DNA from: Opitutaceae bacterium
GTDB lineage: Bacteria; Verrucomicrobiota; Verrucomicrobiia; Opitutales; Opitutaceae
Direction: 5' to 3'
NCBI GenBank assembly: GCA_003164715.1
Contig: PLTZ01000055.1
Coordinates: 1 to 43,195 of the forward strand
Length of the DNA stretch: 43,195 nucleotides
The notes beneath the pieces are model-generated. The model searched no databases. It saw only the letters and a list, made by a program, of their open reading frames with translations, and was not told the DNA's origin. Shown here one piece after another: positions 1 to 43,195 of the stretch. Both the position numbers and the translations under genes were made by a program. How positions within the stretch are numbered: position 1 is the first letter of the stretch; each line of letters begins with the position of its first letter.

Positions 1-2900
1 GCCGTTCGCGCTTCCCTTGCGGATCAAGTCGTTGCCCTCGTCGGCAACGTAGAGGTTGCCGCTTGCGTCCAGCGCCACTCCCGTGGGCTCGAAGAACCTT
101 GCCGCGGAGCCCGTACCGTCCTCGCTCCCGGGCACGCCGGAAAGCCCCGCCAGCGTGCTCACGACCCCAGCCGGAGTGATCATGCGGACCGCGTCGTTGC
201 CCTGCTCCGTGACGTAGAGGTTGCCGCTTCCGTCAACGGCGATGCCGACCGGAAGATAGAACCTTGCGCTGGCGCCCGGGCCGTCCGCGCTGCCGGAGGC
301 CTGCGAGTTGCCCGCGAGCGTCGTCACGACGCCCGCCGGCGTGATCTTGCGGATCGTGTTGTTGGCGTAATCGGCAACATACACGTTGCCGTTCGCGTCG
401 ACCGCCAGGCCCGCCGGCAGGTTGAACTGCGCGGCACTGCCCGTGCCGTCCGCGAAGCCCACCCCGCCCGCCGTGCCCGCAAACGTCGTCACGGTGCCGC
501 CCGGGGTGATCTTGCGGATGTCAAAGTTGCCCTGCTCGGAGACGTAAAGGTTGCCGGCGTTGTCCACGGCGATGCCGACCGGCAGGCTGAAGGACGCGCC
601 CGACCCCGTCCCGTTGGCCGATCCCCTCTTTCCCGGGGTGCCCGCGAGCGTCGACACGACGCCCCCCGGCGTGATCTTGCGGACCGAGTCGTTGCCCGCG
701 TCCGTGACGTACACGTTTCCGGCCTGGTCCACGCAGATGCCGAACGGGCTGAAGAACTGCGCGGCGCCGCCCGTCCCGTCGTTTGTCCCGACGTTGCCCG
801 CCGTGCCCGCATACGTCGTCACGGTGCCCGCTGGGGTGACCTTGCGGATCGTGTCGTTCAGCTCGTCGGCGACATAGAGGTTGCCGCTTGAGTCAACGGC
901 GACGCCGACCGGGCCGTTGAACTGCGCGGAGGCTCCCGTCCCGTCCGCGCTGCCGCCGCCGACCGTCCCCGCAAGCGTCGTCACGACCGCCGACGGCGTG
1001 ATCTTGCGGATCACGTTGTTGTCGGTGTCCGCCACGTAGAGGTTGCCGCCCGAATCGATCGCGATGCCGGCCGGCAGGAAGAACTCGGCCCCGGTTCCCG
1101 TCCCGTTCACGCTTCCCGCCACCGTCGGTACGCCCGAGAACGTCGTCACCACGGCGCCCGGCGCAATCTTGCGGATCGTGTCGTTGCCGGTGTCCGTGAC
1201 ATAGAGGTTTCCGCCCGAGTCAATGGTGATGCCGAACGGCTGGTAGAACCGCGCGGCGGAACCCGTGCCGTCCGCCGTGCCCCTCACGGTCCCCGAGCCC
1301 GCGTATGTCGTCACGGCGCCCGCCGACGTCACCTTGCGGATCGCGTAGTTCACGGTGTCCGCAACGTAGAGGTTGCCGCTGCCGTCGATCGTGATGCCGG
1401 CGGGATCGCTGAAACGGGCGGCGGTTGCCGACCCGTCCAGGTCGCCGGGGTTCCCCACGCTTCCCGAGAACGTCGTCACGGCGCCGGACAAAGTCACCTT
1501 GCGGATCGCGGAGTTCAGCTGGTCGGTGACATAGAGGTTGCCGCTCCCGTCGAACACGATGCCGACCGGCAGGTTGAACTGCGCGGCGGCACCCGTCCCG
1601 TTGCTGTAGCCCGCCAAGCCGGAGCCCGCGAGCGTCGTCACGACGCCGGCAGGGGTGACCTTGCGGATCGCGTTGTTGCCCGTGTCCACGACGTAGACAT
1701 TGCCGCCGCCGTCCACCGCGACGCCCTCGGGCGACCGGAACCGCGCGGCGGACCCCTTGCCGTCCGCAAAGCCGAGAATCCCCGCCGAGCCCGCGAGCGT
1801 CGTCACGACGCCGCCGGGCGTGATCATGCGGATCGTATCGTCGCCCGTGTCCGCAACGTAGACATTGCCGCTGCCGTCGGTCGCCGTGCCCAGAGGAACG
1901 AGGAACCGGGCGTTGGCACCCGTGCCGTCGGCGCCGGTCAGGATGTAGCGGGAGCCGGCCAGCGTGCCGGAGACGCCCGCAGGCGACAGCGTGCGGATCT
2001 CGTTGTTTCCCTGGTCCGAAACATAGAGGTTGCCGCTCGAGTCGGACGCGATGCCCGCCGGCCCGTTGAACTGCGCGGCGGCCCCGGTACCGTTCGCGGT
2101 GCCGGCCGTCCCCGGCGTGCCGGCGAGCGTCGTCACGACGCCCCCTGACGTGATCTTGCGGATCGTTTCGTTGGCGTTGTCCGCGACATAGACGTTGCCG
2201 TTGCCATCGACCGCGACGCCCGCCGGGTTGTAGAACTGCGCGGCGGGGCCTGTCCCGTCGGCGGAGCCCGTTGTGCCCGCGGTCCCCGCGAGCGTCGTCA
2301 CGACGCCCCCTGACGCGATCTTGCGGATCGTGTTGTTGCCCTGGTCCGAGACGTAGAGGTTGCCGCCCCCGTCCACCGCGATCCCGTAGGGCGCGTTGAA
2401 CTGCGCGGCGCTTCCGGTCCCGTCCTTGCTGCCCACCGCGGCCTGCGAGCCCGCGAGCGTCGTCACGACGCCCGCCTGGGTCACCATCCGGATCGTGTCA
2501 TTGATGGTGTCCGCCACGTAGAGGTTGCCGCCCGAATCGACCGCGATGCCGGAGGGGCCGTGGAACGTTGCGGCGGCCCCGGTCGCGTCCTTGTTGCCGA
2601 ACGCCAGCGCCGTGCCCGCGAGCGTCGTCACGACGCCCGCCTGGGTCACCTTCCGGATCGTGGCGTTTCCGGTGTCCGCGACGTACACGTTGCCGCTTGC
2701 GTCGACCGCGACGCCCACCGGCAGGTTGAACCGCGCCGCGGTGCCCGTCCCGTCAAGGTGGCCGGGGGCCCCCGGGCCGCCCGCGAGCGTCGTCACGACG
2801 CCCGCCGGGGTCACCTTCCGAATCGTGCTGTTGTCGGTGTCCGCGACGTACACGTTGCCGCTTGCGTCGACGGCCACGCTGGAGGGATAGAAGAAGCGCG
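1..2900 (-). repeat. Tandem 165-bp coding repeats (NHL blades)
   Basis: The conserved SGNLYVAD-coding segment recurs at about 50, 215, 380, 545, 710, 875, 1037 and 1202, and so on to about 2850. The spacing is mostly 165 bp, with a few 162-168 bp steps, giving 18 copies. The copies stay similar at DNA level, mainly over the blocks coding IRKVTP and VTTLAG. This suggests recent expansion or homogenisation within the gene. Such repeats are prone to copy-number change and to assembly collapse. Confidence 0.85.
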
Positions 2901-3057
2901 CGGCGGATCCCGTCGCGTCAACGCTCGTGACCGCGGGAGGGGAGCCCGCCAGCGTGCTGAAGGTGTAGGGCGTGGTGTAGTTGCTCTGGGCGCCCGCGGC
3001 CGCGGTGAGGAGCACCGAGGCAGTGGCGGCCAGGATTGTGGACGTGACTTTATTCAT
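1..3057 (-). CDS. Secreted NHL-repeat beta-propeller protein, 3' end outside window
   Basis: The frame is open from an ATG at 3057 to the left edge (1019 codons, no stop), and the same repeat motif reads in frame at both ends. The protein begins with a signal peptide (MNKVTSTILAATASVLLTAA, then AGAQS), so it is exported. It then carries 18 tandem units of about 55 residues. Each unit has the pattern ARFxxPxGVAVD, SGNLYVAD, N-x-x-IRKVTP, GVVTTLAG, then a DGTG turn. This is the NHL beta-propeller blade. Eighteen blades could form three six-bladed propellers, but that folding is inference. NHL propellers usually bind protein or carbohydrate ligands, and no enzyme motif is visible. No clear Shine-Dalgarno sequence precedes the start. 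The gene lies 145 bp downstream of another secreted-protein gene on the same strand. Confidence 0.85.
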   Translation of the reverse strand, partial: MNKVTSTILAATASVLLTAAAGAQSNYTTPYTFSTLAGSPPAVTSVDATGSAARFFYPSSVAVDASGNVYVADTDNSTIRKVTPAGVVTTLAGGPGAPGHLDGTGTAARFNLPVGVAVDASGNVYVADTGNATIRKVTQAGVVTTLAGTALAFGNKDATGAAATFHGPSGIAVDSGGNLYVADTINDTIRMVTQAGVVTTLAGSQAAVGSKDGTGSAAQFNAPYGIAVDGGGNLYVSDQGNNTIRKIASGGVVTTLAGTAGTTGSADGTGPAAQFYNPAGVAVDGNGNVYVADNANETIRKITSGGVVTTLAGTPGTAGTANGTGAAAQFNGPAGIASDSSGNLYVSDQGNNEIRTLSPAGVSGTLAGSRYILTGADGTGANARFLVPLGTATDGSGNVYVADTGDDTIRMITPGGVVTTLAGSAGILGFADGKGSAARFRSPEGVAVDGGGNVYVVDTGNNAIRKVTPAGVVTTLAGSGLAGYSNGTGAAAQFNLPVGIVFDGSGNLYVTDQLNSAIRKVTLSGAVTTFSGSVGNPGDLDGSATAARFSDPAGITIDGSGNLYVADTVNYAIRKVTSAGAVTTYAGSGTVRGTADGTGSAARFYQPFGITIDSGGNLYVTDTGNDTIRKIAPGAVVTTFSGVPTVAGSVNGTGTGAEFFLPAGIAIDSGGNLYVADTDNNVIRKITPSAVVTTLAGTVGGGSADGTGASAQFNGPVGVAVDSSGNLYVADELNDTIRKVTPAGTVTTYAGTAGNVGTNDGTGGAAQFFSPFGICVDQAGNVYVTDAGNDSVRKITPGGVVSTLAGTPGKRGSANGTGSGASFSLPVGIAVDNAGNLYVSEQGNFDIRKITPGGTVTTFAGTAGGVGFADGTGSAAQFNLPAGLAVDANGNVYVADYANNTIRKITPAGVVTTLAGNSQASGSADGPGASARFYLPVGIAVDGSGNLYVTEQGNDAVRMITPAGVVSTLAGLSGVPGSEDGTGSAARFFEPTGVALDASGNLYVADEGNDLIRKGSANG

Positions 3058-3145
3058 AGAAGGGACGCGCCCGGGGGGACGCAGGGGTTTGGGGAAATTC
3101 TGACTCCTGTGAACGTGAGGGGGCAGGCTACGGCCATCGGGGTCC

Positions 3146-3184
3146 CGCGGCAAGCCGCGACCGCACAAAGGCGGCGCTTTGCGG
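3146..3184 (-). promoter_or_regulatory. Two adjacent hairpins between secreted-protein genes
   Basis: CGCGG (3146-3150) pairs with CCGCG (3155-3159) around a four-base loop. Directly beside it, CCGCACAAAG (3161-3170) pairs with CTTTGCGG (3177-3184) with a two-base bulge. They sit after the stop codon of the 599-residue gene and before the NHL gene. They could end transcription of the first or shape the leader of the second. There is no U-tract, so a standard intrinsic terminator is not supported. Confidence 0.3.
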
Positions 3185-3202
3185 CGGATGAAATGGGGGC
3201 CA

Positions 3203-5002
3203 TTAGCGCTCGACAAGGGCCACCTCGAAAGGCTTGAGCGAAAGGGCCACCTCGGTGCCGACCTGTTTCCACTGCTCCCTGCCCTCCTCGGTGCGGGTGA
3301 CGACGAGAGTGTCCCCGTTCATCCGCTCGCGCCAGCCCCCGAGCGGGGCGTCGGCCGGAAGGTGCAGCGCAACCTTCGCCACGGTGTCGTTCATGTTGTA
3401 GAGGACATACTGCCTCTCTCCAAAGGGATAGAGGGCGACGCCCCCCATGCCGACCAGGCGCACGCCGAGTTCCTCAAAGAAGACGCGGCGCACGGCGTTG
3501 AGCACCGGCTCCGGCAGCCGCAGGAGGTCGTAGCTGTTGTCGGGCAGGTTGAGCACGTCGACCGTGCCCTCCATGTAGGGCGTGGACAAAAGGACGCCGA
3601 AGTCCGCGTCCTCCCGAATGAGCGCCACGCTGCGCACGTACGGCCAGGTCGAGAGCTGGATCTTGGGGAAGGTGAACGGCCGGCCGGCGGCGACGGGTTC
3701 CGTGTCCCAGAAGGCGCCGCGCACGCGGAACGACGACGAGGTCGCGGTGCCGCGATCAGCGATGACGTTCATCACCCGGCCGAGCTCACTCGCCCGGAGG
3801 TCCTGCAGGAGCGGCCAGCTCATGAAGACCTCCTTGCCGGCGCGGATACGCGCCAGGAGCTTGGCCGCAAGCTGCGGGTCGCGCAGCGAATGCTGCGTGA
3901 AGATGGCGGCCTTGGCGTCCGCGGGGAACGCCGCCGTGGGCGCCATCGGAAGCCCGATCATGCCCAGGTAGCCGAAGATGTTGTACTCGCCCGTGGACCC
4001 GAGCGGCAGGTGGATCGGGATCCCGCGGGCGGGGCCCTCCAGCATCCCCGCAAGCCTGTCGAAGTCGCCCATCCGCGCGCAGAGGGCCGGGTAGACGTCC
4101 GAGGCGGGGACCGGCGGGTGGAGCTGGCCCGCGCACCAGAAGATGATCTCGGGGGCCCGCGCAAGGACCGCCTGCCAGACCTCGGCCAGGTAGTCGTTTG
4201 CGTCGCCCTGCATCCCGTAGTTGTCGAGCCACGCGCTGCGCCACTTGGGGCCCGCGTCGCCGCCGATCCACCGCTGGAAGACGTAGCCCGAGTAGATCGG
4301 GATGTGCTGCTCGTCGGTGGCCCGCTGGCGCGTCTCGATGCCGACGCTCACGCCGTCGAACTGCGGCGTCTGGAGCGCGACATCATAGCCGTTCTGGCGG
4401 TGCCCCTCGTACCAGTTCGGGTACTTGATGATGACGGTCGCCCTGGGGTTCACCTGCTTTGCGACGTCGATCAGGTGCCTCTTCGACTGCTCGTGGACGA
4501 GCCGGCTCCTGTAGTCGGCCCAGGATTCGCTGCCGCGCCCGGCCACGCACTTTTCGCAGGTGCAGGTCGTGAAGAGCCAGTCGTCCACGATGATCTCGTC
4601 CACCGCCTGGGCCAGCACGCGCACCCGGCCCTCAAGGAGCGCCATGTCCTCCGCACTGTTGTAGCAGAGGGGGCCCTTCTCCCCGGCCGGGACGACGGCC
4701 CCGGAGACCTGGAGCCCCCGGGCGCGCAGGTCCGCGGCGATCCCGCGAAGGACGGCCACCGCCGCCGGGTCGCCGCTCGCGCTGTCGAGGTAGACCTTCG
4801 AGAGGCGAAGCGGCGCGAAGTACTCGAGGGCGGCCTGGCGGTCCGCCGGCTTCGCCAGCAGGTTCTCCACATCCTCGCTCGTGAAGAAGAGGGCGGTCGT
4901 CAGGTGCTGCCAGCGGGCCCCGGCGGGCGCCGGCTCGGCCCGAAGCGGCCCCCAGACTAGCGAAAGGCCCCCTGCCAAGAGGACGGAGGCGATGCGGCGC
5001 AT
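3203..5002 (-). CDS. Secreted glycosidase-like TIM-barrel protein, unknown specificity
   Basis: The 599-residue product starts with a signal peptide (MRRIASVLLAGGLSLVWG, cut near LRAEP), which is why the start at 5002 is preferred over the longer ATG at 5044. The body looks like a glycoside-hydrolase-type barrel. It has an EIIVDDW strand followed by a CTCEKC cysteine cluster near residue 145, then IIKYPNW, and IIFWCAG near residue 270. The end (GVALYPFGERQYVLYNMN onward) resembles the beta-sandwich found at the C-terminus of many glycosidases. No family with a known substrate is recognised, and catalytic residues cannot be assigned. Acidic candidates include the DD pair in VDDW. The likely location is the periplasm or outside the cell. 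It may be co-transcribed with the NHL gene downstream. Confidence 0.8.
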   Translation of the reverse strand: MRRIASVLLAGGLSLVWGPLRAEPAPAGARWQHLTTALFFTSEDVENLLAKPADRQAALEYFAPLRLSKVYLDSASGDPAAVAVLRGIAADLRARGLQVSGAVVPAGEKGPLCYNSAEDMALLEGRVRVLAQAVDEIIVDDWLFTTCTCEKCVAGRGSESWADYRSRLVHEQSKRHLIDVAKQVNPRATVIIKYPNWYEGHRQNGYDVALQTPQFDGVSVGIETRQRATDEQHIPIYSGYVFQRWIGGDAGPKWRSAWLDNYGMQGDANDYLAEVWQAVLARAPEIIFWCAGQLHPPVPASDVYPALCARMGDFDRLAGMLEGPARGIPIHLPLGSTGEYNIFGYLGMIGLPMAPTAAFPADAKAAIFTQHSLRDPQLAAKLLARIRAGKEVFMSWPLLQDLRASELGRVMNVIADRGTATSSSFRVRGAFWDTEPVAAGRPFTFPKIQLSTWPYVRSVALIREDADFGVLLSTPYMEGTVDVLNLPDNSYDLLRLPEPVLNAVRRVFFEELGVRLVGMGGVALYPFGERQYVLYNMNDTVAKVALHLPADAPLGGWRERMNGDTLVVTRTEEGREQWKQVGTEVALSLKPFEVALVER

Positions 5003-5221
5003 CGCGGGATGGGGTCTAGTAACGGAGGCGGGGCGGAGGGGCATGGCCTTGCGGGGGTTGTGGGGTTACCCGGCGGGGGACGGGCGGGCATTCGCCTTCG
5101 CCCGCGGCACGGGCGCCCGCCGGGTGGCGCCTTGACCCCTCCCACGCTGGCCCCGCACGGGCGAGTGTCAAATCCGTGATGCCCGGACCGTGTACCACCC
5201 TCCCGCCCGTGGCCCCTCCCC

Positions 5222-6169
5222 CTAGTAGATCTCGGGCACCACCATCTCCGGCCGGAGCGGCTCGCGCCGGTAGTCCGGGTGGTGGATGCGGGGCGGAAGC
5301 GTGACCGGCTCGTGCTTCACCTCGGAGTATTTCACCTGGGAGAGCAGGTGGTGGATGCAGTTCAGGCGCGCCTTCTTCTTGTCCGCCCCCTGGACCACCC
5401 ACCACGGCGACTCGGGCAGGTGCGTGCGCTCGAACATGACCTCCTTGGCCTTGGTGTAGAGCTCCCAGCGCTTGCGCGACTCGAGGTCCATCGGGCTCAG
5501 CTTCCACTGCTTTAGGGGATCGTTGATCCTGCAGCGGAACCGGAACTCCTGCTCCTCGTCGGGGATCGAGAACCAGTACTTGATGAGCTGGATCCCCGAG
5601 CGGATCAGCATCTGCTCGAAATCGGGCACCGACCGGAAGAACTCCTCGTACTCCCCGTCGGTGCAGAATCCCATCACCCGCTCGACGCCGGCGCGGTTGT
5701 ACCAGCTGCGGTCAAAGAGCACCATCTCGCCCGCCGCCGGCAGGTGCGCGACGTACCTCTGGAAATACCACTGGGTCTTCTCGCGGCTTGACGGCGCCGG
5801 GAGCGCCGCCACCCGGGCGACCCGGGGGTTCAGGCGCTGGGTGATGCGCTTGATGACGCCCCCCTTGCCGGCCGCGTCCCTACCCTCGCACACGATCACG
5901 AGGCGGTGGCCGCTCTCCACGATCCAGTCGTGCATCTTGACCAGTTCGCCCTGGAGCCGGAAGAGCTCCTTGAAGTAGTGGTTGCGCTGCTCGCGGTCCG
6001 AGTCGTGGGCCAGCGGCTGGAGCGGCGCGTCGGGCCCCAGCTTCTCCCAGTCGTCGCGCTCCATCTCGAGTTCCTCGTCGTAGTCGTCGATCAGCTCGCG
6101 ATGGACGCGCCGGATCAGCTGGCTTTCGCCGTTGGCGCCGTTGGAGTGTTCGGTGGAGTCGGAAGTCAT
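5222..6169 (-). CDS. ppk2: Polyphosphate kinase 2 family protein
   Basis: The 315-residue product is a full-length PPK2. These cytosolic enzymes transfer phosphate between polyphosphate and nucleotides, often making GTP or ATP from the diphosphate. The Walker A motif EGRDAAGKGG is at residues 95-104 and the Walker B region VLFDRSWYNRAGVE starts near 150. The lid and base contacts typical of PPK2 follow (EFRFRCRINDPLKQWKLSP near 235, then the PWWVV segment). The first 60 residues are acidic and variable. The length and single domain fit the short PPK2 classes. Whether it favours making or using polyphosphate cannot be read from sequence with certainty. It stands alone, with a possible promoter at 6272-6298. 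Confidence 0.93.
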   Translation of the reverse strand: MTSDSTEHSNGANGESQLIRRVHRELIDDYDEELEMERDDWEKLGPDAPLQPLAHDSDREQRNHYFKELFRLQGELVKMHDWIVESGHRLVIVCEGRDAAGKGGVIKRITQRLNPRVARVAALPAPSSREKTQWYFQRYVAHLPAAGEMVLFDRSWYNRAGVERVMGFCTDGEYEEFFRSVPDFEQMLIRSGIQLIKYWFSIPDEEQEFRFRCRINDPLKQWKLSPMDLESRKRWELYTKAKEVMFERTHLPESPWWVVQGADKKKARLNCIHHLLSQVKYSEVKHEPVTLPPRIHHPDYRREPLRPEMVVPEIY

Positions 6170-6271
6170 GGGAAGGAGGCTGAACTGCGGCAGGCAACGA
6201 AGCGCCTAAGCCCGGCGGCTGCAAGCGGCCAGAGCCCCTGGGACGCCGGTCCAGGCAGATTTAACCCAAAC

Positions 6272-6298
6272 GTTATACAGGGGGACGCAGCTTGGCAA
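6272..6298 (-). promoter_or_regulatory. Candidate sigma-70 promoter for ppk2
   Basis: On the minus strand TTGCCA (6298-6293) and TATAAC (6277-6272) are separated by 15 bases, about 100 bp upstream of the ppk2 start. The boxes are good, but the spacing is shorter than the usual 17. Confidence 0.35.
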
Positions 6299-6484
6299 CC
6301 TAGCGAGACCGGCACCCCGCCCAAGGGTGCCGAAGGGACGAGACGCCCCCTTCGGACCGGCATTAAGTGCTTGTAGCCAACCTATTGCTGCTCGCGGGAA
6401 GCCCCATCCATTGGCGGCGGCCGCATAAAAATGTTGTCAAGAAAGCGTCCCACCGAACCCGACCTAAAGCGCACAGTCCCAGGG

Positions 6485-6502
6485 GCCGATACCATTATCG
6501 GC
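6485..6502 (+). promoter_or_regulatory. Perfect hairpin directly upstream of a start codon
   Basis: GCCGATA (6485-6491) and TATCGGC (6496-6502) form a perfect 7-bp inverted repeat around CCAT. It ends 10 bases before the ATG at 6513, in the place a Shine-Dalgarno sequence would occupy, and none is visible there. It could be an operator or an RNA hairpin that controls ribosome access. Confidence 0.4.
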
Positions 6503-6512
6503 AATCGCTCCC

Positions 6513-6797
6513 ATGTCCCACGTCCATTTCATCAACGGCCAGCTCGAGTCCGCGGACCGGTACCAGGCGTTCCTGGACCAGACCAGGGCCGTGCGCTTGG
6601 CCGAGAAGAAGGAGCGGACCCGGAAGAAGGCGGGGACCCGGTCATTCGAGACGGCCATCGACGCGGACGAGGAGACGCCTGAGGATTCGGGCGGGGAGCC
6701 GCGGGAGGAGACCGGCCAGGAGCCGGCCCAGGATCCCGAGAAGAACCCCGAGGCTGACGCAGGAGCGTCCGAGGGTTTCGGGCAGCACTACGCCTGA
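6513..6797 (+). CDS. Small charged protein, unknown function
   Basis: The 94-residue product is not recognised. The first 40 residues (MSHVHFINGQLESADRYQAF, then a basic stretch ending EKKERTRKK) look like a helical protein segment. The last 50 residues are rich in Glu, Asp, Pro and Gly and are probably disordered. It has no signal peptide or membrane segment. It is the only plus-strand gene between 3 and 14 kb and stands opposite ppk2. The start has a hairpin instead of an obvious ribosome-binding site. It is favoured over overlapping ORFs because of its coherent N-terminus, but the call is moderate. Confidence 0.5.
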   Translation: MSHVHFINGQLESADRYQAFLDQTRAVRLAEKKERTRKKAGTRSFETAIDADEETPEDSGGEPREETGQEPAQDPEKNPEADAGASEGFGQHYA

Positions 6798-6845
6798 GGG
6801 CGCGGCGCCCATCCGGCGCGCCGCCATAGGGATTCCGAGACCGTG

Positions 6846-7292
6846 CTACGGTTGCTTGGCCGAGAGGCCCGTCTTCACGACCAGCACGCTGCACTGCGCG
6901 TGGTCGGCGATGCGGTCGGCCGTGTCGCCGAGCAGGCGGCCCCAGAGGGCCGAGTGGTCGCTGTGGCCGACGACGATCAGGTCGTGGCCGCCCTCCGCCG
7001 CGGCCTTGATGATGGCCTTGGCGGCGTGCCCGCGGGCGCTCTCGCACGGGATCGACAGGCCCGCCTGCGCGGCCACCTCCGCGACCTCCGCCTTGCGCGC
7101 CGCGAAATACTCGTCGGCGGCCTCCGACTCCTCCTCAATCTCGCCGGGCAGGTCCGAGTGCCGGGGGAGCGGCTCGCGCACCCAGAGCGCGGTCACGTTC
7201 GCCCCGAACTCCTTGGCGAGCCGGGCGGCCGCGGCGAGGGCGGCCTTGCCTCCCTTTGAACCATCATAACCTACGAGGATTTTGTTGTACAT
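6846..7292 (-). CDS. Universal stress protein (UspA family)
   Basis: The 148-residue product opens with MYNKILVGYDGSKGG, the usual first strand of a UspA fold. It ends with DLIVVGHSDHSALWGRLLGD and CSVLVVKTG. The G-x2-G-x(9)-G(S/T) nucleotide-binding signature is only partly kept (VGHSDHSALWGRLLGD), so ATP binding is uncertain. The start at 7292 is chosen over a longer frame because it has a good ribosome-binding site (GAGAGGA at 7304-7298, five bases from the ATG). It is the last gene of a three-gene operon, 22 bp after the antiporter gene. Usp proteins are often linked to transporters as regulatory partners, so it may tune the antiporter; that is inference. Confidence 0.9.
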   Translation of the reverse strand: MYNKILVGYDGSKGGKAALAAAARLAKEFGANVTALWVREPLPRHSDLPGEIEEESEAADEYFAARKAEVAEVAAQAGLSIPCESARGHAAKAIIKAAAEGGHDLIVVGHSDHSALWGRLLGDTADRIADHAQCSVLVVKTGLSAKQP

Positions 7293-7314
7293 TGGGGTCC
7301 TCTCTTGTTGGCGC

Positions 7315-8523
7315 CTACGGGCGCCGGGGTTTCGAGTTGATGCGTTCGGCGTAGATGCGCCCCCACTCGTGCATCGCCTCGAGCGTGGGCTGGAAGAAGC
7401 GCTGCGCGATGAAGGTCGGCACAAAGGCGCTCAGGATGACGACGGTGACCAGGATCGTGTACTGCCTCTCGTCGATGATCTTGTTCTGCAGGCCGAAGAG
7501 CGCCGAGATCGTGCCGAAGGTGAGCCCGGTCGCCATGAGGAGCGTCGTGTAGTTCGCCTCCCGGGTGCGCATGTAGAAGAGCCTCGTGAGCGGCCAGACG
7601 CCGATGAATTTCGTCCCGAGCTTCATGAGGAGCAGGACGGCGATGATCCCGAGCGCCGCCCACAGCGCCGGGATCGAGACGAAGAGCCCGGCCTTGATGA
7701 AGTAGAACGGGGTGAAGATCGTGAACGCGATCGTCCGCATCCGGTGGACGAGCGTCTTGTCGCGAAGGAACACCCCGGCGACGACCAGGCCCACGAGGTA
7801 CGCCGGCAGGACGGCCTCGCTCTTGGCCGAAGACGCGAGCCCCCCGAGGAAGAACAGGATGAAGAAGATGAACTTCACCTCGGGCTCGCTGACCCGCGTC
7901 GCCCCCAGGCGGGTGATGATGAACTTCGTCCACGCCGGCATGTACCAGAGCGTGACGCACATCACGGTCACGAAGGCCACCATCCACAGGTTGAAGTCGG
8001 CGAACAGGGTCCCCAGGGCGAGCACGGTCCCGAAATCCGTGATGAAGCACGCGGCCAGGATCGTCTTTCCCATGGCGGTGTCGCTCTGCCTCCCCTCGAT
8101 CATCACGGCGTAGACCACGGCGACCGAGGTGGTCGACAGGGCGATCCCGGCGATCTGCGCCTGGTGGAGCGGCCAGCCGAGGACGAACTGGGCGAAGAGC
8201 CACACGGAGACAAACGGCAGGAGGAACGAGAGGATGCCGATCGACAGGCTCGCCCGGAGGTTGGCCCGCAGCGAGGCCGGGTCGATCTCGGCGCCGGCCA
8301 GGAACGTGAGGACGCCGCTCCCGAGGAGCGCAAGGAAGTTGGTCCACTCGGTCGTCTTCAGGATGTGGTGGCCGCCGCCGAAGTTCATGTTGCCCACGAC
8401 GACCCCGACCATGATCTCGATCAGGGCGACGGAGATCCCGGTGCGGATGGAGATGAGGCTCGCCGCAAAGGCGAGCCCCATCCAGATCGCCGCCACGTAC
8501 CAGATGTTGTCCAGGATCATCAT
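7315..8523 (-). CDS. CPA2-family monovalent cation/H+ antiporter
   Basis: The 402-residue inner-membrane protein has about 12 hydrophobic segments and the CPA2 (Na+/H+ exchanger) pattern. Its features include GIALSTTSVAVVYAVM near residue 128, a TDFG pair near 165 likely to lie in the ion path, and KSEAVLPAYLVGLVVAG near 225. It lacks the C-terminal TrkA-N/RCK domain found in KefB-type proteins. Regulation may instead come from the neighbouring DUF190 and Usp proteins. Its ATG overlaps the stop of the DUF190 gene (ATGA at 8523-8520), so translation is probably coupled. The ion exchanged (K+ or Na+) cannot be told from sequence. Confidence 0.9.
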   Translation of the reverse strand: MMILDNIWYVAAIWMGLAFAASLISIRTGISVALIEIMVGVVVGNMNFGGGHHILKTTEWTNFLALLGSGVLTFLAGAEIDPASLRANLRASLSIGILSFLLPFVSVWLFAQFVLGWPLHQAQIAGIALSTTSVAVVYAVMIEGRQSDTAMGKTILAACFITDFGTVLALGTLFADFNLWMVAFVTVMCVTLWYMPAWTKFIITRLGATRVSEPEVKFIFFILFFLGGLASSAKSEAVLPAYLVGLVVAGVFLRDKTLVHRMRTIAFTIFTPFYFIKAGLFVSIPALWAALGIIAVLLLMKLGTKFIGVWPLTRLFYMRTREANYTTLLMATGLTFGTISALFGLQNKIIDERQYTILVTVVILSAFVPTFIAQRFFQPTLEAMHEWGRIYAERINSKPRRP

Positions 8524-8897
8524 GCGGGACCGGGGGGCCGCAGGCTCGCCGCGGGGGCCTGAGGCTTCGCGCCGCGGTAGAAGATGACCCGCGCCCGCTC
8601 GAGCGTCATGAGGCCGCTGTGCATCATCTCCTCCAGAACCGGCAGGAACGCGTTGATCTTCTCCTCGCTGTCCACGATCTCGATCACGACCGGCAGGTCG
8701 TCGGAGAGCCGGATGATCTTCGTCGTGTGCAGCCGGCTCGACTTGCCGAATCCCATGCTGGCGCGAAGCACCGTCGCGCCCGCGAGGTGCACCTCGCGGG
8801 CCTTCAGCACGATGGCCTCATAGAGCGGCTGGTGGTGCCAGCGCGCGGATTCGCCGATGAAGATCCGAAGGAGGAGCGCTTCGTGGGGTATTTCCAT
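8520..8897 (-). CDS. DUF190 family PII-like signalling protein
   Basis: The 125-residue protein matches DUF190 (COG1993): a first strand LLLRIFIGES, then YEAIVLKAREVHLAGATVLRA, GFGKSS, and DLPVVIEIVDSEEKI. The fold is ferredoxin-like and related to PII, so it likely binds a small ligand and controls a partner protein. It is first in the operon, and its stop codon overlaps the antiporter start by four bases. DUF190 genes are known beside ion transporters such as CrcB and antiporters, so a role in gating this antiporter is plausible but inferred. Confidence 0.88.
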   Translation of the reverse strand: MEIPHEALLLRIFIGESARWHHQPLYEAIVLKAREVHLAGATVLRASMGFGKSSRLHTTKIIRLSDDLPVVIEIVDSEEKINAFLPVLEEMMHSGLMTLERARVIFYRGAKPQAPAASLRPPGPA

Positions 8898-9046
8898 GGT
8901 CAGGGGTGTTGGAACGGGCCTCTCGCCACTTGGGGATTTCTGGCAAAACGGGCCCTACCAAGCGAGCCTCGCCTTCGAGGGGCGAGGGGAGCGCCTTTGC
9001 CCCGCCCTCAAGGGGCTGCGAGCCATCGGCAAGGGCCCCCGGCGAA

Positions 9047-11440
9047 TCAGAACTGCGGCTGGTTGTTCGCCGGGTCGTTGAGGAGCGCCTCGAACCGCGG
9101 GTCGCCGCGCAGCGCCCGGAAGCAATTCCCGAACCAGATCCCGTCCCGCGCGGTGTGCACGTTCACCCCCGAGAACGGGACCTTGAGGAGCCGGGCGATT
9201 TCCGCAAGGGCACGGTCCTTCTCCCCAAGCTGGGCCAGCACCGAGGCGTGGATCCCCGCGTAGGTCGGCCCATCGATCGCGTCGCGCGACTCGGGTACCA
9301 GCTCCATCGCCTTCTCGCTGCAGCGGATCGCCTCGTCCTTCTCCCCCTTGATGGCGCGCGCCACGGCCAGGTTCGCCCAGAGCGACGCATTCGAGGGCTG
9401 GCTCGCGAGTTCGGCCGTCATCGCCGCGAGCGCCGAATCGGCGCGGGCCCTCGCCGCGTCCCTGTCGCCCGCCTCCAAGAGGACCTGCGCCGCGTCCACG
9501 TCCTGCTGCCAGCGCGTGTAGCCCAGACCCTCGACATAGGGGCGCTCCCGGTCGAGCCGCGCGGCCTCGGCCAGGTCGCCCCGGGCCCGCGCGGAGATCT
9601 TCAACGACCACGCAAGGATCTCGGAATCCGCGGGGTCGAACTTCCGGCTGAGCGCCGACTGGAGCTCATCTGCCGAGCCGTCGCGAAGGAACCCGCAGAT
9701 TCCCACGAAGATCGAGGGAAGGACCTTTTCGGGAGACGCCTGCACGAGCCGCCGGCCGAGGGCCAGGCCCTCGTCGAAGTGGCGTGTGTTGAACAGGAAC
9801 TGCATGAACTCCTGGCCGTGATGAAGGTCCGCGGGATCAAGCTCCATCGCGCGGCGGAAGTTGACGAGCGAATCGGCCCAGTGGCCCTGCCTGCGGTGGA
9901 TGAGCGCCAGGGAGTAGTACATGACCGGGTCGTTGGGCCTTAGCTGGGCAAGGCGCAGGTACTGCTCGGCCGCGCGGGCGTAGTCGCGGTAGCCGTAGTA
10001 GTAGTAGTCCCCGGTGTCCTCGATCACCGCCGGGTCGTCGGGCGCCACGCGGTTGGCCGTCTCGATCGCCTCCTTCGCCTTCGCGAGGCGCAGGTCGGTG
10101 TGGTCCTCGTCGTCAAAGAAGACGAAGGCCTGGTACGACCCGAGCTCCGCCCAGGCCGCCGCAAACTTCGGGTCGAGCGCGACGGCTGAACGCAGGAGGG
10201 GCTCGATGACCGCGAGCGACCCGAGGTCGTTGCGCATCTTGCGGGCCTTGAGGTACAGGTCGTACGCCTCGGTGCTGTCGGTCGGGCGCCGCTCCAAGAG
10301 CGCCTTCTCCTCAGGCGAGATGGCGGCGCTGAGCGCCCCCGCGATCGCCTGGGAGAGCTCCCCCTGGATCGCGAAGATGTCGGTGATATCCCGGTCGTAG
10401 GACTTGGCCCAGATGTGCTCGTCCGTGGCCGCACGGATCAGCTGGCCCGTGACGCGGACCTTGTTGCCGGCCCGGCGCACGCTCCCCTCGAGGATGTACG
10501 CGACGCCCAGCTCCTTCGCGATCTCGCGGATCGGCTTTGTCGCCCCGCGGTACTGCATGACCGAGGTCCGCGACACGACCCGCAACCCCTTCACGAGCGC
10601 GAGGTTTGTCAGGATGTCCTCGTGGATCCCGTCGGCGAAGAAGGCGTTGGTGTCCTTGTCCTCGCTCATGTTCTCGAACGGGAGGACGGCGACCGACTTG
10701 TCGGAAACGGCCGGGGCTGCGGTCGGCGGCGGCGCGCTTTCCCTCCCCGCGTCCGCCTTCTCGGCCGCGGCGGTCGCCTGCGATGCAATCGTGGTCGCCG
10801 CCGCTACCAGGCGGGCGACCTCCTCGGGGCTGCGGCGCGGCCTGAGCAAAAGGTAGGCGACCACTCCCGCAACGAGAACGGCAAAGCAGCCCAGGATGAC
10901 GAGAGGGGCGTGGCTTCGGTGGCCGGCCGGGGCGGGAGCGGCGGCGGCCTTCGCCGGCGGCGCCGGGGCGCGGCTTCCCGCAGCCTTCTTCGGCGCCTCG
11001 AGGAGCCCCTTCACCTGCTCCACGAACTGGGAGCTCGGCACACCGTGCCTAAGCTGGGTCCACTGGTAGCGCAGGAACTCCTCGGGCACCATGGCCTCGT
11101 CCGCGGGGGTGTCGTCCACGACCACGGGCACGATGAAGGGCACCCCGTGGGCCATGTCCTTCGTTCGCTCGACGCCCATGTTCCACTCACGCCGGAAGTA
11201 GCCCTCTCCCCTCGCCTGCGTCCGGGCCGAGATGAGCGGCATGAAGAGCGCGCACTCGCGAATCTGCCGCCTTATCTTCTGGTCCCAGGCGTCCCCGCCT
11301 CGAAGCTCCGCCTGGTCGAACCACACTTCGATGCCGAAGGCCCGCAGGGCGTCGGCGATGCGGCGGGCCTGCTCAACGTCCTCCCTGGCGTAGCTCAGGA
11401 AGACGGCTGGGCCCGGCTGGGTGGTGGAACTCTCCGGCAT
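9047..11440 (-). CDS. TIR domain, TM helix, FlgO/TolB-N-like domain and TPR repeats
   Basis: The 797-residue product starts at 11440 (MPESSTTQPG), giving a TIR domain directly at the N-terminus; the 94 extra codons upstream are low-complexity. The TIR domain (10-150) has AVFLSYAREDVEQA, GIEVWFDQAELRGGDAW, and GYFRREWN. Glu85 sits where NAD-cleaving TIR domains have their catalytic Glu. A Pro/Ala linker leads to one TM helix (about 179-199). Next is a FlgO/TolB-N-like domain (249-370) with VAVLPFENMSEDKD, FFADGIHEDI and ILEGSVRRAGNKVRVTGQL. TPR-type helices fill the rest. This is a receptor-like layout with the domains probably on opposite sides of the membrane. A paralogue with the same order lies at 40704-43007. 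Enzyme activity and ligand are unknown. Confidence 0.9.
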   Translation of the reverse strand: MPESSTTQPGPAVFLSYAREDVEQARRIADALRAFGIEVWFDQAELRGGDAWDQKIRRQIRECALFMPLISARTQARGEGYFRREWNMGVERTKDMAHGVPFIVPVVVDDTPADEAMVPEEFLRYQWTQLRHGVPSSQFVEQVKGLLEAPKKAAGSRAPAPPAKAAAAPAPAGHRSHAPLVILGCFAVLVAGVVAYLLLRPRRSPEEVARLVAAATTIASQATAAAEKADAGRESAPPPTAAPAVSDKSVAVLPFENMSEDKDTNAFFADGIHEDILTNLALVKGLRVVSRTSVMQYRGATKPIREIAKELGVAYILEGSVRRAGNKVRVTGQLIRAATDEHIWAKSYDRDITDIFAIQGELSQAIAGALSAAISPEEKALLERRPTDSTEAYDLYLKARKMRNDLGSLAVIEPLLRSAVALDPKFAAAWAELGSYQAFVFFDDEDHTDLRLAKAKEAIETANRVAPDDPAVIEDTGDYYYYGYRDYARAAEQYLRLAQLRPNDPVMYYSLALIHRRQGHWADSLVNFRRAMELDPADLHHGQEFMQFLFNTRHFDEGLALGRRLVQASPEKVLPSIFVGICGFLRDGSADELQSALSRKFDPADSEILAWSLKISARARGDLAEAARLDRERPYVEGLGYTRWQQDVDAAQVLLEAGDRDAARARADSALAAMTAELASQPSNASLWANLAVARAIKGEKDEAIRCSEKAMELVPESRDAIDGPTYAGIHASVLAQLGEKDRALAEIARLLKVPFSGVNVHTARDGIWFGNCFRALRGDPRFEALLNDPANNQPQF

Positions 11441-11537
11441 GGGACACGCAGCTACCTGACAGGCAGGGCGATGCCTTGCGAGTCCAAAGCCGCGCCGAAT
11501 CGGCCCTCTGCCGGCGCCAGGCCAGGGGTCTCCTTCC

Positions 11538-12698
11538 TTAGGCGTACGTGCACTTCCGGGCTTCGTCGGCAAAGGCCTCAAGAAGCTCCGGATCCGCGTC
11601 GAAGAAATGATCGGACGGCGACAAGATGAACCCCCCGCCGCCCCCGGCCTCGGCGAAGCACCGCCGAACCTCCGCCCGCGTCTCCTTCGGGGTGCACCGC
11701 GTGAAGAAGCGCAGCTGGTCAAAGCCGCCGATCATGCAGACTTTGGAGCCGATCCGGCGCTTGGCCTCGGCAAGGTCGGCGTCGCCCCCCATGGCGGCCG
11801 GCGTAAAGGTCTCCATGGCGTCGGGTCCCATGGCCGCGATGCGCTCGAGGAGCGGCATCATCCCGCCGCAGGTGTGGTAGACGATCCGCTGGCCCGCGGC
11901 GTGGGCCGCCTCGATTATGTCCCTGTCGTAGGGCGCCACGAACCGCTCGAAGATCGCGGGCGAGATCACGGTCGAGGAGGCCGCCCCCCCGCCGAGCTCG
12001 ATCACGTCGTAGCGGGCGCCCGCGAGCGAGCGGGCATAGACGAGCTTGCGGCGCTGGAGGATCCCCAGGAACTCGTGGACCCACACGGGATCGTCGTACG
12101 TCTCGAGGATCAGCCGCTCGATCCCCGCCAGGCACGCCGCGTCCTGCCAGCAGCCCGGCTGCCCGAAGGCGTCGAACGTGCACATGTGGCTCCGGATGAT
12201 CCCCCGCTCGCCGAACGCGTCGGCCGCGCGGTTGACCGCGCCCACGTCGCACTTAGGCGCGGGCATGAACGCACCCAGGAGGTCGATGTCGCTCTTCTCC
12301 TTGATCAGGTGCTCGGCCACCCAGGTCGTGTAGGCGTTCGACTGCAGGACCATGGAGAGCTCGCCGCCCGGCGTGAAGAACCGAAACCGCTGGGCCTGGA
12401 ATTCGGTGCCGGGAAGGTCCTCGATCGAGATTCTCCAGGCATCCGTCACCACCCGGCGGGCCTCCAGGAAGCCGATCTTCCCCTGGACCGGGTCGTATCT
12501 TTCGCCCAGGGACTCGTCCGGCCGGTGCTCGACGACCCAGTCGATGGCGTCGAGATCGAGCGCGTCGAAGAACTCGCGGCTGTCCGCCCCCTTGAAGAAC
12601 TCCCGGAGGTAGGACTGCATCAGGTGGTGGGTCGTCACCGGCAGCCGGTCGGGGACCTGCCGGTTGAGCGCGCACAGCATCCGTTGTCGTGAGGTCAT
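11538..12698 (-). CDS. URO-D family protein (cobalamin methyltransferase-like)
   Basis: The 386-residue product belongs to the uroporphyrinogen decarboxylase superfamily. It starts MTSRQRMLCALNRQVPDRLP, a form typical of the MtaA/CmuA-like branch rather than HemE. It has IVYHTCGGMMPLLERI, where His-x-Cys matches the zinc-binding motif of methylcobamide:thiol methyltransferases, and later IGGFDQLRFF and FILSPSDHFFDADPE. HemE would instead show its conserved arginine and aspartate motifs near the N-terminus. The substrate is unknown. The start at 12698 is used because the longer frame runs through the GH26 gene. It follows the GH26 gene after 193 bp containing strong hairpins. Such URO-D-like genes are frequent in Verrucomicrobiota and their jobs are mostly unproven. 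Confidence 0.82.
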   Translation of the reverse strand: MTSRQRMLCALNRQVPDRLPVTTHHLMQSYLREFFKGADSREFFDALDLDAIDWVVEHRPDESLGERYDPVQGKIGFLEARRVVTDAWRISIEDLPGTEFQAQRFRFFTPGGELSMVLQSNAYTTWVAEHLIKEKSDIDLLGAFMPAPKCDVGAVNRAADAFGERGIIRSHMCTFDAFGQPGCWQDAACLAGIERLILETYDDPVWVHEFLGILQRRKLVYARSLAGARYDVIELGGGAASSTVISPAIFERFVAPYDRDIIEAAHAAGQRIVYHTCGGMMPLLERIAAMGPDAMETFTPAAMGGDADLAEAKRRIGSKVCMIGGFDQLRFFTRCTPKETRAEVRRCFAEAGGGGGFILSPSDHFFDADPELLEAFADEARKCTYA

Positions 12699-12721
12699 GG
12701 TGCGGATTGCTTCGGGGCCAG

Positions 12722-12776
12722 GGGGTCGCCGCGACCCCGACGGCGGGGCGCCACCGGCGAACGGGCGCCCGAGCCG
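12722..12776 (-). terminator. Two strong hairpins between the GH26 and URO-D genes
   Basis: GGGGTC (12722-12727) pairs with GACCCC (12733-12738). Next to it GGGCGCC (12746-12752) pairs with GGCGCCC (12764-12770), flanked by CGGC (12741-12744) and GCCG (12773-12776), which can extend the stem. There is no U-run, so they may slow or attenuate read-through into the URO-D gene rather than act as a classic terminator. Confidence 0.4.
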
Positions 12777-12891
12777 CCTGACGGATCGGTCTTGGCTTAA
12801 GTGTAACCGCGCGGGCTCTGAAAAGGAAGCGCCCATTAGAATCCCCTTCCCCCTTGAACCGCCCGGGGGTGGCCCAGGGCCTGCGCGCGCC

Positions 12892-13980
12892 CTAATCCGC
12901 GCCTGGCGAGCCGAGCTTCTTCTCGGGCCTGAACACAAGGTCGTCGCGGTTCTGGATCCACGGATCCGCCAGCGCCTCCGCGACGTTCTTCGTGAAGGCC
13001 ATGCCCCAGCCCACCCGGCCGGCGTTTCCGTCCCACCAATGCACGAAGAAGACGGTCCTCGGCATTTTCTCCCGGATGGCCGACACGAGGATTCTCTCGT
13101 CAAAATCGGGGTTCCCCAGCTCCGGCGAGCCGGCCCCGAACTCGCACATGCAGACGATCTTCCCGGTCGAGACCAGTTTCGTATAGCCGTCGACCACGGA
13201 GGCGTCGGCCGGATGGTCCGTGTAGACATCCTGCCCCACGATGTCGACATAGGCGTCACCGGGATAGTGGGTCGTCGTTGGGATCCCCGGTTGCCCGGAC
13301 TCAAAGAGCCACACGAGATTGTGAAGCCCCTGGGTCTCCTCCATGTAGCCGCGGGTAAAGCGCCACAGGGTGGTGAACTGCTCGGACGACAGGAACTTCG
13401 TTCCCCACCAGAACCAGTCGCCGCCATTCTCGTGATAGGGCCGGAGCATGACGACCACGCCTGCCTCCTGCAGCTCCCTGATTCCGGCGGCGACCTGATT
13501 CAGCGAACGCATGAACGCGGTGTTCGTCGCCGTGCCCGGGATCAGCAACCCTGCCGCGTCCAGCCGGGAGACATCATGAACCGGCCCGCCTGACGTCGGG
13601 TTCGGCATGTGAAGGTTCAGCAGGACCAGGCCGCCCGCCCTCCAGTAGGCGATGGCACCCGCATTGAAGGTCGTGACCGGCACGCCCGACGTCTGGTCGT
13701 AATGATAATAGTCGCCGCTCACCAGGCCCAGCCATTTGCCCGTCTTCGCATGGATGGCGCCAATCGGAGCCATGTCGCCCGTCTCGACATCCTGCCCGGA
13801 AATCGTGTGGGTTCCGGACACCTGCTTCAGATAAGCAACCAGCTCCGCCGGCGTACGAATGCCGGGGGGAGTTGCAAGGGCGGGCTGAAGGGCGGCGGAG
13901 AACAGCACAAGCGCCGCGCCGGCCTTCAGAACGAAGCAGAATCCGCGGGTCCAAGAGCGCATGATCGATCGAATCGGCAT
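12892..13980 (-). CDS. Secreted GH26 endo-beta-mannanase
   Basis: The 362-residue protein has an N-terminal signal sequence (hydrophobic stretch 17-33, cut near ALATPP). The catalytic domain is that of glycosyl hydrolase family 26, which cleaves beta-1,4-mannans by a retaining mechanism. Visible marks are SGTHTISGQD at 55-64, LRPYHENGGDWFWWG with acid/base Glu184, and CMCEFGAG with nucleophile Glu280. WRFTRGYM and VFFVHWWDGNAG follow the usual order. No carbohydrate-binding module is attached. The start at 13980 is preferred because AAGGGG lies just upstream; ATG at 13962 is the alternative. It probably works with other secreted glycosidases in this window to degrade plant polysaccharide. It is divergent from the lipase gene. 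Confidence 0.9.
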   Translation of the reverse strand: MPIRSIMRSWTRGFCFVLKAGAALVLFSAALQPALATPPGIRTPAELVAYLKQVSGTHTISGQDVETGDMAPIGAIHAKTGKWLGLVSGDYYHYDQTSGVPVTTFNAGAIAYWRAGGLVLLNLHMPNPTSGGPVHDVSRLDAAGLLIPGTATNTAFMRSLNQVAAGIRELQEAGVVVMLRPYHENGGDWFWWGTKFLSSEQFTTLWRFTRGYMEETQGLHNLVWLFESGQPGIPTTTHYPGDAYVDIVGQDVYTDHPADASVVDGYTKLVSTGKIVCMCEFGAGSPELGNPDFDERILVSAIREKMPRTVFFVHWWDGNAGRVGWGMAFTKNVAEALADPWIQNRDDLVFRPEKKLGSPGAD

Positions 13981-14115
13981 CCGCCCCTTATCTCAAGATC
14001 CACCGACGGCGCCAGCCGTGGAGCCAGGCCGCGCATCCCGGTCGCGAAACCCGCGCCATTACTTGAATGTACGCGCTTTTTTCTGTTTAGGCGCGGCCGG
14101 GGATCGCCTCGGCTT

Positions 14116-14139
14116 GCGGTGTTGCCCGTCGGCAACCGC
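14116..14139 (+). promoter_or_regulatory. Hairpin upstream of the lipase gene
   Basis: GTTGCC (14121-14126) pairs with GGCAAC (14131-14136) around CGTC. GCG (14116-14118) and CGC (14137-14139) extend the stem across a two-base bulge. It lies about 35 bp before the lipase ATG in the divergent GH26/lipase intergenic region and could be a leader hairpin. Confidence 0.3.
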
Positions 14140-14174
14140 TAGAACCGATCCAGGAACCCTCAATCGCCCCCACC

Positions 14175-14996
14175 ATGCCCTTCAGCCTATCCCTCGCGGT
14201 CAGCCTAGGTAAGTTTGTCCAGTGCGCCTATGACATGAACAACCTGCCGGATCCGGCCAAGGTCACCCTTAGCGATTCCAGCTATTCGTTGGTGAACGTC
14301 ATCTATGGGGACAACAAATGGGACGACGTGGACGGCTTCGTGCCCTTCGGCTTCATCGCGCAATCAAGCGCGGCACCCTATTCCATCGTGGTGAGCCTAC
14401 GGGGCACCGAGGACATGTGGGACTGGATTTCAAATATTGCGTTCCTTCGGAAGGCCTGCCCCCTGTCGGGCGCCCCGGCCGGAGCGGAGACCGAGGATGG
14501 ATTCACATGCCTCTACCAGACGCTCTGCGTCGCACCGACGGCTCCGGCGGTTCCCTTGAAGACGACGATCCAGAGTCTAATCGCCAGCCTTGGGGCGGCA
14601 GACGTGACCCAGGTCTGCGTCTGCGGCCACAGCCTGGGGGGAGCCTTGGCCACCCTGGCCGCGGTCGACCTTGTCGGCTCCAACATCGTGAGCGCGCTCT
14701 GCATCTACACCTTCGCAAGCCCGGCCGTGGGCGAGAAGACCTTCGCCGGCTGGTATGACGGCCTGGTGCCCGATTCGTATCGCATCTTCAACGGGACCGA
14801 CATCGTGCCGACACTTCCCCCGTCGCTCATCGGGTACACGCACGTGGACGAACCGTTCGAGATCAATTCCGGGCCGTCGGTGAACAACAGCGTCGTCTGC
14901 CACCACTCGCTTTCGACATACCTGCATGCGCTCGATGCCTCGCAGCCCCTCGAGGCGGGATGCTCGTTGCTTGCGCTTGCGGCGCCTCCGCCATGA
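14175..14996 (+). CDS. Class 3 lipase family protein
   Basis: The 273-residue protein has the alpha/beta-hydrolase fold of lipase class 3. VSLRGTEDMWDWISN holds the oxyanion-side RGT motif near residue 75. CVCGHSLGGALATLAA holds the nucleophile elbow GHSLGG near 153. NGTDIVPTLPP supplies the catalytic Asp near 212 and VCHHSLSTYL the probable catalytic His near 242. The triad is therefore complete. It lacks a normal signal peptide (MPFSLSLAVSLGKFVQCAYD is weak), so location is uncertain. The substrate may be a lipid ester, but this family also includes feruloyl esterases. It is followed 107 bp later by a methyltransferase on the same strand. Confidence 0.88.
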   Translation: MPFSLSLAVSLGKFVQCAYDMNNLPDPAKVTLSDSSYSLVNVIYGDNKWDDVDGFVPFGFIAQSSAAPYSIVVSLRGTEDMWDWISNIAFLRKACPLSGAPAGAETEDGFTCLYQTLCVAPTAPAVPLKTTIQSLIASLGAADVTQVCVCGHSLGGALATLAAVDLVGSNIVSALCIYTFASPAVGEKTFAGWYDGLVPDSYRIFNGTDIVPTLPPSLIGYTHVDEPFEINSGPSVNNSVVCHHSLSTYLHALDASQPLEAGCSLLALAAPPP

Positions 14997-15103
14997 TGAT
15001 CCTGCCGGCGAAGAGCCTGCAGCGGGCGTCGAAGACGGGCCGTTGAGGCGCAGGATCGTCCCCAGATGACGCTGAACCCTCACCCAACAACACAAAGGTT
15101 CAG

Positions 15104-15823
15104 ATGACGACCGACGACCTGGCGCGGGTGAACCAACAGTTTTACGACGCCCTCTGGTCCAACAGCCGGCTGGTGCGGCCCGAGCGGTTCAATACCTGGC
15201 CGCTTTTGTCGGCCTTGGCCTCCCGGGCCCCGTCTCGCCTTGAGGTCGGCCCGGGCCTTCGGCCGCGTCTGCCGATTGCCGGCACTCATTTCATAGACAT
15301 CAGTCCGCCGGTTGTCGCGCGCCTGAAGATGGAAGGCGGCCTCGCAGCGGAAGGCGCAATCGCCTCCCTTCCGTTCGCAGACGGGCAGTTCGACCTGGTC
15401 TGCGCCTTCGATGTCATCGAACACATCGGCGATGATCGGAGCGGCTTTCGCGAGGTGGGCCGCGTGCTGAAGAAGGGCGGGAGGCTTGTCCTTTCGGTGC
15501 CGATATTTGCGGCGCTCTGGACGAATTTCGACACGCTGGTCGGACACGCGAGGCGGTACGAGCCCGGGGAGCTTGTCGAGAACCTCAGGTCCCATGAGCT
15601 TGAAATTGAAAGGAGCGCCCCGTTTGGGATGCAGCCTTCCAATCCTTGGCTTGTGAGGCTGGGGATGCACTTGCTCATCCAACACCGCAAGACGGCGATG
15701 CGCTGGTACAACGGCCTCATCGCCCCGATGGGGTTGCTGTTTCAGAGGCGGCTTCGGTTCTCCGAAGGGCTGATTGACACAAAGAAGGTCGATGAACTGA
15801 TCCTGGTGTGCGTGCGCAGGTGA
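15104..15823 (+). CDS. SAM-dependent methyltransferase (Methyltransf_11 type)
   Basis: The 239-residue cytosolic protein shows a class I methyltransferase fold. Motif I is RLEVGPGLRPRLP near residue 45, the acidic end of strand 2 is HFIDIS, and FDLVCAFDVIEHIGDD near 105 is the post-motif segment typical of Methyltransf_11. LKKGGRLVLSVP follows as motif III. Motif I departs from E-x-G-x-G-x-G, with Arg and Pro after GPG. A good ribosome-binding site (AAAGG) precedes the ATG. The substrate is unknown. A short GC hairpin lies directly after the stop. Confidence 0.85.
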   Translation: MTTDDLARVNQQFYDALWSNSRLVRPERFNTWPLLSALASRAPSRLEVGPGLRPRLPIAGTHFIDISPPVVARLKMEGGLAAEGAIASLPFADGQFDLVCAFDVIEHIGDDRSGFREVGRVLKKGGRLVLSVPIFAALWTNFDTLVGHARRYEPGELVENLRSHELEIERSAPFGMQPSNPWLVRLGMHLLIQHRKTAMRWYNGLIAPMGLLFQRRLRFSEGLIDTKKVDELILVCVRR

Positions 15824-15827
15824 GGGC

Positions 15828-15847
15828 GCTCGCCGGGGGGCGCGAGC
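15828..15847 (+). terminator. Weak hairpin after the methyltransferase
   Basis: GCTCGC (15828-15833) pairs with GCGAGC (15842-15847) around an eight-base G-rich loop, starting five bases after the stop codon. There is no T-run, so terminator function is only a possibility. Confidence 0.25.
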
Positions 15848-15976
15848 CGTGTCACAAGCCATGCCTCAACCCGGTTTGACGGCGGTCCTGCGCGGGTGTT
15901 TGCTTAGCGTGACTTGAAGCCGCCCCCATCCAGGCCGGTGGCGCCGGCAACGCCCCACCCCGCAACCCCTACCCCT

Positions 15977-17044
15977 GTGAATCCACGCGCCTTCCTTGGC
16001 CTCCTCTCCGGAACGCTCGCCGCCAGCCTCCCGCTTTCGGCCGAAAACAGCCCGAGTCCGCCCAGGCGGTTCTTCTCCGACGACAGCTTCTGGAACCAGC
16101 CGATCGCGGCGAACGCCGAGACCGACCCGCGCACCGGGCGGTGGGTGAAGCTCCTCGAGACCGAGCCCAGCAAGGAGAACTGGCTCATCAACTGCGAGCA
16201 GTGGACGATCCCGGTCTACGAGGTCGATTCCTCCACGCCGCAGGTGAAGGTCGGGCTCCACACGCTCACGCCCGACGAGCACCGCATCTGGCACTCGCAG
16301 CATGCGACGTTCGGGCATGGAAAAGGATTCGACCTGGTTCCGATCCCAGGCGAGGCGAAGCCGGACCCAAGGGGAGACGCCCACCTGGCCGCCGTGGACT
16401 GGGGCCGCAAGCTCGTCTGGGACATGTGGTCCGTCACCAAAAATCCCGACGGCAGCTGGGCCTCCAACACCGGGATGGTCTACGCGTCCGACGGTCCGGG
16501 GGTCTTCAGGACCGAGGACCTGGGGGTCGTCGACGGCGAAAGCGTCCACTTCCACGGGCCGAGCCGGGCGGCGGGCGTCCCGGCCGTGGCGGGCCTCATC
16601 CTCTACGACGAGGTCATGGCCGGGGAGATCCGCCACAAGGTCGCCGCCGCCTCGCGCTTCTGCGCGTACAGGGAGTTCGTGTTTCCCGCGGCGTGGACGG
16701 ACGGGATCGTCGAGGGCGGCATCCCGGAGGGCACCGTGATCCAGCTCGACCCCGCGCTCGACCTGTCAGCGTTCCCGCTGACCCGCGAGGAGCGCATCGT
16801 CTGCGTCGCGCTCCAGCGCTACGGGATGGTCCTGGTCGACATCGCCCAGGGCCAGCCCGTCTACGCCGAGGGCCTCTGGGGGCATCCCGGCAAGTCGTGG
16901 AAGGGAAAGCTCCGGTCGACCGGCGGACTTTCGACGATACCCTACAGCCACTATCGCATGCTCAAGATGGGGCCCGCGACCTACAAGGGGGACGGGCGCT
17001 CCAAGTTCGCCTCCGTCTGGGACGACCCGCAGACCAACAAGTAG
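15977..17044 (+). CDS. Secreted protein of unknown family
   Basis: A GTG start at 15977 gives 355 residues beginning with a signal peptide (NPRAFLGLLSGTLAASLPLS, cut near AEN). A TTG at 15914 would add 21 Pro-rich residues and is less likely. The mature protein has many Trp, His and Asp residues in short conserved-looking blocks: DDSFWNQPI, HSQHATFGHGKGFDLVPIP, WDMWSV, GESVHFHGPSRAAG and RYGMVLVD. The pattern resembles uncharacterised secreted proteins of soil bacteria with a beta-rich fold. No catalytic motif can be named. The His-rich loops could bind a metal or carbohydrate. It is followed by a CDGSH gene on the same strand. Confidence 0.75.
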   Translation: MNPRAFLGLLSGTLAASLPLSAENSPSPPRRFFSDDSFWNQPIAANAETDPRTGRWVKLLETEPSKENWLINCEQWTIPVYEVDSSTPQVKVGLHTLTPDEHRIWHSQHATFGHGKGFDLVPIPGEAKPDPRGDAHLAAVDWGRKLVWDMWSVTKNPDGSWASNTGMVYASDGPGVFRTEDLGVVDGESVHFHGPSRAAGVPAVAGLILYDEVMAGEIRHKVAAASRFCAYREFVFPAAWTDGIVEGGIPEGTVIQLDPALDLSAFPLTREERIVCVALQRYGMVLVDIAQGQPVYAEGLWGHPGKSWKGKLRSTGGLSTIPYSHYRMLKMGPATYKGDGRSKFASVWDDPQTNK

Positions 17045-17175
17045 GCGCACGCAGGCGGCATTGGACAATCACCCGTTGCCACCGCCGCCGTTGCAGCATA
17101 CCTTGTGAATGCCGGGCCCGTCCCCGGGCCCGCCCCAAGGCAACTTCACCCCATGGCACCAACCCCCGGACTCAC

Positions 17176-17412
17176 ATGAGCGTACCCACCAGCCCCCAGA
17201 GATTCCCCTACGTTAAGGACATGGCAGCGGGCACCTACTACTGGTGCGCCTGCGGCAATTCCAAGAACCAGCCGTTCTGCGACGGCGCACACCAGGGCAC
17301 CGAGTTCTCACCGGTGAAGGTCGAGCTTGCCGCGGCGAGGAAGGTCGCCTTCTGCGGCTGCAAGCATACTAAGAACGGCGCCCTCTGCGACGGGTCGCAC
17401 GCAAGGATCTGA
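17176..17412 (+). CDS. Two-motif CDGSH iron-sulfur protein
   Basis: The 78-residue protein has two CDGSH-type [2Fe-2S] sites. The first uses Cys24, Cys26, Cys35 and His39 (CACGNSKNQPFCDGAH). The second uses Cys60, Cys62, Cys71 and His75 (CGCKHTKNGALCDGSH). Such tandem small CDGSH proteins are common in bacteria and are thought to carry electrons or clusters in the cytosol, though partners are mostly unknown. The start is the ATG at 17176; the long frame upstream is the shadow of the secreted-protein gene. No clear ribosome-binding site is seen. Confidence 0.9.
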   Translation: MSVPTSPQRFPYVKDMAAGTYYWCACGNSKNQPFCDGAHQGTEFSPVKVELAAARKVAFCGCKHTKNGALCDGSHARI

Positions 17413-17416
17413 CAAG

Positions 17417-17459
17417 CGCCGCCCAAGACTCCCGTTCTGAGACTCGAGTCAAAGCGGCG
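17417..17459 (+). terminator. Possible terminator after the CDGSH gene
   Basis: CGCCGC (17417-17422) can pair with GCGGCG (17454-17459). The loop itself contains the palindrome GACTCGAGTC, and a T-rich stretch (TTGTTCTTGT) follows. The loop is long, so the call is weak. Confidence 0.3.
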
Positions 17460-17710
17460 GGGCAGTTGTTCTTGTCGTGTGGGGGGAGGCTTCCCAAGCA
17501 GAGCCGAAGCTTCACCAGCGCATGAGCCCGGGCACAAAGATTTGGATCGTGCCAATAGAGTTCCCCCGGGACGGGTCACGCCCTATATGGCAATTGCAGG
17601 CGCATATCGCAGCGGTAGGTTAAGGACCCATAGCCAAGTGACGGCCTGTAGCGTACTGTAGCAAGGAAAGTGATGGCGAACACCTCGTCATCAAAAACAA
17701 AAGATACATT

Positions 17711-17812
17711 ATGCACCTCCTATTCGCACCCGTTCTTGCCAGTGCCATCTACATTGGCGGCGGCTTGGGCCTCGTCCTCCTCATCGTCGTTATCATCCTG
17801 ATACTACGCTGA
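17711..17812 (+). CDS. 33-residue membrane micropeptide (DUF3309-like)
   Basis: The short ORF encodes MHLLFAPVLASAIYIGGGLG followed by LVLLIVVIILILR, a single hydrophobic helix with a GGGLGL hinge. The same hinge occurs in the 51-residue product at 28258-28413 and resembles the DUF3309 group of tiny membrane proteins. It likely sits in the inner membrane, and its function is unknown. There is no strong ribosome-binding site at the ATG. A good one (GCAAGGAAAG at 17661-17670) precedes another ATG at 17673 in a different frame, so translation might start there and re-initiate. It is too short for most gene finders. Confidence 0.5.
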   Translation: MHLLFAPVLASAIYIGGGLGLVLLIVVIILILR

Positions 17813-18015
17813 CCGCGACCGAGTCCGCGCAGTTTAGCGCCTGCGAGCCGATTGCGCTCGCAGGGAAGCTTGGCTATAAATCCGATCACCCAGGTTTCCA
17901 GCCCCCAGGTATCCTATGGCCCTTGGCGAAGCGTGAATGCGCGCAAGCGACCGTGGCCTCAAGGCGTTTTCCTGTGCTCCTGTGCAATGGGCCTAGCCTG
18001 CTTAGCACCCAGCCT

Positions 18016-18276
18016 TCACGGCCCATGATCCTCGGAATTGCGCTGGGTTCTCGCGCGAAAGAGCGACGTATAGATAACGAGGCACGTCAGCAGGATTGCG
18101 CCCATCCAAACGCTGCCGGGGCCGGAAACGCCAAAGTAGTAGCTGGCACCGGCGACGAAGGGAACGAGCACAATTGAAAGGAGGGCAAGGTTCATTGCCC
18201 AAAAGATAGCACTCAGTGCCCCTGTTCCTATGGGGTCTTGGCCTCCGCCCGAAACACAGTTTGCCCAGACGTCCAC
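18016..18276 (-). CDS. Small protein with two membrane helices, unknown
   Basis: The 86-residue product (GTG start) has two clear hydrophobic segments, AIFWAMNLALLSIVLVPFVA and VWMGAILLTCLVIYTSLF, then a charged tail. The likely place is the inner membrane with both ends on the same side. An ATG at 18195 would give 59 residues and still keep both helices, so the start is uncertain. No family is recognised. It lies after, and on the opposite strand to, the micropeptide. It could be read upstream-to-downstream away from the cytochrome gene end, but no operon is evident. Overlapping plus-strand frames look like its shadow. Confidence 0.5.
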   Translation of the reverse strand: MDVWANCVSGGGQDPIGTGALSAIFWAMNLALLSIVLVPFVAGASYYFGVSGPGSVWMGAILLTCLVIYTSLFRARTQRNSEDHGP

Positions 18277-18351
18277 GAGGTGTGGCAGAATCTGGTCGCA
18301 GGTGCTCGGGATGAGGCGGCAGCATGGGGCCTCGGGTCCCCCGTGGGCCCG

Positions 18352-20541
18352 CTACCCACCCGCAGGTCCGACTCCGCCCGCAGGAGGCTCGTCCTTCTTC
18401 CCGGCCTTTGCGCGCTCGGCCTCGATCCGCTCCAGCTCAAGCGGATGGTCCTCCTTCATCTCCTTCTCCGACAGCCATCCCGTGAGCCATGAGAGGTTCA
18501 TGGGATAGATGTCCGGGTTGAAGATGACGAAGTAGAAGTGCCAGATGATGATGGCCAAGGTCGCCAGCACGGCCTCGTACAGGTGGACGGTCCGGGACAC
18601 GTCGTAGCCGAGCTTCGTAAAGAGCCGGATGGACGTGTTCTCGAACCAGAGGAGCGCCCCGGTGATGCCCATGACCGCCGAGCCCCACATCATCGCCCAG
18701 TACTCGGTCTTCTCGATGTAGCTGAAGCGCCCGAACTTCGGCTTGGTCGGCGAAAGCCCGAGGTTGTACCGCAGGACGCCCAGCGCATCGGTCAGGTCCT
18801 TCACCACGGGCAACAGGTCGCGGAACAGCTGCCTCCCGCGAATCGTGAGCGCCAGGTATGCGAAATGCCACAGCCCGGCGGCAACGAGGACCACGCCGGC
18901 CACCCTGTGGATGTCGCTTCGCCATTCGAACAGGTGGCCGACCCGGTGGCGGATGGGCATGACCCACCAAGCATCCGGGAACTGGAGCATGAAGCCCGTG
19001 ATGACGAGCGCGACGAAGCTTAGGACCAGGGTCCCGTGCTGAAGGCGCTCGTTGACCGTCATCCGGAGATAGAGGCGGTGGGGCAGGATCTCCTCGGCGA
19101 CGAGCCCCCTCTGGATCCCGATCTTGCGCCGCACCTTCTTTAGGAAGTCGAGGCCGTTGTGGACGACCATTCCGCCGACCACGACAATGATGAGCAGAAC
19201 GTAGAGCGTCGCGATCCAGTAGACCGCAGGCTCCTGGCCCTTCCTGCTCGCCGTCACGTGCACCGGGGCGGACGTGAAGCGCACGTCGGCGCCCTGGTGG
19301 CACTGGCCGCAGGTCTTCGCCAGGTTGGCGCGGTTGACCGGCGAGAGCGGATCCGAGGACGGCCGCACCGCGTGCGCCCCGTGGCAGCTCGAGCAGTTGA
19401 CCGCGACCACCGCGCCGCCGCGGGTCGCCAGCCCGTGGAAGCTGTCGGCAAAGGTCTGGAAGCGGTCGGTCGCCAGGCCGTAGCGCTCGTTCAGGTTCAC
19501 CGAGCCGTGGCAGGTGCCGCACACCATCGCCGAGACGTTGCGCGCCGACACGGCGGCAGTCGGGTTCTTGGGATCCTGGATCTGGTGCTCCCCGTGGCAG
19601 GTGGTGCACACCGGCGTGTCCGGGAAGCCCATCCTAAGGGCGGCCGCATGCGCGCTCAGCGCATACTCCTTGGCCTCCGCCGCGTGGCACTTGGCGCATG
19701 TCCCGGGGAGATTCTGCGGGTTGAACCGCGAGCCGGCGCTGAGCGGGCCGGCCGTCTCGTGGCTTCCGTGGCAGTCGACGCAGTTGGCGGCGGCGGCGTT
19801 TCCCTGCGCGAGGCTCTTGCCGTGCACGCTCTCGCCGTAGGAGACGATGAAGCCCCGGCTCACCTTCGAGGCCGCCAGCACGCGGCTCTCGTCCCTGTGG
19901 CAGCTCAGGCAGAGGTCCGTCTGCTCGCGCTTGAGCTTCAACTTGTCGCTCCCCGCCGCCACCGGCTTCATGTGGCAGGTGAGGCAGGTCGGCGCCTCGG
20001 CCCGTCCCGCGGCGAAGGCCGCGCCGTGCGCGGAATTCATGAAGTGCTCGGCGACGTCGGCGTGGCACTCGCCGCAGGCGGCCACGAGCTTCGCCCCCGC
20101 GAACGACGACTTCGCGCCCGAGGCCTCCGGGATCCCGTGGGTCCCGTGGCAGGAAGTGCAGTCGGTCTCGGCCGTGGCCGCAAAGGGCACCGCGGCAAAG
20201 TCCGCGTGGAAGGCGTGGGTCTTCGCGGTTGCGTCATGGCAGCCCCTGCAGTCGACGGCGGCCGCCGGCCTGTGGTGCGGCCGGACGTTCAGGTCGACGG
20301 CGTCGTGGCAGTCGGTGCAGCCGAGCGACGCGTGCGCCGAGCGGCCGAACCCGCTCGTGTCGACGTGGAGCGACACCATCTTGCCGCCCTTCCAGATGCC
20401 GAGCTTGGGATCCCCGTGGCATTCCAGGCAGGCCTTGTTCCCTGCGGCATCCGCGGCCCGGAGGCCCCCCGCAAGCGCAGCCGCAGCCATCCCGGCTCCC
20501 GCGAGCCGGAGCAAAAATGTGAATCTTAGGTGTTGCCGCAT
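18352..20541 (-). CDS. 13-haem cytochrome c fused to a cytochrome b domain
   Basis: The 729-residue protein has a signal sequence, then 13 CxxCH haem c sites (CLECH, CTDCH, CRGCH, CTSCH, CGECH, CLTCH, CLSCH, CVDCH, CAKCH, CTTCH, CGTCH, CSSCH, CGQCH) across residues 35-430. After this comes a TM helix (about 445-465). A di-haem cytochrome b561/formate dehydrogenase gamma-like domain follows, with possible haem ligands in NERLQHG, SDIHRVAG, GLWHFAY, RTVHLYE and IIWHFYF. The fusion would move electrons between the quinone pool in the membrane and periplasmic partners. The C-terminus is a short charged cytosolic tail. It is divergent from a monohaem cytochrome c that could be its partner. The direction of electron flow and the final donor or acceptor are unknown. 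Confidence 0.92.
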   Translation of the reverse strand: MRQHLRFTFLLRLAGAGMAAAALAGGLRAADAAGNKACLECHGDPKLGIWKGGKMVSLHVDTSGFGRSAHASLGCTDCHDAVDLNVRPHHRPAAAVDCRGCHDATAKTHAFHADFAAVPFAATAETDCTSCHGTHGIPEASGAKSSFAGAKLVAACGECHADVAEHFMNSAHGAAFAAGRAEAPTCLTCHMKPVAAGSDKLKLKREQTDLCLSCHRDESRVLAASKVSRGFIVSYGESVHGKSLAQGNAAAANCVDCHGSHETAGPLSAGSRFNPQNLPGTCAKCHAAEAKEYALSAHAAALRMGFPDTPVCTTCHGEHQIQDPKNPTAAVSARNVSAMVCGTCHGSVNLNERYGLATDRFQTFADSFHGLATRGGAVVAVNCSSCHGAHAVRPSSDPLSPVNRANLAKTCGQCHQGADVRFTSAPVHVTASRKGQEPAVYWIATLYVLLIIVVVGGMVVHNGLDFLKKVRRKIGIQRGLVAEEILPHRLYLRMTVNERLQHGTLVLSFVALVITGFMLQFPDAWWVMPIRHRVGHLFEWRSDIHRVAGVVLVAAGLWHFAYLALTIRGRQLFRDLLPVVKDLTDALGVLRYNLGLSPTKPKFGRFSYIEKTEYWAMMWGSAVMGITGALLWFENTSIRLFTKLGYDVSRTVHLYEAVLATLAIIIWHFYFVIFNPDIYPMNLSWLTGWLSEKEMKEDHPLELERIEAERAKAGKKDEPPAGGVGPAGG

Positions 20542-20611
20542 GGCTGCCGGACGGCCCGCCGCCAGGCACCTCCCATGCTGCCCGAAGCCCCGCGATTCGG
20601 CTGCGCGGATT

Positions 20612-20638
20612 TTGGCATAGATGCCGCGCTTTTATCCT
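20612..20638 (+). promoter_or_regulatory. Weak candidate promoter for the monohaem cytochrome c
   Basis: TTGGCA (20612-20617) and TATCCT (20633-20638) are 15 bases apart in the 179-bp divergent region between the two cytochrome genes. The boxes are imperfect and the spacing short. Confidence 0.25.
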
Positions 20639-20720
20639 ACCCAGGACGGGAAGAAGCTCCTAGTATGGCCCCAGCGCCCTCCGCCCCCCGGGACGCGAGG
20701 CTCGACCCAGAAGATTTACC

Positions 20721-21056
20721 ATGAAATCACTCAACATCATCGGGATAGGGGCTACGGCCCTTCTCATCGCATCGCCCGCGGCCCGCGCCGCGGCTGCCGA
20801 CAACTGGAAGCAGCACTGTGCATCCTGCCACGGCGCGGACGGCACCGGGCAGACCAAGATGGGCCACAAGCTCGGCGTCAAGGACCTGACCGACGCCGCC
20901 AACCAGAAGGGCTTCACCGACGACCAGCTCTTCAAGAACCTGAAGGCCGGCGAATCCGACGCCGACGGCAAGGTGAAGATGAAGCCCTTCGGCGAGAAGC
21001 TGTCGGACGACGACATCAAGGCCCTCGTGGCCTACGTCCGTACGCTGTCCAAGTAG
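20721..21056 (+). CDS. Monohaem class I cytochrome c, periplasmic
   Basis: The 111-residue product has a signal peptide (MKSLNIIGIGATALLIASPA, cut near ARAAA). One haem site CASCH lies at about residues 33-37, followed by GADGTGQTKMG. The likely axial Met is in KVKMKPF near residue 87, and the C-terminal helix DDIKALVAYVRTL is typical of small class I cytochromes. It is a soluble periplasmic electron carrier. It is divergent from the 13-haem/cytochrome b gene, and the shared intergenic region suggests common control. Its stop lies four bases from the end of the convergent PaiB gene. Confidence 0.92.
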   Translation: MKSLNIIGIGATALLIASPAARAAAADNWKQHCASCHGADGTGQTKMGHKLGVKDLTDAANQKGFTDDQLFKNLKAGESDADGKVKMKPFGEKLSDDDIKALVAYVRTLSK

Positions 21057-21060
21057 GGGC

Positions 21061-21687
21061 CTACCCGGAGCCGCCCCCCTGCCGCCGGATCATACCGGCG
21101 AGCCTGCGGCTCTCCGGGTCGCCCGACCCCTCCAGTCCCCGCAGCACCCCCGCCTGGTCCTCGGGCGAGCGGTTCTGGCCGAACTTGAACTTCGCCTCAA
21201 TGCGGGTGATGCGGATCGAGAAGGCGACGACCGCCCGCATCATCGACTCCATGTAGTCCTTCGGCAGGTCCATCCCCCACGGGCTCGGCATCCCCGACTC
21301 GTACTTGGAGGTCGTGTCCCTAAGCATCTTCAGCATGAACGCGGCGTCCGTCTCCACGCGCGCGACGCCGTAGACGTGGGCCGCCGCGTAGTTCCAGGTG
21401 GGCACCGCAACCTTGGCCTCATACCACGAGGGGCTTATGTAGGCGTGCGGCCCGTGGAAGATGCAGAGGACCTCCCGGACCCCGTCGAAGGACTTCCACT
21501 GCCCGTTCGCCCGCGCCATGTGGCCGCGAAGACTGTCGCCCTGTTGCGACTCGTCCAGCAGCACCGGCAGGTGGCTCGCCTGCATCCGGCCGTCCTCCTG
21601 CGTGACCAGGGTGGCGAAGCCGTGCGCATGGAGGAACGCCCGGATCGTCCGGGGATCCTCGACGCGGTTGAAGGACGGGATGTACAT
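21061..21687 (-). CDS. paiB: PaiB-family FMN-binding protein
   Basis: The 208-residue product opens with MYIPSFN, the usual PaiB start, so 21687 is preferred over the ATG nine bases upstream. Family marks are GFATLVTQEDG, ASHLPVLLD, LRGHMARANGQW, and FHGPHAYISPSWY followed by VPTWNYAAAHVYG. PaiB proteins have a split-barrel flavin fold. In Bacillus the protein was described as a negative regulator of sporulation and protease genes, but most homologues are uncharacterised flavoproteins. It is divergent from the methionine sulfoxide reductase gene with 107 bp between them, so both could serve oxidative-stress responses; that link is inference. Confidence 0.88.
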   Translation of the reverse strand: MYIPSFNRVEDPRTIRAFLHAHGFATLVTQEDGRMQASHLPVLLDESQQGDSLRGHMARANGQWKSFDGVREVLCIFHGPHAYISPSWYEAKVAVPTWNYAAAHVYGVARVETDAAFMLKMLRDTTSKYESGMPSPWGMDLPKDYMESMMRAVVAFSIRITRIEAKFKFGQNRSPEDQAGVLRGLEGSGDPESRRLAGMIRRQGGGSG

Positions 21688-21794
21688 TGAACACACCGAA
21701 TCACCGACCTAAAGGGTGCGCGAGCCGTTTTCCGGCCCGGGACGCCCGGAGTGGACACCCGAGGCAAACCCCCTTTTCTTTGCGGAATCAATCC

Positions 21795-22298
21795 ATGCAT
21801 GACGTGAAGACGACCGCCGGCCTCCCGAAGGCCGCCGCCTACCGCGAGATCCTGGGACAGCTCGCGGCGCTCTTTTCCGGGGAGCGAAGCGGCATGGCCA
21901 ACGCGGCGAACATGGCGGCCGCCCTTTACCAGGCGCTGCCCGACGTGAACTGGGCCGGGTTCTATTTCCTGCAGGAGGGCGACCTGGTGCTCGGGCCCTT
22001 CCAGGGCAAGGTCGCGTGCGTGCGGATCCGGGTCGGCAAGGGCGTCTGCGGGACGGCGGCCAAGCGCCTGGAAACGATCACTGTCCCGGACGTGAACGCC
22101 TTTCCGGGGCATATCGCGTGCGACTCCGCATCGCGCTCCGAGATCGTCGTCCCGCTCATCCGAAAGGGGAGCCTGATCGGGGTCCTGGACGTCGACAGCC
22201 CGACACTGGGCCGGTTCGACCGGGAGGACGCCGCCGGCCTCGGCGCCGCGGTGGATCTCCTGCTCCTGGCCTCCGACTTCGGAAGGCTCGCCGGCTGA
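21795..22298 (+). CDS. msrC: Free methionine-(R)-sulfoxide reductase, GAF domain
   Basis: The 167-residue GAF protein matches fRMsr (E. coli YebR/MsrC). It reduces free methionine-R-sulfoxide in the cytosol using thioredoxin-type electrons. The motifs NWAGFYFLQ, LGPFQGKVACVRI, GVCGTAA and GHIACDSASRSEIVVPL are present. The three cysteines used in catalysis and resolution are at 75, 85 and 109. The start at 21795 is chosen because the 36 codons upstream are unlike the family. Its stop is 25 bp from that of the convergent MFS gene, with a shared GC hairpin between. Confidence 0.93.
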   Translation: MHDVKTTAGLPKAAAYREILGQLAALFSGERSGMANAANMAAALYQALPDVNWAGFYFLQEGDLVLGPFQGKVACVRIRVGKGVCGTAAKRLETITVPDVNAFPGHIACDSASRSEIVVPLIRKGSLIGVLDVDSPTLGRFDREDAAGLGAAVDLLLLASDFGRLAG

Positions 22299-22302
22299 CC
22301 GC

Positions 22303-22315
22303 GGGCCGTGGGCCC
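22303..22315. terminator. Shared hairpin between convergent genes
   Basis: GGGCC (22303-22307) pairs with GGCCC (22311-22315) around GTG, in the 25 bp between the stops of msrC and the MFS gene. On the minus strand TTTT lies before the stem rather than after it. It is short but perfect and could serve both genes. Confidence 0.35.
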
Positions 22316-22323
22316 CAAAAGGC

Positions 22324-23775
22324 TCACTCGGCGGGAGCGGGACCCTCCGCGCCGATCGCGGGGCCGCGCGGGTCCCGGATGCCCGCCTTTCGCCCGGAGC
22401 CCTTCGACTCTACCTCCTCAATGTAGCGACGGGTCGCCGGCGGCAGCTCGAGCCAGATCCTGATCGCGATCGCCAGGCCCAGGAGCGCGAAGGGGACCAA
22501 GAACAGGGGCCACCAGATCCAGTTGATCGAGGCCAGGTAGCCGATGCTCACGGACTGGATCGTGCTGCCAGCGTAGGCAAAGCCGTCGACGATGCCGGCA
22601 CAGGTGGCGGTCGCCTTGCGGCCGCCGAAGTCCGTCGCCGCCGTGCCCGACATGAGCGAGGTGATGCCGACGGCGCACATGGTGATCGCCACACCCATGA
22701 TCCCCACGGTGACCGGCGATGTCCGCAGGGTGGCGGCCATCACGAGCGCCAGGGCGAGGACCAGGGCGCTCAGGATCGCCGCCACCGGCCCGCGCCTCGA
22801 CTGGAAGAACTTGTCCGAGATGAATCCGGCCGCGAATCCCCCCACGATGCCGAAGATGCACAGGAGCCACCCCCAATGCTGCACGAAGAACGGGCTTCCT
22901 CCGGCCGGCACCTCCGCGGCGAAGAACGTATACCAGTACTGGATCCCGTTTCGGAATACCCCCGAAGTGAGCTCCACGGCCGCGATCATGAGCATGAGCG
23001 GGCTAAGAAAGACCTTCTTGAGCAAGTCCAGGTACGAGAGATCGATATGCATGAGCCCCGAGGAGGCGTCGTGCGTGTCGAAGGACGGGAAACCGGCATC
23101 CTCCGGGGTGTCGGCCACGGCCCAAATGTCGATGATGGTCCAGCCCGCAATGATCGCCGCGGGGACGAAAAACACGGCGGGAATGCTGCCGGTGAAATCG
23201 ACGATCGCCCGGCTCCAGTCGATCGCGAAGTACACGCCGATCGAAATGAGCGAGCCAAAGATCGCCCCGAACACCCCGCGCTCCCGCACGTGGAACCAGT
23301 AGGCCTTCACCTTGATGATCGAGACGGCGCCGTAGCTCTGGAAGTACATGTTCAGGGAGTAGACCGCGCTGTAGGCGGCGGTGAGGTGCCCCGGCATCCG
23401 CCCCGCGAGCACGAGAACGGTGAGCAGGCCGAGCATCGCGTTCGACACCGCCGATCCGAATCCCGCGATCAGCATCCCGCGCTTGCCCCCGATCCGGTCC
23501 ACGAGCGGCCCGTTGACGACGAAGGAGACCGCGTAGACGAGCGTGCCGACGCCGGTGATGATGCCGAACGTCTCCTTGGTCATCAGCGCCCCCATCGCCT
23601 TCGAGGAGACGATGATGTTGAGGCGCCCCATGTACAGGAACGAGTACGTCATCCCCAGCGGGAACCAGTTGAGGAACCGCCGCATGACGAACTTCCGGCT
23701 GTGCCCCAGCGGGTTGTTCGCGAAATACGCCGCGATGACCGCGACCAGGCAGGCACCGATGACGGCGAGGTACAT
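22324..23775 (-). CDS. MFS transporter of the organophosphate:phosphate antiporter type
   Basis: The 483-residue membrane protein has 12 or more hydrophobic segments. It resembles the OPA branch of the MFS (GlpT/UhpT). LNWFPLGMTYSFLYMGRLNI matches the first helix, and GPLVDRIGGKRGMLIAGFG matches the loop between helices 2 and 3. Members exchange a sugar or glycerol phosphate for phosphate. The substrate here is not fixed, because the substrate-binding arginines cannot be confirmed by eye. The ATG at 23775 is used; the TTG at 23814 would add 13 charged residues. A long hydrophobic stretch before the standard first helix gives an extra N-terminal TM. It is convergent with msrC. Confidence 0.85.
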   Translation of the reverse strand: MYLAVIGACLVAVIAAYFANNPLGHSRKFVMRRFLNWFPLGMTYSFLYMGRLNIIVSSKAMGALMTKETFGIITGVGTLVYAVSFVVNGPLVDRIGGKRGMLIAGFGSAVSNAMLGLLTVLVLAGRMPGHLTAAYSAVYSLNMYFQSYGAVSIIKVKAYWFHVRERGVFGAIFGSLISIGVYFAIDWSRAIVDFTGSIPAVFFVPAAIIAGWTIIDIWAVADTPEDAGFPSFDTHDASSGLMHIDLSYLDLLKKVFLSPLMLMIAAVELTSGVFRNGIQYWYTFFAAEVPAGGSPFFVQHWGWLLCIFGIVGGFAAGFISDKFFQSRRGPVAAILSALVLALALVMAATLRTSPVTVGIMGVAITMCAVGITSLMSGTAATDFGGRKATATCAGIVDGFAYAGSTIQSVSIGYLASINWIWWPLFLVPFALLGLAIAIRIWLELPPATRRYIEEVESKGSGRKAGIRDPRGPAIGAEGPAPAE

Positions 23776-24095
23776 AAAACGGGTCGACGATGCCCGCGAT
23801 TCGAGCCGGCTCAATCCCTATCCGGGCTGTTTCCCTGATCTTCCGACGGTTTTTGCACTGCCGTCACCCATTCCCGGGGATCCCGCGCCCATTCGACCCT
23901 AATGGGACAATCCCTGCAGCCCAAGAAATGCGCAGCTTTTGCCAAAGACCGCCCGGCGGCCCCGCTCCAGGCTTGTTAAGCTCTCCTCCGCAAGAGAATG
24001 AGCGCAGGCCGAAACACCCCCTCGATTTCGGCGGCCCCGGGATTGGGGCGCCCGGGCGGGGCCATTCCTATTTAGGGCGCCGCCCAAGACACCCC

Positions 24096-25715
24096 ATGGC
24101 CCCCCAGCCGAGCGACCCGTCTTCCGATCCCGTTGCCCAGGCTGACAACCTTCGGCGCCTGGAGGCGCGCATCGCCCGGATTGAGGCCTACCTGCGGCTG
24201 AATGAGCCCGCCAAGGTGGCCGCCGCGCCGCCTCCCGCCGCGCAGAAACCCGACGAGGACCTCGAATACAAGATCGGCCAGGAATGGTTCGCGAAGGTGG
24301 GCATCGCGGCGCTCGGGGTCGGCATCGCCTTCACGCTCTGCCTACCCTACGCCACCCTGCCGCCCGCCGCCCCGTCGCTCGCCGGCTACGCGCTGGCGGC
24401 CGGACTCTTCGCCCTGGCGCGCTTCTCCCCCCGCGCCCTTGAGCCCGTCTCTTCGCCCCTTCGGGCGACGGGGATGGCGCTCCTCTATCTCGCAAGCCTG
24501 AGGCTCTGCTTCTTCGGGGACCGCCACGCCGTGGGCGCCGACTCGCTCGCGGGCGGGCTTCTCCTCGCGCTCACGGCCGCCGCGAACCTCGCGATCGCCC
24601 TGCGCAGGAAATCCGCGTGGCTGACCGGCCTCGCGCTCCTGACCGGCTACTCGACGGCCGTCGCCGTCGGCTCCCCGTCGGTTGGGCTGGGACTCATCGC
24701 CGCCTTCTCCATCGCGGCCGTGGGCGCCAGCGTCTTGCTTGGCCGGCCGGCACCGATCATGACCGCGATGCCGCTTGCGTACGTCGCGTACGCCGCATGG
24801 GCCTTCGGCAACCCGTTCCGCGGCCATCCGTTCCAGGCGGTCGCGGGCACGCCGTGGGCTCCCGGGGTGCTCCTCGTGTGCCTGGTGGCGTTCTCCGCCG
24901 GGTTTCACCGCGCCGCCCAGGGCGACCGGGAGAGCGTCATGGCCAACGCAGGCGTGTTTCTCAACGCCCTGGCGGGCTTCGCGGTCTACCTGATCCACAC
25001 GTTCGTGTGCTATGACTCCGAGCTGGTGGCCGCCCAGCTGGCCGCCTCGGTTGCGCTCATAGGACTCGCCATCCTGCATTCGAGCGAGAAGGACGGCATC
25101 GGGTCCTTCATCTGCGCGATGACCGGATTCGCGGCGCTCAGCTTTGCGATCATCAAGGCCACGCACCCTCCCGATGTGTTCGTCTGGCTCTCCGTGCAGA
25201 GCGTCATCGTGGTCGCGACCGCGATCTGGCTGCGTTCCCGCTTCATCGTCGTCGCGAACTTTGTGATCTTCCTGGCGATCCTCGCCTGCTACGTGGCGGT
25301 CGCCGAGCGGGAGCGTGGGATAAGCCTCGGCTTCGGCCTGGTGGCCCTGACCACGGCCCGGCTCCTCGGCTGGAAGCAGAAGCGCCTCGAGCTCAAGACC
25401 GAGTTCATGCGAAACGCCTACCTTGTCGTGGCGTTCCTCGTGTTCCCCTACGCCCTTTATCACCTCGTGCCCGGGGCCTGGGTCAGCCTGGCATGGGTGG
25501 GAGCCGCGATGCTCTACTACCTTCTCTCGGCTATCCTGCACAACCCCAAGTACCGATGGATGGCGCACGCCACCCTCGTCCTCACGGCCCTCTACCTCGT
25601 CATCGTCGGGATAAGCCGGCTTGAGCCGCTGTTTCGCAACCTGTCGTTCCTCGTCCTCGGCGCCGCGTTCCTGATCGTGTCGCTCGTCTTTACCCGGTTG
25701 CGGACCCGCCGCTGA
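24096..25715 (+). CDS. DUF2339 multi-pass membrane protein
   Basis: The 539-residue protein begins with a short coiled helix (LRRLEARIARIEAYLRL) and a Pro-rich linker, then YKIGQEWFAKVGIAALGVGI, the usual start of the DUF2339 membrane part. At least a dozen hydrophobic segments follow to the C-terminus (LSFLVLGAAFLIVSLVFTRL). No catalytic motif is known for this family. Function is unknown, and a link to envelope or polysaccharide metabolism is sometimes proposed without proof. The ATG at 24096 is chosen because the upstream frame is intergenic-like. A perfect 12-bp palindrome overlaps its stop codon. Confidence 0.85.
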   Translation: MAPQPSDPSSDPVAQADNLRRLEARIARIEAYLRLNEPAKVAAAPPPAAQKPDEDLEYKIGQEWFAKVGIAALGVGIAFTLCLPYATLPPAAPSLAGYALAAGLFALARFSPRALEPVSSPLRATGMALLYLASLRLCFFGDRHAVGADSLAGGLLLALTAAANLAIALRRKSAWLTGLALLTGYSTAVAVGSPSVGLGLIAAFSIAAVGASVLLGRPAPIMTAMPLAYVAYAAWAFGNPFRGHPFQAVAGTPWAPGVLLVCLVAFSAGFHRAAQGDRESVMANAGVFLNALAGFAVYLIHTFVCYDSELVAAQLAASVALIGLAILHSSEKDGIGSFICAMTGFAALSFAIIKATHPPDVFVWLSVQSVIVVATAIWLRSRFIVVANFVIFLAILACYVAVAERERGISLGFGLVALTTARLLGWKQKRLELKTEFMRNAYLVVAFLVFPYALYHLVPGAWVSLAWVGAAMLYYLLSAILHNPKYRWMAHATLVLTALYLVIVGISRLEPLFRNLSFLVLGAAFLIVSLVFTRLRTRR

Positions 25716-25724
25716 CTGCAGTCA
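25713..25724. repeat. Perfect 12-bp palindrome at a stop codon
   Basis: TGACTGCAGTCA overlaps the stop codon (TGA at 25713-25715) of the DUF2339 gene. It could be a binding site for a dimeric regulator of the next gene, or a chance event. Confidence 0.35.
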
Positions 25725-25838
25725 CGCCACGCCCCACACGGAGCGGGCGTCCAATTCCGTGCGCCGATGGGGAGGCCGGGGCGCCCTTTGGGAACTTGGG
25801 AATTGAAGTCCGGGTCGGAGCCGTGGAATCTGGCTCAA

Positions 25839-27035
25839 GTGAGCCTTCCAGCGGCGGATACGGATATCGTCTACCGGGTTTCCAAGGGAATGCGGGTGCT
25901 CGGCGTCTGCTTCCTTTCGCCGCTAATCGCGGCCTGCATCGTGGCGCCGCTCTGGCTGCTTCGCGGTTCCTCGCTGGACGACGGGCTGCGGATCACGCTG
26001 CCGCTCCTCGGTATCGCCGTTGCGGCGCTGTTCGTGTACGTGCTGCGCTCCACCCTGCGCTCCCGCCTCGAATTCCTTTCCACCGGCATCCGCTACACGA
26101 GCGGCTGGGGCGCGCCAAAGGAACTCACCTACGACGAGGCCGAAGGGTACCGGGTCCGTCCGGGAAGGAATACGCGGATCCTGCTGCTCCAACCCAGGGA
26201 CAAGGCCCGCAGACCGCTCAAGATCGAACTCGTCTTTGAACGGGCGAAGGAGCTGGACGCCCTGCTGGGGCAGAAATTCCGCAACCTCGATGAAGCGGAC
26301 CTCCAGGCCGAAGTGAGCGAGATCCTGGCCGACGAGACCCTGGGCACGTCCGAAGAGGACCGGCGAGCCGCTTTGGCGAGCGCCAAAGGGCAGGCCCGCA
26401 TCCTTAACGCGGCGGCAACGGGGCTCGTGTTCTGGGGATTCATCTATCCGCGGCCCTATGGCCTGGTGATGATCGCTCTTGCGGCGGCCCCCATCCTGGC
26501 CGTCGGCCTTATCCGCTGGTCGAACGGCCTCGTGGCCTTCGACGGGAAAAGGACCAGCGCGAGGCCCACGGTCGCCTATGCGGCAATGGGGCCGGCGATG
26601 GTCATGGGGCTTCGGGGCTTCCTTGACTGGCACATCCTCTCGTGGTCCGCCTTCTGGACGCCCTTCGCCGTGTTTGCTGGAACGATGATCGCCCTGGGCT
26701 GGTTTTGCGTGCAGCGCCCGGAGACCAAGAAGCTGGGCACGCTTGCGGTCTTAAGTTTCGTCTTCCTTGTCCACAGCTACGGCCTTGTGCTCTTCCTTAA
26801 CGGCGAATTCGACCGCTCCGTCCCTGCCATCCACAGCACGGTCGTTGTCAGGCGTTGGACCGTCTCGGGCAGGAGCACAAGCTACCACTTCAGGGTTAGC
26901 CCATGGATTGATGACCGGGGCGCCCGGGACATAACGGTCGCACGGCAGGTCTACGACCAGCACGCGGCGGGCAGCCCGGCGCTGATCGGCGTCTGCAAGG
27001 GTTGTCTCGCGATTCCATGGTTCTTTGTGCGGTAG
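25839..27035 (+). CDS. Multi-pass membrane protein, unknown function
   Basis: The product is not recognised. From a GTG at 25839 it has 398 residues; an ATG at 25767 would add 24 Gly/Pro-rich residues and looks less natural. Two TM helices (VCFLSPLIAACIVAPLWLL, LPLLGIAVAALFVYVL) are followed by a soluble PH-like segment (RLEFLSTGIRYTSGW, LTYDEAEGYRV) and a charged helical region. Four or more TM helices come next, and a C-terminal domain with VVVRRWTVSGRSTSYHFRVS. That last domain is probably outside the cytosol. It follows DUF2339 on the same strand after about 120 bp. Confidence 0.65.
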   Translation: MSLPAADTDIVYRVSKGMRVLGVCFLSPLIAACIVAPLWLLRGSSLDDGLRITLPLLGIAVAALFVYVLRSTLRSRLEFLSTGIRYTSGWGAPKELTYDEAEGYRVRPGRNTRILLLQPRDKARRPLKIELVFERAKELDALLGQKFRNLDEADLQAEVSEILADETLGTSEEDRRAALASAKGQARILNAAATGLVFWGFIYPRPYGLVMIALAAAPILAVGLIRWSNGLVAFDGKRTSARPTVAYAAMGPAMVMGLRGFLDWHILSWSAFWTPFAVFAGTMIALGWFCVQRPETKKLGTLAVLSFVFLVHSYGLVLFLNGEFDRSVPAIHSTVVVRRWTVSGRSTSYHFRVSPWIDDRGARDITVARQVYDQHAAGSPALIGVCKGCLAIPWFFVR

Positions 27036-27201
27036 GTGCAACTCCGCCGCCGGTCGGCAGGCCCAGAAACCGGACGGGGAAACCGCCCTGCGTCTCCGGA
27101 TCAACTCCCCTTGGCTGAAAGCCGAAGCCCCCAGTCCTGGTCGCCCGGAAAATCGGGCAGCATGACGACGCCAATCTTGCTGGCTCGCGCGGAATCTCCT
27201 G

Positions 27202-28029
27202 TCACTTCACCGTCAGATTCACCGGGTCGAAGCCCTCGCTGGTGATGACGACATTGTCCCCCGCCGCCAGCTTCTCGACCTTCAAGGTTGCGCCTACTTC
27301 TATGACATTGGACTGCGAGCGGGGCGTTCCCGGGCCGGTGACCGTTGTGTCGACCGTCAGTGGCAGCGGGCTCAGATTGTTGATCCGCAGCGTGAAGCCG
27401 CTGTGGCCCCCGAAGCTGCTTCCCCAGGTGTTTGCATCAAATGAGGTCGTCACAGGCATGTGGCGCACCTTCAGGACCAGGGGTTGAAGCTTCGCAAGGT
27501 CGCTCTGCGCCTTCTGAAGGCGCGACTGCAGGTCCGACACCTGGCTCTTCGCCTGAACGAGCTGCGCGGCAGCCTGGGACGATCCCGCGGCCGCCTGCGT
27601 GAGCTGGCCCTGCAGGTCGGCCGACTGGGCCTTGGCCTGGTCCAACTGCGCCTGCAGTTTCGCCGACTCCGCCTTCTCGGCCTTGGCCTTCTCGACCTGC
27701 GACTGCAGGTCCGCCAGCTGGCCCTTGGCCTTGTCGATCTGACTCTGCAGATCGGCCGACTGGGTCTTGTCCGCCTCCAGCTGCACCTTGAGGCCCGCGA
27801 TCTTGGCGTTGTCCGCCCGGGCCTTGGCGAGGTCGGTCTGCGCCTGCGCCAGTTCCGCCTTGGCGCTGGCCAACTGCGTCTGACTTTCGGGGAGCCGGGC
27901 GTTCAGGTGCTGAACCTTGATGCCGAGGACGATGATGACAATGGCGAGGACAAGGCAGGCTGCGAGGGTCCCGAAGAACAAACCCGCTGACTTTCCCTTC
28001 TCGTGGCTGGGGGCTGGTGTATCATTCAT
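27202..28029 (-). CDS. Envelope coiled-coil protein with a single TM helix
   Basis: The 275-residue protein has a short cytosolic N-terminus, one TM helix (about 17-37), then a long coiled coil (40-180). This coil is built of repeated units such as SADLQSQIDKAKGQ and SADLQGQLTQA. A C-terminal beta-rich domain (about 190-275) with FTLRINNLSPLPLTVDTTVT may be an Ig-like fold. It probably reaches across the periplasm. No family name is recognised. The coil units are similar at DNA level, suggesting internal duplication. It is convergent with the preceding membrane-protein gene. Confidence 0.75.
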   Translation of the reverse strand: MNDTPAPSHEKGKSAGLFFGTLAACLVLAIVIIVLGIKVQHLNARLPESQTQLASAKAELAQAQTDLAKARADNAKIAGLKVQLEADKTQSADLQSQIDKAKGQLADLQSQVEKAKAEKAESAKLQAQLDQAKAQSADLQGQLTQAAAGSSQAAAQLVQAKSQVSDLQSRLQKAQSDLAKLQPLVLKVRHMPVTTSFDANTWGSSFGGHSGFTLRINNLSPLPLTVDTTVTGPGTPRSQSNVIEVGATLKVEKLAAGDNVVITSEGFDPVNLTVK

Positions 28030-28257
28030 GGTGGTTTGGACATGTTAGACCACCCCGGCCGATCAAAGGGTACGCCCTTCAATCCCGAAAGGCGCGCTTT
28101 CAAGTACGGTATAGACCCCACGTCCATTCGGCCTTCATGCGGGTGCCCGGTAGCACCGCCTCCCTTTCGCCGGCTTCTTGGGGCCTGCGCCCTTGAAATC
28201 CCCGGGGGAGGTGAAGGCCCCATAGCGAGGGGCGCCCCGGGAGACTACCATGCCCCC

Positions 28258-28413
28258 ATGAACCTGATCCTTCTCTTCGTCATCCTTCTTCTCCTGTTCG
28301 GCGGCGGCGGCTTCTATTTCGGCGGACCCGCCATCGGCGGTGGCGGCCTTGGGCTGATCCTGCTGATCTGCCTCATCGTCTTCCTGGCGGGCGGTTTCCG
28401 GACGAAGACCTGA
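28258..28413 (+). CDS. 51-residue Gly-rich membrane protein (DUF3309-like)
   Basis: The product has two hydrophobic helices (LILLFVILLLLFGG and LGLILLICLIVFLAGG) joined by a glycine-rich GGGGFYFGGPAIGGGG turn. It resembles the DUF3309 group of tiny hydrophobic proteins and shares the GGLGL(V/I)LLI core with the 33-residue peptide at 17711-17812. It likely forms a hairpin in the inner membrane. Function is unknown. It lies in a gap between the coiled-coil gene and the ThpR remnant. A GGGAG lies about 12 bases before the start. Confidence 0.65.
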   Translation: MNLILLFVILLLLFGGGGFYFGGPAIGGGGLGLILLICLIVFLAGGFRTKT

Positions 28414-28494
28414 GGTCACGTTGCCCGGTTTCGCGAGCGCCAAACGGGGCGCCCGCGGGCTTGCAGCCCGACGCTCGTGGGCTATGTAGCCTTC

Positions 28495-29111
28495 ATGAGC
28501 GACCTATCGGTCCGCGAAGCCCAGATGGATTCAGGCGGCCGACCGCAGGCCGAAGACGATTCCAAGCGAGCCGCCGAGCGGCTTTTCGTCGCCCTTGCGC
28601 TGCCCAATTGGCTCCGAGCCGAATTAAAGGGCCTCTCGGAGCCCCTGCGAGCCGTCGCGTGGATTCGCCCCGAGCAGCTTCATCTCACGCTGCGGTTTCT
28701 CGGCGACACGCCGGCAGACAAGATTGACCGGATTATGGAGAGCCTCGCCTCGATCCACGTGGAATCCTTCATCCTTCCGATTGAGGGCGTGGGCGGGTTC
28801 CCTCTGAAGGGTCCCCCAAGGTCATCTGGGTGGGCGTAGGCTCGGGGCACCCCCACCTCTTCCAGCTTCGCCAGCGCCTGGACGACGCGCTCCTCGCGGC
28901 AGGAGCCGATCTCGATGTCCGCCACTTCCAGCCGCACCTCACCCTCGCCCGCTGCGCCGCGGGTTCCGCAGGGGTTGTTTCGACCTGGTTGAGGCAGCAT
29001 GGCGGATTTGGGACCGCGCCCTTGCGCGTCAATGCGTTCGACCTCTGCAAGAGCCGGCTTTCGGCCCAGGGCGCCGAGCACACGCTCAGGCGCCGTTACC
29101 CGCTGGCCTGA
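28495..29111 (+). pseudogene. thpR: RNA 2',3'-cyclic phosphodiesterase ThpR, frameshifted
   Basis: The two halves of one 2H phosphoesterase lie in different frames. The first (28495-28839) has LFVALALPNWLRAELKGL and the first HxTx motif, HLTLRFLG. The second (frame of 28830-29111) has the second HxTx, HLTLAR, and a normal C-terminus. The reading frame breaks near 28813-28817, a run of five C. One added C would give GPPKVIWVGVG, the expected family sequence across this point. So either the gene recently lost a base or the assembly has an error. An intact product would hydrolyse 2',3'-cyclic phosphate ends on RNA. It is convergent with a Usp gene. Confidence 0.85.
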
Positions 29112-29147
29112 GGGCGCTTGCGTCCCCTCCGCGCGGGTCGGGGTCCC

Positions 29148-29564
29148 CTATTTTGCCCGGAGGAGAAGCACCGGAATCCTGACGCTGTGCCGCACGCGCC
29201 TGGAGGTTGAACCCAGGAAGAGGTCCGCCACGAAGCGGTGCCCGTGCGTGCTCATGGCCACGAGGTCGCACTTCTTCTCATGGACCCACCGGATGATCTG
29301 CTCGCCCGGCTCGCCGAACGCCAGTTCGGCCTCGGCCGGGATGCCCGCCGACTGAAACTCGTTCTGCACCTCCTGCAGGTACGCCGTGTCCTCGGAAATC
29401 TCCGGGCTCACCGCATCGGCCCCGAAGGTCCGCGCCGCCCAGCCGTCGGCGACGTGCAGCAGGACGACGCGGCTGTTCATGATCCTGGCCAGGGCCTTCA
29501 CGTGCTCGATGATCGCCCGGTCGGTGGGCGTCGCGTCCAGCGTCACAAGGATCTTGTCATACAT
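29148..29564 (-). CDS. Universal stress protein (UspA family)
   Basis: The 138-residue product begins MYDKILVTLDATPTDRAI and carries the ATP-binding type of Usp signature. DLVAMSTHGHRFVADLFLGS is close to G-x2-G-x9-G-S, and the protein ends with IPVLLLRAK. It is therefore more likely to bind ATP than the Usp at 6846. It lies 38 bp after the MntH-type gene on the same strand, so they probably form an operon. It may be a regulator or sensor for metal or stress status; this is inference. Confidence 0.92.
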   Translation of the reverse strand: MYDKILVTLDATPTDRAIIEHVKALARIMNSRVVLLHVADGWAARTFGADAVSPEISEDTAYLQEVQNEFQSAGIPAEAELAFGEPGEQIIRWVHEKKCDLVAMSTHGHRFVADLFLGSTSRRVRHSVRIPVLLLRAK

Positions 29565-29602
29565 GGCTGGCTCTCGGCTGGAGGTGTCTTTGGGATGGAT
29601 GC

Positions 29603-31003
29603 TTAGTGGCCGGCGATGACGGCCCCTGCCTGCCTCAGCGCATCCGGCAGACTATAGATGTCCAACGCCGTTATCAACAGCGCAGTGCCCCAGCCCGTGA
29701 TCATGAGGAACCAGCCGCTGCGCCACTGCCCCATCCTCTTTCTGGAGCTCGTGAAGTGCAGGAGCGGGAACATGGCAAAGGGCAGCTCGATGCACAGCAC
29801 CACCTGGCTCAGGTTCACGAGATCGGTCACGCTGCTGCTGCCCCTGATGCTGATGATGAGGATCGCGGGAATCACTGCCAAGGAACGGGTTATCAGCCGG
29901 CGCACCCACGGCTTGATCCTCCAGTTCATGAACCCCTCCATGACCACCTGCCCCGCCAGGGTCCCGGTGATCGTGCTGCTCTGGCCGCTCGCAAGGAGCG
30001 CCACGGCGAAGAGCGTGCTGGCGAGCGTGGTCCCGAGGAGCGGGGCCAGCGTCAGGTACGCCACGCGGATCCAGTCGCTGTCGGGCGTGAACGTGACGAC
30101 CTGCCCGCCGGCCACCGTGATGCTGTCCTTGCCGTAGAAGACGATCGCCGCAAGGACGAGGATCGCCGCATTGATGACGAAGGCGATCGCCAGCGCGACC
30201 GCCGTGTCGATCGTGTTGAAGCGGATGGCACGGCGGACACTCTTCTCGTCCTGCTGCAGCTTGCGGGTCTGCACAAGAGCGGTGTGGAGGTAGAGATTGT
30301 GCGGCATCACGGTCGCCCCGATGATGCCGACCGCGACGACGATCATCCCGCTGCGCGCGAACTCGGGGCGCATCATGGCGCGGCCCATCTCCAGGAAATC
30401 GGGCCTGGTCTGGGAAAACCCGAGAATCTCCACGGCGTAGCAGACGCCGATCGTAAGAACAAAAACCGTGACGATCGCCTCGATCAACCGCATTCCCATC
30501 CCCTGGAAGGCAAGGAGAAGCATCACATCGAAGGCCGTGATGATGACCGCCCACTGCAGCGGGATGTGGAAAAGCATGTTGAGCGCCACCGCGCTCCCGA
30601 GCGCCTCGGCGAGGTCGGTCATCCCTATCGCGATCTCCATGGAGATCCAGTTCGGCCAGCGCGTCCACCCCGGGTAGTAATCCCGGCAGCACTGGGCCAG
30701 GTCCTTGCCCGTCGCCACGCCGAGGCGGGCCGAGATCACCTGGAGGATGACCGCCATGAAACTCGCCAGGGCGACAACCCAGAGGAGGCCGTACTTGAAC
30801 TGCGCCCCGCCCGCAAGATCCGTGCCCCAGTTGCCCGGGTCCATGTAGCCGACGCTGATCAGGATCGCCGGGCCGACGAAGGCGCGCCACTGCCGCCAGA
30901 ACCCCGCCTGCTGGGGCGGCACGATCACCGTGCCGTGGAGCCCCTCAAGCGAAGTGCGCCCCACCGGGGGCAGGTCGGCCGGTTCCTTTGGCCTCGTTTC
31001 CAA
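29603..31003 (-). CDS. mntH: Nramp-family Mn2+/Fe2+ transporter
   Basis: The 466-residue membrane protein has the Nramp marks: MDPGNW with Asp55 and Asn58 in helix 1 for metal binding, and VMPHNLYLH in helix 6, including the conserved Met used to prefer transition metals. It imports Mn2+ or Fe2+ with protons. The start is uncertain. The longest frame begins at a TTG at 31045, but a TTG at 31003 gives an N-terminus of normal length, with DPGN about 55 residues in; that one is used here. A repeat copy lies just upstream (31056-31124). Usp follows in the same operon. Confidence 0.9.
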   Translation of the reverse strand: METRPKEPADLPPVGRTSLEGLHGTVIVPPQQAGFWRQWRAFVGPAILISVGYMDPGNWGTDLAGGAQFKYGLLWVVALASFMAVILQVISARLGVATGKDLAQCCRDYYPGWTRWPNWISMEIAIGMTDLAEALGSAVALNMLFHIPLQWAVIITAFDVMLLLAFQGMGMRLIEAIVTVFVLTIGVCYAVEILGFSQTRPDFLEMGRAMMRPEFARSGMIVVAVGIIGATVMPHNLYLHTALVQTRKLQQDEKSVRRAIRFNTIDTAVALAIAFVINAAILVLAAIVFYGKDSITVAGGQVVTFTPDSDWIRVAYLTLAPLLGTTLASTLFAVALLASGQSSTITGTLAGQVVMEGFMNWRIKPWVRRLITRSLAVIPAILIISIRGSSSVTDLVNLSQVVLCIELPFAMFPLLHFTSSRKRMGQWRSGWFLMITGWGTALLITALDIYSLPDALRQAGAVIAGH

Positions 31004-31055
31004 TGTGCACCCACAGCTAACAGGGTGACGGAGCCAATTGTCCAACTTTCAAATG

Positions 31056-31124
31056 CCGGCCGCACGGGCCCCTGGAATCTGGCCCTGCGGGATGGCCCGC
31101 CCTTGCCTCGCAATGGCGGCAGCC
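31056..31124 (-). repeat. REP-like repeat copy A, next to the GH5 stop
   Basis: This 69-bp element matches 33635-33703 at about 55 of 69 positions in the same orientation, with the core GAATCTGGCC, TGCGGGAT and TGCCTCGCAA. It starts one base after the GH5 stop (on the minus strand) and lies upstream of mntH. Both copies sit directly at a gene's 3' end, as many REP-type elements do. Confidence 0.6.
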
Positions 31125-31125
31125 G

Positions 31126-32346
31126 CTACGACGCCCTGAGGAGCTCCAGCATCGCCCGGTCGAGCTTCCTCCCCCGGAAGTCCTCGTAGGCCACGTCGCC
31201 CCGCCCGCTGTCCAGGACGCCAAAGGACCCGCTCAGGTTCCAGAGCGCCCAGCCGAGCCCGGCCTCCTTGAGGCACGCCAGGAGGTCGCCCATCCAGGCG
31301 AGCACCACGTCGTGCGGGGTCTGGTTGTGCGCCCCGAATTCCCCGATGTGGACGCCGACGCCCATTCCTTGGAGCGCCTGCCAGGGCGCGACCAGCTGGC
31401 GGCGGTAGCGCTCCCGGCCCCACGGGAGCGCCGGGTCGGCCTCGCCCGCGTGCGCCATGAAGATCGGGTTCTCGTGGAAGACGGCCTTGAGCCGCTGCGT
31501 CTGGCGCCTGTCGCTCTCGAGCATCCCCGGGGTGATGGCGAGCGGCCACTGGGGCCTCGGCCATGTGTCAGCCCCCTTGATCCAGTCCGCCTTCCAGTGC
31601 GTCACCTGCATCGGCTGGTAGCCCCGGCCGCTCTGGGCGATCCCGAGACCGGCCAGCGCGGGGACGGGGATGTTCCCCCACATGAGCCCGTCGGCGATGA
31701 TGAGCCGCTCCGGGCTCTCGGCGCGGATCGCCCCGACCAGCGCCCGGACGACCCGGGCGTAGGTCGCGTCCTCCAGGAGCTCGCCAGTCTTCGGATCCTT
31801 CGCCCCGGGCTCGTTAAGGAGGTCGAAGCTGAGCGCGGAGTTCGGGACGCCCTTGTAGCGCGCCGCGAACTGGCCCCAGTGGTAGGAGGCCGCCTCGAGC
31901 GCCTCCGTGTCCGTCCACAGGTTGAAGGGCTCCTGGATCGAACGGTCGACCGAGTAGCCGGGCGCCCGGTGGAAGTTCAGGCACACGTGGACCCCGTGCT
32001 GCCTGCCGTACGCCACGGCCTGGTCGATCTCCCTTAAGACCGCTTCGTTCATCTCATGCCACTTCCCGGGCGACGACCAGCAACGGTACGACATCGGCAG
32101 CCGCACGAAGTTGAAGCCCCACCCGGCGAGGAGCGCGAAGTCCTCCTCGCGGTAGGGGGCGTTCTCCACGCTCGCGACGAACTTCTGCAGCAGGTTGAAG
32201 CCCCGCCAGCGGGGGAGCTTCGAGGCGGTCGCCTCGGGCATAACCGGCGCGGGCGCCGCGGCGCCCAGGCCCCGGCCCGCCAGCCCCAGTGCCGCCGCGG
32301 CGGACACGCCCTTGATGAAGTCTCTCCTGCCGATCGCGGGGTTCAT
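31126..32346 (-). CDS. Tat-exported GH5 glycoside hydrolase
   Basis: The 406-residue protein has a Tat signal (RRDFIKGVSAAAALGLAG) at residues 7-24, so it is exported folded; this fixes the start at 32346. The catalytic domain is glycoside hydrolase family 5. RWRGFNLLQKF lies at the first strand, FVRLPMSY near 80, FDLLNEPG with acid/base Glu179, and GVHIGEFGAH with nucleophile Glu336. ALWNLSGSFGVLD near the end supplies the conserved Trp. The target is probably a beta-1,4- or beta-1,3-glucan or mannan, which cannot be told apart by eye. It is divergent from a P450 gene, and the 3' end carries a repeat copy. Confidence 0.9.
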   Translation of the reverse strand: MNPAIGRRDFIKGVSAAAALGLAGRGLGAAAPAPVMPEATASKLPRWRGFNLLQKFVASVENAPYREEDFALLAGWGFNFVRLPMSYRCWSSPGKWHEMNEAVLREIDQAVAYGRQHGVHVCLNFHRAPGYSVDRSIQEPFNLWTDTEALEAASYHWGQFAARYKGVPNSALSFDLLNEPGAKDPKTGELLEDATYARVVRALVGAIRAESPERLIIADGLMWGNIPVPALAGLGIAQSGRGYQPMQVTHWKADWIKGADTWPRPQWPLAITPGMLESDRRQTQRLKAVFHENPIFMAHAGEADPALPWGRERYRRQLVAPWQALQGMGVGVHIGEFGAHNQTPHDVVLAWMGDLLACLKEAGLGWALWNLSGSFGVLDSGRGDVAYEDFRGRKLDRAMLELLRAS

Positions 32347-32489
32347 GCACGCAAAACCAAGCACGCGAACGGCCCCGGCACAAGGACTTGGGAGCGGGTC
32401 CCGTAGGTCGCGCCGGGGGAATGGATCCGAGGTTGCGGCCGGCGCCAGACTTCACACCTTCCCATCTTGCGCCCCAACCCCCAGGCCCC

Positions 32490-33632
32490 GTGAGCACGCT
32501 CCCCGACCCCTTCAAGACGCCCCGCACCGAGACCGGGCGGCTCGACTGCGACTTCCAGGGGGAGACGGTGCCGATGATCCTGCGCCACGAGGACGTGCGC
32601 CGCGCCGCCAGGGACTGGAAGACCTACAGCTCGGACGCCCCCTTCCGGGTGCCCATTCCCTCAGAGGAGGACGTCCGCACGATCCGCCAGCTCCCGATCG
32701 AGACCGATCCCCCGGACCACACGGAGTACCGCGAGCTTGTGGAGCCCTTCTTCCGCCGGGCCAGGGAGCCGGAGGTCATCGCACGGATGGAGGCCCTGGT
32801 GGACGCCCTCGTGTCCGACGCGCTCAAGCGCGACTCGGTCGAGGTCGTCCGGGAGTTCGCCCTGCCGCTCCAGTCCCGGGCGCTCACCTACCTCCTCGCC
32901 ATGCCCGAGTCCGAGGCGGACATCTGGACCGGATGGGGCACCCACGTCTTCCGGGACGGAGGCCAGGGCCAGAAGAAGGGCGCCGCCCTCGAGACCTACC
33001 TGAACGAGCGCCTCGACCGGGCCGCGAGAAGCCCCGGAGGGGACTTCTTCAGCGCGCTCACCCAGGCGACCTTCCGGGGCCGCCCCCTCACCCGGGCTGA
33101 GATGCTGGGCTTCGCCAACCTGACCTTCGCTGGGGGCCGCGACACGGTCATCCAGACCGTGGCCTCGGTCGTAGCCTACCTGGGCCGCAGGCCCGAGGCC
33201 CTGGGGTTCCTGCGGGAGGACCCCTCCCGCGTCGTTCACGCCTGCGAGGAGTTCTTCCGCGCGGTGACGCCGCTGACGCACATCGGGCGGGTCTGCCCCG
33301 TCGAAACCCAAGTCCACGGGAGGAAGGTCCCGGCCGGCGGCCGCGTCTCCCTCTGCTGGGCGTCCGCCAACCAGGATGAGACCGTCTTCGAGGACCCCGG
33401 GGAGGTGAAGCTCGACCGCAGGCCCAACCCCCACGTCGCCTTCGGCTTCGGCGCCCACCTCTGCCTCGGGGCGCCCCACGCGCGCCTGATCCTGCGGACG
33501 CTCCTCGAGGCGTTCATGGCGCAGGTCGGGACGTTCACGATCCTCGAGGCGGTGGACCACGTGGAGCACGAGGAGCGCTACACGCGCCCCGTGGGCTTCG
33601 ACAAGCTGGTCGTCCGGTTCGCCGCGCGCTGA
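32490..33632 (+). CDS. Bacterial cytochrome P450
   Basis: The 380-residue product, from a GTG at 32490, has the P450 marks. LTFAGGRDTV is the I-helix oxygen-activation motif, ACEEFFRAV supplies ExxR, and FGFGAHLCLGAPHAR is the haem loop with Cys325 as thiolate ligand. IETDPPDHTEYR matches the C-helix region. It is soluble and would need separate ferredoxin and reductase partners, none of which is nearby. An ATG at 32421 would add 23 Pro-rich residues. The substrate is unknown. It is divergent from the GH5 gene, and a repeat copy follows the stop by three bases. Confidence 0.93.
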   Translation: MSTLPDPFKTPRTETGRLDCDFQGETVPMILRHEDVRRAARDWKTYSSDAPFRVPIPSEEDVRTIRQLPIETDPPDHTEYRELVEPFFRRAREPEVIARMEALVDALVSDALKRDSVEVVREFALPLQSRALTYLLAMPESEADIWTGWGTHVFRDGGQGQKKGAALETYLNERLDRAARSPGGDFFSALTQATFRGRPLTRAEMLGFANLTFAGGRDTVIQTVASVVAYLGRRPEALGFLREDPSRVVHACEEFFRAVTPLTHIGRVCPVETQVHGRKVPAGGRVSLCWASANQDETVFEDPGEVKLDRRPNPHVAFGFGAHLCLGAPHARLILRTLLEAFMAQVGTFTILEAVDHVEHEERYTRPVGFDKLVVRFAAR

Positions 33633-33634
33633 GG

Positions 33635-33703
33635 CCGGCCGCACCCTCTTCCTGAATCTGGCCTTGCGGGATAGCCTGCCCGTGCCTCGCAACGTCGGGA
33701 GCC
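33635..33703 (+). repeat. REP-like repeat copy B, next to the P450 stop
   Basis: This is the second copy of the 69-bp element at 31056-31124 in the same orientation. It begins two bases after the P450 stop. The core GAATCTGGCC, TGCGGGAT and TGCCTCGCAA is shared with copy A, and differences are mostly single bases outside it. Confidence 0.6.
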
Positions 33704-33949
33704 ACGACACCGTTGCCCATTGGACTCAGAAACCTGAATCGAACGATTTTGGAGTTCGAGTATACCACTGGGCACTAATCACTTAGGATAACATGAAGGA
33801 AAGTCTTCCGTACTGCTTTCTACACCCGTTTGAGTCGCTAACGAAGTCCGTATCTATCGGCCAGAGTTAGACGTTCCAGAATGGAATGAATCGGCCGGCG
33901 TCGGCGTTCTCGGACGGAGGTCATGTCGCAGGCAATGGGCATTGGCCGA
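33704..33949. other. Gene-free lower-GC stretch before the AAA ATPase gene
   Basis: From about 33704 to 33949 the base composition falls clearly below that of neighbouring genes and no convincing ORF is seen. It contains the structured inverted-repeat element at 33714-33774; nothing else was recognised. It probably marks the edge of inserted DNA. Confidence 0.5.
33714..33774. other. tRNA-like structured inverted-repeat element
   Basis: TGCCCA (33714-33719) pairs with TGGGCA (33769-33774). Inside are TCAG/CTGA (33726-33737) and AATCGAACGATT (33737-33748), each a small hairpin. GTTCGAG (33754-33760) resembles a T-loop, and the minus strand also has a GTTCGATT string. At 61 bp, with no consistent cloverleaf or CCA end, it is not a normal tRNA. 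It may be a decayed tRNA fragment or an attachment-like site at the edge of the lower-GC patch. Confidence 0.3.
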
Positions 33950-35119
33950 CTAGGCGGACCCCTGCAGTTCTTGGAGGAACGTTTCGAGGTCGGCTGCCCT
34001 GACCCCGGGTGCCAGTGCCGCGGTCCCGGCAGGCGTCCTCGATGGCCGATGCACGAGCCACATTTCCGCTCGCTCCCCTAGAGTCCGACCCAGTGACAGC
34101 AGCGGCCGAGCCATAGACGGCGCGGGCGTGCGGGTCGCTTGAACCTCCACTAACCGCAATTTCCCCCGCGGACCGGGAAGAACAAAATCTATCTCCAACC
34201 CTTGTTCATCCCGAAAGTAGTAGAGCTCCCTCTTTCCCCCGGCATTGATCTGGAGCTTGATGATCTCTGCGGCAACGAATCCCTCCCAGAGTGCGCTATA
34301 GAACGGCGAGCGCTCGAGTTCAGAGCGGGACCGCAAGCCCAGCAAATGCGACGCCAGGCCTGAATCCAGCCAATACAGGCGTGGCGATTTGAGCAGCCGT
34401 TTCCCGAAGTTCTCGAAATACGGTGGAATCAACGCCAAAAGCCCGGTCGTTTCCAAGACCCCCATCCACTGCGCGATTGAGGGAACGGAAACCCCGAGCG
34501 GCCCGGCCAAGTCAGTCTTGTTGAGAATCTGCCCGTGCCGGCTCGCGACCAGTCCCATGAACCGCCGGAAGGTCGCCAGGTCTCTCACCTGTGTCACCGC
34601 ACGCACGTCGCGTTCGAGATACGTCTGCAGGTACGAGCTAAACCACAGGTCCCGGGCGCCGGGCCGCGCGATGACCTCCGGGAAGCCTCCCAGCCACAAA
34701 TCCACCTTTGGACTTTCCTGCACACTTAGCGGCAGCAAGTGCAGAATCGCCGCGCGACCTGCCAGCGACTCGCTTACCCGCTGCATCAATGCGGATTCCT
34801 GGGAGCCGGTGAGGAACCACTGGCCGGTCTTTCTGGGCGCCGCATCTATTCGTGTGCGAACATAGGCCAGCAGTTCCGGCGCATTTTGAATCTCATCGAG
34901 TATGACCGGCAGCTTGAGCTCGTCGAAGAATCCGCGGGGATCGGCCCGCACGCGCGCCAGGACGTCGGGATCCTCCAGCAAGCGGTAGTCCGCGCCGGGG
35001 AGCACATGCCGGAGAAGCGAGGTTTTCCCAACCCGCCGGGGTCCGGTAAGGACGACCGCGGGAAAATTTCGGCGTGCCTTCAGTAAGGCAGTCTCTAGCG
35101 TTCTCGGCAGAAAGCGCAT
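33950..35119 (-). CDS. AAA family ATPase with DUF4143
   Basis: The 389-residue protein has an N-terminal AAA_14 ATPase with Walker A GPRRVGKTS (near residue 30), Walker B LPVILDEIQNAP (near 75) and sensor WFLTGSQES (near 105). A DUF4143 domain follows, with LWEGFVAAEIIK and a nuclease-like core LYYFRDEQGLEIDFVL. Such genes are widely spread by horizontal transfer and are linked to mobile DNA and toxin-antitoxin-like loci; their real job is unproven. The ATG at 35119 is used instead of the TTG at 35131. Its DNA is lower in GC than its neighbours. Confidence 0.9.
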   Translation of the reverse strand: MRFLPRTLETALLKARRNFPAVVLTGPRRVGKTSLLRHVLPGADYRLLEDPDVLARVRADPRGFFDELKLPVILDEIQNAPELLAYVRTRIDAAPRKTGQWFLTGSQESALMQRVSESLAGRAAILHLLPLSVQESPKVDLWLGGFPEVIARPGARDLWFSSYLQTYLERDVRAVTQVRDLATFRRFMGLVASRHGQILNKTDLAGPLGVSVPSIAQWMGVLETTGLLALIPPYFENFGKRLLKSPRLYWLDSGLASHLLGLRSRSELERSPFYSALWEGFVAAEIIKLQINAGGKRELYYFRDEQGLEIDFVLPGPRGKLRLVEVQATRTPAPSMARPLLSLGRTLGERAEMWLVHRPSRTPAGTAALAPGVRAADLETFLQELQGSA

Positions 35120-35273
35120 CTGAGGAAACAAACATCTGGCTTTAGGACACTCAAACCAATTATGCGCGGCAGACTGCTTGGATTGTCGCGTGCCACTAGC
35201 CTATTCGGGTGCCTGAGCGCTTGTCACGTGTCACCAAACTTATAACGATCATACCCATCGAGACGCTCGACCT

Positions 35274-35534
35274 ATGACCTTCAGGCTCAACACTGATTTT
35301 GCACTGGCGCACGACCTACCGAAATACCGGCTATGTCGCGGCGATCTCGTGCGGTTGGTTGAGCGTCATCGCTCGCCATCAGGCGAAGAGGGTTATTCAG
35401 CCGAGGTCCTGGGTGCAAAGGGACAGACATTGGCTGTCATTGCAGTTGCGGCTAAATCGCTCGGATCCCTCCGGAACGACGAGGTTCTGAGCGTCCGGGC
35501 AATGGCGGTCGATCATCCGAGGCGTAGGATCTGA
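35274..35534 (+). CDS. DUF4926 domain protein
   Basis: The 86-residue product fits DUF4926 in length and pattern: HDLPKYRLCRGDLVRLVER near the start, a GYSAEVLGAKGQTLAVIAV core and a short basic tail. DUF4926 proteins are small SH3-like barrels often next to toxin-like partners such as DUF6883, but no such partner is seen here. It may be an antitoxin left without its toxin, or a stand-alone protein. It lies in the lower-GC patch with the AAA ATPase gene, on the opposite strand. Confidence 0.65.
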   Translation: MTFRLNTDFALAHDLPKYRLCRGDLVRLVERHRSPSGEEGYSAEVLGAKGQTLAVIAVAAKSLGSLRNDEVLSVRAMAVDHPRRRI

Positions 35535-35568
35535 CGGGTTGTGCCTGCTTCGGCGATCGACGCCTCCC

Positions 35569-36060
35569 ATGAAACACCCGATCCCGAAGAGGGTCCCCCG
35601 AACCGCCTTCAAGTCCATTATCCGGTGGGCACCGATTGTCTCCATCGACTTGATCTTCCTAAACCGGGCGAATGAGGTGCTGCTGGGCTTCCGCTCAAAC
35701 CGCCCCGCAAGGAACACCTGGTTCGTCCCCGGGGGCCGCATCTTCAAGGGGGAGCGGATCGAGGGCGCCATGGTGCGCATCGCCCGCAACGAGACGGGAA
35801 TCGAGATCCGGCCGGCCCAGGCGGATTTTGTGGGCGTCTTCGAGCACTTCTACACGAACAGCGTGTTCAGCGCCTCGCGCAGCCTGCCCACCCACTACGT
35901 GGTGATCGCGTTCAAGGTCCGGTTCAAGAGGGACCCCAAGCTCCACCCCGACGGCCAGCACAGGGAGCTGCGCTGGTTTAGCCCGGGCGACGTTCTGCGC
36001 ACCCGCTCCGTCCACAAGAACACAAAGGCGTATTTCCGCGGCAGGCGGAGCAAACCGTAG
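35569..36060 (+). CDS. gmm: GDP-mannose mannosyl hydrolase-like Nudix protein
   Basis: The 163-residue protein has a modified Nudix box. G56-x5-E62-x7-R70 is kept, and then I71-A72-R73-N74-E75-T76-G77 replaces two glutamates of the REUxEExG core. This variant is the mark of GDP-mannose mannosyl hydrolases (E. coli Gmm), which cut GDP-mannose into GDP and mannose using Mg2+. WFVPGGRIFKGE and a C-terminal LRWFSPGDVL also agree. It lies eight bases from the end of the convergent tyrosine phenol-lyase gene. A role in controlling GDP-mannose for cell-surface polysaccharide is likely from the family. Confidence 0.8.
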   Translation: MKHPIPKRVPRTAFKSIIRWAPIVSIDLIFLNRANEVLLGFRSNRPARNTWFVPGGRIFKGERIEGAMVRIARNETGIEIRPAQADFVGVFEHFYTNSVFSASRSLPTHYVVIAFKVRFKRDPKLHPDGQHRELRWFSPGDVLRTRSVHKNTKAYFRGRRSKP

Positions 36061-36068
36061 TCCCGGGA

Positions 36069-37544
<1,476 letters not shown>

Positions 37545-38933
37545 TTAGAAGGCGGCATTGCCCGGGGTCCGGGCAAACGGGATCACGTCGCGGATGTTCG
37601 AGACACCCGTGGCGAACATGAGCATCCGCTCGAACCCGAGGCCGAAGCCCGCGTGCGGCACGGTGCCCCACCTTCGCAGGTCCATGTACCAGCCGTAGTC
37701 CCTGGGATCGAGGCCGTGCCTCTTGATGCTGGCCTCGAGGACGTCCGGGCGCTCCTCGCGCTGGCTCCCGCCCACGATCTCGCCAATCCCGGGGACGAGA
37801 ACGTCCATCGCGGTCACCGTCTTCTCGTCGTCGTTGAGCCTCATGTAGAAGGGCTTTATCTCCTTCGGGTAGTTGTAGACCGTCACCGGGCACTTGAACA
37901 CGGTCTCGGTCAGGTACCGCTCGTGCTCCGACTGGAGGTTGGTCCCGTAGGCGACCGGGTGCTCGAAGGTCCGGCCGCTGTCCACGAGCAGCTTAACGGC
38001 CTCCGTGTAGCTCACCCTCTGGAACGGCCGCTCGAGGACAAAGTCGAGGCGCGCAAGGAGCTCCTTGTCCACGAATTTGGCGAAGAGTTCGAGGTCGTCC
38101 GCGCCGCCGGTGCGTGCCTCGCGGATCAGCGCCTTCACGAACTCCTCCGCCAGGTCCATGTCGCCCGCGAGGTCGCAGAACGCCATCTCCGGCTCGATCA
38201 TCCAGAACTCGCTCGCGTGGCGCGACGTGTTCGAGTTCTCCGCCCGGAACGTGGGGCCAAAGGTGTAGACCTTGGACAGCGCGCACGCGAACGCCTCGGC
38301 CTCCAACTGCCCGCTCACGGTCAGGTACGTCGGGCGCCCGAAGAAATCCTTCGAATAATCGACAGACCCCTCAGGCGTCTTCGGCGGGGCCGCGGGATCG
38401 AGCGTCGTCACCCGGAACATCTCCCCCGCCCCCTCGCAGTCGCTCCCGGTGATGATGGGCGCGTGCAGGTAGACAAAACCCCTCTCGTTAAAAAACCTGT
38501 GGACGGCGAACGCGAGCCGGCTCCGCATGCGGAAGACGGCCCCAAAGAGGTTCGAGCGGGGGCGGATATGGGCGATCTCCCGGAGGAATTCCGGAGTATG
38601 CCCCTTCTTCTGGAGGGGATAGGCGGCATCCGAGGGCCCTACGATGGTGACCTCCTCGGCGCTAAGCTCCCACTTCTGACCCTGCCCCTGAGACGCCACC
38701 AGCCGTCCGCGCACGGAGACCGAGGCCCCAGTGATGATGTGCTGCACCTCGGAGTAATTGCCCAGGGTCGACGGGGCTATCACCTGCAGATTGCGCAGGC
38801 AGGAGCCGTCATTGACCTCCAGGAACGAGAAGGTCTTCGCGTCCCGCCGGGTTCGCACCCAGCCCTGGACAATCGCGTTATCTCGCGGAGCCGTGCTCGC
38901 GAGCGCCTCTTGAACCGTGATCGGCTTTTGCAT
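37545..38933 (-). CDS. asnS: Asparaginyl-tRNA synthetase
   Basis: The 462-residue class II synthetase has the OB-fold anticodon domain ([19 protein letters not shown] near residue 25). Motif 1 sits around [20 protein letters not shown] (near 148). Motif 2 is [29 protein letters not shown], near 220-250. Motif 3 is [16 protein letters not shown] near the end. The length and the [15 protein letters not shown] segment are typical of AsnRS rather than AspRS. It is essential for loading asparagine onto its tRNA. It is followed closely by tyrosine phenol-lyase. Confidence 0.97.
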
Positions 38934-39292
38934 ATCCCATGAAAGGCTTCCTCAACGCAGCTGAAAAGGAAATTGCGGCCGCAGCAAAAACCGAGCGACT
39001 GAAAGGCCGAGGCCATGCAAGTCTTCCAGGACGAAAGGAAACCGGGTGCTGATCTTTACAACCATTAGGGCACCCTAAAGCCGATATATGGGGCTTTGTT
39101 GTTTCGTAGGCGTTGGACCCGTCTTGCGACTGTTGCGCCTGATGCCGTGGTCGACGCGATTAGCAGACGGCAAAAGCAAGCAGTACGGACGACCCAAACC
39201 CATTCATTTTGGCCCAAGATGGGAGCGCGAGCGCAGAAAAATCGTGTGAAACAAACCCGATCGCCATTTTCACGAACATCGCCCTGCTCCGC
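38934..39292. other. Gene-free region between asnS and the pepsin-like gene
   Basis: This 359-bp stretch lies upstream of asnS and downstream of the aspartic protease gene, both on the minus strand. It should hold the asnS promoter, but no confident pair of boxes could be placed. It contains one hairpin (39077-39097). No ORF in it looks like a real gene. Confidence 0.5.
39077..39097 (+). terminator. Hairpin upstream of asnS
   Basis: AAAGCC (39077-39082) pairs with GGCTTT (39092-39097), with GTTGTTT following on the plus strand. It looks like an intrinsic terminator in the plus direction, though no plus-strand gene ends nearby. On the minus strand it lies in the asnS leader and downstream of the protease gene. 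Confidence 0.35.
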
Positions 39293-40618
39293 TCAGAGCC
39301 GCTTGATGCTGGCAAACTTGATCACTCCCTTGCCGGCGCCGAGCGATCGGTCGAACACCGCGAAATAGTTATTCATCAGCGGCAGCCCGAGGATTGACTG
39401 GTTGACCGGATTGCCCGCGGGCCGGATCTGAAAAACACTCCGGCCCGGCGCGGGATGTTGGTCCTGCCAGTAGCTCTCGGGCAAACACGTAAGCTTGACC
39501 GGTTTCCCGTCGGAGCCCTTGAGGAAGAAGTTGAGGCGGGGCCATTCCGTCAGCTTGACCGCGGACGAAGGCACGCTCCCCTGACCCGCCTGCTGGATGA
39601 GGCGGATAAACCGGGGGTTCAGCTTGGCGAGGGACTCGAGCACCCCTTGGCAGACGTCGTTGGCCAGGACGAGGACGTTGGTGCCGGAGTCGACGATGGA
39701 GTTGGATATCGAGCCCGCGCGGTATTGGCCCTGCAACCGGCCGGCCTTAACGGCCGGGCAACCGTCAACCTGCACCGCCAGGAGGTCGGTGTTGTAATAG
39801 ACGTCGTGCACAACCGCTACCTTCTTGAAGCTGCCGGAGTAGAGGTCCTTTTGCTCTTCACCCCCGCCCAGGACGAAGTAGCCGTGGTTCTGCGGATCAC
39901 GGGCGATGGCAGCCGGCTGCCGGCTAGCCATCCGCACCCAGGAACGCAGCGTGTAAAATGCGAACTTGTTCATCGCCAGCCCCTGGGATTCCAGCTCGGT
40001 GAAATAGGGCTCCACGCTCGCGTGGAGCGCATCCCGGGCGGCGACCAGCTTAGCGAAATGATTCCAGCGGGTGGCGAAGTCCCCGGCCTCGAAGGGCCAG
40101 GGATAGGTGACGGGCGGGTTCACCTTCTGCTTCGTCAGGTGACGTCGCAGGTCGACGGCGTCGTTCAGGCTCTGGTAGGCCAGGCCCAGGATGCCGTCCA
40201 CCCCGATGAAATCGTCCTTGGACCGGGACACGGTGATGGCGATCGGCGCGTGCTTCAGGCTCGCTCCCTCGCCTGCCGGGTCCCCAAGCATCAGGCTCGT
40301 CTTGATGACGGGTCCAAGCCATTCGCCTGTTCCATACTTGACCCGCTGCGCGAGTGAACTTGGCCCCATGTCGGTGTCCTCTGACGCCTTGTAGACGGAC
40401 GGCACCACGGCCAGCGTGCTGCTGCCGGTATCGAGGATCAGGTTGGCGGCGACTTGCCGGCTGCCGACCAGGATCCGGGCGGTGAAGTCGTTCCCGCTAT
40501 GGATGTTGGTAATCGGGACCCGAAGCGTCCTGGGAGCGCCGCGCCGCTTCGGGCCGGCGGACGGCTTGCGGGCCTTCGGGGACGCAGCCGGCTTCTTCCG
40601 ACGGGCTTTCGCTTTCAT
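39293..40618 (-). CDS. Pepsin-like (family A1) aspartic protease without signal peptide
   Basis: The 441-residue protein is a two-lobed pepsin homologue. LILDTGSSTLAVVPS holds the first catalytic Asp63 and SIVDSGTNVLVL the second, Asp310. YGTGEW at 95-100 matches the flap with its tyrosine, and DGILGLAY at 141-148 is the classic pepsin segment. QSILGLPLMNNYFAVFDR near the end matches the pepsin C-lobe. It has no signal peptide, no visible prosegment and few cysteines. The first 35 residues are Lys/Arg/Pro/Ala-rich and probably disordered. A cytosolic protease is therefore likely, as described for the rare bacterial shewasins. It lies 85 bp downstream of the second TIR gene on the same strand. 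Confidence 0.9.
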   Translation of the reverse strand: MKAKARRKKPAASPKARKPSAGPKRRGAPRTLRVPITNIHSGNDFTARILVGSRQVAANLILDTGSSTLAVVPSVYKASEDTDMGPSSLAQRVKYGTGEWLGPVIKTSLMLGDPAGEGASLKHAPIAITVSRSKDDFIGVDGILGLAYQSLNDAVDLRRHLTKQKVNPPVTYPWPFEAGDFATRWNHFAKLVAARDALHASVEPYFTELESQGLAMNKFAFYTLRSWVRMASRQPAAIARDPQNHGYFVLGGGEEQKDLYSGSFKKVAVVHDVYYNTDLLAVQVDGCPAVKAGRLQGQYRAGSISNSIVDSGTNVLVLANDVCQGVLESLAKLNPRFIRLIQQAGQGSVPSSAVKLTEWPRLNFFLKGSDGKPVKLTCLPESYWQDQHPAPGRSVFQIRPAGNPVNQSILGLPLMNNYFAVFDRSLGAGKGVIKFASIKRL

Positions 40619-40676
40619 CGTGCCCGAGGGATAGACCAGCTCGGGAAGCGAGGGAACTCCAAAGCTGGCAGGCGCC

Positions 40677-40682
40677 CTTATA
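40677..40682 (-). promoter_or_regulatory. Possible -10 box for the pepsin-like gene
   Basis: TATAAG is present on the minus strand in the 85 bp between the TIR gene and the protease gene. No good -35 box lies at the right distance. If real, it would let the protease be transcribed separately. Confidence 0.25.
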
Positions 40683-40703
40683 TGTGCCCTTTCCCCGGAC
40701 GTC

Positions 40704-43007
40704 CTAGAAAAGGGTGGCTTGGTTGGCGGGGTTGCGCAGGAGCGCCTCGAAGCGGGGGTCACCGTGAAAAGGAAGGTAAAGCGGATCGAACCGCAGCGCA
40801 TAGACGTTCAGCTGGTCGTTGGGCACCGTGATCAGCCTCGCCAGATCACGAAGGCCCTCGTCCTTTTGGCTGTTCCAGCCCTGGACGGCTGCAAGGACGA
40901 TGCTGAACATCTCGCTGCCGATCCGGTCCTGGGCCATCGGCGTCAGCTGCACCGCCTTCTGCGCCGCCTGGAGCGCCGCGTCGGAATGCCCTAGGATCGA
41001 TTCCATGACCGCAAGGAACATGAGGTATATCGCGTTGTCCGGCTCGAGGGCGGATTTCGAGCGCAGCTCGGCCGCAAACGGGGCAACCTGCTCCCGCGCC
41101 GCCGGGTAGTCCCCGTTAAGCGCAATGAGGTCCATCGCCAGATCCACCGCCTGCACGAAATGCGGCGCCCCGTCCTCGTCGAAGAACGGCTGGACCTTGT
41201 CGAGCCGGACAGCCTCGGCGAAGTCCCCCTTGGTCCGGGCCCAGCTCCGGCGCAGGTTGAGGCCCCGGGGCGATTTGGCCCTGGATTCCGGCAGGCCGGC
41301 AAAGAACGCGTCCGTCTCGCGGGTCGACCCGTGCGCATAGAAAGCCAGCGCCACCAAGTCGTAGGCCTTTGGGAGATCGTCCGGGTCGCGGTCGAGTTGG
41401 CGCCGCTTTTCCAGCGCCGCCTCCTCGTAGCGGCGGACCCGATAGAGGCTGTCGAACAGGTCGTCGCTGTATGAGCCGTTGGCCGGATCGAGCTGGGCGG
41501 CCTTGCGCAAGTTAGAGATGGACGTCCCCCAGTCGCCTTGGCGCCGCTCGATGAGCCCGATGGAGGAATAGACCGTGGCGTCATTCGGCCTCTGGACCGC
41601 AAGGCGCTGGAATTCCTTCAGGGCGCGCGGATAGTCGAGGCGGGCGTAATAGTAGAAATTTCCCAGGTCCTTGATCACGCCCGGCAGATCGGGCGCGAGC
41701 CGGACCGCCCGGTCGATCGCCGCCTGGGCCTCGGCAAGGCGCGCGGCGCTGTGGTCGTAATTGGCGAACACATTGTAGGCGTGGCACACGGCCAGGTCGC
41801 CCCACGCCTCCGCGAAGTTCGGGTCGAGGTCGACGGCGCCCCGCAGGAGCTCCTCCTGGCGCTTCTGGGACATCGGCGTCTGCCCGCCGTCGTTCTGGAT
41901 CTGGCGCGCCTTGAGCCACAGGTCGTAGGCGGCGAGGTTCTCGGTCGGGTGCCGCTCGATGAGCTTTTGGCTCGTGGGAGAGATCGCGGCCTGCAACGCA
42001 CTTGCGATCGCCTGAGCGAGCTCGCTCTGGATCGCGAAGATTTCATTCAGGTTCCGGTCGAACGCCTTAGCCCATACCTGCCGGTCGGTGCGGGCATCGA
42101 TCAACTGGCCGGTGACGCGGACCATGTTGGCCGCGCGCCGCACGCTGCCCTCCAGCACGAAAGCGACGCCGAGCTCCCGGCCAATCTCCTTGATCGACTT
42201 CGTGGTCCCGCGGTACTGCAGGACAGAGGTCCGGGAGGTGACATGCAGGCCGGGGATGACGGAAAGGTTCGTCAGCACGTCTTGGTGCACGCCGTCGCTG
42301 AAGAATCCGTTGTCCTTATCTGCGCTCATGTTCTCGAAAGGCAGAACGGCGACGGACTTGCTGTCGACGGCCGCGGCCGGGGTCGCGACTGCGGGTAAGG
42401 GACTGGACGGCTTCGGAGAACAAAGGAGGATCAGGAGGGATAGGGCGATTGCCGCCGCTGCGGCCGCGGCGGCGCCGATCGCCCAGCGGCGGCCGCCCGA
42501 AGCTGATCGCTCGGGGAGCGAGAGCGGCCGTTGACCGCGTTCCCCCAGCTCGACGGGCTCCTGGAGCAGCCGCTTCACTTCCCTTACAAACTCGTGCGTC
42601 GGTCGCGCCCCAGGCAGACGCATCCATTGCACGCGCAGAAACTCCGCCGGCACGAGCGCCGCGCCCTGAGGCGTCTCGTCGACCACGACCGGAGCCAGGA
42701 ACGGCACCCCCTCGGCCATGTGGTGCGTACGCTCCACCGCCAGCTTCCACTCCAGGCGGAAATACCCCTCCTTGCGCGCCTGAGCGCGCGCCGAGATCAC
42801 AGGCAGGAAGAGCGCGCAGGTCTTGATCTGGCGCCGGATCTTCTCGTCCCAGGCATCCCCGCCCCTGAGCTCACCCTGGTCCAGCCAGACCTCGATGCCG
42901 GAGGCTCTGAGCAAATCGCAAATCTGCCTGGCCGCCTCCGCGTCCTGCGAGGCGTAGCTTATAAAGACCGCCCCATGGGGGGTCCCGGTATGGGCGCTGT
43001 CGGGCAT
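40704..43007 (-). CDS. Second TIR domain, TM helix, FlgO/TolB-N-like domain and TPR protein
   Basis: The 767-residue protein has the same order as the one at 9047-11440. The TIR domain (12-150) includes AVFISYASQDAEAA, GIEVWLDQGELRGGDAW and GYFRLEWK, with Glu86 in the likely catalytic position. One TM helix (about 174-197) is preceded by positive residues and followed by few, which places the TIR domain in the cytosol. The FlgO/TolB-N-like domain follows with VAVLPFENMSADKD, FFSDGVHQDV and VLEGSVRRAANMVRVTGQL, then TPR helices to the end. Both paralogues end with GDPRFEALL and a short tail. The pepsin-like gene follows after 85 bp. Confidence 0.9.
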   Translation of the reverse strand: MPDSAHTGTPHGAVFISYASQDAEAARQICDLLRASGIEVWLDQGELRGGDAWDEKIRRQIKTCALFLPVISARAQARKEGYFRLEWKLAVERTHHMAEGVPFLAPVVVDETPQGAALVPAEFLRVQWMRLPGARPTHEFVREVKRLLQEPVELGERGQRPLSLPERSASGGRRWAIGAAAAAAAAIALSLLILLCSPKPSSPLPAVATPAAAVDSKSVAVLPFENMSADKDNGFFSDGVHQDVLTNLSVIPGLHVTSRTSVLQYRGTTKSIKEIGRELGVAFVLEGSVRRAANMVRVTGQLIDARTDRQVWAKAFDRNLNEIFAIQSELAQAIASALQAAISPTSQKLIERHPTENLAAYDLWLKARQIQNDGGQTPMSQKRQEELLRGAVDLDPNFAEAWGDLAVCHAYNVFANYDHSAARLAEAQAAIDRAVRLAPDLPGVIKDLGNFYYYARLDYPRALKEFQRLAVQRPNDATVYSSIGLIERRQGDWGTSISNLRKAAQLDPANGSYSDDLFDSLYRVRRYEEAALEKRRQLDRDPDDLPKAYDLVALAFYAHGSTRETDAFFAGLPESRAKSPRGLNLRRSWARTKGDFAEAVRLDKVQPFFDEDGAPHFVQAVDLAMDLIALNGDYPAAREQVAPFAAELRSKSALEPDNAIYLMFLAVMESILGHSDAALQAAQKAVQLTPMAQDRIGSEMFSIVLAAVQGWNSQKDEGLRDLARLITVPNDQLNVYALRFDPLYLPFHGDPRFEALLRNPANQATLF

Positions 43008-43195
43008 GAAGCGGGAGCAGCGCCGAAGCTGGCCACCACCCGTTAAACTGGCCAGTCCAAAGCCGCCGACTTTGGGCGAAGCCCTATACGGTTCGCATTC
43101 ATCTGCTTTCGGTGCAGCGTTACTCTCCCTTTTCCCCCACCGATTCCTACCCGTTCACCGTAAGAAATGGCTCGGAAAGTGCAGATTCTTGCTAG
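43008..43195. other. Upstream region of the second TIR gene, to the window edge
   Basis: The last 188 bp hold no ORF. On the minus strand GGGCTTCGCCC (about 43076-43086) forms a small stable hairpin in the likely leader, and TATAGG lies just upstream of it. No full promoter could be placed. Confidence 0.35.

Follow-up and report, generated by a model that had tools for sequence, protein, structure and literature searches.

A pepsin-type aspartic protease gene lying behind a TIR-TPR gene in an Opitutaceae genome adds to a rare bacterial branch of family A1

Family A1, to which pepsin belongs, is mainly eukaryotic. Rawlings and Bateman described seven bacterial A1 homologues in 2009, none with a predicted signal peptide, and the parts of that report used here predict neutral activity for the cytosolic members (PMC2761423). 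By subtraction of the residue numbers given there, the first catalytic Asp and the flap residue are 32 residues apart in the proteins of Colwellia, S. amazonensis, S. denitrificans and S. loihica and 47 apart in S. sediminis (pepsin, 43), and the two catalytic Asp residues are separated by 264 residues in Colwellia, 245 in S. amazonensis, 250 in S. denitrificans, 358 in S. loihica and 323 in S. sediminis (pepsin, 183). Shewanella and Colwellia carry Leu at position 303, and six of the seven bacterial homologues carry Ala at position 218 (PMC2761423). According to the sections of Leal and colleagues (2016) drawn on here, shewasin D is a monomeric, pepstatin-sensitive acid protease with a pH optimum of 3.5–4 and a mainly cytosolic location, shewasins A and D are both acid enzymes that lack a prosegment, the characterised bacterial homologues are active at pH 3.5–4.5, and shewasin A is inactive at pH 6; a latent form activated by local acidification was suggested (PMC4814920). 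A sequence-only reading of the DNA analysed below had stressed that few bacterial cases are described and had treated the control of a protease without a prosegment as a puzzle. The bacterial part of that claim stands, and the surprise was overstated: because signal-less A1 proteins were reported in 2009 (PMC2761423) and cytosolic shewasin D in 2016 (PMC4814920), a cytosolic, prosegment-free state is, by what these two sources say, a known rule and not a new puzzle of this gene.

The window, by which we mean the whole 43,195-nucleotide stretch analysed (Opitutaceae bacterium, contig PLTZ01000055.1 of assembly GCA_003164715.1), contains a 441-amino-acid open reading frame on the minus strand at 39293–40618, with its ATG at 40618 and its stop codon ending at 39293. 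We found that the product matches PF00026 at 51.3 bits (E = 1.5e-13; curated cut-off 19.9 bits) in two stretches over both lobes, which places it in A1, and that these two lobe hits are the only PF00026 matches in its own genome. Among solved structures, phmmer ranked BACE-2 first (E = 7.5e-14) and BACE-1 next, and these memapsins (A1A) are the best PDB matches of the bacterial family as well, a profile of five members reaching BACE-2 at 5.3e-27. The BACE-2 alignment spans both lobes and pairs the DTGSS, VKY..G.W.G flap and IVDSGT stretches. Matches this far beyond chance identify the protein, at the level of sequence, as a genuine bacterial A1 (pepsin) homologue, as the earlier reading had held on the strength of four motifs, all of which are present in the translated frame.

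These motifs, all on the minus strand, are the first catalytic motif DTGSS (D63, codons 63–67, 40418–40432), the flap YGTG (Y95, codons 95–98, 40325–40336), the segment DGILGLAY (codons 141–148 beginning with D141, 40175–40198), which includes the first psi-loop motif ILG (143–145), and the second catalytic motif DSGTN (D310, codons 310–314, 39677–39691). A second psi-loop motif, ILG (409–411), is followed by Leu at what comparison with the available description in PMC2761423 indicates is the pepsin 303 position (ILGL, codons 409–412, 39383–39394, minus strand). The protein thus holds two hh-D-[ST]-G motifs, a flap Tyr and two hydrophobic-hydrophobic-Gly motifs, with 32 residues from first Asp to flap Tyr (63 to 95) and 247 from Asp to Asp. 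It has three Cys residues, whereas the relatives L008, L010 and L011 have none (eight rows listed). AlphaFold models from a five-row alignment were poor both for this protein (mean pLDDT 40.4) and for the relative L010 (37.0). Compared with its closest relative, L007, 402 of 435 residues are identical and dN/dS is 0.27 (40 synonymous, 34 non-synonymous changes); the protease body is under purifying selection.

The frame remains open upstream of 40618 as far as an ATG at 40801, from which translation would begin with the hydrophobic stretch MRCGSIRFTFLFTV. This signal-like start was rejected, the stretch being absent from the corresponding frame of L007, where the in-frame sequence upstream of the protease is the end of a TIR protein whose stop codon precedes the ATG by 28 codons. 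Because the 40801 extension overlaps the end of the upstream TIR gene, in another frame, and is not conserved in L007, the ATG at 40618, common to the window and L007, is the likely start. The leader hairpin before this ATG has a z score of −0.94 in the window and −2.24 in L007. Hydropathy over 9 residues peaks at 0.67 for segments that begin within the first 40 residues, nothing in the protein resembles a membrane stretch (maximum 19-residue hydropathy 1.2), and hydropathy, start conservation and the family alignment revealed neither a signal peptide nor a prosegment. With a start that is not signal-like and no membrane-like stretch, the protein is very probably cytosolic. The absent signal peptide and prosegment and the apparent cytosolic location had both been anticipated; the former is borne out by all three lines of evidence and the latter graded probable from the hydropathy and the likely start.

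Codons 1–32 (40523–40618, minus strand) encode a basic tail with 13 Lys or Arg residues and no Asp or Glu. Such tails, of 32–57 residues before an R-x-P motif, occur only in the clade of the window protein, L007, L008 and L009, and their sequence is not conserved among the members that have one; 8 of the 12 members compared lack a tail and start 5–7 residues before R-x-P (for L038–L042 and L053 we chose the start, at a Met just upstream). These observations contradict the earlier proposal that the tail replaces a signal peptide and prosegment. We also considered the tail as an electrostatic prosegment, and the data did not support this, eight relatives being tail-less and the body of the window protein itself being basic (net +9, pI 9.3); an inhibitory role is unlikely for the latter reason. 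Without their tails L008 and L009 are acidic, as are L010 and L011 over their full length (pI 4.4–5.4). Between the window and L007 the tail alone has 1 synonymous and 4 non-synonymous changes (ratio 1.6) and so shows no constraint, from which it follows that a docking role receives no support from selection.

The relatives were found by several searches. A protein search matched the window's own genome and no other, both among 372 genomes sampled from the order and among 387 from the phylum, and a PF00026 search matched 1 of 57 relatives and 2 of 384 genomes drawn from the class. The second class member, G467, is identical in DNA to L010, a Verrucomicrobia groundwater MAG (100% over 3525 bp), and a two-row profile matched 1 of 146 relatives of G467, namely G467 itself. 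A scan of named genomes with two peptide patterns, which gives a lower bound, produced 143 pattern matches of which five were confirmed: L007 (Acidobacteriaceae, 91% identical in the scan), L008 (Planctomycetales, 47%), L009 (Proteobacteria, 46%), L010 (Verrucomicrobia, 36%) and L011 (Acidisphaera sp. S103, a record not labelled as a MAG, 35%). The confirmed relatives are mostly MAGs, and record names may be wrong. Among 193 relatives of the L011 genome a five-row profile then matched six, and among 398 relatives of the L007 genome it matched three, the query genome included in each count; one of the latter, L054, is a gene fragment, perhaps the remains of a decayed copy, that carries SNSIVDSGTN within a frame of 95 codons. 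The total is 11 relatives, 31–92% identical, and this one fragment. Scans of viral, phage and plasmid collections yielded no relative (two of these gave 28 pattern matches each, none confirmed). The gene is rare, and its distribution is sporadic and probably horizontal. The relatives, identified by sequence match, are new, five of them being filed under Acidobacteriaceae, Planctomycetales, Proteobacteria, Verrucomicrobia and Acidisphaera, and among the open-licence PMC papers listed in literature searches there was no report of A1 proteases from Acidobacteria, Verrucomicrobia or Planctomycetes.

How does this protein compare with the described systems? Like shewasins A and D and the Colwellia protein, it is a bilobal A1 protein without signal peptide or prosegment, has BACE-1 and BACE-2 as its nearest eukaryotic kin, and is encoded by a gene that occurs sporadically among close relatives. 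By the published descriptions available, it also shares their Leu at 303, and its spacings resemble theirs: Asp to flap is 32 in four of the five oceanic homologues and 32 here, and Asp to Asp is 245–264 in three of them and 247 here. On the same published basis position 218 differs, being Thr (DSGT) in the window protein and Ala in the marine proteins, and comparison through published features, not sequences, also sets the window protein apart by its 32-residue basic tail and its occurrence in other phyla. The homologues of Sinorhizobium medicae and Marinomonas are likewise bacterial A1 proteins without a signal peptide, but are described in the parts of the report used here as having Phe75, flap spacings of 44 and 46 and no psi-loop motifs, in contrast to the Tyr, the spacing of 32 and the two psi-loop motifs found here (PMC2761423). 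Unlike BACE-1 and BACE-2, the window protein lacks a signal peptide, a prosegment and a membrane anchor, and has only three Cys. It shares the catalytic motifs and psi-loops of pepsin and pepsinogen, and differs from pepsin in having no zymogen segment, in its spacings (32 versus 43 and 247 versus 183, the pepsin values again by subtraction from the partial source) and in being presumably cytosolic. The PE-PGRS C-terminal domain (PF20729) is another bacterial, aspartyl peptidase-like domain; it gave a weak, below-cut-off match to L009 (1e-5) and none to the window protein at E up to 1.

We tentatively favor, at somewhat less than an even chance for the whole, a latent, acid-dependent cytosolic endopeptidase for which pH is the main brake. 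Its parts are individually firmer: judged from its sequence the protein is likely an active protease, and if it is both active and cytosolic then, by analogy with the shewasins, pH is somewhat favored as the main brake. On this proposal the protein would belong to the shewasin/BACE-like branch as a monomeric A1 endopeptidase with two lobes, made in mature form in the cytosol, with pH rather than a prosegment keeping its activity in check; we infer the pH brake because characterised bacterial homologues work at pH 3.5–4.5 and shewasin A does not at pH 6. Its activity would be confined to times when part of the cytoplasm turns acidic (under acid or electrophile stress, upon loss of proton-motive force, or in dying cells) or to a few preferred substrates, with cleavage between bulky hydrophobic residues. 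In members that have one, the basic tail would serve for docking to membrane, nucleic acid or a partner, or be dispensable, and would not be an inhibitor. Counting against this explanation is the basic body of the window protein, set beside the acidic L008–L011 proteins.

A different view of the same fold, which we consider improbable, is that the protein is a pseudoprotease that has retained the A1 architecture for peptide or partner binding. The case for it comes from elsewhere in the family. In a midpoint-rooted tree without outgroup, covering 12 bacterial proteins (only the fragment L054 was left out, and shewasin and eukaryotic sequences were not part of it), three clades were resolved: the window protein with L007, L008 and L009 (support 100/99), L010 with L053 (100/99), and L011 with its five relatives L038–L042 (100/100); the row of the window protein was marked by the tree tool as unusual in letter composition. 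Both catalytic Asp residues are present in 12 of 12 members. The flap residue is Tyr in five and Phe in six, the latter being all of the L011 (Acidisphaera-type) clade, with L007 unreadable at unread bases. The residue after the second D-[ST]-G is Thr in seven, Asn in two, Ser in two and Ala in one (L042), and within the L011 clade it is Asn or Ala in three of six. This part of the family, with its flap Phe and drifting second motif, may have lost activity. In the window protein, on the other hand, D63, Y95, D310, T313 and the two psi-loop motifs are all retained, and the same holds for L008, L009, L010 and L053; the window protein's dN/dS against L007 also speaks against the idea. Asp-to-flap spacing is 32 in 10 of the 12 (29 in L038; L007 reads 31 across unread bases), and the stretch after DGILGLAY (codons 153–203 in the window, 40010–40162, minus strand) is 51–53 residues long in the window clade only and 30–31 elsewhere, some 20 residues shorter. 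The A1 gene is convergent with an adjacent di-haem cytochrome gene at all six loci of the L011 clade, the cytochrome being RoxA-like by Pfam in the two tested, L011 and L038; this setting differs from that of the window gene, and among the neighbouring genes compared there was none that different clades had in common.

Alternatively, the protein could be a neutral-pH protease with a narrow substrate range that works constantly in the cytosol, as renin does in blood; this, too, is an unlikely reading. It agrees with the prediction by Rawlings and Bateman for cytosolic members and, by their description as available, with the replacement of Asp303 by Leu, which the window protein has in common with Shewanella and Colwellia (PMC2761423). 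Against it, shewasins A and D proved to be acid enzymes in the relevant sections of PMC4814920, and Ala218, the residue tied to neutral activity, is Thr in the window. We prefer the latent acid protease to a renin-like enzyme because of the acid optimum of the shewasins, and Thr218 would fit an acid enzyme. With Thr in place of Ala at this position, the pH behavior of the marine proteins may not carry over to the window protein.

The genomic setting raises a further, rather doubtful explanation, namely a two-gene module in which a TIR-transmembrane-TPR protein detects a signal and then makes a nucleotide messenger or depletes NAD, while the protease executes or amplifies the response in stress- or phage-induced cell death. 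Directly upstream of the protease, on the same strand, lies a gene for a 767-amino-acid protein (40704–43007, minus strand) with a TIR domain placed first (PF13676, 7.9e-21), a membrane segment at about residues 177–195 and then TPRs. The genes are separated by 85 bp (40619–40703, minus strand), in which simple consensus scans found no terminator- or promoter-like site. The same pair recurs in L007, with 92.6% DNA identity over 3605 bp and a gap equal in length to within one base. The TIR domain partially matches defence-system TIR effectors (best PADLOC E = 3.9e-11) and the solved bacterial TIR structure 7uxr (5.7e-5). Between the window and L007, dN/dS is 0.25 for the TIR gene and 0.27 for the protease, each gene taken as a whole being under purifying selection; divergence is greater over codons 1–135 of the TIR gene (dS 0.58, versus 0.16–0.25 further on).

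Several findings weigh against such a module. The protease matches no PADLOC defence family at E up to 0.01. Only L007 has a TIR gene near the protease, and none was seen at the other 10 of 11 loci (L008–L011, L038–L042 and L053; 4–17 kb around each, 4 kb for L053). At least 7 of the 12 other genomes of the genus encode full-length TIR-TPR homologues, and those genomes have no PF00026 match; the TIR-TPR search matched 13 of 13 genus genomes, some only through TPRs or the TIR domain. TIR-TPR genes are thus numerous in the genus, and the window itself has a second one at 9047–11722 (minus strand), a paralogue of the first without an adjacent protease. A recent transfer, moreover, would carry any neighbors along, and the L007 linkage crosses a two-base N run inside the protease gene. 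A working link between the protease and the TIR gene is possible, and among the open-licence PMC papers listed in literature searches there was no report of a TIR-pepsin pair.

Has the pair moved? A transketolase on the L007 contig shares only 46% identity with its counterpart in the window genome (one gene tested), so at least this part of the contig is not from the window's genus. In L007, GC3 is 0.84 for the TIR-protease block and 0.71 for two neighbors (transketolase and glucoamylase); in the window it is 0.84–0.85, as against 0.89 and 0.93 in two downstream genes. These values suggest that the pair was transferred into an acidobacterial contig, unless the L007 contig is chimeric or misbinned. 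L007 has three two-base N runs, one within the protease gene (4572–4573). It is across these unread bases that the TIR gene and the beginning of the protease gene connect with the remainder, which itself runs on into the following genes with no further unread base up to 11357. An AAA_14/DUF4143 ATPase gene lies directly behind the protease in L007 (5738–6942) and about 4 kb away in the window (33950–35154, minus strand; 85% DNA identity); the GC3 of the window copy, 0.72, is low by the standard of the window, and the gene has a match at 1e-96 to PDC-S01, a PADLOC candidate family. Downstream of the window protease is an asparaginyl-tRNA synthetase gene (37545–38933, minus strand), not part of the system. 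It has a close homologue in 1 of 12 sister genomes (G012, 86% identical), the other genus matches listed being 28–35% identical; over the 12 kb taken, it is all that the window shares with G012, and no clean empty site was apparent.

A bolder version of the pairing, in which a mobile module would combine a membrane-spanning TIR-TPR receptor with an acid-activated cytosolic pepsin, collapse the energy supply through its TIR activity, acidify the cytoplasm, switch on the zymogen-free pepsin and so kill or reset the cell, strikes us as very unlikely. That the gene came recently from a eukaryote, or that eukaryotic DNA contaminates the assembly, can be set aside as highly improbable: family A1 is mainly eukaryotic and the other 56 relatives searched had no match, but the frame is uninterrupted on a contig of bacterial genes, the 1-kb blocks over the gene have a GC of 0.60 and 0.65, the contig as a whole averaging 0.66, the neighboring AsnRS has its 86%-identical counterpart in a sister genome, and the 11 relatives are bacterial, the eukaryotic sequences searched being those of the PDB only.

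Bacterial pepsins had been known from a few Proteobacteria, marine or plant-associated; going by record names, these findings add Acidobacteria, Planctomycetes and Verrucomicrobia, together with more Proteobacteria. If no assembly or binning error is involved, the presence of a copy with 92.6% identity in a contig assigned to a different phylum shows that these genes move between phyla. The gene is thus a rare one of a known kind, and what gives it value is the wider family, together with a possibly mobile pairing with a TIR gene, of which there is one further instance. The family is now large enough to ask how a zymogen-less acid protease stays safe in the cytosol, and it also allows the origin of pepsins to be asked.
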